From: Deltaproteobacteria bacterium GWB2_55_19
Lineage (GTDB): Bacteria > Desulfobacterota > GWC2-55-46
Assembly (NCBI GenBank): GCA_001797465.1
Contig: MGPQ01000020.1
Location: forward strand, 1-64,000
Length of the DNA: 64,000 bases
Direction: 5' to 3'
Of this stretch, positions 1-64,000 are shown in pieces (position 1 is the first letter of the stretch; every line of letters starts with the position of its first letter). Under the pieces are notes generated by a model that was not told the DNA's origin, ran no database searches, and was given only the letters and a program-made list of their open reading frames with translations. Both the position numbers and the translations under genes were made by a program.

Positions 1-414
1 GAAGTTCAGTTGGTGGAGTATCACGGCGAGCGCCGAGACCGCGACGGTCAAGACGCCGGCGATGAAGTAGTTGCTCGTCCCCGAGGCCATGCCCGCGGCA
101 AGCGCGAAGAAGACGTACGCCGTGTCCTTCGTGTCCTTCACGACCGTCCTGAATCGTATTATCGAGAGCGCGCCGACGAGGGCGAAGGCGCGGGCGAGGC
201 TGTTGCCGATGATCATCATCACCGCTGAAACGATGACCGAGACGAAGACCAGCGTAAGCACGAAGGATTGCGAATAAGAAAGCCCCTTGTGCGTGTACCT
301 GTAAACGAGCGATATGATAAGCCCGAGCGCTATCGCTATTCCCATGTTGACCGCGATGTCAGTATGGGAGTATATGAGCAGATCGCCTATCTCAGCAAAT
401 GCCTTTTTGTCCAT
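1..414 (-). CDS. DUF4956 membrane protein (C-terminus beyond window)
   Basis: Starts with ATG at 414 behind a good ribosome site (AGGAG) and runs off the left edge, so at least 138 residues are visible. I see several hydrophobic helices and the typical DUF4956 core, including ARAFALVGALSIIRFRT and a VKDTKDTAYVFFALAAG stretch. DUF4956 proteins are integral membrane proteins of unknown function often found beside VTC and CotH genes, as here: it is the last visible gene of the minus-strand set TPR-CotH-VTC-DUF4956. By context it probably works at the inner membrane with the VTC protein, perhaps in polyphosphate synthesis or export; that role is inference. Confidence 0.85.
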   Translation of the reverse strand, partial: MDKKAFAEIGDLLIYSHTDIAVNMGIAIALGLIISLVYRYTHKGLSYSQSFVLTLVFVSVIVSAVMMIIGNSLARAFALVGALSIIRFRTVVKDTKDTAYVFFALAAGMASGTSNYFIAGVLTVAVSALAVILHQLNF

Positions 415-490
415 CAGTCGCTCCTTTTCTTTGGCTTCCTCTGAAAATTGTTCTTTCCCTTGATTTTTGGAGGCAGTCTTTTATTTATCA

Positions 491-1231
491 TTATTCGAGG
501 TTGTCCGCAAGCCCGGTCCTCTCCATCCCCTTGCAGTACTTCGATATCGAGAGCCTCTTAAGCTCGTATGATTGAATTAGCCGGTGGAACCATGACGGTA
601 TATGCCGCTTGAACTTGACCTCCACGATGCTGTAGCCCGGGAGGAGGAGCCTCCTCCTGTCCGTTTGCGACCCGAAGAGCCTCCCCGTGACAATGGATTC
701 CAGCGAGTCGTCGAAGGTCACGCGGAAGTCCGGCGCGAACCTGCTCACATAGGGCCTCCTCGCGTAGTCTATGAGGACGCGGGGCTTCAACCGCATCTTT
801 ATCGCGTCGAAGAGGAACCCCGAGACGAGCGGGTCTTTCCCAAGCCTCAGGCACTCTGTCACGAGCCCGCTTCCGCCTTCGTCAAGGGATTTTATTATCG
901 AGCGCGGCAGAGGCGTTCTGTGCTTGTAGACGAGCGAGTTGTACCTGCCCTTCATCTCGAGGAATATAGCCGCTTCTTCCTCCCGATCGTCCGTATACGT
1001 CCTTATCCTGTACTTCTTCCGTATCATGACGCCGTCTGTCTTCTCGTAGTAGAAGGTGAGCGCGTCGTCGTCGAAGTAGAGGGACCTGACGAAGTACTTC
1101 TGCCTTCGTCCGGCGCTTACGTGGGGGTCGAGACCCATGAAGTACTGCAGTTCGCCCTCGAAGGAGTTCCTCAGTTCTGCGTGCATTATGTACTTGAACT
1201 CGAACCTGGAGAAGTGGAGCTCAGTGGCCAT
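491..1231 (-). CDS. VTC-domain protein, putative polyphosphate polymerase
   Basis: 246-residue stand-alone VTC domain of the triphosphate-tunnel family. The tunnel signature is visible: FEFKY (11-14), RSLYFD (49-54), the basic run RKKYRIR (71-77), LEMKGR (91-96), PRVLIDY (150-156), DFR (168-170), VEVKF (203-207) and SISKY (228-232), giving the alternating Arg/Lys and Glu residues that hold phosphate and metal in yeast Vtc4. It lacks the SPX domain and membrane helices of eukaryotic VTC proteins. The start overlaps the end of the CotH gene by 11 bp, so the two are translationally coupled. Likely reaction: polymerisation of phosphate from ATP; bacterial homologues are little studied. Confidence 0.85.
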   Translation of the reverse strand: MATELHFSRFEFKYIMHAELRNSFEGELQYFMGLDPHVSAGRRQKYFVRSLYFDDDALTFYYEKTDGVMIRKKYRIRTYTDDREEEAAIFLEMKGRYNSLVYKHRTPLPRSIIKSLDEGGSGLVTECLRLGKDPLVSGFLFDAIKMRLKPRVLIDYARRPYVSRFAPDFRVTFDDSLESIVTGRLFGSQTDRRRLLLPGYSIVEVKFKRHIPSWFHRLIQSYELKRLSISKYCKGMERTGLADNLE

Positions 1232-4028
1232 CGTAGACCCCCCTTATGCCAGGCTTCATCTTTTCGATATAAGGCCGGACGAACTCAGGCGGCGTCTCTC
1301 CGGGGCCGAAGAGGTCGGGGAGGCGCGCTTTTGCCTCGAACCCCTTTTCCGAATCGACCGACTCGTGTATCCTTATACGCTTCACTTTTCCGCCGGCGCC
1401 GCCCTCTATGTACGAATCGAATATCGCGATACTCGACGCCTTGTCCGCGGTGAGCGCGTCGGTCCCGCCGGATTCAAGCCTGCTCTTGTAAATGAGCGTG
1501 TGGCCGCCGTCGCCGTACTGCCAGTTTTTCTTGTAGACGTCTATCGTCTTCCTGTTCCCGGAAAACACCGAGTTGTATATCACTGCCGTCGAGCTGTCTT
1601 TGGCCTGCACGCCTATCTGGTTGCCGGTAAGGCGCGTGTTCCAGACAAGGACTTCGGTCCCTTCGCCGACGGAGATGCCTTTGTCGCCGGAGCCTTCCAT
1701 GCGGCCCCCCAGCACCGCGACCCGGCTGGACATGAGGTCGAGCCCGTCGTTGCCGCTATTAACGAAGTTCGAATCCACGACGCTCCCCCGCACGTAATCG
1801 AGGTCGAGGGCGTCGGCCCTTGCCCCTGTGAATATGCTCTCTTTTATCGTCGCTTCCGAGTAGACGAGGTGGACCATGTCGTCTGTGAGCTTGTTATCCG
1901 AAAACGCGCAAGCCTCTATGACGACACCTTCTACCCCGTGGATGGAGAGCATCGCCGAGTATTCGACGAGCGCGTGTTGAGCGCCGCTCCCGCCCTTGAA
2001 CTCGCAGTGGCTTAAAATCGACCCGTTCGCGCCCTTGCCAGTGAGAATAACCGCGCTCCACGGGCCACTTGATGAATCGAGCGGCAGGAACCTTACGGGT
2101 CTTCCCGGCTCTCCTTTTGCCAGAAGCCGGCCTTTTATCACAAGCGACGCAGAAGGCGCGAGCCTTACCGTCACACCAGGCCTTATGACGAGGTCTTCGG
2201 CCTCCATGACGCCGTTTATTATAACATCAGAGGCGAAGACGGTCACGCCAGGCTTCCCTTCGACAGGCGCGATATTGAAAGTATCGTTAATAGGATAGGC
2301 CATCGGCGCGTCAGCGCGCCTTACATCCGCAGTCTTGCCGTCAGGCAGTATCGCCTTTAATGAAAGCAGGTCGCGCGAGCGTGCCCCCTTTATATCGAAT
2401 GCATAGGTGGCGGGGCTTATGACGGCGTCCCTGATTATTATCGGGACTCTGCCAGCGGGGGCGGACATCACGCGCCTTGCGAAGAGCGTGGCGTCGATCC
2501 GCACGGTGTCTTTATCGATGAGAGAAACCGCGCCGGATAAGTCCCTTGAGACCGCCTTCCCGTCCGAAGAGTACGAAAGTCGCGCCGAAAGCGGCCCGCT
2601 TATCGACTTGTAATCGGCCTCCAACGCCCTCACGGGCGCGAACCCCTCGACGTTCACCCGTATCTCCCCGGTCTTTTCATCTATGGAGTACGAGGCGACA
2701 GGGGGCGCACCCATGTACGCCTCTCTGACATCAATAAGGTCCTTTTTCACAAGCGACTTGAGCTCGTCAATCTTCTCCATTACTTCCGACGGGGACAGCA
2801 CGTAGGAAGACTCGAAGTGGAGGTTCCTGTCGCGCTTGAGCGAAGAGAAGATCGGGCCTGTTTCATCGAGTAGGCCCGTAATATACCCGGGACCGCCCCC
2901 CTTGAAGAACTCCTCTATTACAGCCTGTTTTTTAAGGAGGAAACGCTGGTCCCTGTGGAGGACCTCGAAGACAGGGCTTGTTATTATGTCCATCCTGTTG
3001 GTCTGTCCGTCGATCAGCGGGACATAGTCCTTGTAGTTCCAGCCGAGCGGGTCCCATACTATCGGAATAAAGCGCCCCATCGCGGGGTCGAAAAAGAGCC
3101 TCCAGTTGTGCTCCGCGTCGAAGTGCACCGTCCGGGTAAGCGTTATATAGGCCGCGAACCGCGCCCACTCGTCCATGTCGAGGAGGCCGGAGAGCGCGTT
3201 TGCATCCCCCCTGTACACGGCCGAGCTCAAGGCCTTCATCGCCTCGTTCCATTCAGGCGGGTTGTGGTTATTGAGCGCGGCCTTTGACCAGAATCCGGGG
3301 TTCAGGAATACCTCGGTCCCGACGACAGGGTATATGTCCTCGCCGACGAGTTCGCCGACGTAGATATCGCCCGGCATGCGGTTGTTTCTCCGGAGGAACT
3401 GCTCGCCTATCTGTTCGGTCAATATCTCTACGCCCAGGTACCTGCCGTTGATGTAGACCTCCACGGGCCTGGACTCCGGGGCCAAGAGCCCCATTTTTTT
3501 CGCGAGCGAGTACGCGAGGTGGTCCGTGATTATATGAGGGGTCTTGGGGATGATGAGGTTGAATTCGCGCATCCCGTTATAGAGCCTCTCCTTCTTTGTC
3601 TTTATGCGTATGGACTTTTTTCTCTCGGCCCAGTGGTACGAAAAATCCCCCCTGTACTTCATCTTGACCTCGAAGACCTTTCCGTCCGGGTAGAGGAGCT
3701 TGGCCTTCACATACTGCCGCCCTGAGTAGGGGAGGTCCGCGTCGAGTTTTTTAAGCGCGCTTTCCTGGACGTAGATATTGATTGCGGGAAGGCCTCTGTC
3801 GCCGCCGAGGGCGCGTCCGACTGATTTGAGGTCGTTAAGGAGGAGCCCGGCCCTCATCGACCCGACGGACCTAAGCCCCACGTTCATCGTCGCCCGGTAG
3901 TCGAGCTTGAGGAGCCTGTAAGAACCAGCGGTCTCCCTTATCCAGACCGCGAAAAAAACGGCTATCGGGAGTGTAGCCACCCAGCTCCACTTCCAGAGCG
4001 CCTTTATTATGGAAGCGGAGCGGCTCAT
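1221..4028 (-). CDS. CotH kinase family protein with C-terminal beta-helix
   Basis: 935 residues. An N-terminal membrane anchor (about 14-30) is followed by a CotH protein-kinase-like domain (about 80-430) with the basic motif KYRGDFSYHWAERKKS, the lid region EVYINGRYLGVEILTEQ and the metal/ATP-binding region with EHNWRLFFD and IPIVWDPLGW. The last 350 residues repeat short hydrophobic rungs (for example IKGRLLAKGEPGRPVRFLP) typical of a right-handed parallel beta-helix. The protein is therefore probably anchored and largely extracytoplasmic. CotH of Bacillus phosphorylates spore-coat proteins; the substrate here is unknown. It shares a 1-bp TGATG junction with the upstream TPR gene and overlaps the VTC gene downstream. 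Confidence 0.85.
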   Translation of the reverse strand: MSRSASIIKALWKWSWVATLPIAVFFAVWIRETAGSYRLLKLDYRATMNVGLRSVGSMRAGLLLNDLKSVGRALGGDRGLPAINIYVQESALKKLDADLPYSGRQYVKAKLLYPDGKVFEVKMKYRGDFSYHWAERKKSIRIKTKKERLYNGMREFNLIIPKTPHIITDHLAYSLAKKMGLLAPESRPVEVYINGRYLGVEILTEQIGEQFLRRNNRMPGDIYVGELVGEDIYPVVGTEVFLNPGFWSKAALNNHNPPEWNEAMKALSSAVYRGDANALSGLLDMDEWARFAAYITLTRTVHFDAEHNWRLFFDPAMGRFIPIVWDPLGWNYKDYVPLIDGQTNRMDIITSPVFEVLHRDQRFLLKKQAVIEEFFKGGGPGYITGLLDETGPIFSSLKRDRNLHFESSYVLSPSEVMEKIDELKSLVKKDLIDVREAYMGAPPVASYSIDEKTGEIRVNVEGFAPVRALEADYKSISGPLSARLSYSSDGKAVSRDLSGAVSLIDKDTVRIDATLFARRVMSAPAGRVPIIIRDAVISPATYAFDIKGARSRDLLSLKAILPDGKTADVRRADAPMAYPINDTFNIAPVEGKPGVTVFASDVIINGVMEAEDLVIRPGVTVRLAPSASLVIKGRLLAKGEPGRPVRFLPLDSSSGPWSAVILTGKGANGSILSHCEFKGGSGAQHALVEYSAMLSIHGVEGVVIEACAFSDNKLTDDMVHLVYSEATIKESIFTGARADALDLDYVRGSVVDSNFVNSGNDGLDLMSSRVAVLGGRMEGSGDKGISVGEGTEVLVWNTRLTGNQIGVQAKDSSTAVIYNSVFSGNRKTIDVYKKNWQYGDGGHTLIYKSRLESGGTDALTADKASSIAIFDSYIEGGAGGKVKRIRIHESVDSEKGFEAKARLPDLFGPGETPPEFVRPYIEKMKPGIRGVYDGH

Positions 4029-5065
4029 CAGATGCCGAGCTCCCTTTTAAGGCGCATAATGCCGGCGGACGCCCTCTGGAAGAACGCGGCGTCTATGCCG
4101 ATTGCGCGTATCTCAGCAGTTTTTAAATGCCCAGGGAGCTCGAACTCGACATACGGGCGCGACCCGGTGACGGTAAGTACGCCGGAGCTGTCCTCAGAGA
4201 GGTCGCGGAGCCCGTAGCTCATTTTCCTGAAGTCGATCGCCTCGACCCCTGCGTTGGTTGCGAGCGACATCGCCGCCACCATTATATTGAGGTCAGGGAC
4301 CGCCGGGAACTCCACGCGGAGCCTCGAAGTGCCGGAGGACCCGATAGGAAGGGAGAGGCGCTGGACGCCTCCGGTGAAGGCGATTGCGATAAGGCGCGAG
4401 GTCCTGTCCCGCGAAAACTCCTTGCCTTCGCCGGCATGGTACACGGCGATTGACCCGCCCCGGTTGGCGTTCATAAACCCTGTTATTACCTCGCGCGCCT
4501 CGTCTTTCCTGCCTCCCTCGAAGAGGAGCGTGGAGAGCGGCTCGGTTGTCTGTATGGATGCGGGGGCTATCCTGAAGGCGTTTTTAAGGGCGTCTATCGC
4601 CGGACCCCTCTCCCCGGACGAGTTCAATATATAGGCGAGGTTAAGCCAGTAATTGTAGTGGTTCGGGTCGAATTCCGTCATTGCGCGCGCGACTGCGATG
4701 GAGGCGGCCTGGTCGCCTTCCCTGCCCGCTATGTAGAGCATGAGGTCCAGGGCCTCGGCATAGTACGGGGCCTTCCTGTCCTGTTTTCTGACCCTGCCGA
4801 GGTCTTTCAACATGGGAACGAGTACGCCTTTGGCCTCGGCGAGCCTCGAATTGTCAAGGAGCGTCCTCGCCTCGGCGAGCCTCTTTGAGTAAACGCCGAA
4901 GTGTCTCTCGACTATGTAGGAGTCCAAACTATCGACGAGCGACGGGTTGAAAGACCAGAGGAAATAAACGGAGGCCGCCATGAGGGCGGCGATGAGGAGC
5001 GCTCCCCTTGCAACATGCGCCGCGACCTTGATGAGCTTCCTTGTCTTAGTGTTGCGGCCCGACAT
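4028..5065 (-). CDS. Membrane-anchored TPR-like protein of the CotH/VTC operon
   Basis: 345 residues from the ATG at 5065, chosen because GGAAGG lies about 8 nt upstream; an in-frame GTG at 5128 would add 21 residues but has a poor ribosome site. One membrane helix (about 17-36, LLIAALMAASVYFLWSF) is followed by a helical TPR-like region (about 60-210) with AEARTLLDNSRLAEAKGVL and YWLNLAYILNSSGERGPAID. The C-terminal 130 residues are beta-rich and match no family I recognise. Its stop overlaps the CotH start by one base, which argues for coupled expression and a shared envelope complex. Confidence 0.75.
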   Translation of the reverse strand: MSGRNTKTRKLIKVAAHVARGALLIAALMAASVYFLWSFNPSLVDSLDSYIVERHFGVYSKRLAEARTLLDNSRLAEAKGVLVPMLKDLGRVRKQDRKAPYYAEALDLMLYIAGREGDQAASIAVARAMTEFDPNHYNYWLNLAYILNSSGERGPAIDALKNAFRIAPASIQTTEPLSTLLFEGGRKDEAREVITGFMNANRGGSIAVYHAGEGKEFSRDRTSRLIAIAFTGGVQRLSLPIGSSGTSRLRVEFPAVPDLNIMVAAMSLATNAGVEAIDFRKMSYGLRDLSEDSSGVLTVTGSRPYVEFELPGHLKTAEIRAIGIDAAFFQRASAGIMRLKRELGI

Positions 5066-5351
5066 AACAAAGACCTTCCAGGGACGATCCGGGAAAACGC
5101 TGACACGCCGTAAAATCGAATGGCGCACTGCAAGCGCGTCAGGCTCCGGTCCGCCAAAAAATAAAATCAGTCGATGTTACAGATTTTACAATTTATAGAA
5201 GAAAAGTTCAAGGTTCTATTGGCAACCAGCTGAATTTAAAAGATATTTGCCGCCATAAGCGATGACGCCTTCCGAAGTGACGACAATGCCGCGCTTGAAT
5301 AGTCGACCGCTGTATGTGAAAATCATCGTAAGACAAAGAGGAGGTATTTCC

Positions 5352-5663
5352 ATGTCCGTATTGCTCGAATTCAGCATGACGCCGCTTGGCAAGGGCGAGA
5401 GCGTATCAAAGTTCGTCGCCAGATCCCTGGACATAATCGACAGGAGCGGCCTGCCTTACAGGGTGAACCCGATGGGGACGGTAATAGAAGGAGATTGGGA
5501 CGAGGTCTTCGGGGTAGTCAGGAAGTGCTTCGAGAGGATGAAAAAAGACTGTACGCGTATCTCGACATCCATAAAGTTCGATTACAGGAAGGGCAAGGGC
5601 GGCAGGATAACGACAAAGGTCGAGAGCCTTGAAAAGAAGCTAAAGAGGAAGCTCAAGGCTTAG
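5352..5663 (+). CDS. MTH1187/YqgV family thiamine-binding protein
   Basis: 103 residues from the ATG at 5352 behind a strong AGAGGAGG site; an upstream in-frame start at 5262 would add 30 residues without a ribosome site. The opening LLEFSMTPLGKGESVS and the later GLPYRVNPMGTVIEG are the hallmark of the MTH1187 (DUF77) family, small ferredoxin-like-fold proteins that form tetramers and bind thiamine or its pyrimidine precursor. The tail is basic (KKLKRKLKA). It stands alone; the next gene follows after a palindromic repeat. No TPP riboswitch is visible upstream. Confidence 0.88.
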   Translation: MSVLLEFSMTPLGKGESVSKFVARSLDIIDRSGLPYRVNPMGTVIEGDWDEVFGVVRKCFERMKKDCTRISTSIKFDYRKGKGGRITTKVESLEKKLKRKLKA

Positions 5664-5786
5664 CAGGCCGCTCCTAAAGTCCATCTGCTTTGTTGTCTTT
5701 GTCGCTCGTCACTGCGCCGTACAAAAGAGTACGCCTCGTGTCTCGCTCCTCGACGCCTCGCATCTGGAGCTTTTTGAGCGGCCTGA
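5663..5786. repeat. Palindromic intergenic repeat
   Basis: The outer arms CAGGCCGCTC (about 5664) and GAGCGGCCTG (about 5777) are exact inverted repeats. Inside them TCCATCTGC faces GCATCTGGA, and at the tip GCCGTAC faces GTACGCC, so the whole 124 bp can fold into one long imperfect hairpin. It begins at the stop codon of the thiamine-binding gene and probably acts as a transcript end. Such elements are common in deltaproteobacterial genomes and are often mis-called as Arg-rich small proteins. Confidence 0.6.
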
Positions 5787-5864
5787 CGAGCCGCCTTGCG
5801 CATTCCGAGTTTTTTAATAAATAGTTTTTTTGTATCGTCGGCCCCGTTGTTGTAAAATGAAAAG

Positions 5865-7631
5865 ATGTTTCTTCCGACGACCAAAAAAGAGATGGACTCC
5901 CTTGGCTGGGACGCTCTCGACGTAATACTCGTTACGGGCGACAGCTATATCGATTCCCCCTTCTCCGGGGTCGCGGTCATCGGCAAGGTCCTGTGTGCCG
6001 CCGGTTACAGGGTAGGCGTCATTGGACAGCCGGACGTGAATACTGACGCAGGCATCATGCGCCTCGGGTCCCCGAGGTTCTTCTGGGGCGTCACCGGCGG
6101 GTGCATCGATTCGATGGTCGCCAACCGCACCGCATCGGGCAAAAGGCGCATGAGCGACGATTACACGCCCGGCGGCGTTAACGACCGCCGCCCGGACCGC
6201 GCGGCAATTATTTATTCCAACCTCATCAGGAGATACGGCAAGGAAACCCCTCGGCCCATAGTCTTAGGCGGTATAGAGGCGAGCCTCCGGCGGATAGCAC
6301 ACTATGATTTCTGGACGGACAGCATAAGGAGGTCGATCCTCTTTGACGCGAAGGCGGATTACCTTTTGTACGGAGAGGCGGAGCGTTCGGTTGTTGAGCT
6401 CGCCGAATGTCTAAAGGAAGGGAAAGACCCCAGAGGCGTCCGCGGGCTCTGCTATATTTCAAAGGAACTCCCCGAAGGAAGCGTCGAGCTTCCTTCGTTC
6501 GATGAGTCCGCAAGCGACAAGGCCGCGTTCGCGCGCGCCTTCCGGATATTCTACGAGAACAACGACCCTCCGACGGCGCGTCGGCTCGCGCAGAGGCACG
6601 ACGGACGCTACCTCATCCAGAACCCCCCGGCTTTTTATCTCAACCAAGGGGAACTTGACGGCGTTTACAGCCTCAAGTTCGAGCGCGACCTTCACCCCTT
6701 CCACCGGAAGGACGGAGAGGTAAAGGCCCTTGAGACGATACGCTTCGCCATATCCACACACCGGGGGTGTTACGGCGAGTGCGGTTTCTGCGCCATAGCC
6801 GTGCATGAAGGCAGGAGGGTGAGGTCCAGGTCCATGGAATCTATCGTCGCCGAGGCCAGAGGGATAGCGCGGCACCCGCTCTTCAAGGGTAGGATACACG
6901 ACGTAGGCGGGCCTTCGGCGAACATGTACGCCTCTTTTTGCGAGAGGATGGAAAAAAAAGGGTGTTGCCCGAAAAAGGGCTGTATCTCCCCAAAGGTCTG
7001 CCCGTTTCTCAAATCCGGCCTTGCGGAGCAGATAGAGCTCCTTGATAGACTCCGCGCGATAGACGGCGTCAAAAAGGTCGTCGTCGCCTCAGGGCTGAGG
7101 CACGATCTCGTGCTCGCCGACAAAAAAGACGGGGAGAGGTATCTTAAGGAGCTTGTCAGCCACCACGTCTCCGGGCAGATGAAGATCGCGCCTGAACACT
7201 CGGAGGCGCGCGTGCTTGAGAAGATGTCCAAGCCCGGGTGCGACAAGGAGGCCCTTATAAGGTTCAAGGACCTCTTCTACAAGTTTACCAAAGAGGCGGG
7301 GCTTAAGCAGTTCCTCTCCTATTATCTCATGGCCGCGCACCCCGGTTGCGACGAGGGTGACATGAAAAGGCTTAAGGAGTTCGCGTTGAAAGAGCTCGGC
7401 ACGGTCCCGGAGCAGGTCCAGGTCTTTACCCCGACCCCTTCGACATATTCGACACTCATCTACTGGACCGAAAGAGACCCCTTTACCAACGAGCCGTGTT
7501 TCGTGGAAAAGAGCGCGCGGGGCAGGGAGGCGCAGAAGTCCATACTCACAGGCCCTGAAGCTGGAAATGAGAAGAACGTACATAAAGGGTACGGCTTTAA
7601 AGGCCCCCGTTTCAGGGGCAAGGGGAGGTAA
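5865..7631 (+). CDS. YgiQ family radical SAM protein
   Basis: 588 residues, close to the usual YgiQ length. The N-terminal region carries the conserved YgiQ motifs (GDSYIDSPFSGVAVIGK, RADYTPGG-like SDDYTPGGVNDRRPDR, GGIEASLRRIAHYD), followed by the radical SAM core with the cluster motif GCYGECGFCAI (CxxxCxxC) and a C-terminal domain with QVFTPTPSTYSTLIYWT. Members probably modify an unknown substrate with SAM; YgiQ has no settled biochemical role. The start at 5865 is ATG with weak ribosome site. Its 3' end faces the terminator in the left arm of the tRNA-Glu island. Confidence 0.92.
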   Translation: MFLPTTKKEMDSLGWDALDVILVTGDSYIDSPFSGVAVIGKVLCAAGYRVGVIGQPDVNTDAGIMRLGSPRFFWGVTGGCIDSMVANRTASGKRRMSDDYTPGGVNDRRPDRAAIIYSNLIRRYGKETPRPIVLGGIEASLRRIAHYDFWTDSIRRSILFDAKADYLLYGEAERSVVELAECLKEGKDPRGVRGLCYISKELPEGSVELPSFDESASDKAAFARAFRIFYENNDPPTARRLAQRHDGRYLIQNPPAFYLNQGELDGVYSLKFERDLHPFHRKDGEVKALETIRFAISTHRGCYGECGFCAIAVHEGRRVRSRSMESIVAEARGIARHPLFKGRIHDVGGPSANMYASFCERMEKKGCCPKKGCISPKVCPFLKSGLAEQIELLDRLRAIDGVKKVVVASGLRHDLVLADKKDGERYLKELVSHHVSGQMKIAPEHSEARVLEKMSKPGCDKEALIRFKDLFYKFTKEAGLKQFLSYYLMAAHPGCDEGDMKRLKEFALKELGTVPEQVQVFTPTPSTYSTLIYWTERDPFTNEPCFVEKSARGREAQKSILTGPEAGNEKNVHKGYGFKGPRFRGKGR

Positions 7632-7718
7632 GCCGATCGGCGGCTTGTTCGTATCCCGGGAGGAGAGGGGATGCGTAAGGCGCTCGATCAGAAGCCCGGC
7701 TACGATCCGGTTATATTT

Positions 7719-7806
7719 GAAAAGAAAAAGGGGTTACGCATGGCGTAACCCCTTGATTTTTTTGGCGGTCCTACCGGGATTCGAACCCTGGTTTTAGCCT
7801 TGAGAG
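7719..7806. repeat. Left 88-bp direct repeat (attL-like), displaced tRNA-Glu 3' end
   Basis: Matches 11456-11543 at 86 of 88 positions. It contains the tRNA terminator hairpin (7728-7751) and the last 44 nt of tRNA-Glu on the minus strand (7763-7806), including the CCA end and anticodon loop, then stops abruptly. This is what remains when a tyrosine integrase inserts an element into the 3' part of a tRNA gene: the intact gene is at the far end (11500-11575) and the original 3' end is pushed here. Confidence 0.85.
7728..7760. terminator. Bidirectional terminator between ygiQ and tRNA-Glu remnant
   Basis: Stem AAGGGGTTACGC / GCGTAACCCCTT with a 3-nt loop, followed on the plus strand by GATTTTTTT and on the minus strand by TTTTTCTTTT. 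It can end ygiQ transcription from the left and formerly ended tRNA-Glu from the right. Confidence 0.8.
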
Positions 7807-8086
7807 TTCATTCAAATAAAAAAACCGTAACATGGCTTTCTACCTGCACTTTTTAGAATTTCAGAACATTTTCCGGGTCTTAGATCTATTCCGTATCTTC
7901 CGCCTTTTTCGGCGCTTAATGCCCCTTAAGGCAGGCTCGGTTACAATTTGGTGACATTAGCCTAGCGTTCCCCGAGTAGTTTCACTTGCCTCATAAAAAA
8001 AGCAGCTTGCCATATTTTTAGCTGTCCCGTTTTTTTTAAAACAGCACATCCATAAACAGTATTACAAAAATTTTAAATTAAAACTG
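7807..8086. other. Non-coding left end of the island
   Basis: AT-richer than its surroundings and without a supportable gene. It contains GGTTACAATTTGGTGACATT at 7939-7958, which recurs with two changes at 11435-11454 next to the other end of the element, possibly an integrase arm site. Nothing else recognisable. Confidence 0.5.
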
Positions 8087-8115
8087 TTGACATTTTATAG
8101 ACAAGTGTCTATACT
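8087..8115 (+). promoter_or_regulatory. Strong sigma-70 promoter with overlapping operator, leaderless mRNA
   Basis: TTGACA (8087-8092), 17-bp spacer, TATACT (8110-8115). The 18-bp inverted repeat TATAGACAAGTGTCTATA (8096-8113) covers the spacer and most of the -10 box, an ideal place for autorepression by the HTH protein encoded next. The expected transcription start (about 8122) coincides with the ATG, so the transcript should be leaderless; no ribosome site is present. Confidence 0.8.
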
Positions 8116-8121
8116 TCAATT

Positions 8122-8664
8122 ATGGAAAAACACAATTTTGGAAAGAAGCTCAAAAAACTCCGTGTAAAAGAAGGGCTGCTCCAAAGGGAACTGGCCGAAA
8201 GGACGGGTCTTCATATAACAACTATAGCCAATTACGAGATAAACAGACGTGAGCCGAAGGCAAACCAGATAAAGTTGCTCGCCCAGGCGCTCGGTGTCGA
8301 GATGGGTGAGCTGTTCACACAGGAAGGCGATGGCCAGAATGGAAGAGGGGCAGCCAGAAGATATCTTATCGCAGAGGTCTTTTTAAGAATGTCACACAGG
8401 GTAGTGCATGCACTTACGATTAATATGTCAAATACAGGCATCGGGGTGTATGCAGACGAGAGGATCAATTCTAATGAAGATGTAATCGTAACGCTTAAAG
8501 TGTTGGTGAACAGAGCGCTGGAGACTGCCGAGGAAGTGCCGGGCACAGTCGTTTGGTGCAGTCTTGTCGGAAAAAGGTACGCCGCCGGGATAAGCTTCAA
8601 AAAGACGATCAACGACAAAGAGTTTCCAATACTCGCAAAATGCATCGGGGAAAAGATCCGCTGA
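8122..8664 (+). CDS. XRE-family HTH regulator fused to a PilZ-like domain
   Basis: 180 residues. Residues 8-64 form an HTH_3 (Cro/cI type) DNA-binding domain: LKKLRVKEGLLQRELAERTG, then TTIANYEINRREP and LAQALGVEMGELF. Residues 78-180 resemble PilZ: an RR pair, TINMSNTGIGVYAD in place of the D/NxSxxG motif, and AAGISFKK at the end. The basic N-terminal RxxxR of c-di-GMP binders is only partly met, so nucleotide binding is uncertain. It lies inside the tRNA-Glu island, is probably autoregulated, and is followed 14 bp later by a hybrid kinase. A DNA-binding switch answering c-di-GMP is the likely role (inference). Confidence 0.85.
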   Translation: MEKHNFGKKLKKLRVKEGLLQRELAERTGLHITTIANYEINRREPKANQIKLLAQALGVEMGELFTQEGDGQNGRGAARRYLIAEVFLRMSHRVVHALTINMSNTGIGVYADERINSNEDVIVTLKVLVNRALETAEEVPGTVVWCSLVGKRYAAGISFKKTINDKEFPILAKCIGEKIR

Positions 8665-8678
8665 TATAACGGAGCAGG

Positions 8679-11186
8679 ATGATGGATAAAGCCGAAAATA
8701 CAAAGGTGCTGGTCTTCGGGCAGAGGCAGAGCATTTCCCCGGACATCTTGAGAGGAGAATGTTTCGAGCTTCACATGGCGACTGACCTGGAAGAGGCTTT
8801 GAATGCCGCGCAAGAGATTGAGCCAGGGCTGGTTATCGTTGAGAGCGATAATGACGAGGTTAAACTGGCATGCGAAGGAATAAAGTCTTTGAAGCTCAAA
8901 TCACGCCCTGCCGTCGCGGTAATCTCTTCCAATGGTGGTGACCAGTTCATATCGGACGCGCTGGACAGCGGCGCGGACGACTTCATTATGAAACCGGTCA
9001 GCAAAAGGCAGCTGATAGCCAGGCTCAACGTCTGCCAGCGAATCAGGAATTACTGCGAAGACATGTTGCAGGATAAGAAAAACATTGAGGCTATCCTCGA
9101 CATGGTGAAGGCGGCATCCTCCACGCTCGACTCAAACCTCGTTCTGTACACGATAGTATGCAAAATCGCCGAAATGACCAGTGCCACGAGGTGTTCCATA
9201 CTGCTTGTGTCCGATGCTGATACGGGGTATGTGCTCGCGTCCAATGAGACCGCTGCTATCGCAGAGCTCAAAATAGATTTACGCAAGTACCCTGAGATAA
9301 AAGAGGCCATAAGGACCAGGAACGTTCTGATCGTCGAGGACATGTCCAACCACCCGCTGATGTCGGAAATAAAGGATCTCCTGAGCGGTTTCGATGGCAT
9401 GAGCGTGCTGGTGGCCCCCATAATCTTTGGAGAAAATGTGCTCGGTACCATGCTTTTGAGAGCGCATAAGAAGCATTTCAGCGAAAAGGAGGTGGAACTG
9501 TGCAGAATAGCGGCAAACGCCTCCTATCCAGCGCTGAGGAACGCCCGTCTATTCGAAAAAATGAAAAAGGAAAAAGAGGACCTCCTCAGGCAGAAGATAG
9601 AAGCGCTGGCGAAAAACGAGATGAACCTCTTGGCCGTAAACGAGGCACTAGGCAAGGAGATGGCCGAAAGGCAAAAAGCCGAGGAATCGATCAGGACTCA
9701 GGCGCAGCTCATACGCTCCATAATTGACAATTCAACCGCTGTTATCTATGTGAAGAACCTGGAGGGTCGCTACATTCTAGCCAACAGGCAATTTTTAGAT
9801 ATTTTCGGCATGAGTGTTGAGCACGTGATTGGAAAGACTGATATGGCGTTATTGCCTGAAGAGGTGGCCAGGGCCTTTCGTGCAAACGATATCAAGGTGC
9901 AGGAGGCGAAGGCCCCCCTTGAATTTGAGGAAACGGCAATACTTGATGACGGTCTCCATACGTATATTTCTGTCAAGTTCCCACTTTACAGCTCTTCCGG
10001 CGATGTCTACGCGGTCTGCGGTATCTCGACCGACATAACTGCCCGAAAGAATCTTGAAAAAGAGCAGTTGAAGTCACAGAAGATTGAATCGATCGGAATC
10101 CTTGCCGGAGGAATCGCCCACGATTTCAACAATATCCTAACTGGCATACTGGCCAATGTAAGCGTTCTCAAGGAATACATGAAGGGGCACGAGAACTCTG
10201 AACGGTTTAACAGCCTCGAAAAGGCTATATACAGGGCAAAAGAGCTTACAACCCAGCTGCTTACTTTTTCAAAGGGTGGCAAACCAGTCAAGGAAGTCAT
10301 TCAAATAGACAATCTACTAAGGGAATGCGTCGAGTTTTCGACGAGGGGCTCTAACATTAAATGCGTCTTTGATATCCGGGAGCCCCTGTCGTCAGTTGAG
10401 GCCGACACCGGGCAGCTCTCTCAGGTTATCAACAATCTTGTCATCAACGCAAAACAGGCAATGCCCGAGGGCGGTATACTGAAAATATCGGCCGAGAACA
10501 CTTTCGGTGCAGCAAAAATGTCCTCTCCAGAAAACGATAGATATGTCAGGATCTCCGTCGAGGACCATGGCATGGGCATTCCTGAGGTTATCCAAAACAA
10601 AATATTCGACCCGTACTTCACTACAAAGAGAGAGGGAAGCGGGCTCGGCCTTTCTAGCGCGTACTCGATAATAAAGAATCACAACGGCTCCATCGAGGTG
10701 GAGTCCTGCGTCGGGAAGGGAACGACCTTCACAATCTACCTGCCTGCATCCAGCAAGGAGATCGCAAAAAAGCCGGATGAGCCGGATGAGCTTGTCTCCG
10801 GGACCGGAAAGATCCTCGTAATGGAAGACGAGGAGATGATAAGAGACGTCCTGAACAGCATATTGCCTCTTCTGGGATACAGCGTGAAGTTCGTCGCCAA
10901 CGGGGAAGATGCGATTGAGCAATACAAGACAGCTATGGAAACTGGGGGGCAGTTCGATGCTGTAATAATGGACCTTACGATCCGGGGCGGAATGGGCGGC
11001 AAGGAAGCCATCAGGAGAATCCTTGATCTCTATCCACGAGCGAAGGTCATCGTCTCCAGCGGGTACCATAATGATCCGATTATGGCTGCTTACCAGGAAT
11101 ACGGTTTCAAGGGAGTGATCCAAAAACCGTACAGGGCAACAGAGTTCAGCAGGGTCCTGAAAAAAGTTATCGAGAATCAAGGATGA
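8679..11186 (+). CDS. Hybrid sensor histidine kinase (REC-like, GAF, PAS, HisKA, HATPase, REC)
   Basis: 835 residues, no membrane helix, so a cytoplasmic sensor. In order: a receiver-like domain (about 8-125) with Glu55 where the phosphoacceptor Asp should be (VIVES); GAF (about 145-290); coiled coil (290-345); PAS (345-460, IYVKNLEGRYILANR); HisKA with His481 in GGIAHDFNN; HATPase with N box NLVINAKQAM and G boxes GMGIP and GSGLGLS; and a complete C-terminal receiver (VMEDEE, phospho-Asp in VIMDL, C-terminal QKPY). It is island cargo, lower in G+C than neighbours, with AAA/AAT-rich codon use. Its first receiver is likely a constitutive or decoy domain. Confidence 0.9.
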   Translation: MMDKAENTKVLVFGQRQSISPDILRGECFELHMATDLEEALNAAQEIEPGLVIVESDNDEVKLACEGIKSLKLKSRPAVAVISSNGGDQFISDALDSGADDFIMKPVSKRQLIARLNVCQRIRNYCEDMLQDKKNIEAILDMVKAASSTLDSNLVLYTIVCKIAEMTSATRCSILLVSDADTGYVLASNETAAIAELKIDLRKYPEIKEAIRTRNVLIVEDMSNHPLMSEIKDLLSGFDGMSVLVAPIIFGENVLGTMLLRAHKKHFSEKEVELCRIAANASYPALRNARLFEKMKKEKEDLLRQKIEALAKNEMNLLAVNEALGKEMAERQKAEESIRTQAQLIRSIIDNSTAVIYVKNLEGRYILANRQFLDIFGMSVEHVIGKTDMALLPEEVARAFRANDIKVQEAKAPLEFEETAILDDGLHTYISVKFPLYSSSGDVYAVCGISTDITARKNLEKEQLKSQKIESIGILAGGIAHDFNNILTGILANVSVLKEYMKGHENSERFNSLEKAIYRAKELTTQLLTFSKGGKPVKEVIQIDNLLRECVEFSTRGSNIKCVFDIREPLSSVEADTGQLSQVINNLVINAKQAMPEGGILKISAENTFGAAKMSSPENDRYVRISVEDHGMGIPEVIQNKIFDPYFTTKREGSGLGLSSAYSIIKNHNGSIEVESCVGKGTTFTIYLPASSKEIAKKPDEPDELVSGTGKILVMEDEEMIRDVLNSILPLLGYSVKFVANGEDAIEQYKTAMETGGQFDAVIMDLTIRGGMGGKEAIRRILDLYPRAKVIVSSGYHNDPIMAAYQEYGFKGVIQKPYRATEFSRVLKKVIENQG

Positions 11187-11194
11187 GACAAACT

Positions 11195-11430
11195 CTGTTC
11201 ATGAACGAACAAAGGCAGGAGACTTTAAGGAAGTCTGCAAGCGGCCGCCAAGCACACCAATTTCCACTTCCACGACCTGCGGCACACTTACGCCAGCTAC
11301 ATCAGACAAAGTGGTGTTGACCTGCACACCAGATCCACTCTTTTCTCATATAAGGACATGCATATGAGCGGGAGGTATGCTCATTTATGTGTCGAAAATT
11401 TGAGGGGTGCTGTCGACGGTGCTCGATGAA
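11195..11430 (+). pseudogene. Remnant of a tyrosine recombinase (phage-type integrase)
   Basis: Only the C-terminal catalytic end is left. In one frame (from 11262) one reads NFHFHDLRHTYAS, then SGVDLHT, then YKDMHMSGRYAHL and a stop at 11428-11430: the HxxR box and the nucleophilic Tyr of the family. Upstream, DFKEVCKR continues the homology in another frame, so there is a frameshift near 11240, and the N-terminal two thirds are missing. The second catalytic His (normally in LLGH) is Tyr here. It sits at the integrase position of an island, next to the intact tRNA. Confidence 0.8.
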
Positions 11431-11434
11431 AAAT

Positions 11435-11454
11435 GGTTACAATTCGGTGACACT
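11435..11454. repeat. Short repeat shared with 7939-7958
   Basis: GGTTACAATTCGGTGACACT differs at two positions from the copy at 7939-7958. It lies between the integrase remnant and the right 88-bp repeat, where integrase arm-binding or core-flank sites are expected. Confidence 0.45.
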
Positions 11455-11455
11455 G

Positions 11456-11543
11456 GAAAAGAAAAAGGGGTTACGCATGGCGTAACCCCTTGATTTTTTT
11501 GGCGGTCCTACCGGGATTCGAACCCGGGTTTCAGCCTTGAGAG
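11456..11543. repeat. Right 88-bp direct repeat (attR-like)
   Basis: Counterpart of 7719-7806, offset by 3737 bp, with two mismatches in the T-arm region. It spans the tRNA-Glu terminator and the 3' 44 nt of the functional tRNA gene. Confidence 0.85.
11465..11488 (-). terminator. tRNA-Glu terminator
   Basis: On the minus strand AAGGGGTTACGCC pairs with GCGTAACCCCTT and is followed by TTTTTCTTTT, 12 nt after the tRNA CCA end. Confidence 0.85.
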
Positions 11544-11575
11544 GGCCACGTCCTAGGCCTCTAGACGATAGGACC
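11500..11575 (-). tRNA. tRNA-Glu (CTC)
   Basis: 76 nt with encoded CCA. Acceptor stem GGTCCTA/TAGGACC, the ATCGTCTAGAGGCCTAGGAC D-arm region typical of tRNA-Glu, anticodon loop CTCTCAA (anticodon CTC) and T-arm CCGGGTTCGAATCCCGG. It is the intact copy at the island's integrase end and reads away from its promoter at 11593-11621. Confidence 0.95.
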
Positions 11576-11592
11576 GAAAAATAACTTTAGAA

Positions 11593-11621
11593 AGATAACC
11601 CAGGACGAGAGCGGTTGTCAA
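11593..11621 (-). promoter_or_regulatory. tRNA-Glu promoter
   Basis: On the minus strand TTGACA (complement of 11616-11621), 17-bp spacer, TTATCT (complement of 11593-11598), 18 bp upstream of the tRNA. Confidence 0.65.
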
Positions 11622-11646
11622 CTGGAAATAGGCTTGGGCCGTAAAC

Positions 11647-12555
11647 TTACTCCGAGGCCGCCTTTATGGCCCTTATGATGGTCTCGGTAGAGGCCTTGAG
11701 CAACTCTATCGCCTTGCCGTTATCGCCTTTCTCGATAGCCCCTGTGGCCTCGTCCTTCAGGGCCATGCCGTCGTCAAGGAGGCGCGAGGGCTCCTTTTTG
11801 CCGCTGGTCACGACCTGGGCCGCGAAGTAGACGTACGAGTTGTTCTTATTAAGCTCATACGCGAGCAGGGCCGCCTCGTCAGTCACGGCCGGCTTCGGGA
11901 AGGTGATGATGTCGTTCTGCGACCTCTTTATCTCCTTTACCGCGGCGGTGGCGAGCATGTATGCCTTTCCGAGCCCGTCGAGCGCGTTGTCCATGCGGCC
12001 CGCGGCGACGTCCTTCTTGGCGGAATCGTAAAGCGCTTTTGTCTCCTTGAGTTTTTCGCCAGCGCTATCGTTGGCGTTCCGGGCAAGGAGCTTTTCCGCG
12101 GTCCTTATGAATATCTCGACCTCGTCGATCGATTTTCTTATCATCGCCTCTTTTTTCTCTATCTCGCGCTTCTCCTTTAATACGAGCTCCTCTTTTATGA
12201 CGACGTCCCTTATGGAGCCGTCCTGCTGGTTCTTGGAGAGTATGATAGCGCTCATCGCGAGGTGGGTGGACTCCGAGATGTCCTCGATGGCGAACTCGTA
12301 CTCGCCTTTTTTGTAGTGGACCTCCGCCTCCCCGGCGGCCATCTCGGCCATCTTGAGGAACGAGGCCGCCTCTTTGCCCCCCGCGTCTATTACCTGGGCC
12401 GCGGCCTTAAGGAACGCGGTGTTGGTCTTCATTTTCTGCTCAATCGTTTTTATGGTCTTGGCGTTAGCCGATGCGCCATCCTCCGCCGCAACGGGCGCCG
12501 GTGACCACGCAAACGATAGCGCGACAAATAGAATGAGCGCAAGTATCTTTGGCAT
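11647..12555 (-). CDS. Secreted helical-repeat protein of unknown function
   Basis: 302 residues from the ATG at 12555, which follows GGGAGGAAC; an upstream start at 12603 would overlap the peptidase gene and hides the signal peptide. Residues 1-25 (LALILFVALSFAWSPAPVAA) are a clear signal peptide. The rest is almost entirely alpha-helical and charged, with TPR/four-helix-like repeats such as AEVHYKKGEYEFAIEDISES and DEATGAIEKGDNGKAIELL. I do not recognise the family. It follows the M1 peptidase gene closely on the same strand and is probably a periplasmic accessory of the same transcript. Confidence 0.7.
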   Translation of the reverse strand: MPKILALILFVALSFAWSPAPVAAEDGASANAKTIKTIEQKMKTNTAFLKAAAQVIDAGGKEAASFLKMAEMAAGEAEVHYKKGEYEFAIEDISESTHLAMSAIILSKNQQDGSIRDVVIKEELVLKEKREIEKKEAMIRKSIDEVEIFIRTAEKLLARNANDSAGEKLKETKALYDSAKKDVAAGRMDNALDGLGKAYMLATAAVKEIKRSQNDIITFPKPAVTDEAALLAYELNKNNSYVYFAAQVVTSGKKEPSRLLDDGMALKDEATGAIEKGDNGKAIELLKASTETIIRAIKAASE

Positions 12556-12589
12556 TGTTCCTCCCTGCCTTGTAATATTGAAAGGCCTG

Positions 12590-14686
12590 TCAGTTGAATT
12601 CAATTCTCAGGGCGCGAGTGTGCTCGAAGACGCCTTTGTGAACGCCGCCGTCGGCATTGAATAAGAGCCAGCTCGCCTCTGAAAAGTATCGCATCCTCTT
12701 CGCCGCACCAAGAGCTGTCTCCTTCCCGCCGTCCGCTATGAAGAAGCATATCACCTTTGACGGGATGTGCGGGTTCCGGGCCGTCAGCACGAGGACAGAG
12801 CCTTTTTTCGGATAAGCCTTCCCATCGATGCGGAACTCATCGTCAGTGACAGCCGCGTGCTTCGCGAGGTACTGCCCCGTCAGCCACATCATCGAGTTCT
12901 CGCCCGGGCCGCCGAGTATCAGGATGGAGGACGCTGCGAGAAAGTCCTTTACCCCTATCTCGGTGTCCGAGGTCGTATCAAGCCCGTAGTCCTTTGCAAG
13001 GAGTATCGAGACCCCTGTGTATTTTTCGTTCGGCTTATTCCTGTTCGGGAGTATCATCACGCTTTCCTTGTCGCCGAGGAGTGTAGCGATGGATGGCGGG
13101 ACCTCTTCGTCCTTTAGTATCCTGAAGGTCTGATATTCAGGGTCGATCTCGAAGGAGGCAGGGGCGGAGGCAAGCTCGAAGGAGACCTCGGTCCGCGCTT
13201 CTTTTACCCGGATGTTCTTCCAGACGTCTCCGCCTTCTGTCCTTACGAGGAGAGGAAGATCGAGGACGTAAGGCTCTCCGGCCTGGACGACCGAGAACTT
13301 AAGGATGTGTTTCTCCCCGTTCTTTTCCCTGACGGCGCCTTCTATCGAGAGGACCGGGCCCCCGGCACTGTTGAGCCACTCGTCGAAGAACCAGCCGAGG
13401 TCCTTGTCCGATGCCTTCTCGAAGCCCTTCTTTATATCCGTCCATGACGCGTTCTTCCCGGCGTTCGACGAGTAGAACGCCCGGAGGCCCTTGCTGAAAG
13501 CCTCTTCCCCGAGGAGCCGTTCCAGCATGTTGAAGAGCATGAGCCCCTTGTTATATCCGACGGCCCTCGACGCGGTCGTAGTAGAGTCCTGGAAGTTCTT
13601 CAAGGCGATAGGAGAGCCCTCCGCGAAGTTCTTGTATCCCCGGAGTTTCTTAAGCCTGAAGTCTATGGCGTCCTTTTCCCCCTTCCTCTTCTCAAAGAGA
13701 TAATCGGCGGTGTAGGTGGTAAGGGCCTCGACCCAGTTGCCTTCAGATGAATCGATGAAGACGGAGTTCCCCCACCAGTTGTGGGCTATCTCGTGGCCGA
13801 GAGAGGTATCAGGTATGAACGGGAGCCTTATGACCGAGGAGCCCAAGAGCGTGAACGACGGCATCCCGTAGCCTGTCGGGAGGAAGCTCTCGACGACCGC
13901 GAACTTTTTGTAAGGATAGGGGCCGATCAGCGACCCGTAAAGGTCGAGGTACTCCTTTGTCTTATCGATGTAGGTCTTTGAGAGCGCGGGGTCGTCCTTA
14001 AAGAAGAAGGTGTAAATGGCTACTCCCTTGTACTTCTCTTCAGCGACTGCGTATCTCCCCGCGACGAGGTCCGCGCCGTCGAGCGCCTCTTTTGACCTCC
14101 AGGTCTCGACTGTCCCGCCGTTTTCTTCGGAGGCCTTTATGAGCTCGCCTTCGGAGACCGAGCGGAGACCCCTGGGGAGTGAGACCTTCATCGTAAACGG
14201 GGCGAGTCCGTCGTCTGCCTGCGGATACCAGAGAGACGACGACGGGAGGAAGACGCCTTCTTCCCCTATTACGCCGTCGTCCAAGTAGGCTACCCCGCGT
14301 TTGACCTTCTCAAAGGCCTCGGCGGTGGACTGAAACTCTCCTTCAAAGGAGATGACGAGTTTGACGCCGTCTCCGGTCCCCGTCTTTATTGTTATCGTTT
14401 GAGCCTTTTCATTCGGGACCCTCGCGGAATCGAATGAGAGCGCCTTCCCGCCCCGCTCGATCTTCAACACCTTCGAGCCTTCTCTTAAGTAGAGCTTTAA
14501 CTCCACGGCCCCTGGCTTCAATGTCACGGTGTCAGTGCCTGTTACTTTGCGTCCCTGGATGTCCACCGTGATGTCGAGGTCGTGAGAGGCGACTCCGCCG
14601 CCTCTGGTTCCATCGTCGGCATTAGAGAATGGTACTGTCATAAAAAAAATGAAAAGAAACGCGAAAGTTTTTAAGAGGATAGTCAT
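12590..14686 (-). CDS. M1 family zinc metallopeptidase, secreted
   Basis: 698 residues with signal peptide (1-23). The catalytic motif is HEIAHNWWG (His298, Glu299, His302), with Glu320 in NWVEALTTY as third zinc ligand, the spacing seen in the EGLTTY-type bacterial subfamily. The usual GAMEN substrate loop is replaced by GYGMPSFTLLG. An N-terminal beta domain (about 30-215) and a C-terminal region with LILGGPGENSMMWLTGQY complete it. Likely a periplasmic aminopeptidase; substrates unknown. It is followed by the helical periplasmic protein gene. Confidence 0.88.
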   Translation of the reverse strand: MTILLKTFAFLFIFFMTVPFSNADDGTRGGGVASHDLDITVDIQGRKVTGTDTVTLKPGAVELKLYLREGSKVLKIERGGKALSFDSARVPNEKAQTITIKTGTGDGVKLVISFEGEFQSTAEAFEKVKRGVAYLDDGVIGEEGVFLPSSSLWYPQADDGLAPFTMKVSLPRGLRSVSEGELIKASEENGGTVETWRSKEALDGADLVAGRYAVAEEKYKGVAIYTFFFKDDPALSKTYIDKTKEYLDLYGSLIGPYPYKKFAVVESFLPTGYGMPSFTLLGSSVIRLPFIPDTSLGHEIAHNWWGNSVFIDSSEGNWVEALTTYTADYLFEKRKGEKDAIDFRLKKLRGYKNFAEGSPIALKNFQDSTTTASRAVGYNKGLMLFNMLERLLGEEAFSKGLRAFYSSNAGKNASWTDIKKGFEKASDKDLGWFFDEWLNSAGGPVLSIEGAVREKNGEKHILKFSVVQAGEPYVLDLPLLVRTEGGDVWKNIRVKEARTEVSFELASAPASFEIDPEYQTFRILKDEEVPPSIATLLGDKESVMILPNRNKPNEKYTGVSILLAKDYGLDTTSDTEIGVKDFLAASSILILGGPGENSMMWLTGQYLAKHAAVTDDEFRIDGKAYPKKGSVLVLTARNPHIPSKVICFFIADGGKETALGAAKRMRYFSEASWLLFNADGGVHKGVFEHTRALRIEFN

Positions 14687-14719
14687 CGGTAGAAGTCTAT
14701 CACAAGAGAACGCTGTGGT

Positions 14720-15208
14720 CTACTTCGGGGTCTCCGTGTCCTTTTGCCTCTTTCGTCTGAATTTGACGACCCCGGCGATCATCGCGGCAAGAGCCATGGC
14801 CACGTTTATCCCGCCGGCCGCGGATTCGGTTAAGAGGGCCTTCCGGAATACAGGCGAGAGCGACCCTGCCTCTACCGATGCCGTAGCGGCGGCAAGGGCG
14901 CGATTGGCCGCTGGTACGATAATAAAGTGTGCGTTAAGGACGATGAGAAAGGCGAGGGCGAGCTTAAGTTTCAGCCACGCCTCGCTTAAGCCCCTGCCGC
15001 GTAATACCATAAACAATCCGCTTGCCACGACGAGCCAGAGCCCTGGGAGGGTGATATAGGCAATGCCGGAAGATGTTATGGCCCTTCCGAAAGCGAGGTC
15101 CGGCAGGGTAGAGTCCTTTATAAGCTCTGATATGAGCGTAAAGACCGCGATGGACCCCAGGAACAACGCCATGCCAACGAGGTGCAGGAACTTTATCGCC
15201 TTATCCAT
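14720..15208 (-). CDS. Four-helix integral membrane protein, CopD/DUF2269-like
   Basis: 162 residues, ATG at 15208 behind AAAGGAG. Four hydrophobic helices: 5-27 (LHLVGMALFLGSIAVFTLI), 48-70, 82-100 and 128-148. His9 near the start and His95 in LNAHFIIVP could bind haem or copper, as in CopD-like and cytochrome-b561-like small membrane proteins. The gene lies 57 bp behind marR on the same strand and has a palindrome in its upstream region, so it is probably the target of that regulator. Confidence 0.65.
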   Translation of the reverse strand: MDKAIKFLHLVGMALFLGSIAVFTLISELIKDSTLPDLAFGRAITSSGIAYITLPGLWLVVASGLFMVLRGRGLSEAWLKLKLALAFLIVLNAHFIIVPAANRALAAATASVEAGSLSPVFRKALLTESAAGGINVAMALAAMIAGVVKFRRKRQKDTETPK

Positions 15209-15232
15209 ATTTTTCTCCTTTCGTGCGCCTTA

Positions 15233-15251
15233 TTTGTTAGTATACAAACTA
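15233..15251. promoter_or_regulatory. Candidate MarR operator before the membrane-protein gene
   Basis: TTTGTTAGTATACAAA (15233-15248) has inverted ends TTTGT/ACAAA and contains TTAGTATAC, nearly the TTAGCATAC found in the palindrome upstream of marR. It lies 25 bp before the gene starting at 15208. Confidence 0.5.
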
Positions 15252-15265
15252 TTTTGCGAAAAAAA

Positions 15266-15694
15266 TCACCCTTTCAGATTTCCTATGACCCTCCGGAGCG
15301 CGTCCTTTAACGCATCGGCCTCCCCGGGCTTAAGCCCTCTTGAAGCGGCCCTGTTCACCTCATCTGCAAAGGAGGGGAGCTCCTCCATGAGCCTCCTGCC
15401 TCTGCCGGTCAGATGGACAGCGACCACCCTTCTGTCCTTCGTCTCCTTGAGCCTCTTTACGAGCCCCTTTTTCTCAAGCCTTCCGACTATCCCGGTGATA
15501 GTCGGCTTGTCGAAGAAGAGCCTCCTGCATATCTCCGAGTGGTTGAGCCCGTCCTCCTCGGTGAGGCGTGCGAGCACGGCCCACTGAGGCGCGGTCAAAC
15601 CGTATTTTCTGAGCCTTTCCTCTATGGCCCCCCTCATGAGATTGGCCGCCCTGTTCATGAGAAAGCCCAGACTTGAGTCGAGTTTGAATCTCAT
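15266..15694 (-). CDS. MarR family transcriptional regulator
   Basis: 142 residues. Winged-helix core at about 20-125: YGLTAPQWAVLARLTEEDGL, the recognition helix region FFDKPTITGIVGRLEKKGLV and the wing KETKDRRVVAVHLTGRG, all typical of MarR. Such proteins repress their own operon and release DNA on binding small phenolic or oxidising ligands. A 20-bp palindrome lies just upstream of its start, and a related sequence precedes the next gene, supporting autoregulation. Confidence 0.92.
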   Translation of the reverse strand: MRFKLDSSLGFLMNRAANLMRGAIEERLRKYGLTAPQWAVLARLTEEDGLNHSEICRRLFFDKPTITGIVGRLEKKGLVKRLKETKDRRVVAVHLTGRGRRLMEELPSFADEVNRAASRGLKPGEADALKDALRRVIGNLKG

Positions 15695-15699
15695 GATAT

Positions 15700-15719
15700 A
15701 TGATTAGCATACTAACCAT
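15700..15719. promoter_or_regulatory. Palindromic MarR operator candidate
   Basis: ATGATTAGCATACTAACCAT, a 20-bp palindrome matching at 8 of 10 base pairs, five bases upstream of the marR start codon. Confidence 0.6.
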
Positions 15720-15787
15720 CTGAAGTCAATGCATGAGGTACCCGGGTTACGGGAGGCCTTCGTCTCGATCAAATACGACAATCATGT

Positions 15788-15824
15788 CCAAATGCGACTC
15801 AATTGTCGCATTTGGTGTTTTTTT
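15788..15824 (+). promoter_or_regulatory. Perfect 11-bp inverted repeat: enhancer site or terminator
   Basis: CCAAATGCGAC (15788-15798), loop TCAATT, GTCGCATTTGG (15805-15815), then TGTTTTTTTT. The T-run makes it look like an intrinsic terminator, but no plus-strand gene ends here (marR is divergent). It lies about 125-150 bp upstream of a sigma-54 promoter, the normal place for an NtrC-type activator site, and the NtrC-type gene is three genes downstream. Confidence 0.6.
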
Positions 15825-15940
15825 AATCCCTCAAGACCCTCCTTAGCCGGTCCCGAGTGATTCGGAATAAGCTGAAAAAGAGTTGTGGAATAAGGGTGTT
15901 ATCTTTTTAAGCGCAGATGTAGTATTAAAAACCGGTTTTT

Positions 15941-15956
15941 TGGCAGGGTATTTGCA
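15941..15956 (+). promoter_or_regulatory. Sigma-54 promoter
   Basis: TGGCAGGGTATTTGCA fits the -24/-12 consensus TGGCAC-R-N4-TTGCW with one mismatch and exact spacing. It is about 75 bp before the kinase start at 16030. Confidence 0.75.
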
Positions 15957-16029
15957 GTTATAACTCCTTACAATTGAGATGAACTCTGTCGGATGATTTG
16001 CGCCAAACTGTTTTTTTGTGGAGGGACTC

Positions 16030-18447
16030 ATGGCTGAAAGGATTTCCTGGAGAGAGAAATTTTCAAAACGCCCCTGTTTCATGAAGGGGTACTGCAGTAT
16101 CCTCGGACTGAAAATAGCCGTAACGGCGTGCATTTTCATGGTCCTGCCAACTGTTTTCTACCTCTTTTATCACGAATTCGGGACAGAAGGCGCGGAGGAG
16201 TTAATGGCGGTCTTGACCTATCCGCCCTTCTGGTTCATCAATATAACGCTATTTACGTTGTTCATGGCCATACTCAGCAAGATTGTGATACTCCCGCTCA
16301 AAAGGTTCGAGATACACATAAGCGAGATCGAGAAGGGCTCTAAAAACGGCCCCTTCGAGCTTAAGAGGTTCGACGAGATAGGGTACCTTGTCAGCAGGTT
16401 CAACAGACTCCACAGGATCACCGCGGAGAAGATCGAATCGAAGGACGCCCAGCTCGACGTCCTCCATGACTTCACCAAGGCGACCTCGGGCGTCCTCGAC
16501 ATACCGTCGCTCATGGATAGCTTTTTCAGGACGATGCGCACAGCCGTAGAATTTGATATCGGCGCATACATCATCAGCCATAACAATCATACCGAGGGAC
16601 AGATATATTCCTCCATGGGGGGGCTTGAAGAGTCGCAGATCGAAGACCTCTCAGAGGAGTTCTCCTCGCTCCAGAGGAGGTACTGCCAGGGTGTTCTGAA
16701 AGACGTCCATAAACTGCAGGTCTCGGTCCTGGACAACAAACCCTTCAGGGCACCGGATATCCTCGGGAAGGACGCCCGGATAGACCTCCCGTTCACCTGT
16801 TTCGGAAAGACCGTGGGCGTCGCTTTCATCACACACCGCTCGGGCATGGCGATAGACCAGGCGGTATGCTCCAGGGCCTTCGGCGCCATGGTACAGCACG
16901 CGTCCGTCGTGATGGAGAGGCTCCTCGCGCACATCTCCGCCGAAGAAAAAAAGCTCTCGGACATACTCTCAAGCATGTCCGAGGGCGTTTATCTGGTCGA
17001 CAAGAACGGGCACGCCATGTCGGTCAACAAGAAAGGCAAGGAGCTTATAAGGAGTTTCTGCCGCCACAGCATGGAGTGCTCAGAGGGCGGCAGAGGCCAG
17101 GACTTCGGAAAATGCCCCGCCTCCTCCGGGGAGTCCTGCGAGTTCTCGTTCGTGCTTAACAGGATAAGCAAGTACGGCTGTGAACTTGAAGGCAAGGTGC
17201 ATACAGAGGAGATAAGGAACACCGGCGGGCAGGTCCTCCAGCTCTCGGTCTCAAGGCTCGCGACCGACCAGGACAGCAACGCCGGTTACGTCGTGACCGT
17301 CAAGGACGTGACCGAGGACAGGCTCATACAAAAGAGGGTCATGCTCTCAAGCAAGCTCGCGGCGCTTGGCGAGATGGCCGCAGGCATCGCCCACGAGGTG
17401 AATAACCCGCTCCAGATAATGCTGGTCAATTTAGAACTCTTCGAGGGGGATATCGGCGAACGAGGCGGGAAGAGGGTCGAGCATATTAAGGAAGGCATCT
17501 TCAGGATAAAGGGGATAGTCAGGGACCTCCTTATATTCGCGAGGGAACAGACCACCGACGTCGAGATACTGGAGATAAAAACGGCGGTGGACAAGGTCGT
17601 CGACATCATGGGGCACCAGCTCAGGCAGTCGAATGTAGGCATAGAGCTCGCGCTCAATAAACAACCGCTCTTCGTCAAATGCAACAAGAACCTGTTCCAG
17701 CAGGTCATCATCAATCTCCTGCAGAACTCCAAGGACGCGATAGAGGAGACTGGCAGGGGCTCGATGGTATCGATCAGGACGGGCCTCGTTAACGCAAGTA
17801 CGGTATTCGTCGAGGTCTCGGACGACGGACCCGGAATACCCGAGAAGATCATCGACAGGATATTCGACCCGTTCTTCACCACAAAAGACATCGGCAAGGG
17901 CACCGGCCTGGGTTTGAGCCTGTGCAGGAGGATAATAGAGGGCATGGGCGGGACGATCGCCGTAGAGAGCCCGAAGGGCGTCGGCACAAGGTTCATGATA
18001 ACGCTTTCGGCCATTATGAACACGCCGGCTGAGACACGGCCATCGATAGCCCCGCCTGATTACGGGTGTCTCGCCGGGAAATCCATAATGGTCGTCGATG
18101 ACGAAAAGGAGCTGGGAAGGGCCATAAAAGAAGGGATAGGGCCGAAGGTGGCGAGCGTTGAGTGCGTCCATGACGGCGTCGACGCCTTCGACCTCATGAT
18201 GGAAAAGGACTACGACATAATCCTTCTGGACATCAAGATGCCCGGGATGAACGGCATGGAGCTATACAGGAACATCAATGAGAATAAACCATACCTCGCC
18301 GAGCGCATCATATTCCTCACGGGGGATACCGTCACCGAGACGACGGAGTCGTTCATAAAGCTCACGGGGTGCGGATCACTCGCCAAGCCGTTTACGCTTG
18401 ACGTACTTCTGGGCTCGATGTCCAGGTACGAGGAGGTGAGGGCATGA
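16030..18447 (+). CDS. Membrane hybrid sensor histidine kinase
   Basis: 805 residues from the ATG at 16030 (GGAGG five bases upstream). Two membrane helices (about 26-47 and 66-88) flank a short loop, then HAMP (90-140), GAF (145-300), PAS-like (310-430), HisKA (GEMAAGIAHEVNNPLQ), HATPase (N box NLLQNSKDAI, GPGIP, GTGLGLSL) and a C-terminal receiver (VVDDEKE, LLDIKMPGMNG, conserved Lys in AKPF). Its promoter is sigma-54 dependent. The stop overlaps the start of a lone receiver gene (ATGA), and an NtrC-type regulator follows, so these three are probably one signalling chain. Confidence 0.92.
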   Translation: MAERISWREKFSKRPCFMKGYCSILGLKIAVTACIFMVLPTVFYLFYHEFGTEGAEELMAVLTYPPFWFINITLFTLFMAILSKIVILPLKRFEIHISEIEKGSKNGPFELKRFDEIGYLVSRFNRLHRITAEKIESKDAQLDVLHDFTKATSGVLDIPSLMDSFFRTMRTAVEFDIGAYIISHNNHTEGQIYSSMGGLEESQIEDLSEEFSSLQRRYCQGVLKDVHKLQVSVLDNKPFRAPDILGKDARIDLPFTCFGKTVGVAFITHRSGMAIDQAVCSRAFGAMVQHASVVMERLLAHISAEEKKLSDILSSMSEGVYLVDKNGHAMSVNKKGKELIRSFCRHSMECSEGGRGQDFGKCPASSGESCEFSFVLNRISKYGCELEGKVHTEEIRNTGGQVLQLSVSRLATDQDSNAGYVVTVKDVTEDRLIQKRVMLSSKLAALGEMAAGIAHEVNNPLQIMLVNLELFEGDIGERGGKRVEHIKEGIFRIKGIVRDLLIFAREQTTDVEILEIKTAVDKVVDIMGHQLRQSNVGIELALNKQPLFVKCNKNLFQQVIINLLQNSKDAIEETGRGSMVSIRTGLVNASTVFVEVSDDGPGIPEKIIDRIFDPFFTTKDIGKGTGLGLSLCRRIIEGMGGTIAVESPKGVGTRFMITLSAIMNTPAETRPSIAPPDYGCLAGKSIMVVDDEKELGRAIKEGIGPKVASVECVHDGVDAFDLMMEKDYDIILLDIKMPGMNGMELYRNINENKPYLAERIIFLTGDTVTETTESFIKLTGCGSLAKPFTLDVLLGSMSRYEEVRA

Positions 18448-18830
18448 GGGATAAGTATATAAACCTTTCAGGCAGGTCGGTGCTGATGGTCGAGGACGAG
18501 GAGATAGTCTCGGAGGTGCTAAAGGAGGTCATGAGCCCGATAGTATCGACCGTTGAGACCGCGAGGAACGGCGAGGAAGCCCTCGCGAAGGTCATACAGC
18601 GGGACTTCGATTACATATTGCTCGACATAAAGATGCCGAGGATGAACGGCATGGATTTTTTCAGGCACATGAGCGTTCTAAAGCCCCATCTCACCAAGCG
18701 GGTCGTCTTCATAACCGGCGACACTGAGAGCGAGATTACCAGGAGCTTCATAAGGAACAACGGATGCAATTCGCTCAATAAGCCCTTCGGGATAAGGGAA
18801 CTCCTTGATATTCTGGCAAAATCTGGGTAG
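18444..18830 (+). CDS. Single-domain response regulator
   Basis: 128 residues, receiver domain only: acidic pocket VEDEE, phosphoacceptor Asp in YILLDIKMPRMNG, Thr in VFITGD and Lys in NKPF are all present. There is no output domain. It overlaps the kinase gene by 4 bp and closely resembles that kinase's own receiver, which suggests duplication and a phosphorelay role between the hybrid kinase and the downstream activator. Confidence 0.92.
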   Translation: MRDKYINLSGRSVLMVEDEEIVSEVLKEVMSPIVSTVETARNGEEALAKVIQRDFDYILLDIKMPRMNGMDFFRHMSVLKPHLTKRVVFITGDTESEITRSFIRNNGCNSLNKPFGIRELLDILAKSG

Positions 18831-19134
18831 CCCTGTGTCTGGCGTTCTCAGGCGGCAAAAATGGTTCTTCTTATTTGTCAAAAATGAGAAGGGCCTTTTT
18901 TTGCCTGTCGTTTTCAGAGGGACCCTGTGAAAAAATTGATCAGACGCAACCCCATGTTGCTATTTAAACATGGTATGGCCCATATTTGCCAAAAAATAAA
19001 TACAGAGTGATTTTATATCTATTTCCCAAAACTTTTTTTGCTTGTAAAAATCGGTTTTTTCATGTAGATTGTAGTTCTTCCAATACATAAAGCCTTTGAA
19101 ATCAGCGCTGGAAGTGTCGCTCCGGGGTACTGTG
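18831..19134. other. Intergenic region with terminator, dyad and possible promoter
   Basis: Holds a terminator-like hairpin (18867-18902), a dyad CCATGTT-N8-AACATGG (18952-18973) that could bind a regulator, and an AT-rich stretch with TTGTAA-17-TAGATT before the activator gene. No coding potential seen. Confidence 0.45.
18867..18902 (+). terminator. Probable terminator after the receiver gene
   Basis: CTTCTTATTT (18867-18876) pairs with AAATGAGAAG (18882-18891), followed by GGCC and a T-run. Confidence 0.5.
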
Positions 19135-20544
19135 ATGAAGATGATAATGGTCGTAGACGACGAGGAGAGGGTGGCTTTAGAGCTCTCTTTAATATTGGAA
19201 AAAGAAGGATATACGGTCGCCAGATTCACCAGCGCGGCCCCTGCCATAAAGACGATAGAAGCCATCCGGAACATCGATCTCATCATCACCGATATTCGCA
19301 TGCCGGGCATGGACGGCACTGAGATCCTCAGCGCCGCCCAGAACAGCAGAAGGCCCATACCTGTCATCGTATGCACCGGCTACGGCGACATCGAGACGGC
19401 CGTAAACGTCATGAGGTCCGGGGCCAGCGACTTCCTCTGCAAACCCATAAGTTCCAAAGAGCTCCTGGTAAGGGTCAAGAAGGTCCTTGAGAACAGCAAG
19501 CTCGCCGACGAGGTCTCAACGCTCAGGAAGAGGCTGGAGAGCGTTGAGTCCCCATACTCCATCATCGGCAAGAGCAAGAAGATGAACGAGGTCTACGAGC
19601 TCATAAGCGCGGTCGCCCATACCGATGCGACGGTGATAGTCAGGGGGGAGACGGGCACCGGCAAGGAACTTGTGGCAAAGGCGATACACGATTCGAGCCA
19701 CAGGATGAGCGAGCCGTTCGTCGCGATAAGCTGTACGGCCATACAGCACACGTTGCTTGAATCCTCGCTATTCGGGCACGAGCGGGGGGCCTTTACCGGG
19801 GCGCACGCAACGCAGATAGGCAAGATGGAAGCGGCAGGCTCCGGGACCGTATTCCTTGACGAGATAGGGGACACCTCGGTCGATATACAGTCGAAGCTCC
19901 TCCGGGTCCTTCAGGAGCGCGAGTTCGAGCGCATAGGCGGCTCCAGGATGATGAAGCTCAACGCAAGGGTCATAGCCGCCACAAACAAGGACCTCGAGCG
20001 GGCGGTCAGGGAGGGCGAGTTCAGGGAAGACCTCTATTACAGGCTGAACGTCGTAGAGATACGCCTTCCGCCCTTGAGGGAGCGCGAAGACGACGTCCTG
20101 CACCTCGCGGAGCACTTCCTGAACCATTACAAAAAACGGTACCAGAGGGACATCGAGGGGTTTGCTCCCTCCGCGATTGATCAGATACTCGACCATAGCT
20201 GGCCCGGCAACGTGAGGGAGCTTAAGAACGCCGTTGAAAGGACCGTGCTTACCAACCCCCGCAGGTGGATCGACAAGGTCGCGAGGCTCGATCAGACGCC
20301 CCACGCCCGGGAGGAAGACGGTTTTTTCGGGAAGATGGTCGGCAGGAAGAGCTACACGGAGGCCAGGGAGGCCTACGCCGAAGAGCTTGAGAAGGCATAT
20401 CTGACGCACTACCTGAAACTGGAGTGCGGCCAGATAAACAGGGTCGCCGACCTTATGGGCATAAGCACAAGGACCGTCGCCCGCCAGATGGAGAAGTTCG
20501 GCCTCAATAAAGTGTCATTCAAGGAGAAAAGGTCAGAAGAGTAG
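19135..20544 (+). CDS. NtrC-family sigma-54-dependent response regulator
   Basis: 469 residues from ATG 19135 (upstream in-frame 19096 is less likely). Receiver (about 1-120; VVDDEER, DIRMPGMDG, CKPIS), AAA+ domain (about 145-385) with Walker A GETGTGKE, the sigma-54 contact loop GAFTGA, Walker B TVFLDEIGD and R-finger region, and a C-terminal Fis-type HTH (RVADLMGISTRTVARQMEKF). It activates RNA polymerase carrying sigma-54. The sigma-54 promoter at 15941 upstream of the kinase gene is an obvious target, giving a feedback loop (inference). Confidence 0.95.
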   Translation: MKMIMVVDDEERVALELSLILEKEGYTVARFTSAAPAIKTIEAIRNIDLIITDIRMPGMDGTEILSAAQNSRRPIPVIVCTGYGDIETAVNVMRSGASDFLCKPISSKELLVRVKKVLENSKLADEVSTLRKRLESVESPYSIIGKSKKMNEVYELISAVAHTDATVIVRGETGTGKELVAKAIHDSSHRMSEPFVAISCTAIQHTLLESSLFGHERGAFTGAHATQIGKMEAAGSGTVFLDEIGDTSVDIQSKLLRVLQEREFERIGGSRMMKLNARVIAATNKDLERAVREGEFREDLYYRLNVVEIRLPPLREREDDVLHLAEHFLNHYKKRYQRDIEGFAPSAIDQILDHSWPGNVRELKNAVERTVLTNPRRWIDKVARLDQTPHAREEDGFFGKMVGRKSYTEAREAYAEELEKAYLTHYLKLECGQINRVADLMGISTRTVARQMEKFGLNKVSFKEKRSEE

Positions 20545-20561
20545 GCCGATTCCATCCGCAT

Positions 20562-20584
20562 AAGGACGTCCCCCGGTCCTTTTC
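20562..20584 (+). terminator. Weak terminator after the activator gene
   Basis: AAGGAC (20562-20567) pairs with GTCCTT (20576-20581), with a short T tract. Confidence 0.35.
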
Positions 20585-20707
20585 CATTCAATTCAATTCA
20601 GCGCTCCCCATCGAACCCTCTGAACCGAGAAACCCGTTTATCCCAGCGACTGCTGGTATTTGTCGGTGATAATCTCTCAAGCGTACCGTCCCTCCGGGAA
20701 AGGCCGT

Positions 20708-22627
20708 TCAATGGCCGGCGGTAGCGGTCGGGGCGGGGAGCTCGACGTACCCCGTGTAGCTTCGTCTCAGAGGCTCGGAGCCTCCCTTGAGGTAGTCCTT
20801 GTTCGCCTTCACGCCGTACGCGTTCCGGGAATGGTCCCCGAGCGGGTGCTGGATATTGATGAAGAGATACCGGCTCCCGTCTATGTCGAGGGACGCGAAC
20901 GAGCCGGTGATCTCGGCCCCGGTGGGGGCGGACAATATCCTGGTGAGCGTTTTTTTGACGGTATCAAAGGCCCATACCGCGTTGTTCATGTGGTTTGAGG
21001 AGTCCTCTCCAACAAAGAGCAGGCCGTCCGAGTAGCCGAGGTTGTCCGGGTTTGCGATATTCCCCGGGTGGCAGGCGTTCTCCTCCGCATAGTACTCGCC
21101 GGGCTTAAGCGCCCTGCCTTCGAGGATTGGAGCGAGCCGCGAGAGCGCGAACCGGCTCTTTATCGGAGCGCCGGATGTGTCCCTGTTGTCGCCGGATAAG
21201 GACCCTTCGTAGATTGCCCCGCACCTGTTCACGGCCATCATCACGGCGTTTGAGGTGTCCGTCGGGTTGTCGCCCATCGAGGACCCTATCGAGGAGACGG
21301 CCGCGTATAGGACGTTCGCGTCCCGGTTGTAGGCGAGCCCTTCGGTCTTCGTGAACTCGGCTGTCGCGCCTAAGTACGCCCCGTATCTCCGCGCCTCAAG
21401 GAACGAGAGCGCAAGACGCGCCTCGCGCGCGTCTTTGAATTTTGCGGATACTCCGGCGCCTTTGCCGTCCCTTGGCCTGAGACAAAGGGCGGTGCCCCCG
21501 GCCTTTACCATTTTAAAGCCGTTGCCGCACGGGCCAGACGGCGCTATCTCGAAGATGTCGCTGAATGAGGGCTTTTTTTCGATGACCGCCTTTATCACCT
21601 CGTCGCGCCCGTGCCCGAGCCGCACCCAGGATATTGATCCTGAACTTGAGGTCCTCTCCCCTTCAGCAGTCCACTTCGCCATGTAGAGCGTGCCTGCGGA
21701 CAAGTCCCGCGCCCTGTCAGCGACGAACATGAAAAACCCGGCGTAGGAGCCGTCGTCGGTTATGTATACGGTCCGCTCATCCGGCATAACGAGGGCCATC
21801 TCCGGCGAGTATTTTCCGAAGGCGTAGTGCTTGGTCCCGTTTACAATGCTTGAGCGCCCGTTGGAGTCGGGCGAGAGCTCGATAGAGTAGCCGTAATTGT
21901 AGGGGGTGAAGCGGGTCGGGTCTTTGAGATAATCGTCGCGCATGCCTTTGACGAAGGCGCACCATTCGCTCAAATCCGCGGCAGGGGAGAAGGGCGGAGG
22001 CGAGTAGCCGCCAGTAATGCGTCCGGCAGGGTCTTTTTCGCAGTGCCCTATGTGCCTCGCGGTCATCTCTTCGGTCTCTGTGTCGAATGCGAAGGCGTCG
22101 AGGAAGTAGTCCTCCTCAGAGGCGAGGTGCGTGTCCCACGGCGTCCTGGACGCCGAGCAGTTTATGAAAGACCCGCTGACAACGGAAAAGTCGACTGGGT
22201 TGAAGCTCCGCGCCGTTAACGAGCCGTCTTTCCCTCTTGCGAACTCGGTTACATAGGCCGCGCCCGGGGAGTCCTCGAACTGCGTGAGGAGAAAAAAGCG
22301 TCCTCCCCGCTCGAACGCGGAGTTGCCGTCAGGCCTGTTGCTTACGCGCAACGCACTTTTGTTTTTAAGGGCCGCTCCGTTGATATCCAGGAGCAGTCCG
22401 AAGGTATTGCCTTCCGCGTCCGTATCCCCGGCCCGGGCGAGCGTCCTGTAAGAGAACGGGTATTTCTTGCCGCCAACGGCCATTGAGGGAGAGACGGTGA
22501 CGGACAACCTCTCGTCGTCGGTCTCCGCGAGCTTGAGCGGTGAGAACAGTGTGACCCCTCCCGCCAGTACGGCAAACGGCAGGGCGATGACGATGAGCGT
22601 TATGAAGGGTAAGAAAGGTTTTTTCAT
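20708..22627 (-). CDS. PhoX-like (DUF839) secreted phosphatase family protein
   Basis: 639 residues with a signal sequence (1-22). Conserved PhoX family patches are visible: CSASRTPWDTHLASEED near 155-172 (calcium/iron region), FTKTEGLAYN, NPTDTSNAVMM, FVGEDSSNHMNNAVW and the terminal NIQHPLGDHSRN. PhoX enzymes are calcium-dependent alkaline phosphatases with iron-calcium centres, usually exported in folded form by Tat; here the N-terminus has no twin arginine, so Sec export or a non-classical substrate is possible. Given the VTC gene elsewhere, phosphate scavenging is plausible but unproven. It is transcribed alone. Confidence 0.82.
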   Translation of the reverse strand: MKKPFLPFITLIVIALPFAVLAGGVTLFSPLKLAETDDERLSVTVSPSMAVGGKKYPFSYRTLARAGDTDAEGNTFGLLLDINGAALKNKSALRVSNRPDGNSAFERGGRFFLLTQFEDSPGAAYVTEFARGKDGSLTARSFNPVDFSVVSGSFINCSASRTPWDTHLASEEDYFLDAFAFDTETEEMTARHIGHCEKDPAGRITGGYSPPPFSPAADLSEWCAFVKGMRDDYLKDPTRFTPYNYGYSIELSPDSNGRSSIVNGTKHYAFGKYSPEMALVMPDERTVYITDDGSYAGFFMFVADRARDLSAGTLYMAKWTAEGERTSSSGSISWVRLGHGRDEVIKAVIEKKPSFSDIFEIAPSGPCGNGFKMVKAGGTALCLRPRDGKGAGVSAKFKDAREARLALSFLEARRYGAYLGATAEFTKTEGLAYNRDANVLYAAVSSIGSSMGDNPTDTSNAVMMAVNRCGAIYEGSLSGDNRDTSGAPIKSRFALSRLAPILEGRALKPGEYYAEENACHPGNIANPDNLGYSDGLLFVGEDSSNHMNNAVWAFDTVKKTLTRILSAPTGAEITGSFASLDIDGSRYLFINIQHPLGDHSRNAYGVKANKDYLKGGSEPLRRSYTGYVELPAPTATAGH

Positions 22628-22750
22628 CCGGTGTCGGCCTTCTGGGTAATTATGAAATAGTACAACACAACCCGTGAATGTAAAAGTTTTTTTACGGACG
22701 GCGAAACGCGCCGCTAAGACGCGCCTTCGTCAAGCTCGCCCCTCTTTTAA

Positions 22751-22900
22751 TTGAGGCTACCTTTAAAAATTAGGAATTTTTTCTGAGGTCAAGGAAGGGC
22801 GGAAATAAAAAGCGTAGCATATATGGTAATATGTGAGCATTTTTATTTTCCGCCCTGACACAGAGATAAGGAAAAATAACAATTTTTAGAGGTAGCCTTG
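22751..22900. repeat. MITE-like palindromic repeat, copy A
   Basis: About 150 bp with inverted ends AGGCTACCT / AGGTAGCCT and inner TAAAAATT / AATTTTTA. The centre holds a second hairpin, GGGCGGAAAT / ATTTTCCGCCC, around a short AT loop. It matches copy C (56404-56540, inverted) along its length and copy B (44020-44092) at both ends. It fills the divergent space between the PhoX-like gene and kdsB; no transposase is nearby. Confidence 0.75.
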
Positions 22901-22932
22901 ACTTAAAATCCGGATTTGATATATTGACGTGA

Positions 22933-23670
22933 ATGCGGGTAGAGGCCTTCATACCGGCGCGGTACGGCTCAACAAGGCTCGAAGGCAAACCTCTCGCCGA
23001 CATAGCCGGAAAGCCGATGATACAGCGGGTCTACGAGATGGCTAAAGAGGCCAGGCTCGTGGACTCGGTCACGGTCGCGACAGACGACAAGAGGATCGCA
23101 GACGCGGTAGCCTCCTTCGGAGGCCGCGTTGTCATGACGTCTGCGTCTCACAGGTCGGGAACCGACAGGATCGCCGAGGCCGCCGGAAGGTCCGAGGCCG
23201 CCATAATAGTCAATGTCCAGGGCGACGAGCCCTTGATCGACCCCGGCCTGATTGATTCAGCGGTCCGGCCAATGCTCGAAGACCCGTCTATCGTGCTCTG
23301 CACGCTTAAGACGCGCATCACCGATGAAGAGGAGTTCTTAAACCCCAACGCGGTCAAGGTCGTGACTGACAGGGACGGTTACGCGCTGTATTTTTCAAGG
23401 AGCCCGGTGCCGTTCTCGAAGCGCCCTTTTGAGGAACGCGCCCCGGCATATAAGCACATAGGGTTATACGTATACAGGAAGGGATTCCTCCTCGAGTTCT
23501 CGCGCATGAAACCCACGCCGCTTGAGGACTCCGAGAGCCTTGAGCAGTTGCGCGCGCTTGAAAACGGGCGGCGCATAAAGGTGATCGAGGTCTACTATAA
23601 CCCGGTATCCGTCGATACGGCCGAGGACCTCGAAAAGGTCAGAGAGATATTCAGGGCGAGCGGAGGGTAG
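22933..23670 (+). CDS. kdsB: 3-deoxy-manno-octulosonate cytidylyltransferase
   Basis: 245 residues, the normal KdsB length. It activates KDO with CTP to CMP-KDO for lipid A inner-core synthesis. Family motifs: [15 protein letters not shown] (7-21), ATDD (45-48), [19 protein letters not shown] and [11 protein letters not shown]. It stands 149 bp before pyrG, whose product makes the CTP it uses, and the rest of the KDO pathway follows. Confidence 0.96.
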
Positions 23671-23818
23671 CAGGGGCGGGGGCGCGGGTGAAACGGGCGG
23701 CCCCGGCACCCATGCTGGACAGGCAAAAAAACTTTTTAAAATCAATCAGTTTTCGAGTTATCTTGATAAGATATATCCAAACCCCTTCCTTTATAGATAG
23801 CAAATAGAGAGGCCTTGA

Positions 23819-25531
23819 ATGAACGACCCCAGAAGGCAGATAAAGACAAAATTCATATTCGTGACCGGCGGGGTCGTCTCCTCGCTCGGCAAGGGGCTGG
23901 CGAGCGCATCCATCGGCGCGCTCCTGGAATGCAGGGGCCTGACCATAACCCTTCAGAAGCTCGACCCGTATATTAATGTAGACCCCGGGACGATGTCCCC
24001 GTTCCAGCACGGCGAGGTCTTTGTGACCGACGACGGCGCCGAGACAGACCTTGATCTCGGCCATTACGAGAGGTTCACTAGCGCGAAGCTCACCCGGAGG
24101 AATAACTTTACGACGGGCCAGGTATACGATTCCATCATCACAAAGGAGAGGCGCGGCGACTACCTCGGGTGCACGGTCCAGGTCGTACCGCACGTGACGG
24201 ATGAGATAAAGGGAAAGATACTGAGCCTCGCCAACAATGTCGACATAGCCATAATAGAGATAGGCGGCACCGTCGGCGACATAGAGAGCCTGCCGTTTTT
24301 AGAGGCGATAAGGCAACTCCGGTTCGACCTCGGAAAAGAGAACGTCCTCTACATACACCTGACGCTCCTCCCGTACATAGCCACCGCCCACGAGATAAAG
24401 ACAAAGCCGACACAGCACAGCGTGAACAAGCTCCGCGAGATCGGCATCCAGCCCGACATACTCCTTTGCAGGTCTGACAGGCCCCTGAACGCGGACCTTA
24501 AGGGCAAGATCGCCCTTTTCTGCAACGTGGACAGGGACGCGGTCATCTCCGCCGAGGACGTAAAGTGCATCTACGAGGTCCCGATGGTCTTCCATAGAGA
24601 GGGGCTCGACGACAAGATAATAAAGCTCCTGAACATCTGGACCCGCGCGCCGAAGCTTGAACAGTGGGAGGAGATAGCCCGGAAGGCCGCGAACCCGAAG
24701 GGCGAGATAACGATAGGCATAGTCGGAAAATACGTGAACCTCCAGGACTCTTACAAGAGCCTGCACGAGGCGCTCATACACGGCGGGCTCGCCAACAACT
24801 GCAAGGTGAACCTCGTCTACATCGATTCCGAAGAGGTCGAGAAAAAGGGCGTGGGGATACTGAAGAACATGGACGGGCTCCTGATCCCCGGAGGGTTCGG
24901 GAACCGCGGCGTAGAGGGAAAGATAGCCGCGATAAAATACGCGAGAGAGACAAAGATGCCGTTCTTCGGCATATGTCTCGGCATGCAGGTTGCGATAATC
25001 GAGATCGCCAGAGACCTCTGCGGGCTTAAGCACGCGAACTCTTCCGAGTTCGATCCCGAAACCCCGGACCCCGTCGTCGACATCATGGAGACGCAGAGGG
25101 GGATAAACGCCAAGGGCGGCACGATGCGCCTCGGCGCGTACCCGTGCGTTTTGAAGAAAGGCTCGAAGGCCCATTCGGTCTACGGCGCGACCGAAATAAG
25201 CGAGAGGCACAGGCACAGGTTCGAGGTGAACAACGCGTACAGGGCGGCGCTCGAAAGGGCCGGCGTCGAGTTCAGCGGCTTGTCCCCGGACGATTCGCTC
25301 GTTGAGATAATGGAGTACAGGCACCACCCGTGGTTTGTAGCCTGCCAGTTCCACCCCGAGTTCAAAAGCCGTCCCATGCAGCCGCACCCGCTCTTCCGCG
25401 GCTTCGTAAAATCCGTCCTCCAGCACAAGGCCCAGGCTGTAAAGGGGCAGAAAGGCCCTGGCCGCGTCAAAAAGGCCACTTCAGCCCTGCCGCGCCGGTC
25501 CAGAAAGCTTTCCCTGAATGAAGCAGATTAA
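23819..25531 (+). CDS. pyrG: CTP synthase
   Basis: 570 residues. ATP- and glutamine-dependent amination of UTP to CTP. N-terminal synthase domain (1-270) with [18 protein letters not shown] and [14 protein letters not shown]-terminal class I glutaminase (290-540) with the nucleophile Cys in FFGICLGMQ and the His-Glu pair in QFHPEF. A basic tail of about 30 residues ([18 protein letters not shown]) is longer than usual. The gene overlaps kdsA by 14 bp. Confidence 0.97.
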
Positions 25532-26345
25532 GGTCGGGGACGTAACCATAGGCGCGGGTTCGCCGGTCTTCATCCTGGGGCCTTGCGTCATCGAGGACGA
25601 GGGCTCGACCCTTGCCACCCTCGATGAGCTCAAACGGATAACCTCCGCCTTAGGCCTCCAGTTCGTCTTCAAGGCGTCCTATGACAAGGCTAACAGGACT
25701 TCAGTTAAGTCCTTCCGCGGCCCTGGCATTAAAGAGGGCCTGCGGATACTTAAAAAGGCGAGGGACGAGTTCAAGGTCCCTATCTTGACAGACGTCCATT
25801 GCAAGGCGGACGTAGCGGAAGTCGCGGAAGTCGTTGACATCATCCAGATACCCGCCTTCCTTTCGCGCCAGACCGATCTCATTATAGAGGCGGCAAAGAC
25901 GGGGCGCGTCATCAATATAAAGAAGGGGCAGTTCATGGCCCCTGAGGACATCATCCGGTCGGTCGATAAGGCCGCCTCTACCGGGAACGATATGATAATA
26001 ATCACAGAGCGGGGCGTGAGCTTCGGGTACAATAACCTCGTCGTGGATTTCAGGGCGCTCCCCATAATGAGGTCTTTGGGCTATCCTGTGGTATTCGACG
26101 CCACGCACAGCGTCCAGAGGCCCGGCGGGCTCGGCGCGTGCTCGGGCGGGGACAGGGACATGGCGCGCTATCTGGCGAGGGCCGCAGTCGCCGTAGGGGT
26201 AGACGGCGTATTCATGGAGGTCCACAAGGACCCGGATAAGGCGCTCTGCGACGGGCCGAACTCCATAGCATTGTCCGGTTTAGAGGGGCTCTTAAAAGAG
26301 CTCTCCGCGATAGATTCCATTGTAAGGGGTTTTTCCGTAAAATGA
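25518..26345 (+). CDS. kdsA: KDO-8-phosphate synthase
   Basis: 275 residues. Condenses PEP with arabinose-5-phosphate. Recognised by [60 protein letters not shown] and [16 protein letters not shown]. The Cys in GPCV suggests the metal-dependent class, since metal-independent enzymes carry Asn elsewhere; the exact class needs alignment. Overlaps pyrG upstream and kdsD downstream (ATGA). Confidence 0.96.
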
Positions 26346-27307
26346 AAAAAGACGCGTCCATTCGCGCGGCTCAACGCGTCCTCGACATAGAGTCCCGCGC
26401 CGTAAGGGCCCTGAAGGACAGGCTTGATTCCAATTTTTCCAAGGCCGTTAATATGGCGCTTGGGGTGACAGGCAAGGTCGTCGTGAGCGGCATGGGCAAG
26501 AGCGGCATAGTGGGGCAAAAAATCGCGTCCACGCTCGCCTCGACCGGGACCCCGGCCTTTTTCCTCCACCCGGCCGAGGGCGTCCACGGCGACCTCGGGA
26601 TGCTGATGGGGAACGACCTCCTTATAGCCATCTCCAACTCCGGAGAGACGGAAGAGCTCATAAAGATAATCCCGGTGGTAAAGAGGATAGGGGTAGCCAT
26701 GATAGCCATGACCGGGAAGAAGCGCTCAACCCTTGCAAGGTACGCGGACGCGGTCCTCGACATTGGCGTAAAGGAAGAGGCCTGCCCGCTGGGGCTCTCG
26801 CCAACGGCCTCTACTACGGCGTGTCTTGCGATGGGCGACGCGCTCGCCGTCGCGCTCCTTGAGAAGAGGGGTTTCAAGGCCGAGGACTTCGCCTCGCTCC
26901 ATCCGGCCGGGGCGCTCGGCAGACGCCTCATGAAGGTAGAAGACCTGATGCACTCCGGGATAAACATGCCGACGGTCTCTTCCGGCACGCGGATGAAGGA
27001 CGCCATCATCGTTATGACCGGAAAGAGGATGGGGCTCGCCGGCGTATTCAAGGGTAGCAGGCTCTCGGGCATCATAACCGACGGGGACTTAAGGCGCTCG
27101 CTTGAGAAAGGCACCCCGGACCTGCTGAATAAGACCGTAGACGAGGTCATGACCAGGAACCCCAGGACGATAGAAAAGGGGGCGCTCGTTGAAGCGGCCC
27201 TTAAAAAGATGGAGGAATATTCCATAACCTCGCTTTTCGTCCTCGACGGCGCGGACGCCGTAGGGGTCGTACATATGCACGACCTCATAAGGGCGGGGGT
27301 GGTTTAG
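26342..27307 (+). CDS. kdsD: Arabinose-5-phosphate isomerase
   Basis: 321 residues of the KpsF/GutQ family: SIS domain (about 35-175) with VVSGMGKSGIVGQKIASTLASTGTP-like core and HPAEGVHGDLGM, then paired CBS domains (about 205-321). It isomerises ribulose-5-phosphate to arabinose-5-phosphate, the substrate of KdsA encoded just upstream with a 4-bp overlap. No kdsC phosphatase or lpt genes follow. Confidence 0.95.
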   Translation: MKKDASIRAAQRVLDIESRAVRALKDRLDSNFSKAVNMALGVTGKVVVSGMGKSGIVGQKIASTLASTGTPAFFLHPAEGVHGDLGMLMGNDLLIAISNSGETEELIKIIPVVKRIGVAMIAMTGKKRSTLARYADAVLDIGVKEEACPLGLSPTASTTACLAMGDALAVALLEKRGFKAEDFASLHPAGALGRRLMKVEDLMHSGINMPTVSSGTRMKDAIIVMTGKRMGLAGVFKGSRLSGIITDGDLRRSLEKGTPDLLNKTVDEVMTRNPRTIEKGALVEAALKKMEEYSITSLFVLDGADAVGVVHMHDLIRAGVV

Positions 27308-27751
27308 CCGTGCGCTGTCAACAAGGAATCTTTTGGAAGGTGAAAAATATGGGAAAGGCCCGTCCTGGCATGGTAAGCCGCGCAAATTTTTTTTCTAAAT
27401 CAGGATACTTAATGCTTGACAGCCATTTTTAGGTTGTGTATAAGGGTATTGCATTTTTGAAGGAGGGCGGCTTCGCGTGTACGATGTGTCGAGCGGGCCT
27501 TCCCGGTTACCCTTCCGATGCAGTCTCCCGTTAAAACAAAACACAACTGAATACGGGCCTTAAAAGTTGCAGGGAGTCAGTCTTTTTCGATGCAGTCTAC
27601 CACGTCACCGAGGATGTAGCGTTGACTGATGAATTTGCCTATTAACAGCTCATAGGCTTTTTTGTAGCGACCGAGTCCCAAGCGCCGTAAAGCGGCGTTA
27701 ATTCACCAGGGCAGTAATAAATATCTCAAACTTAAGAAGGAGGAAGAAAGG
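27308..27751. other. Promoter and long untranslated leader of the porin gene
   Basis: 444 bp without a convincing gene. The promoter at 27416-27444 implies a leader of about 300 nt. In it, CGATGCAGTCT(C/A)CC occurs twice (27516 and 27588), and a small hairpin CGCCG-N5-CGGCG lies about 60 nt before the start codon. Good candidate for post-transcriptional control by small RNA or protein. Confidence 0.5.
27416..27444 (+). promoter_or_regulatory. Sigma-70 promoter of the porin gene
   Basis: TTGACA (27416-27421), 17-bp spacer, TATAAG (27439-27444). Confidence 0.8.
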
Positions 27752-28963
27752 ATGAAGAGAATCTTGTTGTCAGCTTTTGCAGTTGCCATCACCGCCGCGT
27801 GGGCTGTGCCCGTCAGTGCGGCAGATGTTTCCTTGAGCGGCCAGTACAGGCTCCGCGGAGAGTACAGGAACAACGTTGATTATAACGAGGATGCCGGCGA
27901 CGACAGGGCCGCCTGGACGCAGAGGGTCAGGCTAACCGCCAACGCCAAGGCGACTGACGACACCTCCGTAAAGATCACCATTCAGGACACAAGGACCTTG
28001 GGCGCAACAGGCGTTCTTTCCGACGCCTCCACCAGCACCACCATCACCAACACCGTGGACCTCCACGAGGCCTATGTGAACATCTCGAACCTCCTCGAAC
28101 AGCCGGTAACGCTCCGCGCCGGCCGTCAGGAACTCGCCTACGGCGACGAGAGGGTCATCGGCTCCTTCAACTGGTCGAACAACGGCAGGGCCTTCGATGG
28201 TTTCAAGTTCCTTTATTCGACCGACGCCGTCAACGTGGACTTCTTCCTTACCACGGTCTCCGAGGACTCGGTTGACACAGACGCCACTTTGAACGACGAC
28301 TCTGACTTTAACGGTATCTACGCGACCCTGAAGCAGGTCATCCCGAACAACACGCTGGATGTCTACCTCCTTCACCAGACCGACAACTCTAACCTCACCC
28401 GCTACACCGTGGGCGCGAGGCTTAAGGGCGCGGCCGCGGGCGTAGACTACACCGTAGAGCTCCCGTTCCAGACCGGCGAAGAGACTGCCACGACCGATAT
28501 CAGCGCGTGGGCGCTCGCGGTTAAGGCCGGCTACACCCTCCCGACCGCTTTGAAGCTCAGGGTCGGCGGCGAGTTCGACATGGGTAGCGGCGACGACGAC
28601 GCCACCGACAACGAGAACGGCACCTGGTCTGACCTCTACCCGACCAACCATGCCCACTTCGGCTATGCCGATGTGACCGGCGCCAACAGCTGGGCCAACC
28701 TTACCGCCTGGAGCGTAAACGGGACCCTCGATCTGAACGAGAAGACCAAGCTCTATGCCGCCTACTGGAACTACACCAAGACGGAAGTTGTCTCCGGTGC
28801 TGAGGACGCGGTCGGCAGCGAAATCGACGTGACCGCGACCTACAAGTACAACAACGCGGTAACTGCCGAAGTCGGCGTATCCCGCTTCTTCGTCGGCGAC
28901 GCCACTGCGGTGGATGGCGACGACCAGGACTGGGCTTACCTCATGCTTACGGCCAACTTCTAA
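27752..28963 (+). CDS. Outer-membrane beta-barrel porin (alginate-export/porin type)
   Basis: 403 residues with a signal peptide cut near ALA-type site VPVSAAD (1-24). The mature part alternates short hydrophobic strands and Asp/Asn-rich loops and ends in Phe (MLTANF), the usual signal for outer-membrane assembly. Strand-like segments such as VSLSGQYRLRGEYR, QRVRLTANAK, VTLRAGRQELAYGDERVIG resemble the alginate-export barrel family, in which RQE/GDERV motifs recur. Strong promoter, AAGGAGG site and a perfect terminator suggest an abundant monocistronic product. Substrate unknown. Confidence 0.8.
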   Translation: MKRILLSAFAVAITAAWAVPVSAADVSLSGQYRLRGEYRNNVDYNEDAGDDRAAWTQRVRLTANAKATDDTSVKITIQDTRTLGATGVLSDASTSTTITNTVDLHEAYVNISNLLEQPVTLRAGRQELAYGDERVIGSFNWSNNGRAFDGFKFLYSTDAVNVDFFLTTVSEDSVDTDATLNDDSDFNGIYATLKQVIPNNTLDVYLLHQTDNSNLTRYTVGARLKGAAAGVDYTVELPFQTGEETATTDISAWALAVKAGYTLPTALKLRVGGEFDMGSGDDDATDNENGTWSDLYPTNHAHFGYADVTGANSWANLTAWSVNGTLDLNEKTKLYAAYWNYTKTEVVSGAEDAVGSEIDVTATYKYNNAVTAEVGVSRFFVGDATAVDGDDQDWAYLMLTANF

Positions 28964-28986
28964 TCTTTGGATTGGAAGCAGTATCA

Positions 28987-29023
28987 GAGAGGGGCAGGTT
29001 ATCCTGCCCCTCTCTTTTTTTTT
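28987..29023 (+). terminator. Strong terminator after the porin gene
   Basis: GAGAGGGGCAGG / CCTGCCCCTCTC with a TTAT loop and nine T residues. Confidence 0.92.
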
Positions 29024-29152
29024 CGGGCCGGTTCCGCGTCGATTTGACAAAACCCTTTTTTCTGCTATAACTTCCCCATACGTCCCCATACGCCATTTTT
29101 AACCCGACCCCGCTTGAATTTCTTTGCTTTTGCGGCCCTTAAAGGCCGGATA

Positions 29153-29195
29153 CTGACAAAAGTCATTTAATACGTACTCCAATCTTTACTATATT
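29153..29195 (+). promoter_or_regulatory. Promoter of the haem-copper operon with CRP/FNR-type box
   Basis: CTGACAAAAGTCAT (29153-29166) is a dyad with TGA-N6-TCA geometry. The promoter reads TTAATA (29167-29172), 17-bp spacer, TATATT (29190-29195). The box centre is about 42 bp upstream of the expected start (29202), as for class II activation by CRP/FNR-family proteins. Confidence 0.6.
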
Positions 29196-29227
29196 AAAGC
29201 GAAGCAAATTCGAAAGGAGGCAGGGCT

Positions 29228-29389
29228 ATGCACGAGAAGAGGGAAGATGGGCCTATCCCGGCGGGGCAGAGGTTTTACGACAACATCTTTTTGCTTTTGG
29301 TCCTGGGGGTTGTAGTCCCTACGCTAATCTATACGGTTTGGGGCCTTGTGGAGATTATGTACATCCCCAGACTGCCCATAGTCCCCTAA
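29228..29389 (+). CDS. Small single-helix membrane protein of the haem-copper operon
   Basis: 53 residues (MHEKREDGPIP...RLPIVP), ATG at 29228 behind the excellent site GAAAGGAGG. One membrane helix (about 20-44, LLLVLGVVVPTLIYTVWGLV). It is 11 bp before the subunit II gene and lies first in the operon. Likely a small accessory subunit of the enzyme, comparable in size to CbaD-type proteins, but sequence alone does not prove a family. Confidence 0.7.
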   Translation: MHEKREDGPIPAGQRFYDNIFLLLVLGVVVPTLIYTVWGLVEIMYIPRLPIVP

Positions 29390-29400
29390 GGAGGAAGGAA

Positions 29401-29925
29401 ATGGCGATTCATGAGCCCGAGAGAATATGGTGGAACCCGCTTAGCAAGGATGAAAGGGTATGGGTCGGCGTAGCGCTTATCTGGATGCTCGTCTCCTTTA
29501 TATTCATGCCGATCTATCACCTGGTAGGTTCGCAGAACCCGCCTTCGACGACATACTCGGTCAAGGCCGATGACTTCGACAAGCTCGTCGAGGGTATGGT
29601 CAGCAAGTATAAGGTGGGCGAAGAGAACGGCTTTCCGGTAGTCCACCCGGACCCCTCGGAGCCCGTCTTCATAAGGGCCTCGATGTGGCAGTGGTACCCG
29701 ATACTCGAGCTTGAGAAGGGCAAGACCTACAAGGTGCACCTCTCGTCGATTGACATCCAGCACGGGTTTTCGCTCCAGCCGATAAACATGAACCTGATGG
29801 CCCTGCCCGGCTACGACTATGTGATCAAGCTCACGCCCACCTCAGCGGGCGAGTTCCACATAGTCTGCAACGAGTACTGCGGGGTCGGCCACCACACGAT
29901 GGTCGGAAAGATGTACGTAAAGTAA
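29401..29925 (+). CDS. Haem-copper reductase subunit II with CuA centre
   Basis: 174 residues from the ATG at 29401 (GGAGGAAGGAA upstream). One N-terminal membrane helix (about 21-41) and a periplasmic cupredoxin domain. The CuA ligands are complete: His121, Cys156, Glu158, Cys160, His164 and Met167 in the CNEYCGVGHHTM motif. Trp96 and Trp98 in MWQWYP resemble the aromatic electron entry of cytochrome oxidases. The single helix and short length match subunit II of ba3-type (B-family) enzymes. It takes electrons from a cytochrome c or copper protein and passes them to subunit I. Confidence 0.9.
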   Translation: MAIHEPERIWWNPLSKDERVWVGVALIWMLVSFIFMPIYHLVGSQNPPSTTYSVKADDFDKLVEGMVSKYKVGEENGFPVVHPDPSEPVFIRASMWQWYPILELEKGKTYKVHLSSIDIQHGFSLQPINMNLMALPGYDYVIKLTPTSAGEFHIVCNEYCGVGHHTMVGKMYVK

Positions 29926-29948
29926 TCTGAAGAGACAGGAGGCCTGAA

Positions 29949-30083
29949 ATGCCGAAATACGACCACAGAGAAGAGATGGAGGCGCCTGGGGTATTCGTTC
30001 TGGCGTTGATATTCCTCGCGGTGTTTATTGTGATCTGGTTCGCCCACCTCAAATGGCTCTCGAACATCTGGGGCATACAATAA
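29949..30083 (+). CDS. Subunit IIa-like small membrane protein
   Basis: 44 residues (MPKYDHREEMEAPG then one helix VFVLALIFLAVFIVIWFAHL). Size, position between subunits II and I and the PGVFVLALIFL pattern match subunit IIa of ba3-type oxidases, which supplies the helix missing from the short subunit II. Too short to be found by length-limited gene callers. Ribosome site GACAGGAGG. Confidence 0.75.
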   Translation: MPKYDHREEMEAPGVFVLALIFLAVFIVIWFAHLKWLSNIWGIQ

Positions 30084-30168
30084 GATCGCGGTTTTAAGCG
30101 TTTTGAGCTGGCGCGCCTGTCAGACAGACCGGAAGCGGCTTTTGGACGCGCGCCTGAAGGACGGCTTC

Positions 30169-30214
30169 CTGAGGAAAGTCATTTTCCTGAAAACAGGGCC
30201 ATGTATAATACATG
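30169..30214 (+). promoter_or_regulatory. Internal promoter of subunit I with CRP/FNR-type box and dyad
   Basis: CTGAGGAAAGTCAT (30169-30182) is 12/14 identical to the box at 29153. The -10 TATAAT (30204-30209) lies in the perfect dyad CATGTATAATACATG (30200-30214). The box centre is about 41 bp before the expected start at 30216. No good -35 is visible, as expected for an activator-dependent promoter. Confidence 0.6.
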
Positions 30215-30275
30215 CCTGAAAAGACGATCAGAGGCAGGCGCACGGTTAACTTTGAATTGGAGGTGTTAGACAGAT

Positions 30276-31793
30276 ATGGCAAATACTGACTTCAGGATAT
30301 GTTCCCTGTCCGGGCTCAAGATAAGCAGAAGCAGCGAGCTCCTGATCAGGTGGAACCTGATAGCGGCCTTCGCGACGCTGGCCGTCGGCGGGCTCATGGG
30401 CCTCCTGGTGCTCCTCACGAGGTGGCCGAGCGTGCACCTCCTGCCGGTTGAGCACTATTACAGGTTCCTGACGGCCCACGGCCTGGACGCGCTGCTCGCG
30501 TGGATAATCTTTTTTGAGATAGCGCTCGTCCACTTTACCTCAGCCGTGCTCCTGGGCACGCGGTCTTATGTGACGTGGCTCGGCTGGGTGGCCTTCGCGC
30601 TCATGCTCATAGGCGGGGCCCTCATTAACACGATAGTAGTCCTCGGCAGGGCAGACGTGATGTTCACGTCATACGTGCCGCTCAAGGCGGACCCGCTCTA
30701 CTACCTCGGGGTGATCCTCTTCGCCGTCGGCGCCCTCATCGGGTTCATACATTTTTTCATAAACATCGTCCTTTCAAAGAGGGACGGCGGGTTTAAGAGG
30801 TCGCTCCCGCTCGGGAGCTTCGGACTCGCCGCCGCGAGCATCATCGGCATCCTTACCCTCGCACACGGCGCGGCCATATTCCTCCCGACGCTCCTCTGGT
30901 CGATGGACGTCATCCCGACGATAGACCCGTCGGCTTACAGGCTCGTATTCTGGGGCCTCGGGCACTCGTCCCAGCAGATCAACGTCTGCGCGATGGTCGC
31001 CGTATGGTACATGACCTCCGCCTTCGTCGTTGGCGGCAAGCCCGTTAACGAGAAGCTCTCAAGGACGGCGTTTGTCCTTTATATACTCTTTATAAACCTG
31101 GCCTCGGAGCACCACCTCCTTGTCGACCCGGTCCTCTCCAGCTGGCACAAGGTAGTGAACACGAGTTACATGATGCATCTGGCGGTGCTCGCTTCCATGA
31201 TACACGCCTTCGCCATACCCGCCTCGATGGAGGTTGCTTTAAGGAAACAGGGCTACACGAGAGGCCTCTTCGAATGGCTCAAAAAAGCCCCCTGGGGTAA
31301 CCCGGCATTCTCGGGCGTCATTATCTCGATAGTCCTCTTCGGGTTCCTTGGCGGCATCACCGGCGTCATATTCGGGACAGAGCAGTTCGCCATTATCCGC
31401 CACAACACCTTCGCGATAACCGGCCACTTCCACGGCACCGTCGTCGCGGGCACGACCATTGCTTTCATGGCGTTCACATACCTCCTTATCCCCTTCATCT
31501 TCAAGAGGGAGCTTATCTGGAAGGGGTTCGCCGCTATCCAGCCGTGGCTCTACGGGGCCGGGGTCGCGACGCTCTCCATCGGCATGATGAGTGCGGGTTC
31601 CTTCGGCGTGCCGAGAAGGCACTATGACATCACGTTCTCCGGCGCCCCGTTCTCATTCACCTTCGACCCGGCGATTGACATGTTCATGTCGATGATGGGT
31701 GTCGGGGGCGTGCTTGCCGCCGCCGGCGGGCTCCTCTTTATACTCATTGCCTTCGGCTCGATCATCTTCGGAAAGAAGCTGGAACAGCAGTAG
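30276..31793 (+). CDS. Haem-copper reductase subunit I, B-type-like, lacking the crosslinked Tyr
   Basis: 505 residues, about 12-13 membrane helices. Metal ligands present: His68 (low-spin haem, TAHGLDALLAW), His230, His279 and His280 (copper site, GLGHSS and SEHHLLVDP), His384 and His386 (haems, TGHFHGTVV). In oxygen reductases of the A and B families the copper-site His is followed four residues later by a Tyr that is covalently linked to it (HPxxY). Here the stretch is HSSQQ, so Gln234 replaces Tyr. It is otherwise most like B-family (ba3) enzymes. Either an unusual oxidase or, by this feature, a CuA-type nitric oxide reductase. Confidence 0.88.
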   Translation: MANTDFRICSLSGLKISRSSELLIRWNLIAAFATLAVGGLMGLLVLLTRWPSVHLLPVEHYYRFLTAHGLDALLAWIIFFEIALVHFTSAVLLGTRSYVTWLGWVAFALMLIGGALINTIVVLGRADVMFTSYVPLKADPLYYLGVILFAVGALIGFIHFFINIVLSKRDGGFKRSLPLGSFGLAAASIIGILTLAHGAAIFLPTLLWSMDVIPTIDPSAYRLVFWGLGHSSQQINVCAMVAVWYMTSAFVVGGKPVNEKLSRTAFVLYILFINLASEHHLLVDPVLSSWHKVVNTSYMMHLAVLASMIHAFAIPASMEVALRKQGYTRGLFEWLKKAPWGNPAFSGVIISIVLFGFLGGITGVIFGTEQFAIIRHNTFAITGHFHGTVVAGTTIAFMAFTYLLIPFIFKRELIWKGFAAIQPWLYGAGVATLSIGMMSAGSFGVPRRHYDITFSGAPFSFTFDPAIDMFMSMMGVGGVLAAAGGLLFILIAFGSIIFGKKLEQQ

Positions 31794-31808
31794 ACGGATT
31801 TTCATCCG

Positions 31809-31838
31809 GGCCGCGCCTTTGGGCGCGGCCTTTTTTTT
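31809..31838 (+). terminator. Terminator between subunit I and SCO genes
   Basis: GGCCGCGCC / GGCGCGGCC followed by eight T residues. Confidence 0.92.
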
Positions 31839-31947
31839 AGCCGCGCCGCTGTTGTTGCGGGCCTTGTGATGATATGATAACCGTTGACAGGTTATAGTGG
31901 ATGAAACGCCGGACGAGAGGCACTCCGTTTTCACATCCCTTCGACAA

Positions 31948-31989
31948 TTGATAAAAATCATACAATACGCCCTCCTCATGCGGTAAATT
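31948..31989 (+). promoter_or_regulatory. Promoter of the SCO gene with FNR-like box
   Basis: TTGATAAAAATCAT (31948-31961) matches the FNR consensus TTGAT-N4-ATCAA at 9 of 10 positions. With TAAATT (31984-31989) as -10 the box centre is 41.5 bp before the expected start at 31996. Confidence 0.6.
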
Positions 31990-32048
31990 GGCCTTGTGAC
32001 CTGAGTGCAGAGCACGTCCCCCTTTTTTGTAATCCGAGGAGCCTCCCG

Positions 32049-32876
32049 ATGTGCATCAAAAAAAAACGCGCGATATTAGTCTCAGTAGCGGCGCTTATCA
32101 TGTTCGTACTTTCAGGCTTCGGCGCCTCCGCAAAGGACGCGGACATGCAGGAGCTCAAGGACGCCTTTGATGCATCCGTTGCCGTTGAGGGGGCAAGAGT
32201 CGGAGACTACGCGCTCATTGACCAGGACGGGAGGCGTTTCATGCTCTCCGATTATTTCAGGGAGAACGGAAAGCCGCTCGTCGTAAGTTTCATCTACACC
32301 TCCTGCCCGGAGGTCTGTCCGACCATAACCGCAAGGCTTAAGTCAGCGACGGATAACGCCAGGGCGAAGTTCGGAGACAGGTTCAGAGTCCTCTCGGTCG
32401 GATTTGACACGGAGAACGACACGAGCGCGGCGCTTAAGAAATACGGGCTTAAATACACGAAGGACTTCGCCTCGTTCACCTTTGCGGCGGCCTCCCCGGA
32501 GACCGCAAGGAAGATGACCGAAGACTTCGGTTTCTTCTGGAAGAAGAAGGCCGACGGGAGTTTCGACCACATAGACATGGTGACTGTCGTGAACCACGAC
32601 GGGGTCATATACAAGCAGGTCTACTCGATGAGGACGCAGGGCGCCACCCTCGGCTCCAGGCTCGAGGAGCTCCTGACCGGCAAGCCCATAGGCAAGGGAG
32701 ACGCGTCGCTCATAGACAAGCTGAAATACTTCTGTTACAGGTACGACCCGTACACAGGGGAGTACGTGCTGGATTACCCCGTCTTTTTAAGCGTCTTCAT
32801 ACAGCTCGCCGTGATACTCACCATAGTCTACGCGGTATGGGGGAAGATGATCATGGCGCGCCTCAGGAAGGGTTAG
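32049..32876 (+). CDS. SCO1/SenC/PrrC family copper chaperone
   Basis: 275 residues. N-terminal membrane or signal segment (8-27), thioredoxin-fold SCO domain with the copper ligands Cys86 and Cys90 (TSCPEVCPT) and His174 (FDHIDMV), then a C-terminal extension with DPYTGEYVLDY and a membrane helix (about 248-268), a form common in deltaproteobacteria and Aquificae. SCO proteins deliver copper to the CuA centre, here that of the subunit II encoded 2 kb upstream. The start follows CCGAGGAGC. Separate promoter, but the cytochrome b fusion gene follows after 9 bp. Confidence 0.92.
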   Translation: MCIKKKRAILVSVAALIMFVLSGFGASAKDADMQELKDAFDASVAVEGARVGDYALIDQDGRRFMLSDYFRENGKPLVVSFIYTSCPEVCPTITARLKSATDNARAKFGDRFRVLSVGFDTENDTSAALKKYGLKYTKDFASFTFAAASPETARKMTEDFGFFWKKKADGSFDHIDMVTVVNHDGVIYKQVYSMRTQGATLGSRLEELLTGKPIGKGDASLIDKLKYFCYRYDPYTGEYVLDYPVFLSVFIQLAVILTIVYAVWGKMIMARLRKG

Positions 32877-32885
32877 GGAGTGGAA

Positions 32886-34415
32886 ATGGGAGAAAAAACG
32901 GGGTTCAGAGGCGCGGGCCTCGCTGAAAGGGCATGGCTCGCGATCGAGAGGCTTCTAAGCGGCGTAGTCGAGTCCGAGTACAACCCGCTCTATTATCTCG
33001 GCGCCATCAGCATATTCTTCCTCTGGATAATACTCGTAACAGGCGTGTACCTCTTCCTCTTCTACGACATATCGGCAAGGGGCGCGTACGCGTCCGTGCA
33101 ATCGCTCACGATAACGCAGTGGTACCTCGGCGGCGTCATGAGGTCGCTCCACCGGTACGCCTCCGACGGCCTTATAATAACGATGCTCCTCCACGCCTTC
33201 CGGTGTTTCATTACAGGCAGGTACAGGCACTGGCGATGGCTCGCCTGGGTCTCCGGCGTCGCCATCGCCTGGGTCGTCTGGATAGGCGGCATCTTCGGCT
33301 ACTGGATGGTCTGGGACGAGCGGGCCAAACTAATAGCGACGCTTTCGGCGCGGATGATAGAGAGCATCCCGATATTCGGGCTTCCGCTCTCCTTAAACTT
33401 CGCGCGCGTGGAGAGCCTCACTGACCAGCTCTTCTATATAATCCTATTCATACACTTCTCGACCGCGTTCCTCCTCTTCATCCTCATCCTCGTCCACATA
33501 GTTAGGGTAACCAGGGCGGTCATAAACCCGCCGAGGGTAGCGGCGTACGGCATAATCATCGCGCTCCTCGCGCTCTCGTTCATAAAGCCGGCTCTAAGCG
33601 GGGCCCCGGCGGATCTAAAGAGGCTCTCGGAGGCGGTCCCGTTCGACTGGCTCTTCATGTTCATATTCCCGTTCCTGAACTGGGTCTCCGCGCGCTCCCT
33701 CTGGGGCTTTATCGTAGCAACGACGCTCATCCTGGCCGTCGTCCCGTGGCTGGGCAGGAGGAACAGGAAGCCCCCGGCGAAGGTCGCGCTCGAGAACTGC
33801 ACCGGATGCGAGCTCTGCATGGAGGACTGCCCGTACCAGGCTATTATGATGAGGCCGAGGACCGACGGACTGTCTTACCCCCTGGAGGCCGCGGTGGTGG
33901 ACAAGCGTTGCGCGAGTTGCGGGATATGCGTCGGGGCCTGCGACTACAAGGCCATCGACCTCCCGGACATGACCGAGGGGACGGTAAAGGCCGAAATAGC
34001 GAGGCTTGCTTCCGAGCTTAAGGAGAAGGCCGAAGGGAGAAGGGTCGTAGTCTTCGCCTGCGCGAAAGGCCCCGGGCCAGGCTTACTATCAGGCGGCAAT
34101 GGAACCATCAACGGCTTAGACTGGGCCCGCGTTGTCGCGCTCCCCTGTATAGGGATGCTCCAGCCCTCGATGATCTCGAGTGCGCTCGACAAGGGCGTTG
34201 ACGGCGTATTTATCGCCTCATGCGCTCAAGGGGACTGCCATTACAGGAAAGGGGCCGACTGGCTCTCCGCCAGGCTCGCCGGTTTCAGGCCGCCTGTCGT
34301 GAAAAAATCCCTGGACAGGTCCCGGATAAGGATCGAATACCTCTCGGCCGTCGAGGGGGACGCGTTCATAAAGGGTCTCACCGCCTTCAGGGAAGGCCTC
34401 AAGGCAAGGAGTTAG
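32886..34415 (+). CDS. Fusion: cytochrome b, two-cluster ferredoxin, MvhD domain
   Basis: 509 residues from ATG 32886 (GGGAG upstream). Part 1 (about 30-290) is a bc1/b6-type cytochrome b with two bis-His haem pairs, His89/His190 and His103/His204 (each pair member 14 apart in its helix), plus later helices and a PFDW motif where quinol-oxidising cytochromes have PEWY. Part 2 (300-360) carries two CxxCxxC-x3-C [4Fe-4S] motifs. Part 3 (385-500) is MvhD/FlpD-like with Cys392, Cys421, Cys446 and Cys451 (FACAKG, LPCIGMLQPSM, SCAQGDCHY). MvhD normally links hydrogenase or formate dehydrogenase to heterodisulfide reductase. Here it would join soluble electron carriers to the quinone pool or to the neighbouring terminal reductase. 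Confidence 0.88.
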   Translation: MGEKTGFRGAGLAERAWLAIERLLSGVVESEYNPLYYLGAISIFFLWIILVTGVYLFLFYDISARGAYASVQSLTITQWYLGGVMRSLHRYASDGLIITMLLHAFRCFITGRYRHWRWLAWVSGVAIAWVVWIGGIFGYWMVWDERAKLIATLSARMIESIPIFGLPLSLNFARVESLTDQLFYIILFIHFSTAFLLFILILVHIVRVTRAVINPPRVAAYGIIIALLALSFIKPALSGAPADLKRLSEAVPFDWLFMFIFPFLNWVSARSLWGFIVATTLILAVVPWLGRRNRKPPAKVALENCTGCELCMEDCPYQAIMMRPRTDGLSYPLEAAVVDKRCASCGICVGACDYKAIDLPDMTEGTVKAEIARLASELKEKAEGRRVVVFACAKGPGPGLLSGGNGTINGLDWARVVALPCIGMLQPSMISSALDKGVDGVFIASCAQGDCHYRKGADWLSARLAGFRPPVVKKSLDRSRIRIEYLSAVEGDAFIKGLTAFREGLKARS

Positions 34416-34421
34416 GGAGAT

Positions 34422-35075
34422 ATGTGGGTAGCAGGCGTATTGCTCGCGTTCATACTGCCGGTCATATACATTGTCATAAAGGAATGGCGGTCCAGGAAGG
34501 CTTCAGAGAAGGACAATGGGCCTCCCGTGAAAAAGAAACCGTTGGACCGGAGGGCCCTCGCCGGGGTCTCCGTAATACTCTTTGCGCTCATACTCCCGTC
34601 GATCTGGCTCTCCGACATCTCTTACTCATTTTACAGGAAAGAGGATGCCGCGTTGAAGGTCGCCTTCAAGCATTCAGGGGGCAGGGTCGCCGAGTGCGAC
34701 GAGGCCGACCTCATAAAGAAAGAGGGAGAGAGGTACAGGCGGGAGCTCAAGGACACGAGGCAGGTGAAGATGAGCATGTCGAAGCTCGGCGGTTGTTCGA
34801 GGGAGAGACACCCGGTCGTCGTGGAACTCTACATGGACGGCAGGAAACTGCTTGACAAGGCCTACGCGCCGACGGGCCTTAAGAGGGACATGGCCTCTTA
34901 CGTATTCGAGGAGTTCCTGATAGAGCCCGGCTTGCACAGGGTAGAGGCGAAGCTCTACAGGAGCGGCCCCGGCAGACCCGCGGATTTTTCGCTCGACCAC
35001 GCGATGGAATTGAAGCCAGGCGGGATAAGGGTCGTAAGGTTCGACGAGAAGGAGGGCGCGTTATTGATAGAGTGA
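34422..35075 (+). CDS. Membrane protein of unknown function, end of the SCO-cytochrome b operon
   Basis: 217 residues. Two membrane helices (about 2-19 and 47-66, LAGVSVILFALILPSIWLS) then a soluble beta-rich domain, probably periplasmic, with HPVVVELYMDGRKLLDKAY and VEAKLYRSGPGRPADF. No cofactor motif beyond two Cys (in VAECDE and LGGCSRE). I do not recognise the family. It follows the fusion gene after 6 bp with GGGAG as ribosome site, so it is likely an accessory or assembly factor of the same complex. Confidence 0.7.
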   Translation: MWVAGVLLAFILPVIYIVIKEWRSRKASEKDNGPPVKKKPLDRRALAGVSVILFALILPSIWLSDISYSFYRKEDAALKVAFKHSGGRVAECDEADLIKKEGERYRRELKDTRQVKMSMSKLGGCSRERHPVVVELYMDGRKLLDKAYAPTGLKRDMASYVFEEFLIEPGLHRVEAKLYRSGPGRPADFSLDHAMELKPGGIRVVRFDEKEGALLIE

Positions 35076-35167
35076 TAAGGCGATCTTCGCTTAACGTCCT
35101 ATCTTCGAGCCCCTCCCATCCCGCAGGCCCCCTCCCCAGAAAAACCTTGTAAGTACGCCCCTTTTCT

Positions 35168-35173
35168 TATAAT
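35168..35173 (+). promoter_or_regulatory. -10 box of the chemoreceptor gene
   Basis: TATAAT 34 bp upstream of the ATG; the -35 region is poor. Confidence 0.45.
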
Positions 35174-35206
35174 ATCCAGGTAAATAGGCGCTCTTTGGGG
35201 ACTGTG

Positions 35207-37396
35207 ATGAGATTCGGCATAAGGACGAAGCTCCTCGTCTTTGCCACCCTTGTATGGGCGGTGATATTCGGGGTATACAGCTTCTATATATATCATGAGA
35301 GGATCGAGCAGACGAGGCGTATGGCGCTGATGGCCGCCGACCTCCTCTCCAGGAAGATCGCGGCCGACAGGCAGTACTACGCCTCGACCGTGGTAAAGAG
35401 GGCGCTCGAGGCCGGCCTCACCGTAACAGGCGCCTACCAGAACGACCCCAAGGCCATACCGTTGCCCACCACGTTCATAAAAGAGGTCTCCAAATCATTA
35501 GGGTCGAGAGGCGGCCTCCACATGGAAATAGTCAGCCTGTACCCCATAAACCCGGCTAACGCGCCCAGGGACGCATTCCAGCAGGAGGCGTTGGAGATAT
35601 TCGCAACCGGGGCAGAGGCGCGCCATTACAGTTTTGAGGACTTCGAAGGCATGGCGTCCGTCAGGTACATGATACCGGACATAGCGACGTCCCAGACATG
35701 CGTAGACTGCCACAACAACAACCCGGGGTCCCCCAGGACCGATTATAAAATAGGCGACGTCGCCGGCGCCCTTGAGGTGGTCGTCCCCATAGAAAGCGAG
35801 ATGCACGCGGCGATGGACGACATCCTGCGCTCCATACTCTACGGCTTCGCCGTCGTCCTCTCGATGGGCCTCGTGGGGCTCGCCTTCATACGGAAGGTCG
35901 TCACCTCCCCGGTATTGAGCCTTGTGGACACGACGAGACAGCTCGCCTCCGGGGACCTGACGGCCGGGGCCGGGGTAAAGTCAAAGGATGAGCTCGGGCT
36001 CCTCGCCGCGCAGACTAACGAGCTCGCCAGGAACTTGAGCGTTGTGATAGAGGGGATAAGGAAGACGTCGGACGAGGAGACCGAGATTACCTCGGGCCTT
36101 AAAGATGTCAGGAGGCGGATAATAGACGGCGCCACGCGCCAGGGCGCGGCGATAGACTCCATCGGCGGGAACATGGAGGGGCTTAACGCGACGATAGTAG
36201 AGATAGCCAGGTACTCGGAGTCTCTGGCCGCCGCTGTGGAGAAGGGGGCGGCGTCTGTCCTCGAACTCGGCGCTTCGGTCGCCGACGTCGTCGATAACAT
36301 GGATTCGCTGTTGTCCAGCGTGGATGAGACCGCCGCCTCAACGCGCGACATGTCGTTTTCGATAAAGGAAATATCCGAGAATATCGAGAGCCTCTCGTCC
36401 TCCGTCATGCAGGTGTCGTCATCCATGACGCAGATAAACGCCCGGATACGGGAGGTCGAGACTAACGCGGCTGAGGCGTCCAGGTTCGCCGAGGACGTCA
36501 TAAGGGACGCCAACGCCGGGCTCCTTGCCGTCGAATCCACCATAGACGGGATAATAAGGACAAAGGACATAACGCGGGAATCGACCGGGATAATAAACAG
36601 CCTGTCCGAGAAGATAAAGGAGATAGGAAAGACGCTCGATGTCATCAGGGACGTCGCCGAGGAGACGAACTTGCTCGCCTTAAACGCCGCCATCATCGCG
36701 GCCCAGTCCGGAGAGCACGGCAAGAGCTTCTCGGTAGTATCGAACGAGATCAAGGACCTCGCCGAGAGGACTTCGACCTCCGCGAAGGAGGTCTCCGAGA
36801 TAATCGACGCGGTTGAGATCGAGTCGAACAGGGCCGTCAAAGCGATGGATAAGGGGTGCCTGAGCGCCGAGGAGGGCGTAAAGCTCTCGATGGAGGCCGG
36901 AGAGGGTTTGAAAAAGATAGTAAGCTCCGCCAAAAAGTCTACCGAGAGCGTGCGCGAGATAGCACGCGCCTCGGTCGAGCAATCCAAGGAGATAAACCTG
37001 GTCGTCGAGGCTACTGGGAAGGTCGCGGAGATGACCCGGAGGATCGTGAGCGCCACGCAGGAGCAGGCGAAGGGGAGCGAGCTCATAACCAGGGCGTCCG
37101 AGCGGCTCGCGAACATCGCTTACAGGGTCAAGGGCTCGACGAGGGCGCAGGCGGCGTCCGACAAGGAGATCACAGGAGCCATAGAGGAAGTAAGGAGTAT
37201 GGTGAGCTTCATAAGCAATATCATCCGCGAGCAGGAGAAGAACACCGCTAAAGTCGTGGACGCCATAGAGGCCGTCCGGATGGTCTCGGTCGAGAACAGG
37301 GACAAGGTTCTGGAGTCCGAGAAGGCCTTCGGGCGGCTCATCCAGCTCAACCGCGACATGAGCGAGAGTGTCGCCAGGTTCAGGCTCGATAAATAG
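35207..37396 (+). CDS. Methyl-accepting chemotaxis protein with haem-binding DUF3365 sensor
   Basis: 729 residues. Membrane helix (about 9-29), periplasmic Tll0287-like/DUF3365 domain (35-200) with a c-type haem motif CVDCH (165-169), second helix (207-228), HAMP (228-282) and a long coiled-coil signalling domain whose tip reads [21 protein letters not shown] with [16 protein letters not shown]. No CheR-tethering pentapeptide at the C-terminus. Haem-c sensors of this type respond to redox state, O2, NO or CO. The gene directly follows the haem-copper/cytochrome b cluster, which may supply the signal (inference). ATG chosen over an upstream TTG. Confidence 0.9.
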
Positions 37397-37454
37397 GCTT
37401 TTTATCCTTGTATTTCAGCTGGTTGAGCATAGGCAGGCAGTGACGCCTTTTTTG

Positions 37455-37483
37455 TTGCAAGGGCCGGTCGAATCCCTTATAAT
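37455..37483 (+). promoter_or_regulatory. Promoter upstream of tRNA-Leu and tig
   Basis: TTGCAA (37455-37460), 17-bp spacer, TATAAT (37478-37483). The start would be about 155 nt before tRNA-Leu, and tig may be read through. Confidence 0.65.
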
Positions 37484-37646
37484 ACGTGAGAAGTAATTGA
37501 GTTTTTTGCCGATTTTTGCCCCAAAGGCCCGCTAAAGCCTTTCATTTAGTCCTTTTATCGTATTTTCTTCTCAGGCGGGCCGCCCGTTGCCTGCAAGGGC
37601 GTGTTCCACCGCTATTTGGCTGATTCCAGGAAGCAGAGGCCTTTTC

Positions 37647-37729
37647 GCGAGAGTGGCGGAACTGGCAGACGCGCCAGACTTAGGATCTGGTGGGCAACCA
37701 TGGGGGTTCGATTCCCCCCTCTCGCACCA
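37647..37729 (+). tRNA. tRNA-Leu (TAG)
   Basis: 83 nt with encoded CCA. Acceptor stem GCGAGAG/CTCTCGC, long variable arm, anticodon loop CTTAGGA (TAG) and T-arm GGGGGTTCGATTCCCCC. Confidence 0.95.
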
Positions 37730-37809
37730 GTTGAGGTTTGAAGCGTATGGGTTGCTTAAGGCCCTCGTACTTTATATAAAAAAGAAATCATGGAAAGGTA
37801 TGGGAAGAG

Positions 37810-39099
37810 ATGCAGAAGACAGAGTTGAAGATCTCGGTTGAGGAATTAAGCCCGGTAAAGAAGAGGCTCGACATCACGGTCCCGGCGGAGGCGGTAAAAA
37901 GGGAGCTGGATTCGGCCTACAAGTCGTTGAGGTCGTCGGTCAATATAGCCGGGTTCAGGAAGGGCGCGGTGCCGATGAACATACTCAAGGCCAGGTTCTC
38001 GGGCCACGTCCATGAGGACGTCGTAAAGAAGCTCATTGAGAACGCCTACCCGCACGCGCTCAGCGAAAAGGCGATACAGCCGGTCGACGCCCCTAAGGTC
38101 GAGATAAAGACGGAAGCGCTTGAAGAGGGCAAGGAATTTGCCTTCTCAGCGGTCGTCGAGGTCTCGCCCGCGCTTGTGATAGACGGCTACATGGGCATGA
38201 AGCTCGATAAAAAGGCGATAGAGGTCACCGACAAGGACGTCGAGGACGGCATACAGAAGCTGAGAGAGGTTAAGGCCGGCTTCAAGGACGTGGAGAGGCC
38301 CGCAAAGGACGGGGACCTCGTAGTCGTGGACTTCGAGGGCTTCATGGGGAACGAACCGGTCAAGAACACCAAGTCCGTGGATTACCCCGTCCTCCTTGGT
38401 GAAAAGACTCTCCTGCCCGGCTTCGACGAGGCATTGAGGGGCGCTTCAAAGGGCGAAGACAAGGAGGCTAACATAAGCTTCCCGGACAATTACAGCGAAA
38501 AAACTCTCGCCGGAAAAGAGGCCCGGTTCAAGATGACCGTAAAGGCCGTGAAGGAAAAGGGACTGCCGGAGTTGACCGTTGAGTTCGCCAAGTCGGTCGG
38601 GTGTGAAAACATCGAGGGGCTCGTCGACAAGGTAAAAAAAGAGCTTGCGGACGTGAAGGAGACCCACGATAAGGAGAGGCTCAAAAACGAGATACTCGAC
38701 AAACTCATCGAGGCGCACCCATTCGACGTCCCTGACGCCATGGTGAACAGGTATCTGGGCGTAATACTCAACCGGGTAATAGACGGCATGAAGCAGGGGT
38801 CCTATAACCCCGGCGACCAGGGCCTGTCGATTGAGGAGCTTAAGGGCAAATACAGGGATATGGCCGTAAGGCAGGTAAAGGAGGACGTCGTCCTCGACAC
38901 GATCGCGGCAAAAGAAAAACTTGAAGTTTCCCGCGAAGAGACCGAAAAGGCAGTAAGGAGCATCGCGGAGTCGAGGGGCGTCTCGTTTGAGTCCCTCATG
39001 GGCAGGATCGAGAAAGAAGGGGCGCTCGAGATAATAAAGGACGGGATGAAGCACGAGAAGGTATTCGATATCATTTTAGGCGCAAGCTCCGCCGCTTAG
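37810..39099 (+). CDS. tig: Trigger factor (ribosome-associated chaperone/PPIase)
   Basis: 429 residues. N-terminal ribosome-binding domain with the signature region NIAGFRKGAVPMNIL (usually GFRKGKVP), FKBP-type PPIase domain (about 160-245; DGDLVVVDFEGFMGN, LPGFDEAL) and C-terminal helical arms. It binds nascent chains at the ribosome exit. The order tig-clpP-clpX-lon is the common quality-control block. Confidence 0.97.
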   Translation: MQKTELKISVEELSPVKKRLDITVPAEAVKRELDSAYKSLRSSVNIAGFRKGAVPMNILKARFSGHVHEDVVKKLIENAYPHALSEKAIQPVDAPKVEIKTEALEEGKEFAFSAVVEVSPALVIDGYMGMKLDKKAIEVTDKDVEDGIQKLREVKAGFKDVERPAKDGDLVVVDFEGFMGNEPVKNTKSVDYPVLLGEKTLLPGFDEALRGASKGEDKEANISFPDNYSEKTLAGKEARFKMTVKAVKEKGLPELTVEFAKSVGCENIEGLVDKVKKELADVKETHDKERLKNEILDKLIEAHPFDVPDAMVNRYLGVILNRVIDGMKQGSYNPGDQGLSIEELKGKYRDMAVRQVKEDVVLDTIAAKEKLEVSREETEKAVRSIAESRGVSFESLMGRIEKEGALEIIKDGMKHEKVFDIILGASSAA

Positions 39100-39314
39100 A
39101 CCGGCCTGAAAGTCCGTTTGGAAACCCGGAACGCGCGAGGCGGCTTCCCGAGGCCTCAGACAAGCGGACGCGAGGACCGGTTGGAGTATGGTAGATAGGG
39201 GGCGGAGGGGCGCGGGCGTACTTGCATGTACGACAGGGCCCAGGGCATTTCTGCTTGCAAGGCAGATGGACTTTGCCGGCGGTTAAGCCAAATAATCAGA
39301 ACCGAGGAGGTTTC

Positions 39315-39923
39315 ATGACTTTGATCCCGATGGTTGTAGAGCAGTCCGGCCGCGGAGAGAGGGCCTACGACATATATTCGAGGCTCCTTAAGGACAGGAT
39401 AATCTTCCTCGGGTCCGCCATCGACGATAACGTTTCCAACCTGATAGTCGCCCAGCTCCTCTTCCTCGAGTCCGAGGACCCGGAAAAGGACATACACATC
39501 TATGTAAACTCCCCCGGCGGGCTCGTCTCAGCCGGGCTCGCCATCTACGATACCATGCAGTATGTTAAACCCGACGTCTCGACGATCTGCATAGGACAAG
39601 CCGCCTCTATGGGCGCGCTCCTCCTCGCCGGAGGCACGGCTGGAAAACGCTTCGCGCTCCCTAATTCCAGGTTACTCATACACCAGCCCCTTGGCGGCGC
39701 CCAGGGGCAGGCGACTGAAATAGACATCCAGGCGAGGGAGATACTCCGCATCAGAGAGGAACTCGCCAGGATAATGTCCAGGCACACGGGCCAGCCGGTT
39801 GAAAAGGTCCATAGGGACACCGAACGGGACTTTTATATGACTGGGCAACAGGGCGTGGAATATGGTATAATTGATAAGGTAATTGAGAAAAGGGCCTCAG
39901 TCGAACCGATTAACCCACGGTAA
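39315..39923 (+). CDS. clpP: ATP-dependent Clp protease proteolytic subunit
   Basis: 202 residues from ATG 39315 (CGAGGAGG). Serine protease with catalytic Ser in [14 protein letters not shown] (about 98), His in [13 protein letters not shown] and Asp in [10 protein letters not shown]. Typical [10 protein letters not shown]-like [10 protein letters not shown] motif. Partner of ClpX encoded next. It is separated from tig by about 215 bp with its own likely promoter. Confidence 0.97.
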
Positions 39924-40028
39924 AATAAGCGGAATTTTTCACGGCCGTGGCGGCTTAAGCGATTTTGAAAATAAATGTTGAAAATACTCTTAAGCTAATA
40001 TCTTTTCTCAAGCGCTTGGAGGACTGAG

Positions 40029-41279
40029 ATGTCAGTTAGCAAAAAGGGCGGTAATTATCTGACCTGTTCGTTTTGTAGCAAGGGGCAGGACGAGGTAAGG
40101 AAGCTCGTAGCCGGGCCGATGGTCTACATATGCGACGAGTGCATCGAGCTCTGCAACGATATAATCGCCGAGGAGTACGAGAAAGAGGAGTTCAAGAAGC
40201 GCGAGCACACGATCCCCAAGCCGACCGAGATTAAAAAAGTCCTTGACGAGTATGTCGTCGGCCAGGAACACGCCAAAAAGGTTTTGTCCGTAGCGGTCCA
40301 CAACCACTACAAGAGGATAGAGTCCAAGGTCGCGCTCGGAAACGTAGACCTCCAGAAGAGCAACATCCTAATAGTCGGCCCGACCGGCTCCGGAAAGACG
40401 CTCCTTGCCCAGACACTCGCCAAGATCCTGAACGTCCCATTCACCATAGCCGACGCGACGACCTTGACAGAGGCCGGATACGTCGGAGAGGACGTCGAGA
40501 ACATAATCCTGAGCCTGCTCCAGAACGCGGAATACGACATAGAGCGGTGCCAGAAGGGCATCGTCTACATAGACGAGATAGACAAGATAGCGAGGAAGAG
40601 CGACTCGCCGTCCATTACAAGGGACGTTTCAGGCGAGGGCGTCCAGCAGGCGCTCCTTAAGATAATCGAAGGGACCGTCGCGAACGTCCCGCCCAAGGGC
40701 GGCAGGAAGCACCCTCAGCAGGAGTTCCTGCAGGTCGATACGACGAACATACTCTTTATCTGCGGGGGCGCGTTCAACGGTCTCGATACCATCATCTCGC
40801 AGAGGGTGGGCAAGAGGTCCGTGGGTTTCAGCACCGACGCGAAAAAGCCGGTCGAGCCCAGCATTGCCAAGGCCCTTCACGACGTCGAGCCGCAGGACTT
40901 CCTTAAATACGGGCTCATCCCCGAGTTCATGGGCAGGCTCCCGGTGGTCGCGGTCCTGGACGAGCTCGAGGAAAAGGACCTCGTAAAGATACTGATGGAG
41001 CCCAAGAACGCGATAATAAAACAGTACCAGAAGCTCTTCGAGTTCGAGAACGTGAAGCTCAAGTTCTCGGAAGGCGCCCTTACGGCCGTAGCCAGGGAGT
41101 CGATGAGGAGGAAGGCCGGGGCCAGAGGCCTCCGCGCCATACTCGAGAACGTAATGCTTGACACGATGTACGAGATCCCCTCGCAGTCCAACATCAAGGA
41201 GTGCATCGTAAACGAGGACGTAATCCTCGAAAAGGCGAAGCCGATAATAGTGTACGGCAACAGGGCCGAGACGGCTTGA
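40029..41279 (+). CDS. clpX: ATP-dependent Clp protease ATP-binding subunit
   Basis: 416 residues. N-terminal zinc finger with CSFC and CDECIELC (residues 12-38), AAA+ domain with Walker A GPTGSGKT, Walker [11 protein letters not shown], pore loop GYVGED and ClpP-binding IGF-like loop (here VGF within RSVGF). Unfolds tagged substrates for ClpP. Confidence 0.97.
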
Positions 41280-41383
41280 CGGTCCTTCGGCCGGCGCCGG
41301 ATAAAAACTCTTGAACGGACGCCCCATGAACGGCGGCCAGTTTTCCGGGTGAGCAGATGATCTTTTTGAATGGAGGTAGAAAT

Positions 41384-43795
41384 TTGAAGAACGATAAAAT
41401 GGTAATACCGTTGATCCCGCTCCGGGACATAATCATATTCCCGTACATGGTGGTGCCGCTCTTTGTAGGAAGGGACAAGTCCATAAAGGCCCTTGAGCAC
41501 GCCATGAGCCATGACAAGTCCATACTGCTCGCGGCCCAGAAGAAGGCCAAGACCGAGGAGCCCGGCTCGGACGACATCTACGAAGTCGGCACGCTCGGCA
41601 CCATACTCCAGCTCTTAAGGCTCCCGGACGGGACCGTCAAGGTCCTCGTCGAGGGCAAGAAGCGCGCGCAGATAAAGGAGTTCGTATCCGAGGACGAGTG
41701 TTTCATGGTCTCGGTCGAAGAGATAGAGGAAGGGATAGACGAGACCGTGGAGACCGAGGCGCTCATCCGTTCGGTAGTTAAATCCTTCGAGTCCTACGTG
41801 AAGTTCAACAAGCGCATCCCTCCCGAGATGATAATGAGCGTTTCATCCATCGAGGACCCATCGCGTCTCGCAGACACCATAGCCTCGCACCTTACCATCA
41901 AGCTCGAGGACAAGCAGGCGCTCCTTACCATAGCGAGCCCGACGAAGAGGCTGGAGCGCCTTTACTCCGTCATGGAGAGCGAGATAGAGATACTCGAGGT
42001 CGAGCAGAAGATACGCCAGAGGGTCAAGCGCCAGATGGAGAAGACCCAGAAGGAGTATTACCTGAGCGAGCAGATGAAGGCGATCCAGAAGGAGCTCGGG
42101 GAGAAGGATGAATTCAAGAGCGAGATACAGGAGTTCGAGGAAAAGTTAAAGTCCAAGAAGATGTCGAAGGAGGCGACGCGGAAGGCCAAGCAGGAGTTGA
42201 AGAAGCTCCGGCTCATGTCCCCGATGTCCGCCGAGGCGACCGTATCGAGAAACTACATAGACTGGATGGTGAGCCTGCCCTGGGACCACGAGACCGAGGA
42301 GAAGAAGGACATCTCTGAAGCCGAGCGCGTCCTCGAGGAAGACCACTACGGCCTTAAGAACGTAAAGGAGCGCATCGTCGAGTACCTCGCGGTACGCGGC
42401 CTCGTAGACGAGATGAAAGGCCCCATACTCTGCCTCGTAGGCCCTCCGGGCGTCGGGAAGACGTCGCTTGCAAAGTCGATAGCCCGCGCCACCGGCAGGA
42501 ACTTCGTCCGCCTCTCTTTGGGCGGCGTAAAGGACGAGGCCGAGATAAGGGGGCACAGGCGGACCTACATAGGCTCCATGCCGGGAAAGATCATACAGTC
42601 GCTGAAGAAGGCGGGATCGAATAACCCCGTCTTCCTGCTGGACGAAGTCGACAAGATGAGCCACGACTTCAGGGGAGACCCGGCGTCCGCCCTCCTTGAG
42701 GTCCTGGACCCGGAACAGAACCACACCTTCGACGACCATTATCTCGACTGCGACTATGACCTCTCGAAGATAATGTTCATAACGACCGCCAACTCCGTGC
42801 AGGGCATACCTTACCCGCTCCTCGACAGGATGGAGCTTATAAGGATACCCGGCTACACCGAGCTTGAGAAGCTACATATAGTCGAGAGGTTCTTACTGCC
42901 TAAACAGCTCAAGATGCACGGGCTTACAAAAGAGAACCTCGACCTCGCAAAGGCGACGATCCTTACAGTCGTAAGGAGATACACGAAGGAGGCCGGCGTC
43001 AGGAGCCTCGAAAGACAGATCGCCGCTGTCTGCCGCAAGGCCGCCAGGGAGATATTGAGGAAGGGAAGGGAAGCGAAGGTAGCGGTCTCGTCGAAGTCTA
43101 TCCCCAAGTACCTGGGCGTCCCGCAGTACCGCTACGGCACGATCGAGAAGGCCGATGAGATCGGCGTGGCCACGGGCCTCGCCTGGACCGAGGCCGGAGG
43201 TGAGCTCCTCCAGATCGAAGTCGCCCTCGTCCCCGGAAAGGGCAAGCTAATCATCACCGGCAAGCTCGGCGACGTCATGCAGGAGTCCGCCCAGGCGGCC
43301 ATGACCTACATAAGGAGCAGGGCTACGGAGCTCGGGCTTGAGAAGGACTTCTACCAGAAGCTCGACATACATATCCATGTGCCTGAGGGCGCTATCCCCA
43401 AGGACGGCCCCTCTGCCGGCATCACCATGGCAACGGCCATAGCCTCGGCGCTCATAAGGGTCCCGATAAGCAAGGACGTTGCCATGACCGGAGAGATAAC
43501 GCTCCGCGGAAAGGTCCTCCCCATAGGGGGCCTCAAGGAGAAGCTCCTTGCCGCGCACAGGGCCGGCATCCCCAGGGTCCTCATTCCCCTGGACAACGAG
43601 AAGGACATTAAGGAGATACCCGCGCAGATACTCAAGCAGGTGACGCCGATATTCGTCCAGCACATGGACGAGGTCCTCGTCCGGGCCCTGGTCGTGAAGG
43701 GAAGGGACGAGATATTCAAGGGCGCGAAGATCGAGAAGGAAACCGTCGCCGCGCCATCGGAAACCCCGGCGAGCGACCACGTGATAAGGCATTGA
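41384..43795 (+). CDS. lon: ATP-dependent protease La
   Basis: 803 residues from TTG 41384, chosen because GGAGG lies seven bases upstream; the ATG at 41357 would add nine residues without a clear site. N-terminal LonN domain ([17 protein letters not shown]), AAA+ ([22 protein letters not shown]) and protease domain with catalytic Ser in KDGPSAGIT and Lys in [13 protein letters not shown]. Degrades misfolded and regulatory proteins. Ends the quality-control block. Confidence 0.97.
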
Positions 43796-43810
43796 GCGCG
43801 GATGGACAAG

Positions 43811-43841
43811 AAAAAGGGGCGCATGAACGCGCCCCTTTTTC
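43811..43841 (+). terminator. lon terminator
   Basis: AAAAAGGGGCGC / GCGCCCCTTTTT hairpin with T-run, 16 bp after the stop codon. Confidence 0.92.
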
Positions 43842-43850
43842 ATTTCCAGC

Positions 43851-43879
43851 TTGACATTAGCCCTTAAAATTGTTAAATA
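43851..43879 (+). promoter_or_regulatory. Promoter of tRNA-Val
   Basis: TTGACA (43851-43856), then TTAAAT/TAAATA at 43873-43879 with 16-17 bp spacing. Confidence 0.6.
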
Positions 43880-43932
43880 TCTATATTCCCCGTCGACAGA
43901 CGGGGAATTCTTTTCGGTACAATAGAGACAAC

Positions 43933-44008
43933 GGGCGGGTAGCTCAGTTGGTAGAGCACAGCCCTTACAAGGCTGGGGTCACAGGTTCGATCCCTGTTCC
44001 GCCTACCA
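43933..44008 (+). tRNA. tRNA-Val (TAC)
   Basis: 76 nt with encoded CCA. D-arm TAGCTCAGTTGGTAGAGC, anticodon loop CTTACAA (TAC), T-arm ACAGGTTCGATCCCTGT. The first acceptor pair is G-T. Confidence 0.95.
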
Positions 44009-44019
44009 TGATTAAATTC

Positions 44020-44092
44020 AGTCTGCCTCTAAAAATTAGGAATTTTTTCTGACGCAGAGATCAGGAAAAATAACAATTTTCAGCGGTAGACT
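44020..44092. repeat. MITE-like palindromic repeat, copy B (internally deleted)
   Basis: 73 bp between two tRNA genes. Ends GTCTGCC / GGTAGAC and the blocks CTAAAAATTAGGAATTTTTT and GGAAAAATAACAATTTT match copies A and C, but the central GGGCGG hairpin is missing. Confidence 0.7.
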
Positions 44093-44098
44093 AAAACT

Positions 44099-44175
44099 GG
44101 GGCCGTAGTTAAGTCGGTTATAACGCTGGCCTGTCAAGCCAGAGGGCGCGGGTTCGAGTCCCGTCGGCCCCGCCA
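44099..44175 (+). tRNA. tRNA-Asp (GTC)
   Basis: 77 nt with encoded CCA. Acceptor GGGGCCG/CGGCCCC, anticodon loop CTGTCAA (GTC), T-arm GCGGGTTCGAGTCCCGT. Confidence 0.95.
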
Positions 44176-44183
44176 GACACGAG

Positions 44184-44221
44184 AAGCGGTTGCCCCCTTT
44201 AGGGGTCAGCCGCTTTTTTTT
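44184..44221 (+). terminator. Terminator of the tRNA-Val/tRNA-Asp transcript
   Basis: AGCGG-TTG-CCCCCT pairs with AGGGG-TCA-GCCGCT, followed by eight T residues. Confidence 0.85.
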
Positions 44222-44416
44222 GCCCCGCCTGTAATCAATGTTTACTTTTTTTCAAAAAGTTTCGTCGATTGATTTAGCCTGAATTGCGATGCGGCATACC
44301 TCCGCATTATTCTGCTTAAAAGCCCTATTTGAGACTCAAGCCCGCCATCTATCCGCCGATAAGATACTATAAGCTTAGAAAATCGCACCTAAAATCCAGA
44401 TCGCGCGGGTGACCCT

Positions 44417-45280
44417 ATGAACACTGTTACAGCTCAAAACGGAGTTCGTGAAAACGTATTGGACCGGAAAGACGCCTTGAGGGAAAAAGTGAACGGGATG
44501 ATGAACGTCTCTACCGTCCCGACGGTCCTCAAGAAGATAATGGACCTTACCGGCAACCCGAACACCGTCATACACGACCTCGTAAAGGTCATAGAGCGCG
44601 ACCAGGCGATCGCGATGAGGGTAGTCGCCGCCTCCAACGCCGCCTACTACGGTTTTTCCGGAAAGATAAGGACCATCTCGCAGGCTATCCTCATACTCGG
44701 CTTTGATCTCGTCCGCGGGCTCGCCATAACCACAACGGTATTCAACTCAATGCCCGCGAAAGAGAAGGATCGCCTCTTGGAGCTCTGGGCGCATTCGTTC
44801 GAGACGGCCCAGGCCGCGGCCTTGATAGCCCAGAGGACCGGCGCCATCGAGAAGGAGTCCGCTTTCCTTGCCGGGCTATTCCACGATATCGGCAGGCCGG
44901 TCCTCCTCCAGGCCTGCGAAATTGAGGGCGGCATCAGCCCCTTTGACAGGAACACGCTCGAAAAGGAAGAGGAGGCCTTCGGGGCGAACCACGCCGAGGC
45001 CGGCTCGTGGTTCGCCGGGAGGTTCAAGCTCCCGGAAGACAGCACGCTCGCCATACTCTACCACCACAACCCCGAGGCCTGCGCGAAGCCGCAGAAGCTC
45101 CCCCACATGGTAGCCATAATATACCTCGCAAATCTCATGGTCGCCGGGAATGAGACATCCGCTCAGTCCCCTGACCACGATGCCATACTCGCATCCCTCA
45201 AATTGACAGGGGAAGACCTCCTTTCGATGGGTGAGGAGATAGCGGGTTTCAAGGAGACGGTGAGGTCGTATTATATTTAA
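44417..45280 (+). CDS. HDOD domain signalling protein
   Basis: 287 residues. One HDOD domain (about 28-230): MMNVSTVPTVLKKIMDL, RVVAASNAAYYGFSGKIRTI and GLFHDIGRPVLLQ, keeping an HD pair. HDOD proteins are regulatory relatives of HD-GYP phosphodiesterases, generally without catalysis, and take part in c-di-GMP, chemotaxis or cell-cycle signalling. It stands alone between the tRNA cluster and ftsE. Exact role unknown. Confidence 0.9.
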   Translation: MNTVTAQNGVRENVLDRKDALREKVNGMMNVSTVPTVLKKIMDLTGNPNTVIHDLVKVIERDQAIAMRVVAASNAAYYGFSGKIRTISQAILILGFDLVRGLAITTTVFNSMPAKEKDRLLELWAHSFETAQAAALIAQRTGAIEKESAFLAGLFHDIGRPVLLQACEIEGGISPFDRNTLEKEEEAFGANHAEAGSWFAGRFKLPEDSTLAILYHHNPEACAKPQKLPHMVAIIYLANLMVAGNETSAQSPDHDAILASLKLTGEDLLSMGEEIAGFKETVRSYYI

Positions 45281-45375
45281 GGGCGCTCCGACCCTATCCT
45301 GCCTGAGCAGATGGACCGGCGCGGGCGGCATCACCTTCGCTCGTCCTCTCCGGACTTAAAGCCGGTTCATTACCT

Positions 45376-45404
45376 TTGACTTGCCCCCCCCCCGTTATCT
45401 ATAA
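45376..45404 (+). promoter_or_regulatory. Promoter-like site with C10 homopolymer in the spacer
   Basis: TTGACT (45376-45381), 17-bp spacer containing ten consecutive C residues, CTATAA (45399-45404). Slippage in the tract would change the spacer length. Confidence 0.4.
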
Positions 45405-45507
45405 ACCCCTGCGACGCGACGTAAATGGAAAAGGGCCGCTCTCTTAACCCCTCGGGTATTAAGGGCCTTGCCCTGCCTGTTCTGCCTTTGTCGCCGCCTC
45501 TTGCCAC

Positions 45508-45537
45508 TTGACAAAAGGGGCCTCCTGCTGTGATAAT
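45508..45537 (+). promoter_or_regulatory. Probable ftsE promoter
   Basis: TTGACA (45508-45513), 18-bp spacer, GATAAT (45532-45537), about 80 nt of leader before ftsE. Confidence 0.6.
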
Positions 45538-45624
45538 AGTCCACGTCATTCGTCCGTAACTTTGCTGAAATTAAAGGAAAATTTAACCATCTGAGGTCTT
45601 TGGGCTCGCCCCTTTGCAGAACCC

Positions 45625-46284
45625 ATGATACAGCTTTTCCATATTACAAAGAGCTTCGAGGGGGCCTTCGCCCTCACGGACATCTCCCTTAAGATCGACA
45701 AGGGGGAGTTCCTCTTCATTACAGGGCCGTCCGGCGCCGGGAAATCGACCCTCCTTAACATCATCTTCGGCTCCGAGCAACCGACAGAGGGGCAGATAAT
45801 CCTCGACGGCAGGAATTATTTTAAGATTCCGAGAAGCGAGGTTGCGATACTCCGCAGGCGCATCGGGTTCGTCTTCCAGGATTTCAAGCTCCTCCCGGCG
45901 CGGACCGTATTCGACAACGTCGCCCTCTCCCTTAAGGTCATGGGCGTCGGCCCGCGCGAGGTGCGGAACCGGGTCTTGAGGATGCTCTCGTTCGTAAAAC
46001 TCCAGCACAGGGCGAACTTCAAGGCGATGAGCCTCTCCGGAGGAGAACAGCAGAGGGTGGCGATAGCCCGCGCGCTTGTTAAGGAACCGGCGATAATACT
46101 GGCGGATGAGCCCACCGGCAACCTCGACCCCGCGCTCTCTATCGAGACGCTCGAGCTCTTCAAAGAGGTGAACAGCAGGGGCACGACCGTAGTCGTCGCC
46201 TCGCACGACAAGAACCTGATTGAGAGGTTCGGTAGGCGCGTAGTACGCCTTGAGGACGGGAGGCTCGCATCCGATGGCCGGTAG
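45625..46284 (+). CDS. ftsE: Cell division ABC ATPase FtsE
   Basis: 219 residues. Walker A GPSGAGKST, Q loop FVFQDFKLL, signature LSGGEQQR and Walker B ILADEPTGNLD are intact. FtsEX links the divisome to periplasmic amidase activation. The gene overlaps ftsX by 11 bp, and envC follows, so the full FtsEX-EnvC system is encoded in order. Confidence 0.95.
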   Translation: MIQLFHITKSFEGAFALTDISLKIDKGEFLFITGPSGAGKSTLLNIIFGSEQPTEGQIILDGRNYFKIPRSEVAILRRRIGFVFQDFKLLPARTVFDNVALSLKVMGVGPREVRNRVLRMLSFVKLQHRANFKAMSLSGGEQQRVAIARALVKEPAIILADEPTGNLDPALSIETLELFKEVNSRGTTVVVASHDKNLIERFGRRVVRLEDGRLASDGR

Positions 46285-47170
46285 CCTGAAGGGGGCTAAC
46301 ATCTTCTATATCTTTTCGGACGCCGTCCGCTCCATAAGGGAGAACCTCGCTACAACCGTACTTACCGCCCTTACCCTCGGCTTTTCACTCTCCATATTCG
46401 CCGTCTTCGTATTCGTCTTTTTCAACATGAGGTCCGTCATAAACAGCTGGGGCGACAGGACCCAGATAGTCGCGTATGTGTTGGATTCAACGGAAGCCCC
46501 GCAGGCGATGCGGGACGCCATCATGCGTGTACCCGGCGTAAGCTCGGCCGAGTTCGTCTCGAGGGAAAAGGCGCTGGGTGAGCTTAAGGAAGAACTCAAG
46601 GGGCACGAGGCGATACTCGAAGGGGTGGACGAGAACCCGCTCCCGGCCTCCTTCGAGATAAGGGTCGCTGGCTCGTACAAAGACCCGGCTGTGCTTACAA
46701 CCGTGGCGGAAAGGCTCAAGGCCATACCCTGGGTCGAGGACGTCCAGTACAGCCGGGAGTGGGTCGAGAAGCTCTCGGCGTTTTTTAGATTTATAGAGCT
46801 CGTAGCGCTCTTCATCGGCGTATTCCTCGCTGGGGCGACGATATTCATAATCTCGAACACCATACGCCTGACCGTCTACGCGCGCCGCGAGGAGATAGAG
46901 ATAATGTCCCTCGTCGGCGCTTCCGACTCCTTCATAAGGGTGCCGTTCTTCATAGAAGGCGTGCTCCAGGGGATCATCGGCGGCCTTCTCGCGTTAGCGA
47001 TACTCGCCGGAGGGAGGCTCCTGCTTTTATCAAAGATACCGCCGTACTTCAGCTTCGTTGTCTCTTCCCCGGTCCCGGTCCCGCTCCTCGCGTTGATACT
47101 CGTCGGAACGGGCGTCGTCATGGGGGTAGCCGGGTGCCTGATATCGATGGGGCGGTTCTTGAAGGCATGA
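46274..47170 (+). CDS. ftsX: Cell division protein FtsX
   Basis: 298 residues from ATG 46274. Short cytoplasmic N-terminus, first helix (about 25-50), periplasmic loop (50-160; EAPQAMRDAIMRVPGVSSAEFV), then three helices (about 175-200, 220-245, 265-290). Transmits FtsE ATP hydrolysis to EnvC. Stop overlaps envC start (ATGA). Confidence 0.93.
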   Translation: MAGSLKGANIFYIFSDAVRSIRENLATTVLTALTLGFSLSIFAVFVFVFFNMRSVINSWGDRTQIVAYVLDSTEAPQAMRDAIMRVPGVSSAEFVSREKALGELKEELKGHEAILEGVDENPLPASFEIRVAGSYKDPAVLTTVAERLKAIPWVEDVQYSREWVEKLSAFFRFIELVALFIGVFLAGATIFIISNTIRLTVYARREEIEIMSLVGASDSFIRVPFFIEGVLQGIIGGLLALAILAGGRLLLLSKIPPYFSFVVSSPVPVPLLALILVGTGVVMGVAGCLISMGRFLKA

Positions 47171-48327
47171 GAACGGCCGTTCTCATCGTCCTCTTTTTAG
47201 CCCTCGTTGCCCCGGTATTCGCCGCCTCGAAGCAGGAGATAATCAAGAAGGAGAAGAGGCTCGAGGACGTCAGGAAGCAGATACGCGAGGAGAGGAAAGA
47301 GGTAAGGGCGATCTCAGAAAAAGAGACGAACGTATTGGGCGAGCTCGAAACGATAAACAAGGGCCTGAACGAAAAACGCGGGGACCTTAATAAGATAGAG
47401 GGGGCTATGGCCTCTTTGCAGGCGCGGATCGGCACCGCCAACCGGAACATCTCAAGGCTCGTTGGGGAGTTGAAATCGCTATCCGTCAGGTTGAAGGCGC
47501 GCCTGAAGGCCATGTACAAGATGAAGCGGGGGGAAACGATGGAGGTACTCTTCTCATCGGAGTCCTCCAGAGACCTCGGCAGGCGGCATAAATACCTTAC
47601 GCTCATAATGGACAACGACAGCGCCCTCCTGGCCGGCTACGAAAAAAAGCTCTCCGAGCTCTCTCTCCAGAGGGCCTCTCTCGCCTCTCTCCAGGCTGAG
47701 CTCTCCACCTCCAGAAAAGATATAGAGGTAAAGAGCTCAGAGGCCGAAGCGCTCAAAAAGGACAGGCTCTCTTTTTTGAAGGGCATAAAGAACGAGAAGG
47801 ACAAGAAGGAAAAGATGATACAGGAGCTTGAGGAGGCGGCAAGCGAGATGGCCGCGCTCATAGAAAAGCTCCGTCTCTCCGAGGAAAAGGAAAAGAGGGT
47901 CGAGCCTGAAGCCGGCTCAACTGGTTTTGCCGCCATGAAAGGCAGGCTGAGGATGCCGGTACAAGGGACCGTTGTCTCGCTCTACGGCAGGGTCAAGCAC
48001 CCGAAGTACCAGACCGTTACCTTTAATAACGGCATAATGATAGAGGCCCCGGTCGGCTCTCCTGTGAAGTCCGTGGGCTCAGGCAGGGTCATTTACGAGG
48101 GGTGGCTCAAGGGCTACGGCGAGGTGCTTATCCTCGACCACGGCGGCGGATTCTACACCCTTTACGCGCACCTGTCCAAGGTCCTTAAGGGGAAGGGCGC
48201 GGCCATAAGCGCAGGCGACGAGATAGCCCTCGTCGGAGACACGGGCCCCACGGCATCTGGCGGCTTATATTTCGAGATAAGGCAGAAGGGGGTGCCAAGG
48301 GACCCGATGGCCTGGCTTGCCGACTAA
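47167..48327 (+). CDS. envC: EnvC-like murein hydrolase activator
   Basis: 386 residues from ATG 47167, followed directly by a signal peptide (1-19, LIVLFLALVAPVFA). Long coiled coil (about 22-250) and a C-terminal LytM/M23 domain (275-385). The zinc-ligand positions are degenerate: FNNGIMIEAP in place of HxGxD and GGLYFEI in place of HxH, while YTLYAHLS remains. Loss of catalytic residues is typical of EnvC, which activates amidases rather than cutting itself. The CtpA-type protease gene follows. Confidence 0.92.
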   Translation: MRTAVLIVLFLALVAPVFAASKQEIIKKEKRLEDVRKQIREERKEVRAISEKETNVLGELETINKGLNEKRGDLNKIEGAMASLQARIGTANRNISRLVGELKSLSVRLKARLKAMYKMKRGETMEVLFSSESSRDLGRRHKYLTLIMDNDSALLAGYEKKLSELSLQRASLASLQAELSTSRKDIEVKSSEAEALKKDRLSFLKGIKNEKDKKEKMIQELEEAASEMAALIEKLRLSEEKEKRVEPEAGSTGFAAMKGRLRMPVQGTVVSLYGRVKHPKYQTVTFNNGIMIEAPVGSPVKSVGSGRVIYEGWLKGYGEVLILDHGGGFYTLYAHLSKVLKGKGAAISAGDEIALVGDTGPTASGGLYFEIRQKGVPRDPMAWLAD

Positions 48328-48416
48328 AAATTGTTTTTTTTTAAGCTCGCATGTGGTTTAATATTTGGAGTTTTTTCGATGTATATGTCTTTTCTCACCG
48401 CAAGGAGGGGTTTTAG

Positions 48417-49736
48417 ATGATTACGAGGCCTAAGCTCATGACCGCCGTATTGGCGATAGTCGTCTTCTTCTCGTTCGCGTCCTGGGGCATGAGCCAGAAG
48501 GTGGTCGCTGTCCCGAACAACACTTACGAGGGGCTCAGGATATTTACCGACGTCCTCGGTATAGTCCAGGAGAACTACGCCGAGAGCGTAGACTCCAAGG
48601 AAATAATATACAACGCCGTAAAGGGCATGGTCAAAGGGCTCGACCCGCACTCGAGCTTCCTTACACCTGAAGAGTATACCGAGATGCAGATAGACACGAA
48701 GGGGAGCTTCGGAGGGATCGGCATCGAGATAGGGGTGAAGGACAGCGTGCTTACGGTAGTAGCCCCAATCGAGGACACCCCGGCGTATAAGGCCGGGATA
48801 CTCGCGGGCGACAAGATCGTGAAGATCGGCGAGAAGGCGACAAAGGACCTCTCCCTGAACGAGGCGGTGAACCTCATGCGGGGGCCTAAGGACACGCCCG
48901 TCGTCATCCACATAATGAGGGAGGCGTTCGACTCGCCCCGTCCATTTACAATAAACAGGGCGATAATAAAGGTGAAGAGCGTAAAGTACAGGGTCCTCGA
49001 GGAGGGCTTCGGGTACGTGAGGATAGCCCAGTTCCAGGAATCCACGACCGACGACCTCGATAAGGCGCTTAAGGACCTGAACTCAAAGTCCAACGGCAGG
49101 ATGAGGGGGCTGGTGCTGGACTTAAGGAACAACCCGGGGGGGCTCCTGCAGGAGGCGGTCTCGGTATCGAATGAGTTTCTCGACGCCGGCCTCATCGTAT
49201 ACACCAAGGGCAGGGCCGCTGGCCAGGACATGACCTTCAGCGCTGACAATGCCAAGTCCCAGCCCGATTACCCGATAATAGTCCTTGTCAACAACGGGTC
49301 CGCCTCGGCCTCCGAGATAGTCGCCGGGGCGCTCCAGGACCACAAGCGGGCGATAGTGCTCGGCACCACGACCTTCGGCAAGGGCTCGGTCCAGACGATA
49401 ATCCCGCTTGCCGACGGTTCAGCCGTCAGGCTCACCACCTCCAAATACTACACGCCTTCGGGCAGGTCCATACAGGCCAAAGGCATAGAACCCGACATCG
49501 TAATCGGTGAGACCCCGAAGGGGCACTTGAAGGAGAAGGACCTCGAGGGGCACCTCGAAGGCGAGGACCAGGGCAAGGCCGAAGAGGCGAAAAAAGAGAA
49601 CAAGCTCATAGAGAAGATAAAGATAAGCGAGCCGGCGGGCAAGCCCGAGGAGGGCGAGGACATACAGCTTAAGCGCGCTCTCGATTACCTCAAGAGCTGG
49701 TATATATTCAAGAGCACTTCACAGAAGGTAAGTTAG
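48417..49736 (+). CDS. ctpA: Carboxy-terminal processing protease, S41 family
   Basis: 439 residues with an N-terminal signal/anchor (8-25). PDZ domain (about 85-170; SFGGIGIEIGVKDSVLTVV) and S41 protease domain with Ser in NNGSASASEIVAGAL and Lys in TFGKGSVQ. The C-terminus is a charged, helical stretch. Periplasmic endopeptidase that trims or degrades envelope proteins; next to EnvC genes in many Gram-negatives. Confidence 0.95.
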   Translation: MITRPKLMTAVLAIVVFFSFASWGMSQKVVAVPNNTYEGLRIFTDVLGIVQENYAESVDSKEIIYNAVKGMVKGLDPHSSFLTPEEYTEMQIDTKGSFGGIGIEIGVKDSVLTVVAPIEDTPAYKAGILAGDKIVKIGEKATKDLSLNEAVNLMRGPKDTPVVIHIMREAFDSPRPFTINRAIIKVKSVKYRVLEEGFGYVRIAQFQESTTDDLDKALKDLNSKSNGRMRGLVLDLRNNPGGLLQEAVSVSNEFLDAGLIVYTKGRAAGQDMTFSADNAKSQPDYPIIVLVNNGSASASEIVAGALQDHKRAIVLGTTTFGKGSVQTIIPLADGSAVRLTTSKYYTPSGRSIQAKGIEPDIVIGETPKGHLKEKDLEGHLEGEDQGKAEEAKKENKLIEKIKISEPAGKPEEGEDIQLKRALDYLKSWYIFKSTSQKVS

Positions 49737-49744
49737 TAATTCCC

Positions 49745-49772
49745 GGGGGCCGAAAGGCCCCCTTGTTATTTT
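49745..49772 (+). terminator. ctpA terminator
   Basis: GGGGGCC-GAAA-GGCCCCC followed by TTGTTATTTT. Confidence 0.75.
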
Positions 49773-49796
49773 GCATCATGACGGCAGGCGGACGAT

Positions 49797-50201
49797 ATGG
49801 CGCTTTTCACCTGGAGCGAAGAATACAGCGTAAATGTAGCCTCTTTTAACGGCCACCACAGAAAACTCATGGAGCTTATAAACGATCTCCATGATTCCAT
49901 GAAGAGGGGCAAGGGGCCGGATGCGGTCGGCGTGGTGCTTAAATCCCTTATAGAGTACACAAGGGTCCATTTTTCAGCCGAGCAGTACCTGATGATAACA
50001 CACGGCTACCCCGGTTTTGAAGCGCACAGGGCCGAGCACGACGCGCTTGTCAGGAAGGTCGAGGAGTTGACTGACCAGCACGCCAGGGGCATCGCCGTGA
50101 CAGTCGAAGTATTTCAGTTCCTGAAAGACTGGCTCACAACGCACATAAAAGAGACGGACAGGCGGTACAGTTCCTTTTTCAATTCAAAGGGCATTTCCTG
50201 A
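49797..50201 (+). CDS. Bacteriohaemerythrin
   Basis: 134 residues, the single-domain family length. All diiron ligands are visible: His in NGHHRKLM, His and Glu in RVHFSAEQYLM, His pair in AHRAEHD and His plus Asp in THIKETDRRY. Binds O2 reversibly and may act in storage, sensing or NO/O2 protection. It lies between ctpA and the polysaccharide deacetylase gene. Confidence 0.95.
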   Translation: MALFTWSEEYSVNVASFNGHHRKLMELINDLHDSMKRGKGPDAVGVVLKSLIEYTRVHFSAEQYLMITHGYPGFEAHRAEHDALVRKVEELTDQHARGIAVTVEVFQFLKDWLTTHIKETDRRYSSFFNSKGIS

Positions 50202-50213
50202 AAAACTCGGTAA

Positions 50214-51134
50214 ATGGGTAAAGGCAATAAAAAGGGGCTCTTCCAGCAGGGCCTTCTCATCCTCCTCGGCTTCGCAGTCGGGGCCGCTTCAGTCCTCATC
50301 TTCACGAATTACAGAGGCGACTTCAAGACCCGGGAGGCCGATTACGCCCGGCAGGCGCCTCCTTCCGCGCCTCCAGTCGTGACCGAAGAGACAGCGCCCA
50401 TTGAGCCTGCCCCTGCGCCCGCTCCCGTCCCTCCGCCGGTGCCGGCGCATCCGAAGGCACGGATCGCCATAGTCATTGACGACATGGGCCCTGACCTCGG
50501 CAAATTGAAGGAGCTTTTTGACGCGGGCGGCCCGATCACCATTGCGATAATGCCCAACCAGAGGCATTCGGCGGAGACGGCGAAAGAGGCCGCGAAAAAG
50601 GGCTGGGACGTGATACTCCATCTCCCGATGGAGCCGAAGGACCTCGCGGAGAACGACCCCGGCAATGACGCCCTCCTGACCGGCATGGGCAGGGCAGAGA
50701 TAGAGGCCGTCTTGAGGAGGGACCTCTCTTCCGTCCCGAACGCGATAGGGGTCAACAACCACATGGGTTCGAAGTTCACCGAGGACGAGGAGAAGATGAG
50801 GCTGGTCCTCGAGATACTGAAAAAGAGGGGTGTGTTCTTCCTCGACAGCAAGACCTCTCCGGATTCCGTGGCCGGGAGGCTCGCGCGGGAAATCGGGCTC
50901 CCGAGCGCGGAGCGGTCGGTATTTCTCGACAACACCCGCGACGTCGAATATGTAAAGGGGCAGATACGCGAACTCGTCGGGGTCGCCTCGAGGAAGGGCT
51001 CCGCCATAGGCATTGGACACCCGTACCCGGAGACTATCGAGGCGCTCAGGCAGACCCTGCCGTCGCTCAGGGCCTCGGGCGTAAAGATGGTAAGGCTCTC
51101 GGAGCTCGTCAACGGAGCGCGGAAGACCCCATGA
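50214..51134 (+). CDS. Divergent polysaccharide deacetylase family protein (YibQ-like)
   Basis: 306 residues. N-terminal anchor (about 9-30), Pro/Ala-rich linker (50-80) and a NodB-like fold of the divergent class (85-300): RIAIVIDDMGPD, ITIAIMPNQRHS, ILHLPMEPK, GVNNHMGSKFT and FLDSKTSPDS. Metal-binding Asp/His positions are partly kept. Often found beside envC/ctp genes, as here, and probably acts on peptidoglycan or another envelope glycan; activity unproven. Confidence 0.9.
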   Translation: MGKGNKKGLFQQGLLILLGFAVGAASVLIFTNYRGDFKTREADYARQAPPSAPPVVTEETAPIEPAPAPAPVPPPVPAHPKARIAIVIDDMGPDLGKLKELFDAGGPITIAIMPNQRHSAETAKEAAKKGWDVILHLPMEPKDLAENDPGNDALLTGMGRAEIEAVLRRDLSSVPNAIGVNNHMGSKFTEDEEKMRLVLEILKKRGVFFLDSKTSPDSVAGRLAREIGLPSAERSVFLDNTRDVEYVKGQIRELVGVASRKGSAIGIGHPYPETIEALRQTLPSLRASGVKMVRLSELVNGARKTP

Positions 51135-51205
51135 GAGGACGGCCCTTTAAACAACCGATTAAAGGCCGTTTGCATGGTTTTTTATTTTCGGGTGACAAAA
51201 AATAC

Positions 51206-51235
51206 TTGACAAGTGTTTGCGCCATTTGATAGGAT
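51206..51235 (+). promoter_or_regulatory. Promoter of the cold-shock gene
   Basis: TTGACA (51206-51211), 18-bp spacer, TAGGAT (51230-51235); gives a leader of about 130 nt. Confidence 0.6.
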
Positions 51236-51292
51236 GGCGTAAATTTTAACCTTAGGTGGTTCTATTCGCAGTGCGCTGGTTTTGGTTATCGG

Positions 51293-51333
51293 GCCGTGGA
51301 AGGACCGCAGTAACCTTCCACGGCTTTATTTAT
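51293..51333 (+). promoter_or_regulatory. Terminator-like hairpin in the cold-shock mRNA leader
   Basis: Perfect 11-bp stem GCCGTGGAAGG (51293-51303) / CCTTCCACGGC (51314-51324), then TTTATTTAT, 50 nt before the start codon. It may act as a temperature-sensitive attenuator or end a short leader RNA. Confidence 0.6.
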
Positions 51334-51373
51334 GTTGCAAGAGAGTTCCAAAAGAAAAAAGGAGGCACAAGAA

Positions 51374-51574
51374 ATGGCAAGAGGCAAAGTGAAGTGGTTT
51401 AATGACACAAAGGGTTTCGGTTTCATCCAGCAGGAGTCGGGCGAGGACGTATTCGTGCATTACACCGCGATCTCCGGCGATGGCTTCAAGACCCTGAAGG
51501 AAGGCGAAGAGGTCGAGTTCGAGATCACGCAGGGCCCGAAGGGTCCCCAGGCCTCGAACGTAGTAAAGGTCTAA
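51374..51574 (+). CDS. Cold-shock domain protein
   Basis: 66 residues from ATG 51374 (AGGAGG site). RNP1 KGFGFI and RNP2 VFVHY motifs in a typical CspA fold: [43 protein letters not shown]. Single-stranded nucleic-acid binding, RNA chaperone. The long structured leader suggests post-transcriptional control. Confidence 0.97.
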
Positions 51575-51660
51575 CCTTCTTAAGACAAAGAGGCTCGACC
51601 GGAAAGACCGTTGGACCAAGGCGTCAAGCGATTTCCCCTTTAGGACCTCATTAGTCTGCT

Positions 51661-51694
51661 AACCCCCTTTTGCGAAAGCAAAAGGGGGTTTTTC
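51661..51694 (+). terminator. Cold-shock gene terminator
   Basis: AACCCCCTTTTGC-GAAA-GCAAAAGGGGGTT followed by TTT; very stable. Confidence 0.93.
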
Positions 51695-51861
51695 ATTTTT
51701 GAAAGGGGCGCGGACGCGCGGGCCCCTCGCCGGTTGTCTTATTGTAATCGGCCCATTGTTCTGTTATCATGGATTATGCCCTGCGCGAAGGGTATCGGGT
51801 CTGCCTGTATGAACGGCTCGCGCAGGCCGTTTCCGTATAAAAACCATCGGTAGAGAGAGCC

Positions 51862-52743
51862 TTGGACATAAGGAAATACCTGGCCGAAAAGGCCGAGACT
51901 GTCAACGAGGGGCTTAAATCTCTCCTCCCAAAGGAAGACGAGTACCCGCAGACCCTCCACAAGGCGATGCATTACAGCCTCTTCGCCGGCGGGAAAAGGA
52001 TAAGGCCGGTTTTGGTGCTCGCGGCCTCTGAGGCCGTCGGGGGGGACCCGTCCAACGCGCTCGCCGTTGCGTGCGCCTTCGAGTGCGTCCATACCTACTC
52101 GCTCATACACGACGACCTCCCGGCCATAGACAACGACGACCTCCGGAGGGGCAGGCCCACCTGCCATAAGGCCTTCGGCGAGGCCGCCGCGATACTCGCG
52201 GGCGACGCGCTCTTGACCGCCGCATTCGACCTCGTGGCGAGGACGCCCTCGAAGGACGCGTCTCTTGCGGCAAAGGTCATCAGGGAACTCTCTCGCGCCG
52301 CCGGCTCAACCGGCATGATAGGCGGGCAGATGGTCGATATCGAGTCCGAGGGCAAGGAAATATCCTTCCCCGTCCTCGAATACATACACATACACAAGAC
52401 CGGCGAGCTGATACTCGCGGCGCTCCGCTCTGGCGCGATACTCGGGGGCGCGGATGACTTGGCCCTTCAGAAGATAACCCGCTACGGCAAGTCCGTCGGG
52501 CTCGCCTTCCAGATAGCCGACGACATACTCGACGTCGAGGGCGCGTCCGAGGTCACCGGGAAACCCGTCGGCGGGGACGAGAAAAAAGGCAAGGCCACAT
52601 ACCCGGCCCTCATGGGGCTTGAGGAATCGAAGAAGCGGGCAAAAGAGCTCGTTGATATCGCCGTCTCCGCGCTCGACGGGTTCGACTCGAAGGCGGACCC
52701 ATTGAGAGAGATAGCCGGGTTTATCGTAGCAAGGGATAAATAG
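51862..52743 (+). CDS. ispA: Polyprenyl (farnesyl/geranylgeranyl) diphosphate synthase
   Basis: 293 residues from a TTG start. Aspartate-rich motifs DDLPAIDNDD (FARM) and ADDILDVEG (SARM), plus GGKRIRPVLVL. The two bulky residues before the first motif (THSYSLIHDD) match short-chain (C15-C20) synthases. Forms the isoprenoid block ispA-dxs-tlyA. Confidence 0.95.
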   Translation: MDIRKYLAEKAETVNEGLKSLLPKEDEYPQTLHKAMHYSLFAGGKRIRPVLVLAASEAVGGDPSNALAVACAFECVHTYSLIHDDLPAIDNDDLRRGRPTCHKAFGEAAAILAGDALLTAAFDLVARTPSKDASLAAKVIRELSRAAGSTGMIGGQMVDIESEGKEISFPVLEYIHIHKTGELILAALRSGAILGGADDLALQKITRYGKSVGLAFQIADDILDVEGASEVTGKPVGGDEKKGKATYPALMGLEESKKRAKELVDIAVSALDGFDSKADPLREIAGFIVARDK

Positions 52744-52815
52744 AAGGGGATTGAAGACGCCCTTCCGCTTGCGGTCCAGGTCGTTTTTTCAATATTTGAG
52801 TGTAAAAGGCGTACG

Positions 52816-54708
52816 ATGGTAAAGCTCCTTGAAAAGATAGAGACGCCGGCGGACTTAAAGCGCGTCGAGCGCGAGAGGCTCCCGATACTCGCAACTGAAA
52901 TAAGGGAGCTCATCCTGGAGACGGTCTCTGAAAAAGGCGGTCACCTCGCGTCGTCTCTCGGCGCGGTCGAGCTCACAATCGCCCTCCACTATGTGCTGGA
53001 CCCCCCGTCTGACAAGATAATATGGGACGTCGGACACCAGGCCTACGCCCACAAGATACTAACCGGCAGGAGGCGGGAATTTCCCACCTTGAGGCAGTCA
53101 GGCGGGATAAGCGGTTTCCCGAAGCCGTCGGAATCGGTATTCGACGCCTTCGGCGTCGGCCACTCTTCCACCTCCATATCCGCCGCGCTCGGCATGGCCG
53201 CGGCCCGCGACCTCGAAGGCAAGAGGAACAGGGTCGTAGCCGTCATCGGCGACGGGTCTTTGACCGCCGGGCTGGCGTTCGAAGGCTTGAACCAGGCCGG
53301 GCACCTCAAAAAAGACCTCGTCGTCGTGCTGAACGACAACGAGATGTCGATTTCGAAGAACGTCGGCGCCCTCTCGACATTCTTGAGCCAGAAGATAACC
53401 GGACGCTTCGCCAATAAGCTCAAGGTAGAGGTCGAGTCTTTCATAAAATCGATACCGAGGATAGGCGACAGGCTCATAGGCATAGCCAAGAGGGCCGAGG
53501 ACTCGCTTATTACATTGCTTACGCCGGGCATGTTGTTCGAGGGGCTCGGCTTCCATTACATAGGCCCGGTCGACGGCCACGACACAGAGGCGCTCATAAC
53601 CGCGCTTACCGACATAAACGAGCTTAAGGGCCCGGTCCTCCTCCATGTGCTTACGAAGAAGGGCAAGGGGTACTCATACGCCGAGGAAGACCCGGCGACG
53701 TTCCACGGTATCGGGCCTTTCGTGATAGAGACCGGAAAGCCCAAGTCCAGGTCCAAGCCCTCTTTCACGGGCGTATTCAGCTCCGCGCTCCTCGAGGTCG
53801 CGGAACGGGACTCAAGGGTCGTCGCCATCACCGCGGCGATGCCAGAAGGCACCGGGCTCTCAAGGTTCGCCGAGAGATACCCTGAGAGGTTCTTCGACGT
53901 GGGCATTGCCGAACAGCACGCGCTCACGTTCGCGGCCGGGCTCGCCAAGGAAGGGTACGTGCCGGTGACGGCCATTTACTCGACCTTCCTCCAGAGGGCC
54001 TATGATGAAGTCTTCCACGACGTCGCGCTCCAGAACCTCCCCGTGGTCATAGCGATAGACAGGGCCGGTATCGTCGGCCAGGACGGCCCGACGCACCACG
54101 GGCTCTTTGATATCTCTTACTTACGCCATATACCTAACATGATAGTGGCCGCCCCCAAGGACGAGGACGAGCTAAGGCACCTCTTGTACTCCGCCGTAAG
54201 CTACGGGAGGCCGACGGCCATAAGGTATCCCAGGGGCTCGTGCACCGGGGTTGACACGACCGGACCCTTGAGGACCATACCTTTGGGAAAGGCCGAGGTG
54301 CTTAAACCCGGCTCTGTACTTACGGTCATCGCTATCGGGACGATGGTAGGCCCGGCGATGGAGGCGGTGGAGACGCTCAACAGGGAAGGCATACGGGCCG
54401 GGCTTATCAACGCGCGGTTCGCGAAGCCGCTCGATGAAGAGGCGATACTGAAGGCCGCGTCATTCGGCGCGCTCCTGACGGTCGAGGAGAACGCGCTCCA
54501 GGGCGGGTTCGGAAGCGCGGTCCTTGAATTGCTCGAAGAGCGCGGGGTCTCGGTCCCGGTCAGGCGTCTCGGCGTGCCGGACGAGTTCATCGAGCACGGT
54601 ACGCAGGAGGAGCTCAGGTCAAGGATAGGCCTCAACTCCGCCGGCATAGAGGCCGCGGCGCGCTCGCTCGTCAAGGACAGGCCTAATACAATAAAGCTCG
54701 CCTTTTAA
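52816..54708 (+). CDS. dxs: 1-deoxy-D-xylulose-5-phosphate synthase
   Basis: 630 residues. TPP-dependent first step of the MEP pathway. [33 protein letters not shown] (TPP site), [16 protein letters not shown] and [15 protein letters not shown] are diagnostic. Follows ispA by 72 bp; tlyA begins five bases after its stop. Confidence 0.97.
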
Positions 54709-54712
54709 ATAA

Positions 54713-55450
54713 TTGGCAAAGACGGAAAAGACAAGGATAGACTATCTCCTCGTTGAGATGGGGCTCGCGCCTACAAGGACGAAGTCCCAGGCGCTCATCA
54801 TGGCCGGGTCCGTCCTCGTCGACGGGGCGGTCGTTGACAAGCCCGGTCGCGAGGTGAATAGAGAGAGCGTAATTGTTGTAAAGGAAGGGCTTCCGTTCGT
54901 AGGCAGGGGCGGGGTGAAGCTCTCAGGCGCGCTTGAGGCCTTCGACATTAATGTCGAAGGCCTCACCATTGTCGACATCGGCTCGTCGACAGGCGGCTTC
55001 ACCGACTGCGCCCTTAAAAGGGGCGCGAAAAAGGTCTACGCCATAGACGTAGGCAAATCCCTCCTCGACTGCCATCTTAGAAACGACCCCAGGGTCGTCG
55101 TCCTCGAAGGCTACAATATCAGGCACTTCGACCCCGCCCTCATTACCGACCCTATCGACATGGCCGTAATAGACGTATCCTTCATCTCGCTTGACAAGGT
55201 ACTGCCAAAGGCCCGGGAGCTTGTAAGGGAAAACGGGGCGGTTCTCGCCCTCGTAAAGCCACAGTTCGAGGCTGGCAAGGGCAGGGTGGGCAAGGGCGGG
55301 ATAGTCCGCGACGAGGCCATACACCGCGAGGTCGTGGATAAGATAAAGGCGTTCGCCCTGGGTCTCGGGTTCAGGGTCGCGGGAGAGGCCTTGTCATCGA
55401 TAACGGGCGCAAAAGGCAACAGGGAGTTCTGGGTATGGCTCGTAAAATGA
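54713..55450 (+). CDS. tlyA: TlyA family rRNA methyltransferase
   Basis: 245 residues from a TTG start. N-terminal S4 RNA-binding domain (IDYLLVEMGLAPTRTKSQAL) and a Rossmann FtsJ-like methyltransferase domain with the SAM motif VDIGSSTGGFTDCAL and the conserved KPQFE. Members methylate ribose 2'-OH in 16S and 23S rRNA; some are called hemolysin A from an early misannotation. Confidence 0.92.
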   Translation: MAKTEKTRIDYLLVEMGLAPTRTKSQALIMAGSVLVDGAVVDKPGREVNRESVIVVKEGLPFVGRGGVKLSGALEAFDINVEGLTIVDIGSSTGGFTDCALKRGAKKVYAIDVGKSLLDCHLRNDPRVVVLEGYNIRHFDPALITDPIDMAVIDVSFISLDKVLPKARELVRENGAVLALVKPQFEAGKGRVGKGGIVRDEAIHREVVDKIKAFALGLGFRVAGEALSSITGAKGNREFWVWLVK

Positions 55451-55545
55451 AAAATGGTTGCCATAAGTAGGCGGTTTTGATATATATTATCCGTCCGCGC
55501 CATACAAACTGCTTTCCTGCGTAAAAGCAAAAAGGAGTACAAGAT

Positions 55546-56403
55546 ATGTACGAGATCGTCGAGAAGGCCGAGCTTGCCCACACTGTCTACCAGTACAAGA
55601 TAAAGGCCCCGCTCATAGCTAAGAAGAGGCGCGCCGGGCAGTTCGTGGTCCTGAGATTGAACGAGATGGGCGAGAGGATCCCCCTTACGATAGTCGGGTC
55701 TGACGACAAGGCGGGGACGATCACGATAATCGCCCAGGAGGTCGGCAAATCGACGGCGATGCTCGGCGACATGGTGGTGGGGGATTCCATCCTCGACGTC
55801 GTAGGCCCCCTCGGCAAGCCCACGCACATAGAGGACTTCGGCATTGTCGTCTGCGTAGGCGGCGGCATAGGCACGGCCCCGGTGCTCCCCATAGCCAAGG
55901 CCATGAAGGAGGCGGGCAATAAGGTCATCTCCATCATAGGCGCCAGAAACAAGGGGCTACTCATACTCGAAAACGAGATGAGGGAGGCGAGCCACGAGCT
56001 TAACATAACGACGGACGACGGGAGCTACGGCCACCACGGGTTCGTCACGCAGGTGCTCCAGAATTTCATAGACGAGGGGATGAAGATCGGGTGCGTCGTG
56101 GGCATAGGCCCGGTGCCGATGATGAGGGCTGTGGCCAACGTCACGAGGCCTTACAAAATTCAGACGGTCGTGAGCTTGAACCCCATCATGGTCGACGGAA
56201 CCGGCATGTGCGGCGCGTGCAGGGTGACGATAGGCGGAAAGAACCAGTTCGTATGCGTCGACGGCCCTGAGTTCAACGGCCACGAGGTCGACTATGACGA
56301 GCTCATGATGAGGAACAGGAGCTATATAAAAGAAGAGAAGGCCGCGATGGAGGAGTTTACCTACCACGAGGGCGCTAAGTGTTATGAAAGAGAGTGCAAA
56401 TAA
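55546..56403 (+). CDS. NADPH:ferredoxin oxidoreductase-like FAD/NAD-binding subunit
   Basis: 285 residues of the PyrK/NfnA/sulfide-dehydrogenase-beta type. FAD-binding barrel (1-95, IPLTIVGSDD), NAD-binding domain (100-220; VCVGGGIGTAPVLPI) and a C-terminal [2Fe-2S] motif: MCGACRV plus QFVCVDGPEFNGH. Partner of the GltA-like subunit encoded 173 bp downstream, separated by repeat copy C. Together they would form an NfnAB-like complex that may bifurcate electrons or make NADPH. Confidence 0.92.
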   Translation: MYEIVEKAELAHTVYQYKIKAPLIAKKRRAGQFVVLRLNEMGERIPLTIVGSDDKAGTITIIAQEVGKSTAMLGDMVVGDSILDVVGPLGKPTHIEDFGIVVCVGGGIGTAPVLPIAKAMKEAGNKVISIIGARNKGLLILENEMREASHELNITTDDGSYGHHGFVTQVLQNFIDEGMKIGCVVGIGPVPMMRAVANVTRPYKIQTVVSLNPIMVDGTGMCGACRVTIGGKNQFVCVDGPEFNGHEVDYDELMMRNRSYIKEEKAAMEEFTYHEGAKCYERECK

Positions 56404-56540
56404 GCTAAAAATTGATCTTTTTCCTGATCTCTGTGTCAGGTCGTAAATAAAAATACTCACATATGAACATATATGCTCCGTTTTTTATTTCCGCCCTTCC
56501 TTGATCTCAGAAAAAATATCTAATCTTTAAAGACGGCCTA
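56404..56540. repeat. MITE-like palindromic repeat, copy C
   Basis: Inverted relative to copy A and similar along its length: TAAAAATTGAT at one end, TTTCCTGATCTCTGTGTCAGG, the AT-rich centre with CATATATGCT and TTTTTATTTCCGCCCTTCCTTGA. Outermost arms are weaker than in copy A. It separates the two Nfn-like genes and could lower read-through between them. Confidence 0.7.
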
Positions 56541-56576
56541 AAATTTCATTTTTCAGATAGAAGGAGCGCAACTGCG

Positions 56577-57995
56577 ATGGACGCGAACGAGATAAAGGGG
56601 CGGATGAAGATACCCAGGCAGACGATGTCTGAGCAGAATCCGCACGAGAGGGTCAGGAACTTCTATGAGGTCCCGTACGGCTTCACCCCGGAGCAGGCGA
56701 TGGCGGAGGCGAAGAGGTGCATCCAGTGCAAGAAGCCGCTCTGCGTCGGCGGATGCCCCGTGAACATCGACATACCCTGGTTCATACGTCTCATATCAGA
56801 GGGCAAGTTCATCGAGGCGGCGCATAAGCTCAAGGAGACGAACGGGCTTCCGGCGGTATGCGGCAGGGTCTGCCCGCAGGAAGACCAGTGCGAGAAGGTC
56901 TGCGTCATAGGCAAAAAGTCCGACGCGGTCTCCATCGGCAGGCTTGAGAGGTTCGCGGCTGACTACGAACGGGAACACGGCGAGATAACAATACCTAGTA
57001 TACCTAAGTGGACCGGTAAAAAGGCCGCTGTCGTCGGCGCCGGTCCGGCCGGCCTCACGGTCGCGGGCGACCTCGTCAAGAAAGGGCACAAAGTAACGGT
57101 CTTCGAGGCGCTCCACACGCCTGGAGGCGTCCTCATGTACGGCATACCGGAATTCAGGCTCCCCAAGAAGATAGTCCAGTCAGAGGTCGAGTATTTGAAG
57201 CGCATGGGCGTTGAGATAATCCTTAACGCCGTCGTCGGCAAGCTCGAGACGATTGACGAGCTGCTTGCCGACGGCTACGGCGCCGTATTCGTAGGCAGTG
57301 GCGCCGGGCTCCCGAACTTCATGAACATACCCGGAGAGAACCTCTCAGGCGTATACTCGGCGAACGAATACTTAACCCGCGTGAACCTTATGAAGGCGTA
57401 CCAGTTCCCGGAGTATGACACGCCGGTAATACGCGGCAGGAAGGTCGTGGTCATAGGCGGCGGGAACACCGCCATGGACTCGGCAAGGACGGCCTTAAGG
57501 CTCTGCCCCGAGGAGGTCTCAATCGTATACAGGAGGTCGAGGGAGGAGCTCCCGGCGAGGGTCGAGGAGGTCCACCATGGCGAAGAAGAGGGGTTGAGAT
57601 TCCAGCTCCTCACCAACCCCAAAAAGTTCATAGGCGACCACGAGGGGAGGCTTAAGGCCCTCGAGTGCGTGAGGATGGAGCTTGGAGAGCCGGATGAGTC
57701 CGGGAGACGCAGGCCCGTGGAGATGAAGGGCTCGGAGTTCACGATAGAGGCGGACGTCGCGATAATCGCCATAGGAAACGGAGCGAACCCGCTTATACCG
57801 CAGACCACGCCGGATATCAAGGTGAACAAGTGGGGGAACATCACGGTGAACCCGGATAACGGCAGGACTTCCAAGAAGGGTGTCTTCTCCGGGGGCGACA
57901 TCGTCCGCGGGGGCGCGACAGTCATACTCGCCATGGGAGACGGCAGGCGCGCCGCCGACTCGATGGACGAGTACATGAGAACGGGTATATGGTGA
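56577..57995 (+). CDS. gltA: NADPH-dependent glutamate synthase small-subunit-like (GltA/NfnB)
   Basis: 472 residues. N-terminal [4Fe-4S] ligands CIQCKKPLCVGGCP and CGRVCPQEDQCEKVC, FAD site GAGPAGLTVAGDL and NADPH site GGGNTAMDSARTA. Members of this stand-alone group are partners of the preceding FAD/NAD subunit in NADPH:ferredoxin or sulfide:NADP reduction, rather than classic glutamate synthase; gltA is the conventional label. Confidence 0.93.
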   Translation: MDANEIKGRMKIPRQTMSEQNPHERVRNFYEVPYGFTPEQAMAEAKRCIQCKKPLCVGGCPVNIDIPWFIRLISEGKFIEAAHKLKETNGLPAVCGRVCPQEDQCEKVCVIGKKSDAVSIGRLERFAADYEREHGEITIPSIPKWTGKKAAVVGAGPAGLTVAGDLVKKGHKVTVFEALHTPGGVLMYGIPEFRLPKKIVQSEVEYLKRMGVEIILNAVVGKLETIDELLADGYGAVFVGSGAGLPNFMNIPGENLSGVYSANEYLTRVNLMKAYQFPEYDTPVIRGRKVVVIGGGNTAMDSARTALRLCPEEVSIVYRRSREELPARVEEVHHGEEEGLRFQLLTNPKKFIGDHEGRLKALECVRMELGEPDESGRRRPVEMKGSEFTIEADVAIIAIGNGANPLIPQTTPDIKVNKWGNITVNPDNGRTSKKGVFSGGDIVRGGATVILAMGDGRRAADSMDEYMRTGIW

Positions 57996-58010
57996 CAGGA
58001 CGAGCATCAC

Positions 58011-58044
58011 AAGACCGGCCTTTGAAAAAGAGGCCGGTTTTTTT
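58011..58044 (+). terminator. gltA terminator
   Basis: ACCGGCCT / AGGCCGGT around TTGAAAAAG, followed by seven T residues. Confidence 0.9.
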
Positions 58045-58069
58045 ATTCATGCAATGGCGAGGTTGAAAG

Positions 58070-58486
58070 ATGGGACACGCAAGGCGTCTTAAGAAAGTGC
58101 TGTTTGTCTGCGTAGGCAACACCTGCCGGTCCCAGATGGCAGAGGGGTTCGCGAACTGCTTCGGCAAGGGGAAGATAGAGGCGCGTAGCGCGGGCACTTC
58201 AGCCGCGGGCATCGTCAACAGCTACACGATTGACGCGATGAAGGAGATAGGCATAGACATATCCGGACACGCCTCCGATCAGCTGACGAGAGAGGAGATA
58301 GAGTGGGCCGATATAGTCGTTACGCTCGGGTGCGCATCCGCCGACACGCTCTGTCCGGCATCGTTCGACGGGAAAAAATACGACTGGAAGGTGCCGGACC
58401 CTCTCGGCAGACCCTGGGGGTTCATGCAGATGGTCAGGGATTCCATCGGGGAGCGGGTAAGGGGGCTTATAGATGATGAGGGGTGA
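58070..58486 (+). CDS. arsC: Arsenate reductase, low-molecular-weight phosphatase type
   Basis: 138 residues. P-loop CVGNTCRSQ (Cys-x5-Arg), then VTLGCASADTLCP supplying the two further Cys of the thioredoxin-linked family, and the acid Asp in WKVPDPLG. Reduces arsenate to arsenite. There is no arsR, arsB or acr3 nearby. Its end overlaps the response-regulator gene by 14 bp, so it may be read together with the PhoB/PhoR-like pair. Confidence 0.9.
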   Translation: MGHARRLKKVLFVCVGNTCRSQMAEGFANCFGKGKIEARSAGTSAAGIVNSYTIDAMKEIGIDISGHASDQLTREEIEWADIVVTLGCASADTLCPASFDGKKYDWKVPDPLGRPWGFMQMVRDSIGERVRGLIDDEG

Positions 58487-59171
58487 GGCCTTCATACTCG
58501 TCGTCGACGACGAGCCGGACATACTCCACCTCCTTGATTATAACCTCAAGAAGGCGGGGTTCAGGGTCCTCCTCGCCAAGGACGGCCCCGAGGCGATAGA
58601 GACGGCGAGGTCGAAAAAGCCCGACCTCATCCTGCTCGACATCATGCTCCCGGACATGGAGGGGACCGAGGTCCTGAGGAGGCTCAAGTCAAAAGAGGAG
58701 ACCGCGCGCATCCCGGTCATAATGCTCACGGCCAAGGGCGAGGAGGTCGACAAGATCGTCGGCTTCGAGCTCGGGGCCGAGGATTACATAACAAAGCCAT
58801 TCAGCCCGAGAGAGATGGTGCTCCGCGTAAAGGCGGTGCTGAAAAGGTCGATAGAGGCCGCGTCCGATGACGCGGACAAGGTCGTGGAGTTCCCGGACCT
58901 CTTGATAGACTATTCCAGGCACAGGGTCGAGGTAAACGGGAGGGAAGTCGCGCTCTCTTCCACCGAGTTCAAGCTCCTTATCGGACTCGTGGACGCAAAG
59001 GGCCGGGTATTATCCAGGGACGTGATACTCGACCGCGCGTGGGGCAGGGACTGTTTTGTGACGCCCCGCACCGTCGACACGCACGTGAGGAGGCTCCGCG
59101 AGAAGCTCAAGGAAGCGGGGCGTTACATCGACACGGTGCGCGGCGTCGGATACAGGTTCAAAGAGGACTGA
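58473..59171 (+). CDS. PhoB/OmpR-family response regulator
   Basis: 232 residues. Receiver (5-120): VVDDEPD, phospho-Asp in LILLDIMLPDMEG, TAKG, TKPF; winged-helix output domain (130-230) with LSSTEFKLLIGL and PRTVDTHVRRLREKL. The overall shape fits PhoB, and the overlap with arsC fits a phosphate/arsenate theme, but the regulon is not visible. Overlaps the kinase gene by TGATG. Confidence 0.92.
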   Translation: MMRGEAFILVVDDEPDILHLLDYNLKKAGFRVLLAKDGPEAIETARSKKPDLILLDIMLPDMEGTEVLRRLKSKEETARIPVIMLTAKGEEVDKIVGFELGAEDYITKPFSPREMVLRVKAVLKRSIEAASDDADKVVEFPDLLIDYSRHRVEVNGREVALSSTEFKLLIGLVDAKGRVLSRDVILDRAWGRDCFVTPRTVDTHVRRLREKLKEAGRYIDTVRGVGYRFKED

Positions 59172-60196
59172 TGGCAAAGACGCTTATACTCGAGACGATA
59201 GCAAGAGAGATGCCGACGGGCGTAATAGTGCTCGACAGGAACGGGATCGCCCTTTACGCGAACACGTTCTTTCTTAGGTCCTTTCCGGTTGACGGCGGGG
59301 TAGAGGGCAAGCACATACGCTCGATCATGGGGAACGCTAATTTACTCAAGACCATAGATTCCTTCCTTGAAAAAAAAGGCGGGTCCTCGACGGACATAGA
59401 GATGAACGACGGCTCAAGTCATTTTAACGCGCATATCGTACCTTTGAAGGACAAGGGCGAGTTCAGCCTGCTCCTGTTCCTCCAGGACATCACTGAGGAA
59501 AAGCGAGTCGAGACTATTAAAAAAGACTTTGTCGCCAACGTCTCGCACGAGTTGCGCACGCCTCTGGCGTCCATAAAGGGGTACTCGGAAACGCTCCTCG
59601 ACGGGGGCATGGACGATAAGGACACCCTAAGGGAGTTCCTCCGCGTCATAGACAGGCACGCCACACGCATGGCCCGGCTCATAGACGACCTCCTGATACT
59701 TTCGCGCCTTGAGTCCCACCAGATGCAGATAGTAGCGGCCCCGGTAGACTTAAGCGAGCTCATCACGTCGTCCACAAAGGGGTTCGAGAAGCAGGCCCGC
59801 GACAAGGGCATCTCCATTATTGCTTCGGACACGGACGAGCTCCCGAAGGTCTCAGGCGACAGGGACAGGCTCGAGCAGGTGATGGTGAACCTCCTTGACA
59901 ACGCCATCAAGTACACTCCCTCGGGCGGGCGTGTAATGGTCAGGGCGCATAAGCTGGACGGCGGCGTGCGCGTCGATGTTGTCGATACCGGCATAGGCAT
60001 ACCGGAGGGCGACATACCGAGGATATTCGAGAGGTTCTACCGGGTCGACAAGGCGCGCTCGCGCGAGATGGGCGGCACAGGCCTCGGGCTTGCCATAGTA
60101 AAGCACATCATACAGGGGCACAACGGGAGGCTCCACGTAGAGAGCGCCCCCGGAAAGGGCTCCACCTTCAGCTTCTTCCTCAAATCCGCGGGATAG
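59171..60196 (+). CDS. PhoR-like histidine kinase without membrane sensor
   Basis: 341 residues from ATG 59171. PAS domain (about 10-110), HisKA (NVSHELRTPLASIKGYSE), HATPase (N box NLLDNAIKYT, DTGIGIP, GTGLGLAI). The order PAS-HisKA-HATPase is PhoR-like, but the usual N-terminal membrane helices are missing, so it would be cytosolic. Coupled to the response-regulator gene. Confidence 0.92.
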   Translation: MAKTLILETIAREMPTGVIVLDRNGIALYANTFFLRSFPVDGGVEGKHIRSIMGNANLLKTIDSFLEKKGGSSTDIEMNDGSSHFNAHIVPLKDKGEFSLLLFLQDITEEKRVETIKKDFVANVSHELRTPLASIKGYSETLLDGGMDDKDTLREFLRVIDRHATRMARLIDDLLILSRLESHQMQIVAAPVDLSELITSSTKGFEKQARDKGISIIASDTDELPKVSGDRDRLEQVMVNLLDNAIKYTPSGGRVMVRAHKLDGGVRVDVVDTGIGIPEGDIPRIFERFYRVDKARSREMGGTGLGLAIVKHIIQGHNGRLHVESAPGKGSTFSFFLKSAG

Positions 60197-60278
60197 GACC
60201 GAAAGCGCCTTCTTCAGGCCTTGTTTTTTACCCACCCCTTTATGTTATAATCACCGGATTGAGTTCTTTTAAAAAACC

Positions 60279-61223
60279 ATGCCTATCATAGAAGTAAAAG
60301 ACCTCGTAAAGAGGTACAACGGGAATGAGGCCGTCAGAGGCGTATCGTTCGAGGTGAACGAGGGGGAGACCTTCGGCTTTTTAGGCCCGAACGGCGCGGG
60401 TAAGACGACGACCATCAACATCTTATGCACCCTCCTCGGGTTCGACTCCGGCGTGGCCAGGGTCAACGGCTTTGACTGCAGGAAGGACCCGGGCAGGGTC
60501 CGATCCTCCATCGGGCTCGTATTCCAGGAAATTACGCTCGACAATGAACTCACCGCCTACGAGAACCTCAAGTTCCACTGCTACATGTACAATATGGAAA
60601 AGAGGCTCGCCGAGGCGCGCATTGACGAGATACTCTCTGTCGTGGGCCTAAGCGACCGGGGAGGCGACCTCGTGAAGAAGTTCTCCGGGGGCATGAAGAG
60701 GAGGCTCGAGATTGCGCGCGGCCTCCTCCACAGGCCGAAGGTATTGTTTTTGGACGAGCCGACGCTCGGGCTCGACCCTCAGACCAGGAGCCACGTCTGG
60801 GAGTTCATAAGGAAGCTCAAAAAGACCGAGGGCAACACCGTCTTCATGACGACCCATTATATGGACGAGGCCGAGGCCTGTGACAGGATAGCGATCATCG
60901 ACAACGGAAAGATAATCGCCTGCGAGAGGCCCGATGAGTTGAAGCGCGCCATCAAGGGGGACACCATATACATAAAGACAGAGGACGACGATAAGGCGCT
61001 CCGCGAGATAGAGGAGAAACTTGGCTTGAAGCCCAAGGCGACAGACGCCGGGCTCTCTTTGCTTGTAGAGGGCGGGGAGAAGTTCATACCGAGGCTATTT
61101 GAAAGGCTCTCGATTGGGATAATATCCGTGAACCTCAAGAAACCGTCCATCGAGGACGTATTCATAAACCTTACCGGCAGGGAGATAAGGGATTACGGCC
61201 CGTCCCAGAGGCCGCGGGGGTAG
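60279..61223 (+). CDS. ABC transporter ATP-binding protein (DrrA type)
   Basis: 314 residues. Walker A GPNGAGKT, signature FSGGMKRR, Walker B LFLDEPTLGLDP, H-loop TTHYMDEAE and a C-terminal extension (240-314) typical of DrrA/CcmA-like exporters. The matching permease is 322 bp downstream, beyond palindromic repeats. Substrate unknown. Confidence 0.92.
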   Translation: MPIIEVKDLVKRYNGNEAVRGVSFEVNEGETFGFLGPNGAGKTTTINILCTLLGFDSGVARVNGFDCRKDPGRVRSSIGLVFQEITLDNELTAYENLKFHCYMYNMEKRLAEARIDEILSVVGLSDRGGDLVKKFSGGMKRRLEIARGLLHRPKVLFLDEPTLGLDPQTRSHVWEFIRKLKKTEGNTVFMTTHYMDEAEACDRIAIIDNGKIIACERPDELKRAIKGDTIYIKTEDDDKALREIEEKLGLKPKATDAGLSLLVEGGEKFIPRLFERLSIGIISVNLKKPSIEDVFINLTGREIRDYGPSQRPRG

Positions 61224-61244
61224 GTTTTAATCTTTCTTTTTGAC

Positions 61245-61385
61245 ATATCTCACCCTCCCCTCAATCCCCTCCCGTCAAGGGAGGGGAAGTATGCAGGTAC
61301 TCCCTCCTTTACATAGAGGGGAGTTTTTAACTCCTCACCTTTTTACAAGGGGAGGTTGGGTGGGGTTATCGACGGATGAGCCCGC
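61245..61385. repeat. GC-rich palindromic intergenic repeat
   Basis: Contains the perfect hairpin CCCCTCCC-GTCAA-GGGAGGGG (61266-61286) and further arms CTCCTCACC / GGGGAGG around it, of the dispersed CCCTCCCC type. Confidence 0.55.
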
Positions 61386-61417
61386 AAATGGCCATTCCCG
61401 CGATATTTGAGCGGTAA

Positions 61418-61515
61418 TACAGTGTCTTTTAGATCTCGATTATGATTACAACCCGGATTCCCGATAAAAGCCATCGGGAATGACAAACACTGGATTATCT
61501 GCGCTGTATTCATAG
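61418..61515. repeat. Second palindromic repeat before the permease gene
   Basis: Core ATTCCCGAT-N7-ATCGGGAAT (61457-61481), enclosed by AATACAGTGT and ACACTG...CTGTATT arms. Confidence 0.5.
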
Positions 61516-61545
61516 AAAATTAGAAAACACTTTCTTTTATAAAAA

Positions 61546-62310
61546 ATGTTCTCCTACAAAGCCATATATGTAATTACCCTCAGGGAGTTCAAGAGGTTCT
61601 TCCGCCAGAAGGGGCGTCTCATAGTCTCGCTCGCGCGCCCGCTCATCTGGCTCTTCATAGTCGGCTCTGGCTTCACAAAACTTGTCGGAGGAGGCGGCGA
61701 GGTCGAATACATACAGTTTATACTCCCCGGCATAGTCGGCATGACGATACTATTCAGCTCCATCTTCTCTACCATCTCGGTAGTCTGGGACAGGGAGTTC
61801 GGTTTTTTAAGAGAGATGCTCGTCTCTCCGGTCTCAAGGGTGACTATCGTATTCGGAAAGCTCTTGAGCGGCACGGCGTTGTCGGCCTTTCAGGGGATGG
61901 CGCTCCTACTCATCGCGCCGTTTTTGGGGCTCCACATGGGGATCGACGGGTTTATCTATATGGTCATCCTCATGTCGCTCGTCTCGCTCGCAATAACCGC
62001 GCTCGGGCTGTTTGTCGCCTCGTTTCTCTCGTCCCTCGAAGGGTTCAACGTCATCATGAACTTCATAATACTGCCGATGTTTTTCCTATCCGGCGCGCTC
62101 TACCCGGTAGAATCTCTCCCCATGTACATAAAGATATTCTCGTTCGCCAATCCGCTCTGCTACGGCGTGGACGCGTTCAAGCACGTGCTCCTCCCGGCGC
62201 AGGGGAGGCTCGCCGCCGAGTTCCCGCTCGTATTCGACATCGCGTTTACGGCGGCCTTCGCCGCGATATTCACGTTCCTCTCCGCCATCGTATTCGAGAG
62301 AAAGAAGTAG
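61546..62310 (+). CDS. ABC-2 type transporter permease
   Basis: 254 residues, six hydrophobic helices (about 22-40, 55-80, 105-130, 138-163, 170-192, 225-250) with the ABC-2 family motif GALYPVESLP and FANPLCYGVDAFKH near the end. Pairs with the ATPase encoded upstream. RsmI follows immediately. Confidence 0.9.
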   Translation: MFSYKAIYVITLREFKRFFRQKGRLIVSLARPLIWLFIVGSGFTKLVGGGGEVEYIQFILPGIVGMTILFSSIFSTISVVWDREFGFLREMLVSPVSRVTIVFGKLLSGTALSAFQGMALLLIAPFLGLHMGIDGFIYMVILMSLVSLAITALGLFVASFLSSLEGFNVIMNFIILPMFFLSGALYPVESLPMYIKIFSFANPLCYGVDAFKHVLLPAQGRLAAEFPLVFDIAFTAAFAAIFTFLSAIVFERKK

Positions 62311-62311
62311 C

Positions 62312-63148
62312 ATGGGGACACTCTTCGTCGTATCTACCCCGATCGGGAACCTTGAGGACATTACGCTCCGCGCGCTGAGAGTCCTTAAAGAGGTCGGGCT
62401 CATAGCCGCCGAGGACACGCGGCATACGAAGAAGCTCCTCGCGCATTACGGCATAGGCACGCCTCTGACGAGCTACCACGAGCACAACGAGAGGGAAAAG
62501 GCGAAGGAGCTCTCAGGCAAGCTCATGGACGGGGTAGATATAGCCTTGGTAACGGACGCCGGTACGCCAGGGATATCCGATCCGGGTTACAGGCTCATAC
62601 GCCTTGCAATTGTTAACTCAGTGCCTGTCGTCTCTATCCCCGGTCCCTCTGCCATCATGGCCGCGCTGTCGGTATCGGGTCTCCCGTTGAACGAGTTCAC
62701 TTTCAAGGGCTTCGCGCCCTCCGGAGAGGCGCGAAGGGCCTTCTTTCTTGAGATGAAAGGGACCGGCCGCACATACGCGTTTTACGAGTCCCCGGGGAGG
62801 CTCAAGGATACATTGCAGGATATGGCCGCGCTCATGCCCGGAGCCGACGTCTCGATTGCGCGCGAGATGACCAAACTGCACGAAGAGGTCATAAGGGGGG
62901 GCGCAACTGAAGTGCTTGATGCGCTTGCCGACAGGGAGATAAGGGGAGAGGTCGTCGTCGTGTTGCACGCGAGGGAGGAGCGGATAAGAGAGGCGGATAT
63001 GGCCTCTGAGATTGAATCGCTCCTGAAAGAAGGTTTCAGGCTTAACGACGTCGTAAAGGCGGTTGCGAAGGAATCAGGCATGCCCAGGGCCCAAGTATAC
63101 AAAGAGGCGTTGAGGGTGCAAGATACATTGAAAGGGGAGGGGAAATGA
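62312..63148 (+). CDS. rsmI: 16S rRNA (cytidine-1402 2'-O) methyltransferase
   Basis: 278 residues. Tetrapyrrole-methylase fold: LFVVSTPIGNLEDITLRAL, AAEDTRHTKKLL, LVTDAGTPGISDPGY and GPSAIMAALSVSGLP. Begins one base after the permease stop and overlaps the next gene (ATGA). Confidence 0.96.
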   Translation: MGTLFVVSTPIGNLEDITLRALRVLKEVGLIAAEDTRHTKKLLAHYGIGTPLTSYHEHNEREKAKELSGKLMDGVDIALVTDAGTPGISDPGYRLIRLAIVNSVPVVSIPGPSAIMAALSVSGLPLNEFTFKGFAPSGEARRAFFLEMKGTGRTYAFYESPGRLKDTLQDMAALMPGADVSIAREMTKLHEEVIRGGATEVLDALADREIRGEVVVVLHAREERIREADMASEIESLLKEGFRLNDVVKAVAKESGMPRAQVYKEALRVQDTLKGEGK

Positions 63149-63450
63149 AGAAGGTACTGCTCGGGATAATAATCGGGATAGCGGTTCTGGCCGCGTTCCT
63201 CTATTTCGGCGGGGGGCGGTATTTAAGGGTATTCGGCGCCAAGACCGAGGAGGCCGGGGTTAAGCTTGAAAAGTACGAGAAAGAGATGAAGAAAGAGGCC
63301 GAGGTCCTGAAAGAGAGCGCCAGAGAGGCCGGGGAGACGATAAAGGAGAAGGCCGGGGACGCCAAAGAGGCGGTTAAGGATACCGCGGAAGGGGCGAAGG
63401 AGGCGGTTTCAAAGGCGAAGGAAGCGGCCAAGGAGTATATGCCGAAGTAG
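63145..63450 (+). CDS. Small membrane protein with amphipathic helical repeats
   Basis: 101 residues. One membrane helix (3-22, VLLGIIIGIAVLAAFLYF) then a long Lys/Glu/Ala-rich helix with 11-residue-type repeats (KEAVKDTAEGAKEAVSKAKEA) resembling YtxH or LEA-like proteins. No family assigned with certainty. Overlaps rsmI. Confidence 0.7.
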   Translation: MKKVLLGIIIGIAVLAAFLYFGGGRYLRVFGAKTEEAGVKLEKYEKEMKKEAEVLKESAREAGETIKEKAGDAKEAVKDTAEGAKEAVSKAKEAAKEYMPK

Positions 63451-63645
63451 CAGGGGCGGGTTTCGCAGCCGGTCCCCTGAAGGGTCGGAGTCTCTACATT
63501 GGTTTTCATCCGCACGCTTGAGCGCGCCTGGAACCGGGAATTATAATCTTAGACGCGAGGACCGCCTCTTGGCAAAAAAGCCCGGTATAACACGGACGCC
63601 AGCGGCTCTTATAAAGTCATAAAAGACACGCATCCATTAAAACCC

Positions 63646-64000
63646 ATGACCCCGCAAACGACCATAAACCGTTCCATTCAAGGCCCCTGGCAGGGCCGGG
63701 ATTTACTTAAAATAGCCCTCATATTCCTCGTCACATTCGCGGCGTACCTGCCGGCTGTAAAAAACGGCTACATATGGGATGACGACTCATACGTGACCGG
63801 TAATACCCTTCTGCTGACCCTCGACGGCCTGTGGAAGATATGGTTCAGCACGGAAACCCCGCAGTACTATCCTCTCGTATTCACCACCTTCTGGGTGGAA
63901 CAGCACCTCTGGGGGCTCGCCCCGGCCGGATACCATGCGACGAATATCCTCCTCCACGCCATGAATTCGACGCTTGTGTGGCTGATACTGAGGCGGCTGG
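63646..64000 (+). CDS. Membrane glycosyltransferase-like (GT-C) protein, partial
   Basis: 118 residues visible, cut by the window end. A basic start, a membrane helix (about 22-38, IALIFLVTFAAYLPAV), then NGYIWDDDSYVT with the Asp cluster, and YPLVFTTFWVEQHLWGLAPAGYHATNILLH. This matches N-termini of DUF1736/TMTC-like multispanning proteins that often end in TPR repeats. Likely a lipid-linked sugar transferase. The 195 bp before it hold no recognisable feature. Confidence 0.75.
   Translation, partial: MTPQTTINRSIQGPWQGRDLLKIALIFLVTFAAYLPAVKNGYIWDDDSYVTGNTLLLTLDGLWKIWFSTETPQYYPLVFTTFWVEQHLWGLAPAGYHATNILLHAMNSTLVWLILRRL

Follow-up and report, generated by a model that had tools for sequence, protein, structure and literature searches.

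The analysed window, a stretch of 64,000 nucleotides of contig MGPQ01000020.1 from Deltaproteobacteria bacterium GWB2_55_19, encodes a single polypeptide in which a cytochrome b6/subunit IV-like membrane part, a 2[4Fe-4S] ferredoxin domain and an MvhD/FlpD domain follow one another in one reading frame, next to the genes of a haem-copper reductase. We propose, with a probability of roughly 55%, that this fusion is a dedicated electron-transfer subunit of eNOR-type nitric-oxide reductase and, more widely, of B-family haem-copper reductases. The observations on which this proposal is built are the fused architecture itself, the invariance of its ligands, the conservation of the gene cassette, the co-occurrence with the catalytic subunit I, the fusion to a small membrane protein in other genomes and a host genome whose search yielded neither a second bc-type cytochrome b nor a Rieske protein. 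The positions of the genes and domains are given in Table 1.

Table 1. Genes of the reductase cassette and domains of the fusion protein (positions in the window)
Feature	Position	Strand	Details
Haem-copper reductase subunit II	29338..29925	+	CuA motif (H142, CNEYCGVGHHTM); probable true start ATG 29401
Haem-copper reductase subunit I, B-family (ba3-like), putative eNOR-type	30276..31793	+	Gln234 for catalytic Tyr (GHSSQQIN); six His
SCO1/SenC copper chaperone	32049..32876	+	C-terminal membrane helix
Cytochrome b6/subunit IV - 2[4Fe-4S] ferredoxin - MvhD/FlpD fusion	32886..34415	+	509 aa from ATG
Cytochrome b6-like four-helix part	32943..33530	+	Residues 20-215
b6f subunit-IV-like two helices	33543..33755	+	Residues ~220-290; PEWY-like loop VPFDWLF, residues 251-257
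2[4Fe-4S] ferredoxin domain	33789..33962	+	Residues 302-359; 8 invariant Cys; predicted cytoplasmic
MvhD/FlpD domain	34044..34403	+	Residues 387-506; Cys 392, 421, 446, 451; one [2Fe-2S] cluster
Small membrane protein	34422..35075	+	Two predicted TM helices and beta-sandwich domain

Architecture and conservation of the fusion

The triple fusion of cytochrome b, ferredoxin and MvhD described by the initial annotation, which knew of no standard name for it, was confirmed on both counts. Three Pfam domains exceeding their gathering scores were found in the 509-aa protein, Cytochrome_B at residues 29-207 (E 9e-16), a Fer4 dicluster at residues 304-357 (E 3e-8) and FlpD/MvhD at residues 387-506 (E 4e-21), in an ORF with zero internal stops; an alternative in-frame GTG start at 32880 would lengthen it to 511 aa with the same stop at 34415. 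The fusion is without a curated name because its NCBIfam matches, which include HdrA2 (residues 298-506) and cytochrome b ExtP (residues 35-212), are all partial and below cut-off. In the PDB, separate relatives were retrieved for each piece, with cytochrome b6 and MvhD chains among the top sequence matches. The segment that links the b6 part to the ferredoxin had been left unnamed; a profile of residues 212-292 matched only b6f subunit IV among PDB chains (four weak matches, best E 0.05), the PEW of b6f being aligned to FDW of the fusion. On the basis of these matches at residues ~220-290, the cytochrome part can be described as a b6 followed by a shortened subunit IV. The structural model of the fusion (mean pLDDT 75.7, with its minimum in the loop of the PEWY-like motif) has the full-length cytochrome b of complex III as its best structural match.

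A frameshift or an assembly join between domains, which would have undone this description, was ruled out by the intact frame, by full-length homologues sharing 40-97% identity in at least 20 independent MAG assemblies, and by dN/dS. Both domain junctions lie in one frame in the homologues read, so the fusion is not an assembly join, and it is under purifying selection, dN/dS being 0.156 in the comparison with a relative at 97% identity (Ks 0.10) and 0.159 with one at 83%. In one MAG (H5_GWC, L043:5424-12864), the subunit I, fusion and chemotaxis genes are each split into several frames; these breaks are probably sequencing errors, since another locus of the same assembly (L027) carries an intact fusion.

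Four bis-His haem ligands are located on helices B and D (H89, H103, H190 and H204) and the Cys of the two [4Fe-4S] clusters are found at positions 305/308/311/315 and 342/345/348/352. Across about 25 homologues, none of the 16 ligands (4 His, 8 + 4 Cys) varies, the MvhD Cys being counted over the deltaproteobacterial and gammaproteobacterial set, and every full-length homologue checked keeps the ligands of both haems and of both [4Fe-4S] clusters. Judging from hydropathy and loop charges, the BC loop, the DE loop and the residues that follow helix F face the cytoplasm, which implies that the ferredoxin and MvhD domains are cytoplasmic too. According to this positive-inside topology, H103/H204 would hold the cytoplasmic-side haem and H89/H190 the periplasmic-side haem. 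The Qo-type motif is altered: PEWY is replaced by PFDWLF in the window protein, the proteobacterial homologues mostly have xDW[FY][FY] at this place, and those of Chloroflexota have P[MI]D[AS..][FLY]Y. The haem ci Cys is absent, Cys35 of b6 being aligned with Tyr37.

The MvhD domain is less uniform. In nine Chloroflexota homologues (L131, L133-L140), all four of its Cys are replaced (e.g. SSHG, SSQN) and the fold is kept, together with the four haem His and the eight ferredoxin Cys; the MvhD cluster, and any HdrA docking through it, is therefore optional. As judged from these alignments, the constant part of the family is made of the ferredoxin clusters and the haems. The nine homologues constitute a natural experiment on the role of the MvhD domain. 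Reading of the cassettes revealed no gene resembling HdrA; one is present elsewhere in the host genome, on contig C9 (L058:7875-14097), in an HdrC-HdrB-HdrA-MvhD locus followed by FrhB-like and Fer4_22 proteins, and this locus adjoins genes resembling TCA-cycle enzymes and has its own MvhD. The loss of Cys in the nine homologues, the lack of HdrA in the cassettes and the own MvhD of the genomic HdrA together weaken MvhD-HdrA as a universal electron link. The route between soluble low-potential carriers and the quinone pool or the reductase that had been suggested from the window is thus retained in its general form, the anatomy being suited to a link of cytoplasmic Fe-S carriers to quinone or CuA, and its specific MvhD-HdrA component is not supported.

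The gene cassette and its haem-copper subunit I

The cassette consists of the genes for the CuA subunit II, the haem-copper subunit I, SCO, the fusion and the small membrane protein, in this order, with intergenic gaps of 3-10 bases from SCO through the small membrane protein in the window. The five-gene order is kept in about 20 MAGs across families and orders, including one gammaproteobacterial MAG. At five loci (L091, L092, L093, L095 and L160), the small membrane protein forms the C-terminal part of the fusion, and this joining in one chain is good evidence that the two work together. An identity of the small membrane protein as FixH/CcoH was discarded, having no Pfam support in 16 members and being further disfavoured by the separate short membrane protein that the cbb3 cluster of the host has there. 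Its Foldseek search returned no match at E <= 0.001, and a PHROGs search returned no match.

The placement of the fusion in a terminal reductase cluster was borne out, and the reductase could be assigned. The best PDB matches of subunit I are ba3-type oxidases, which points to the B-family. A Gln occupies the position of the catalytic Tyr (Q234) in 14/14 cassette subunits I and aligns with the Tyr of ba3 and with that of the oxidase at locus L158. The His ligands of the low-spin haem, the high-spin haem and CuB (H68, H230, H279, H280, H384 and H386) are invariant, as are the CuA ligands of subunit II (H142, C177, C181 and H185), whose gene lies upstream of that of subunit I. Families of NOR were reportedly defined in a PNAS paper. 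The replacement of the active-site Tyr by Gln is the signature of eNOR (PMC8756737, PMC11388526). By this signature and its ligands, the cassette subunit I is classified as an eNOR-type B-family haem-copper reductase, for which NO would be the substrate.

Paralogues of the COX1 family were also encountered (L055:9356-10789, corresponding to 281.4-282.7 kb of host contig C10; L160:5578-7095; L063:2439-3926; L091:11533-13011; L093:7088-8485). They keep the haem His and lack both helix VII CuB His and the Tyr/Gln (GHILQFAN), and apparently represent a haem-copper fold unable to bind CuB normally. They often lie beside the eNOR or the fusion, and at L093 such a paralogue is the sole haem-copper-like gene seen near the fusion.

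Several other genes accompany the cassette. A methyl-accepting chemotaxis protein (35195-37396), whose Tll0287-like sensor domain bears a CVDCH haem-c motif, adjoins it in the window and is kept there in many relatives; it is possibly a redox or NO sensor. The gene just ahead of the cassette codes for an Alginate_exp-type outer-membrane porin (27752-28963), and many relatives keep it at this place. Elsewhere in the window, a CotH-kinase domain protein with a right-handed beta-helix tail is encoded on the minus strand (1221-4028). At two loci (L040:1-9500 and L044:1-7715), the eNOR cassette and the fusion form a row behind a second haem-copper pair with HxxxN (GHILMN) and in front of hemerythrin-like genes. 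The cassette of L040 is also preceded by narG-, narJ- and narI-like genes, recognised from reading the ORFs and not by profile search. Going by its gene content, such a row is a compact denitrification island.

Distribution, host context and proposed role

Among the 40 relatives examined, the fusion is present in 20 of the 22 that have a close subunit I, the two exceptions being G005 and G023, whose contigs stop short of the expected position of the fusion. Only one of the 18 relatives without subunit I has it (G036), and there the end of the contig cuts the fusion. This co-occurrence gives a Fisher P of 4e-8, a value inflated by relatedness. NirS occurs in 9/21 genomes with the fusion and 2/19 without it (P 0.03, relatedness uncorrected). 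Outside the family of the window, the fusion is sporadic in the phylum (13/395 genomes). An eNOR-type subunit I was found in 29 of 400 Chloroflexota genomes, 11 of which carry a cytochrome b-ferredoxin ORF of the fusion kind within about 8 kb; ten of these ORFs are ~700 aa long and end in the small-membrane-protein domain, the remaining one being cut at a contig end. In a tree of subunit I, built solely from sequences found in this analysis and with no named reference eNORs, the fusion-linked rows comprise all 16 of the sampled deltaproteobacterial and gammaproteobacterial ones and 11/15 of one Chloroflexota clade. Other eNOR clades are devoid of the fusion, which means that the enzyme family does not need it. 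At L158, a B-family oxidase of the ba3 type that keeps the Tyr (GHPLVYFW) is immediately followed by a fusion with an additional cytochrome c domain, an arrangement that points to electron supply to B-family enzymes and not to NO chemistry. Genomic association thus places the fusion module with B-family haem-copper enzymes generally and not with NO reductases alone.

In the whole host genome, no second PF00033 cytochrome b was found (positive controls) and Rieske (PF00355) gave no match, control genomes being positive. NirS and NirK are absent from the host and from its nearest relative (G001), so that the enzyme would meet NO coming from other organisms or other routes. Host contig C10 (L087:4880-12086) carries an ACIII-like quinol:cytochrome c oxidoreductase cluster with a multihaem cytochrome c, molybdopterin-like, Fe-S and NrfD-like subunits and a monohaem cytochrome c. 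Its presence means that quinol could reach CuA via ACIII and cytochrome c, and the fusion would then be an additional, dedicated route. In this cluster, ActB is represented by separate genes for its molybdopterin-like and Fe-S parts, the nearest NCBIfam model being QrcB, below cut-off. The host also possesses caa3-like and cbb3-like oxidase clusters. Two adjacent genes of the window (55546-57995) resemble the two halves of the ferredoxin-NADP bifurcating transhydrogenase NfnAB and suggest a ferredoxin economy in the host organism.

In the role proposed here, the fusion would form a complex with the reductase. Its b6/subunit-IV-like part would hold a pair of b haems spanning the membrane and, probably, a site for quinone, and the ferredoxin and MvhD domains would form a cytoplasmic Fe-S arm next to the cytoplasmic-side haem. 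Electrons would enter at the fusion from menaquinol and/or cytoplasmic low-potential Fe-S donors, and would pass from haem bN to haem bP, then to the periplasmic CuA of subunit II and to the haem-copper site; in one Chloroflexota version they may exit via the fused cytochrome c domain. Such a fusion would take the place of a cytochrome bc complex and would do so with no Rieske protein.

The fusion could instead be a pure quinol:CuA donor, whose Fe-S domains would transport no electrons and have a structural, assembly or redox-sensing role. The nine Chloroflexota homologues that keep the MvhD fold and lose its Cys are in line with this reading, as are the cassettes read, which show no dedicated soluble partner, and the status of the fusion as the only bc-type cytochrome b of the host; however, the eight ferredoxin Cys are invariant even where MvhD is degenerate, which is hard to square with a vestigial role, and we regard it as unlikely. 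A ferredoxin- or Hdr/MvhD-linked menaquinone oxidoreductase, feeding the quinone pool and sharing only a regulon with the NO reductase, would also make use of a cytoplasmic Fe-S arm and a diheme cytochrome b, and an HdrCBA-MvhD locus does exist elsewhere in the host. The tight linkage and co-occurrence of the fusion with subunit I, the cytochrome c-bearing Chloroflexota version next to an oxidase and the fusion to the small membrane protein nevertheless argue against such a detached function, to which we give little credence.

The same anatomy could serve electron flow in the opposite direction, with quinol split at a Qo-like site, one electron going downhill to CuA and NO and the other through the b haems and the Fe-S arm to a soluble low-potential acceptor (ferredoxin or HdrA). 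A b6/subunit-IV fold with a DW[FY][FY] Qo-like motif, the cytoplasmic position of the Fe-S arm and the ferredoxin economy suggested by the NfnAB-like genes would fit this outward bifurcation, and an analogue has been proposed for anammox Rieske/cytochrome b complexes, in which NAD(P) reduction is coupled to favourable nitrogen-oxide reduction (PMC12954380). Yet the host genome has no Rieske, so CuA itself would have to act as the high-potential branch, the cassette showed no subunit for NAD(P) or flavin, and nine homologues are without the MvhD cluster; we consider it quite improbable. A Rieske-less quinol-bifurcating NO reductase, passing one menaquinol electron by CuA to NO and the other by the b haems and the Fe-S arm to ferredoxin, is a long shot; if bifurcation were true, NO respiration would directly yield low-potential reductant.

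Under the preferred reading of a dedicated electron-transfer subunit, a conserved protein with its own haem and Fe-S wire becomes a concrete candidate for the electron donor of eNOR-type NO reductase, which does not appear to be established in the literature found. Ferredoxin-level cytoplasmic input to a haem-copper enzyme, or bifurcation by it, also becomes testable. The fusion would moreover serve as an eNOR marker in genome surveys, where eNORs are often annotated as cytochrome oxidases.

Comparison with known systems

Our search of the accessible literature retrieved no description of the fusion as a subunit of a haem-copper reductase. Nor did this literature contain a characterised family with this architecture, which is nevertheless listed once: RME88945.1 (PMC8756737, Table A3) combines in one ORF a cytochrome b6 (PRK03735), a DMSO-reductase-beta-like ferredoxin domain and FlpD. 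It differs by an additional C1 cytochrome c domain, and L158:4704-7073 looks of that type; in this supplementary table it is a by-product of a C1-domain search and its function is undiscussed. The cassette shares with the eNOR-type nitric-oxide reductase (PMC8756737, PMC11388526) the Gln at the Tyr position of subunit I, all metal ligands and a cupredoxin subunit II encoded immediately upstream. The accessible descriptions give that enzyme two subunits, however, and do not list the fusion, SCO and the small membrane protein among its parts.

With cytochrome b6f (PetB + PetD), the fusion has in common a four-helix diheme cytochrome b, subunit-IV-like helices and a PEWY-like loop; it differs in being a single chain with a shortened subunit IV, an xDW[FY][FY] motif and a cytoplasmic Fe-S arm, and in lacking Rieske, cytochrome f and the haem ci Cys (Tyr37). 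The anammox Rieske/cytochrome b complexes with NAD(P) oxidoreductase (PMC12954380) likewise associate a b6-type cytochrome, a cytoplasmic Fe-S redox module and nitrogen-oxide chemistry, whereas the fusion has no Rieske, multihaem c subunit or FAD/NAD(P) domain and bears its ferredoxin and MvhD arm in the same chain. The MvhD/FlpD of methanogen Mvh-Hdr complexes (PDB 5odc, 7bkb) is akin in sequence and shares the four Cys of the [2Fe-2S] domain; there, it is a separate subunit joining HdrA to hydrogenase or formate dehydrogenase, unlike the MvhD of the fusion, which is tethered to a membrane cytochrome in a cassette without HdrA. The parts and eNOR itself were thus already known, and what appears to be new is a Rieske-less bc-type cytochrome b module with a ferredoxin/MvhD arm attached to an eNOR-type reductase.
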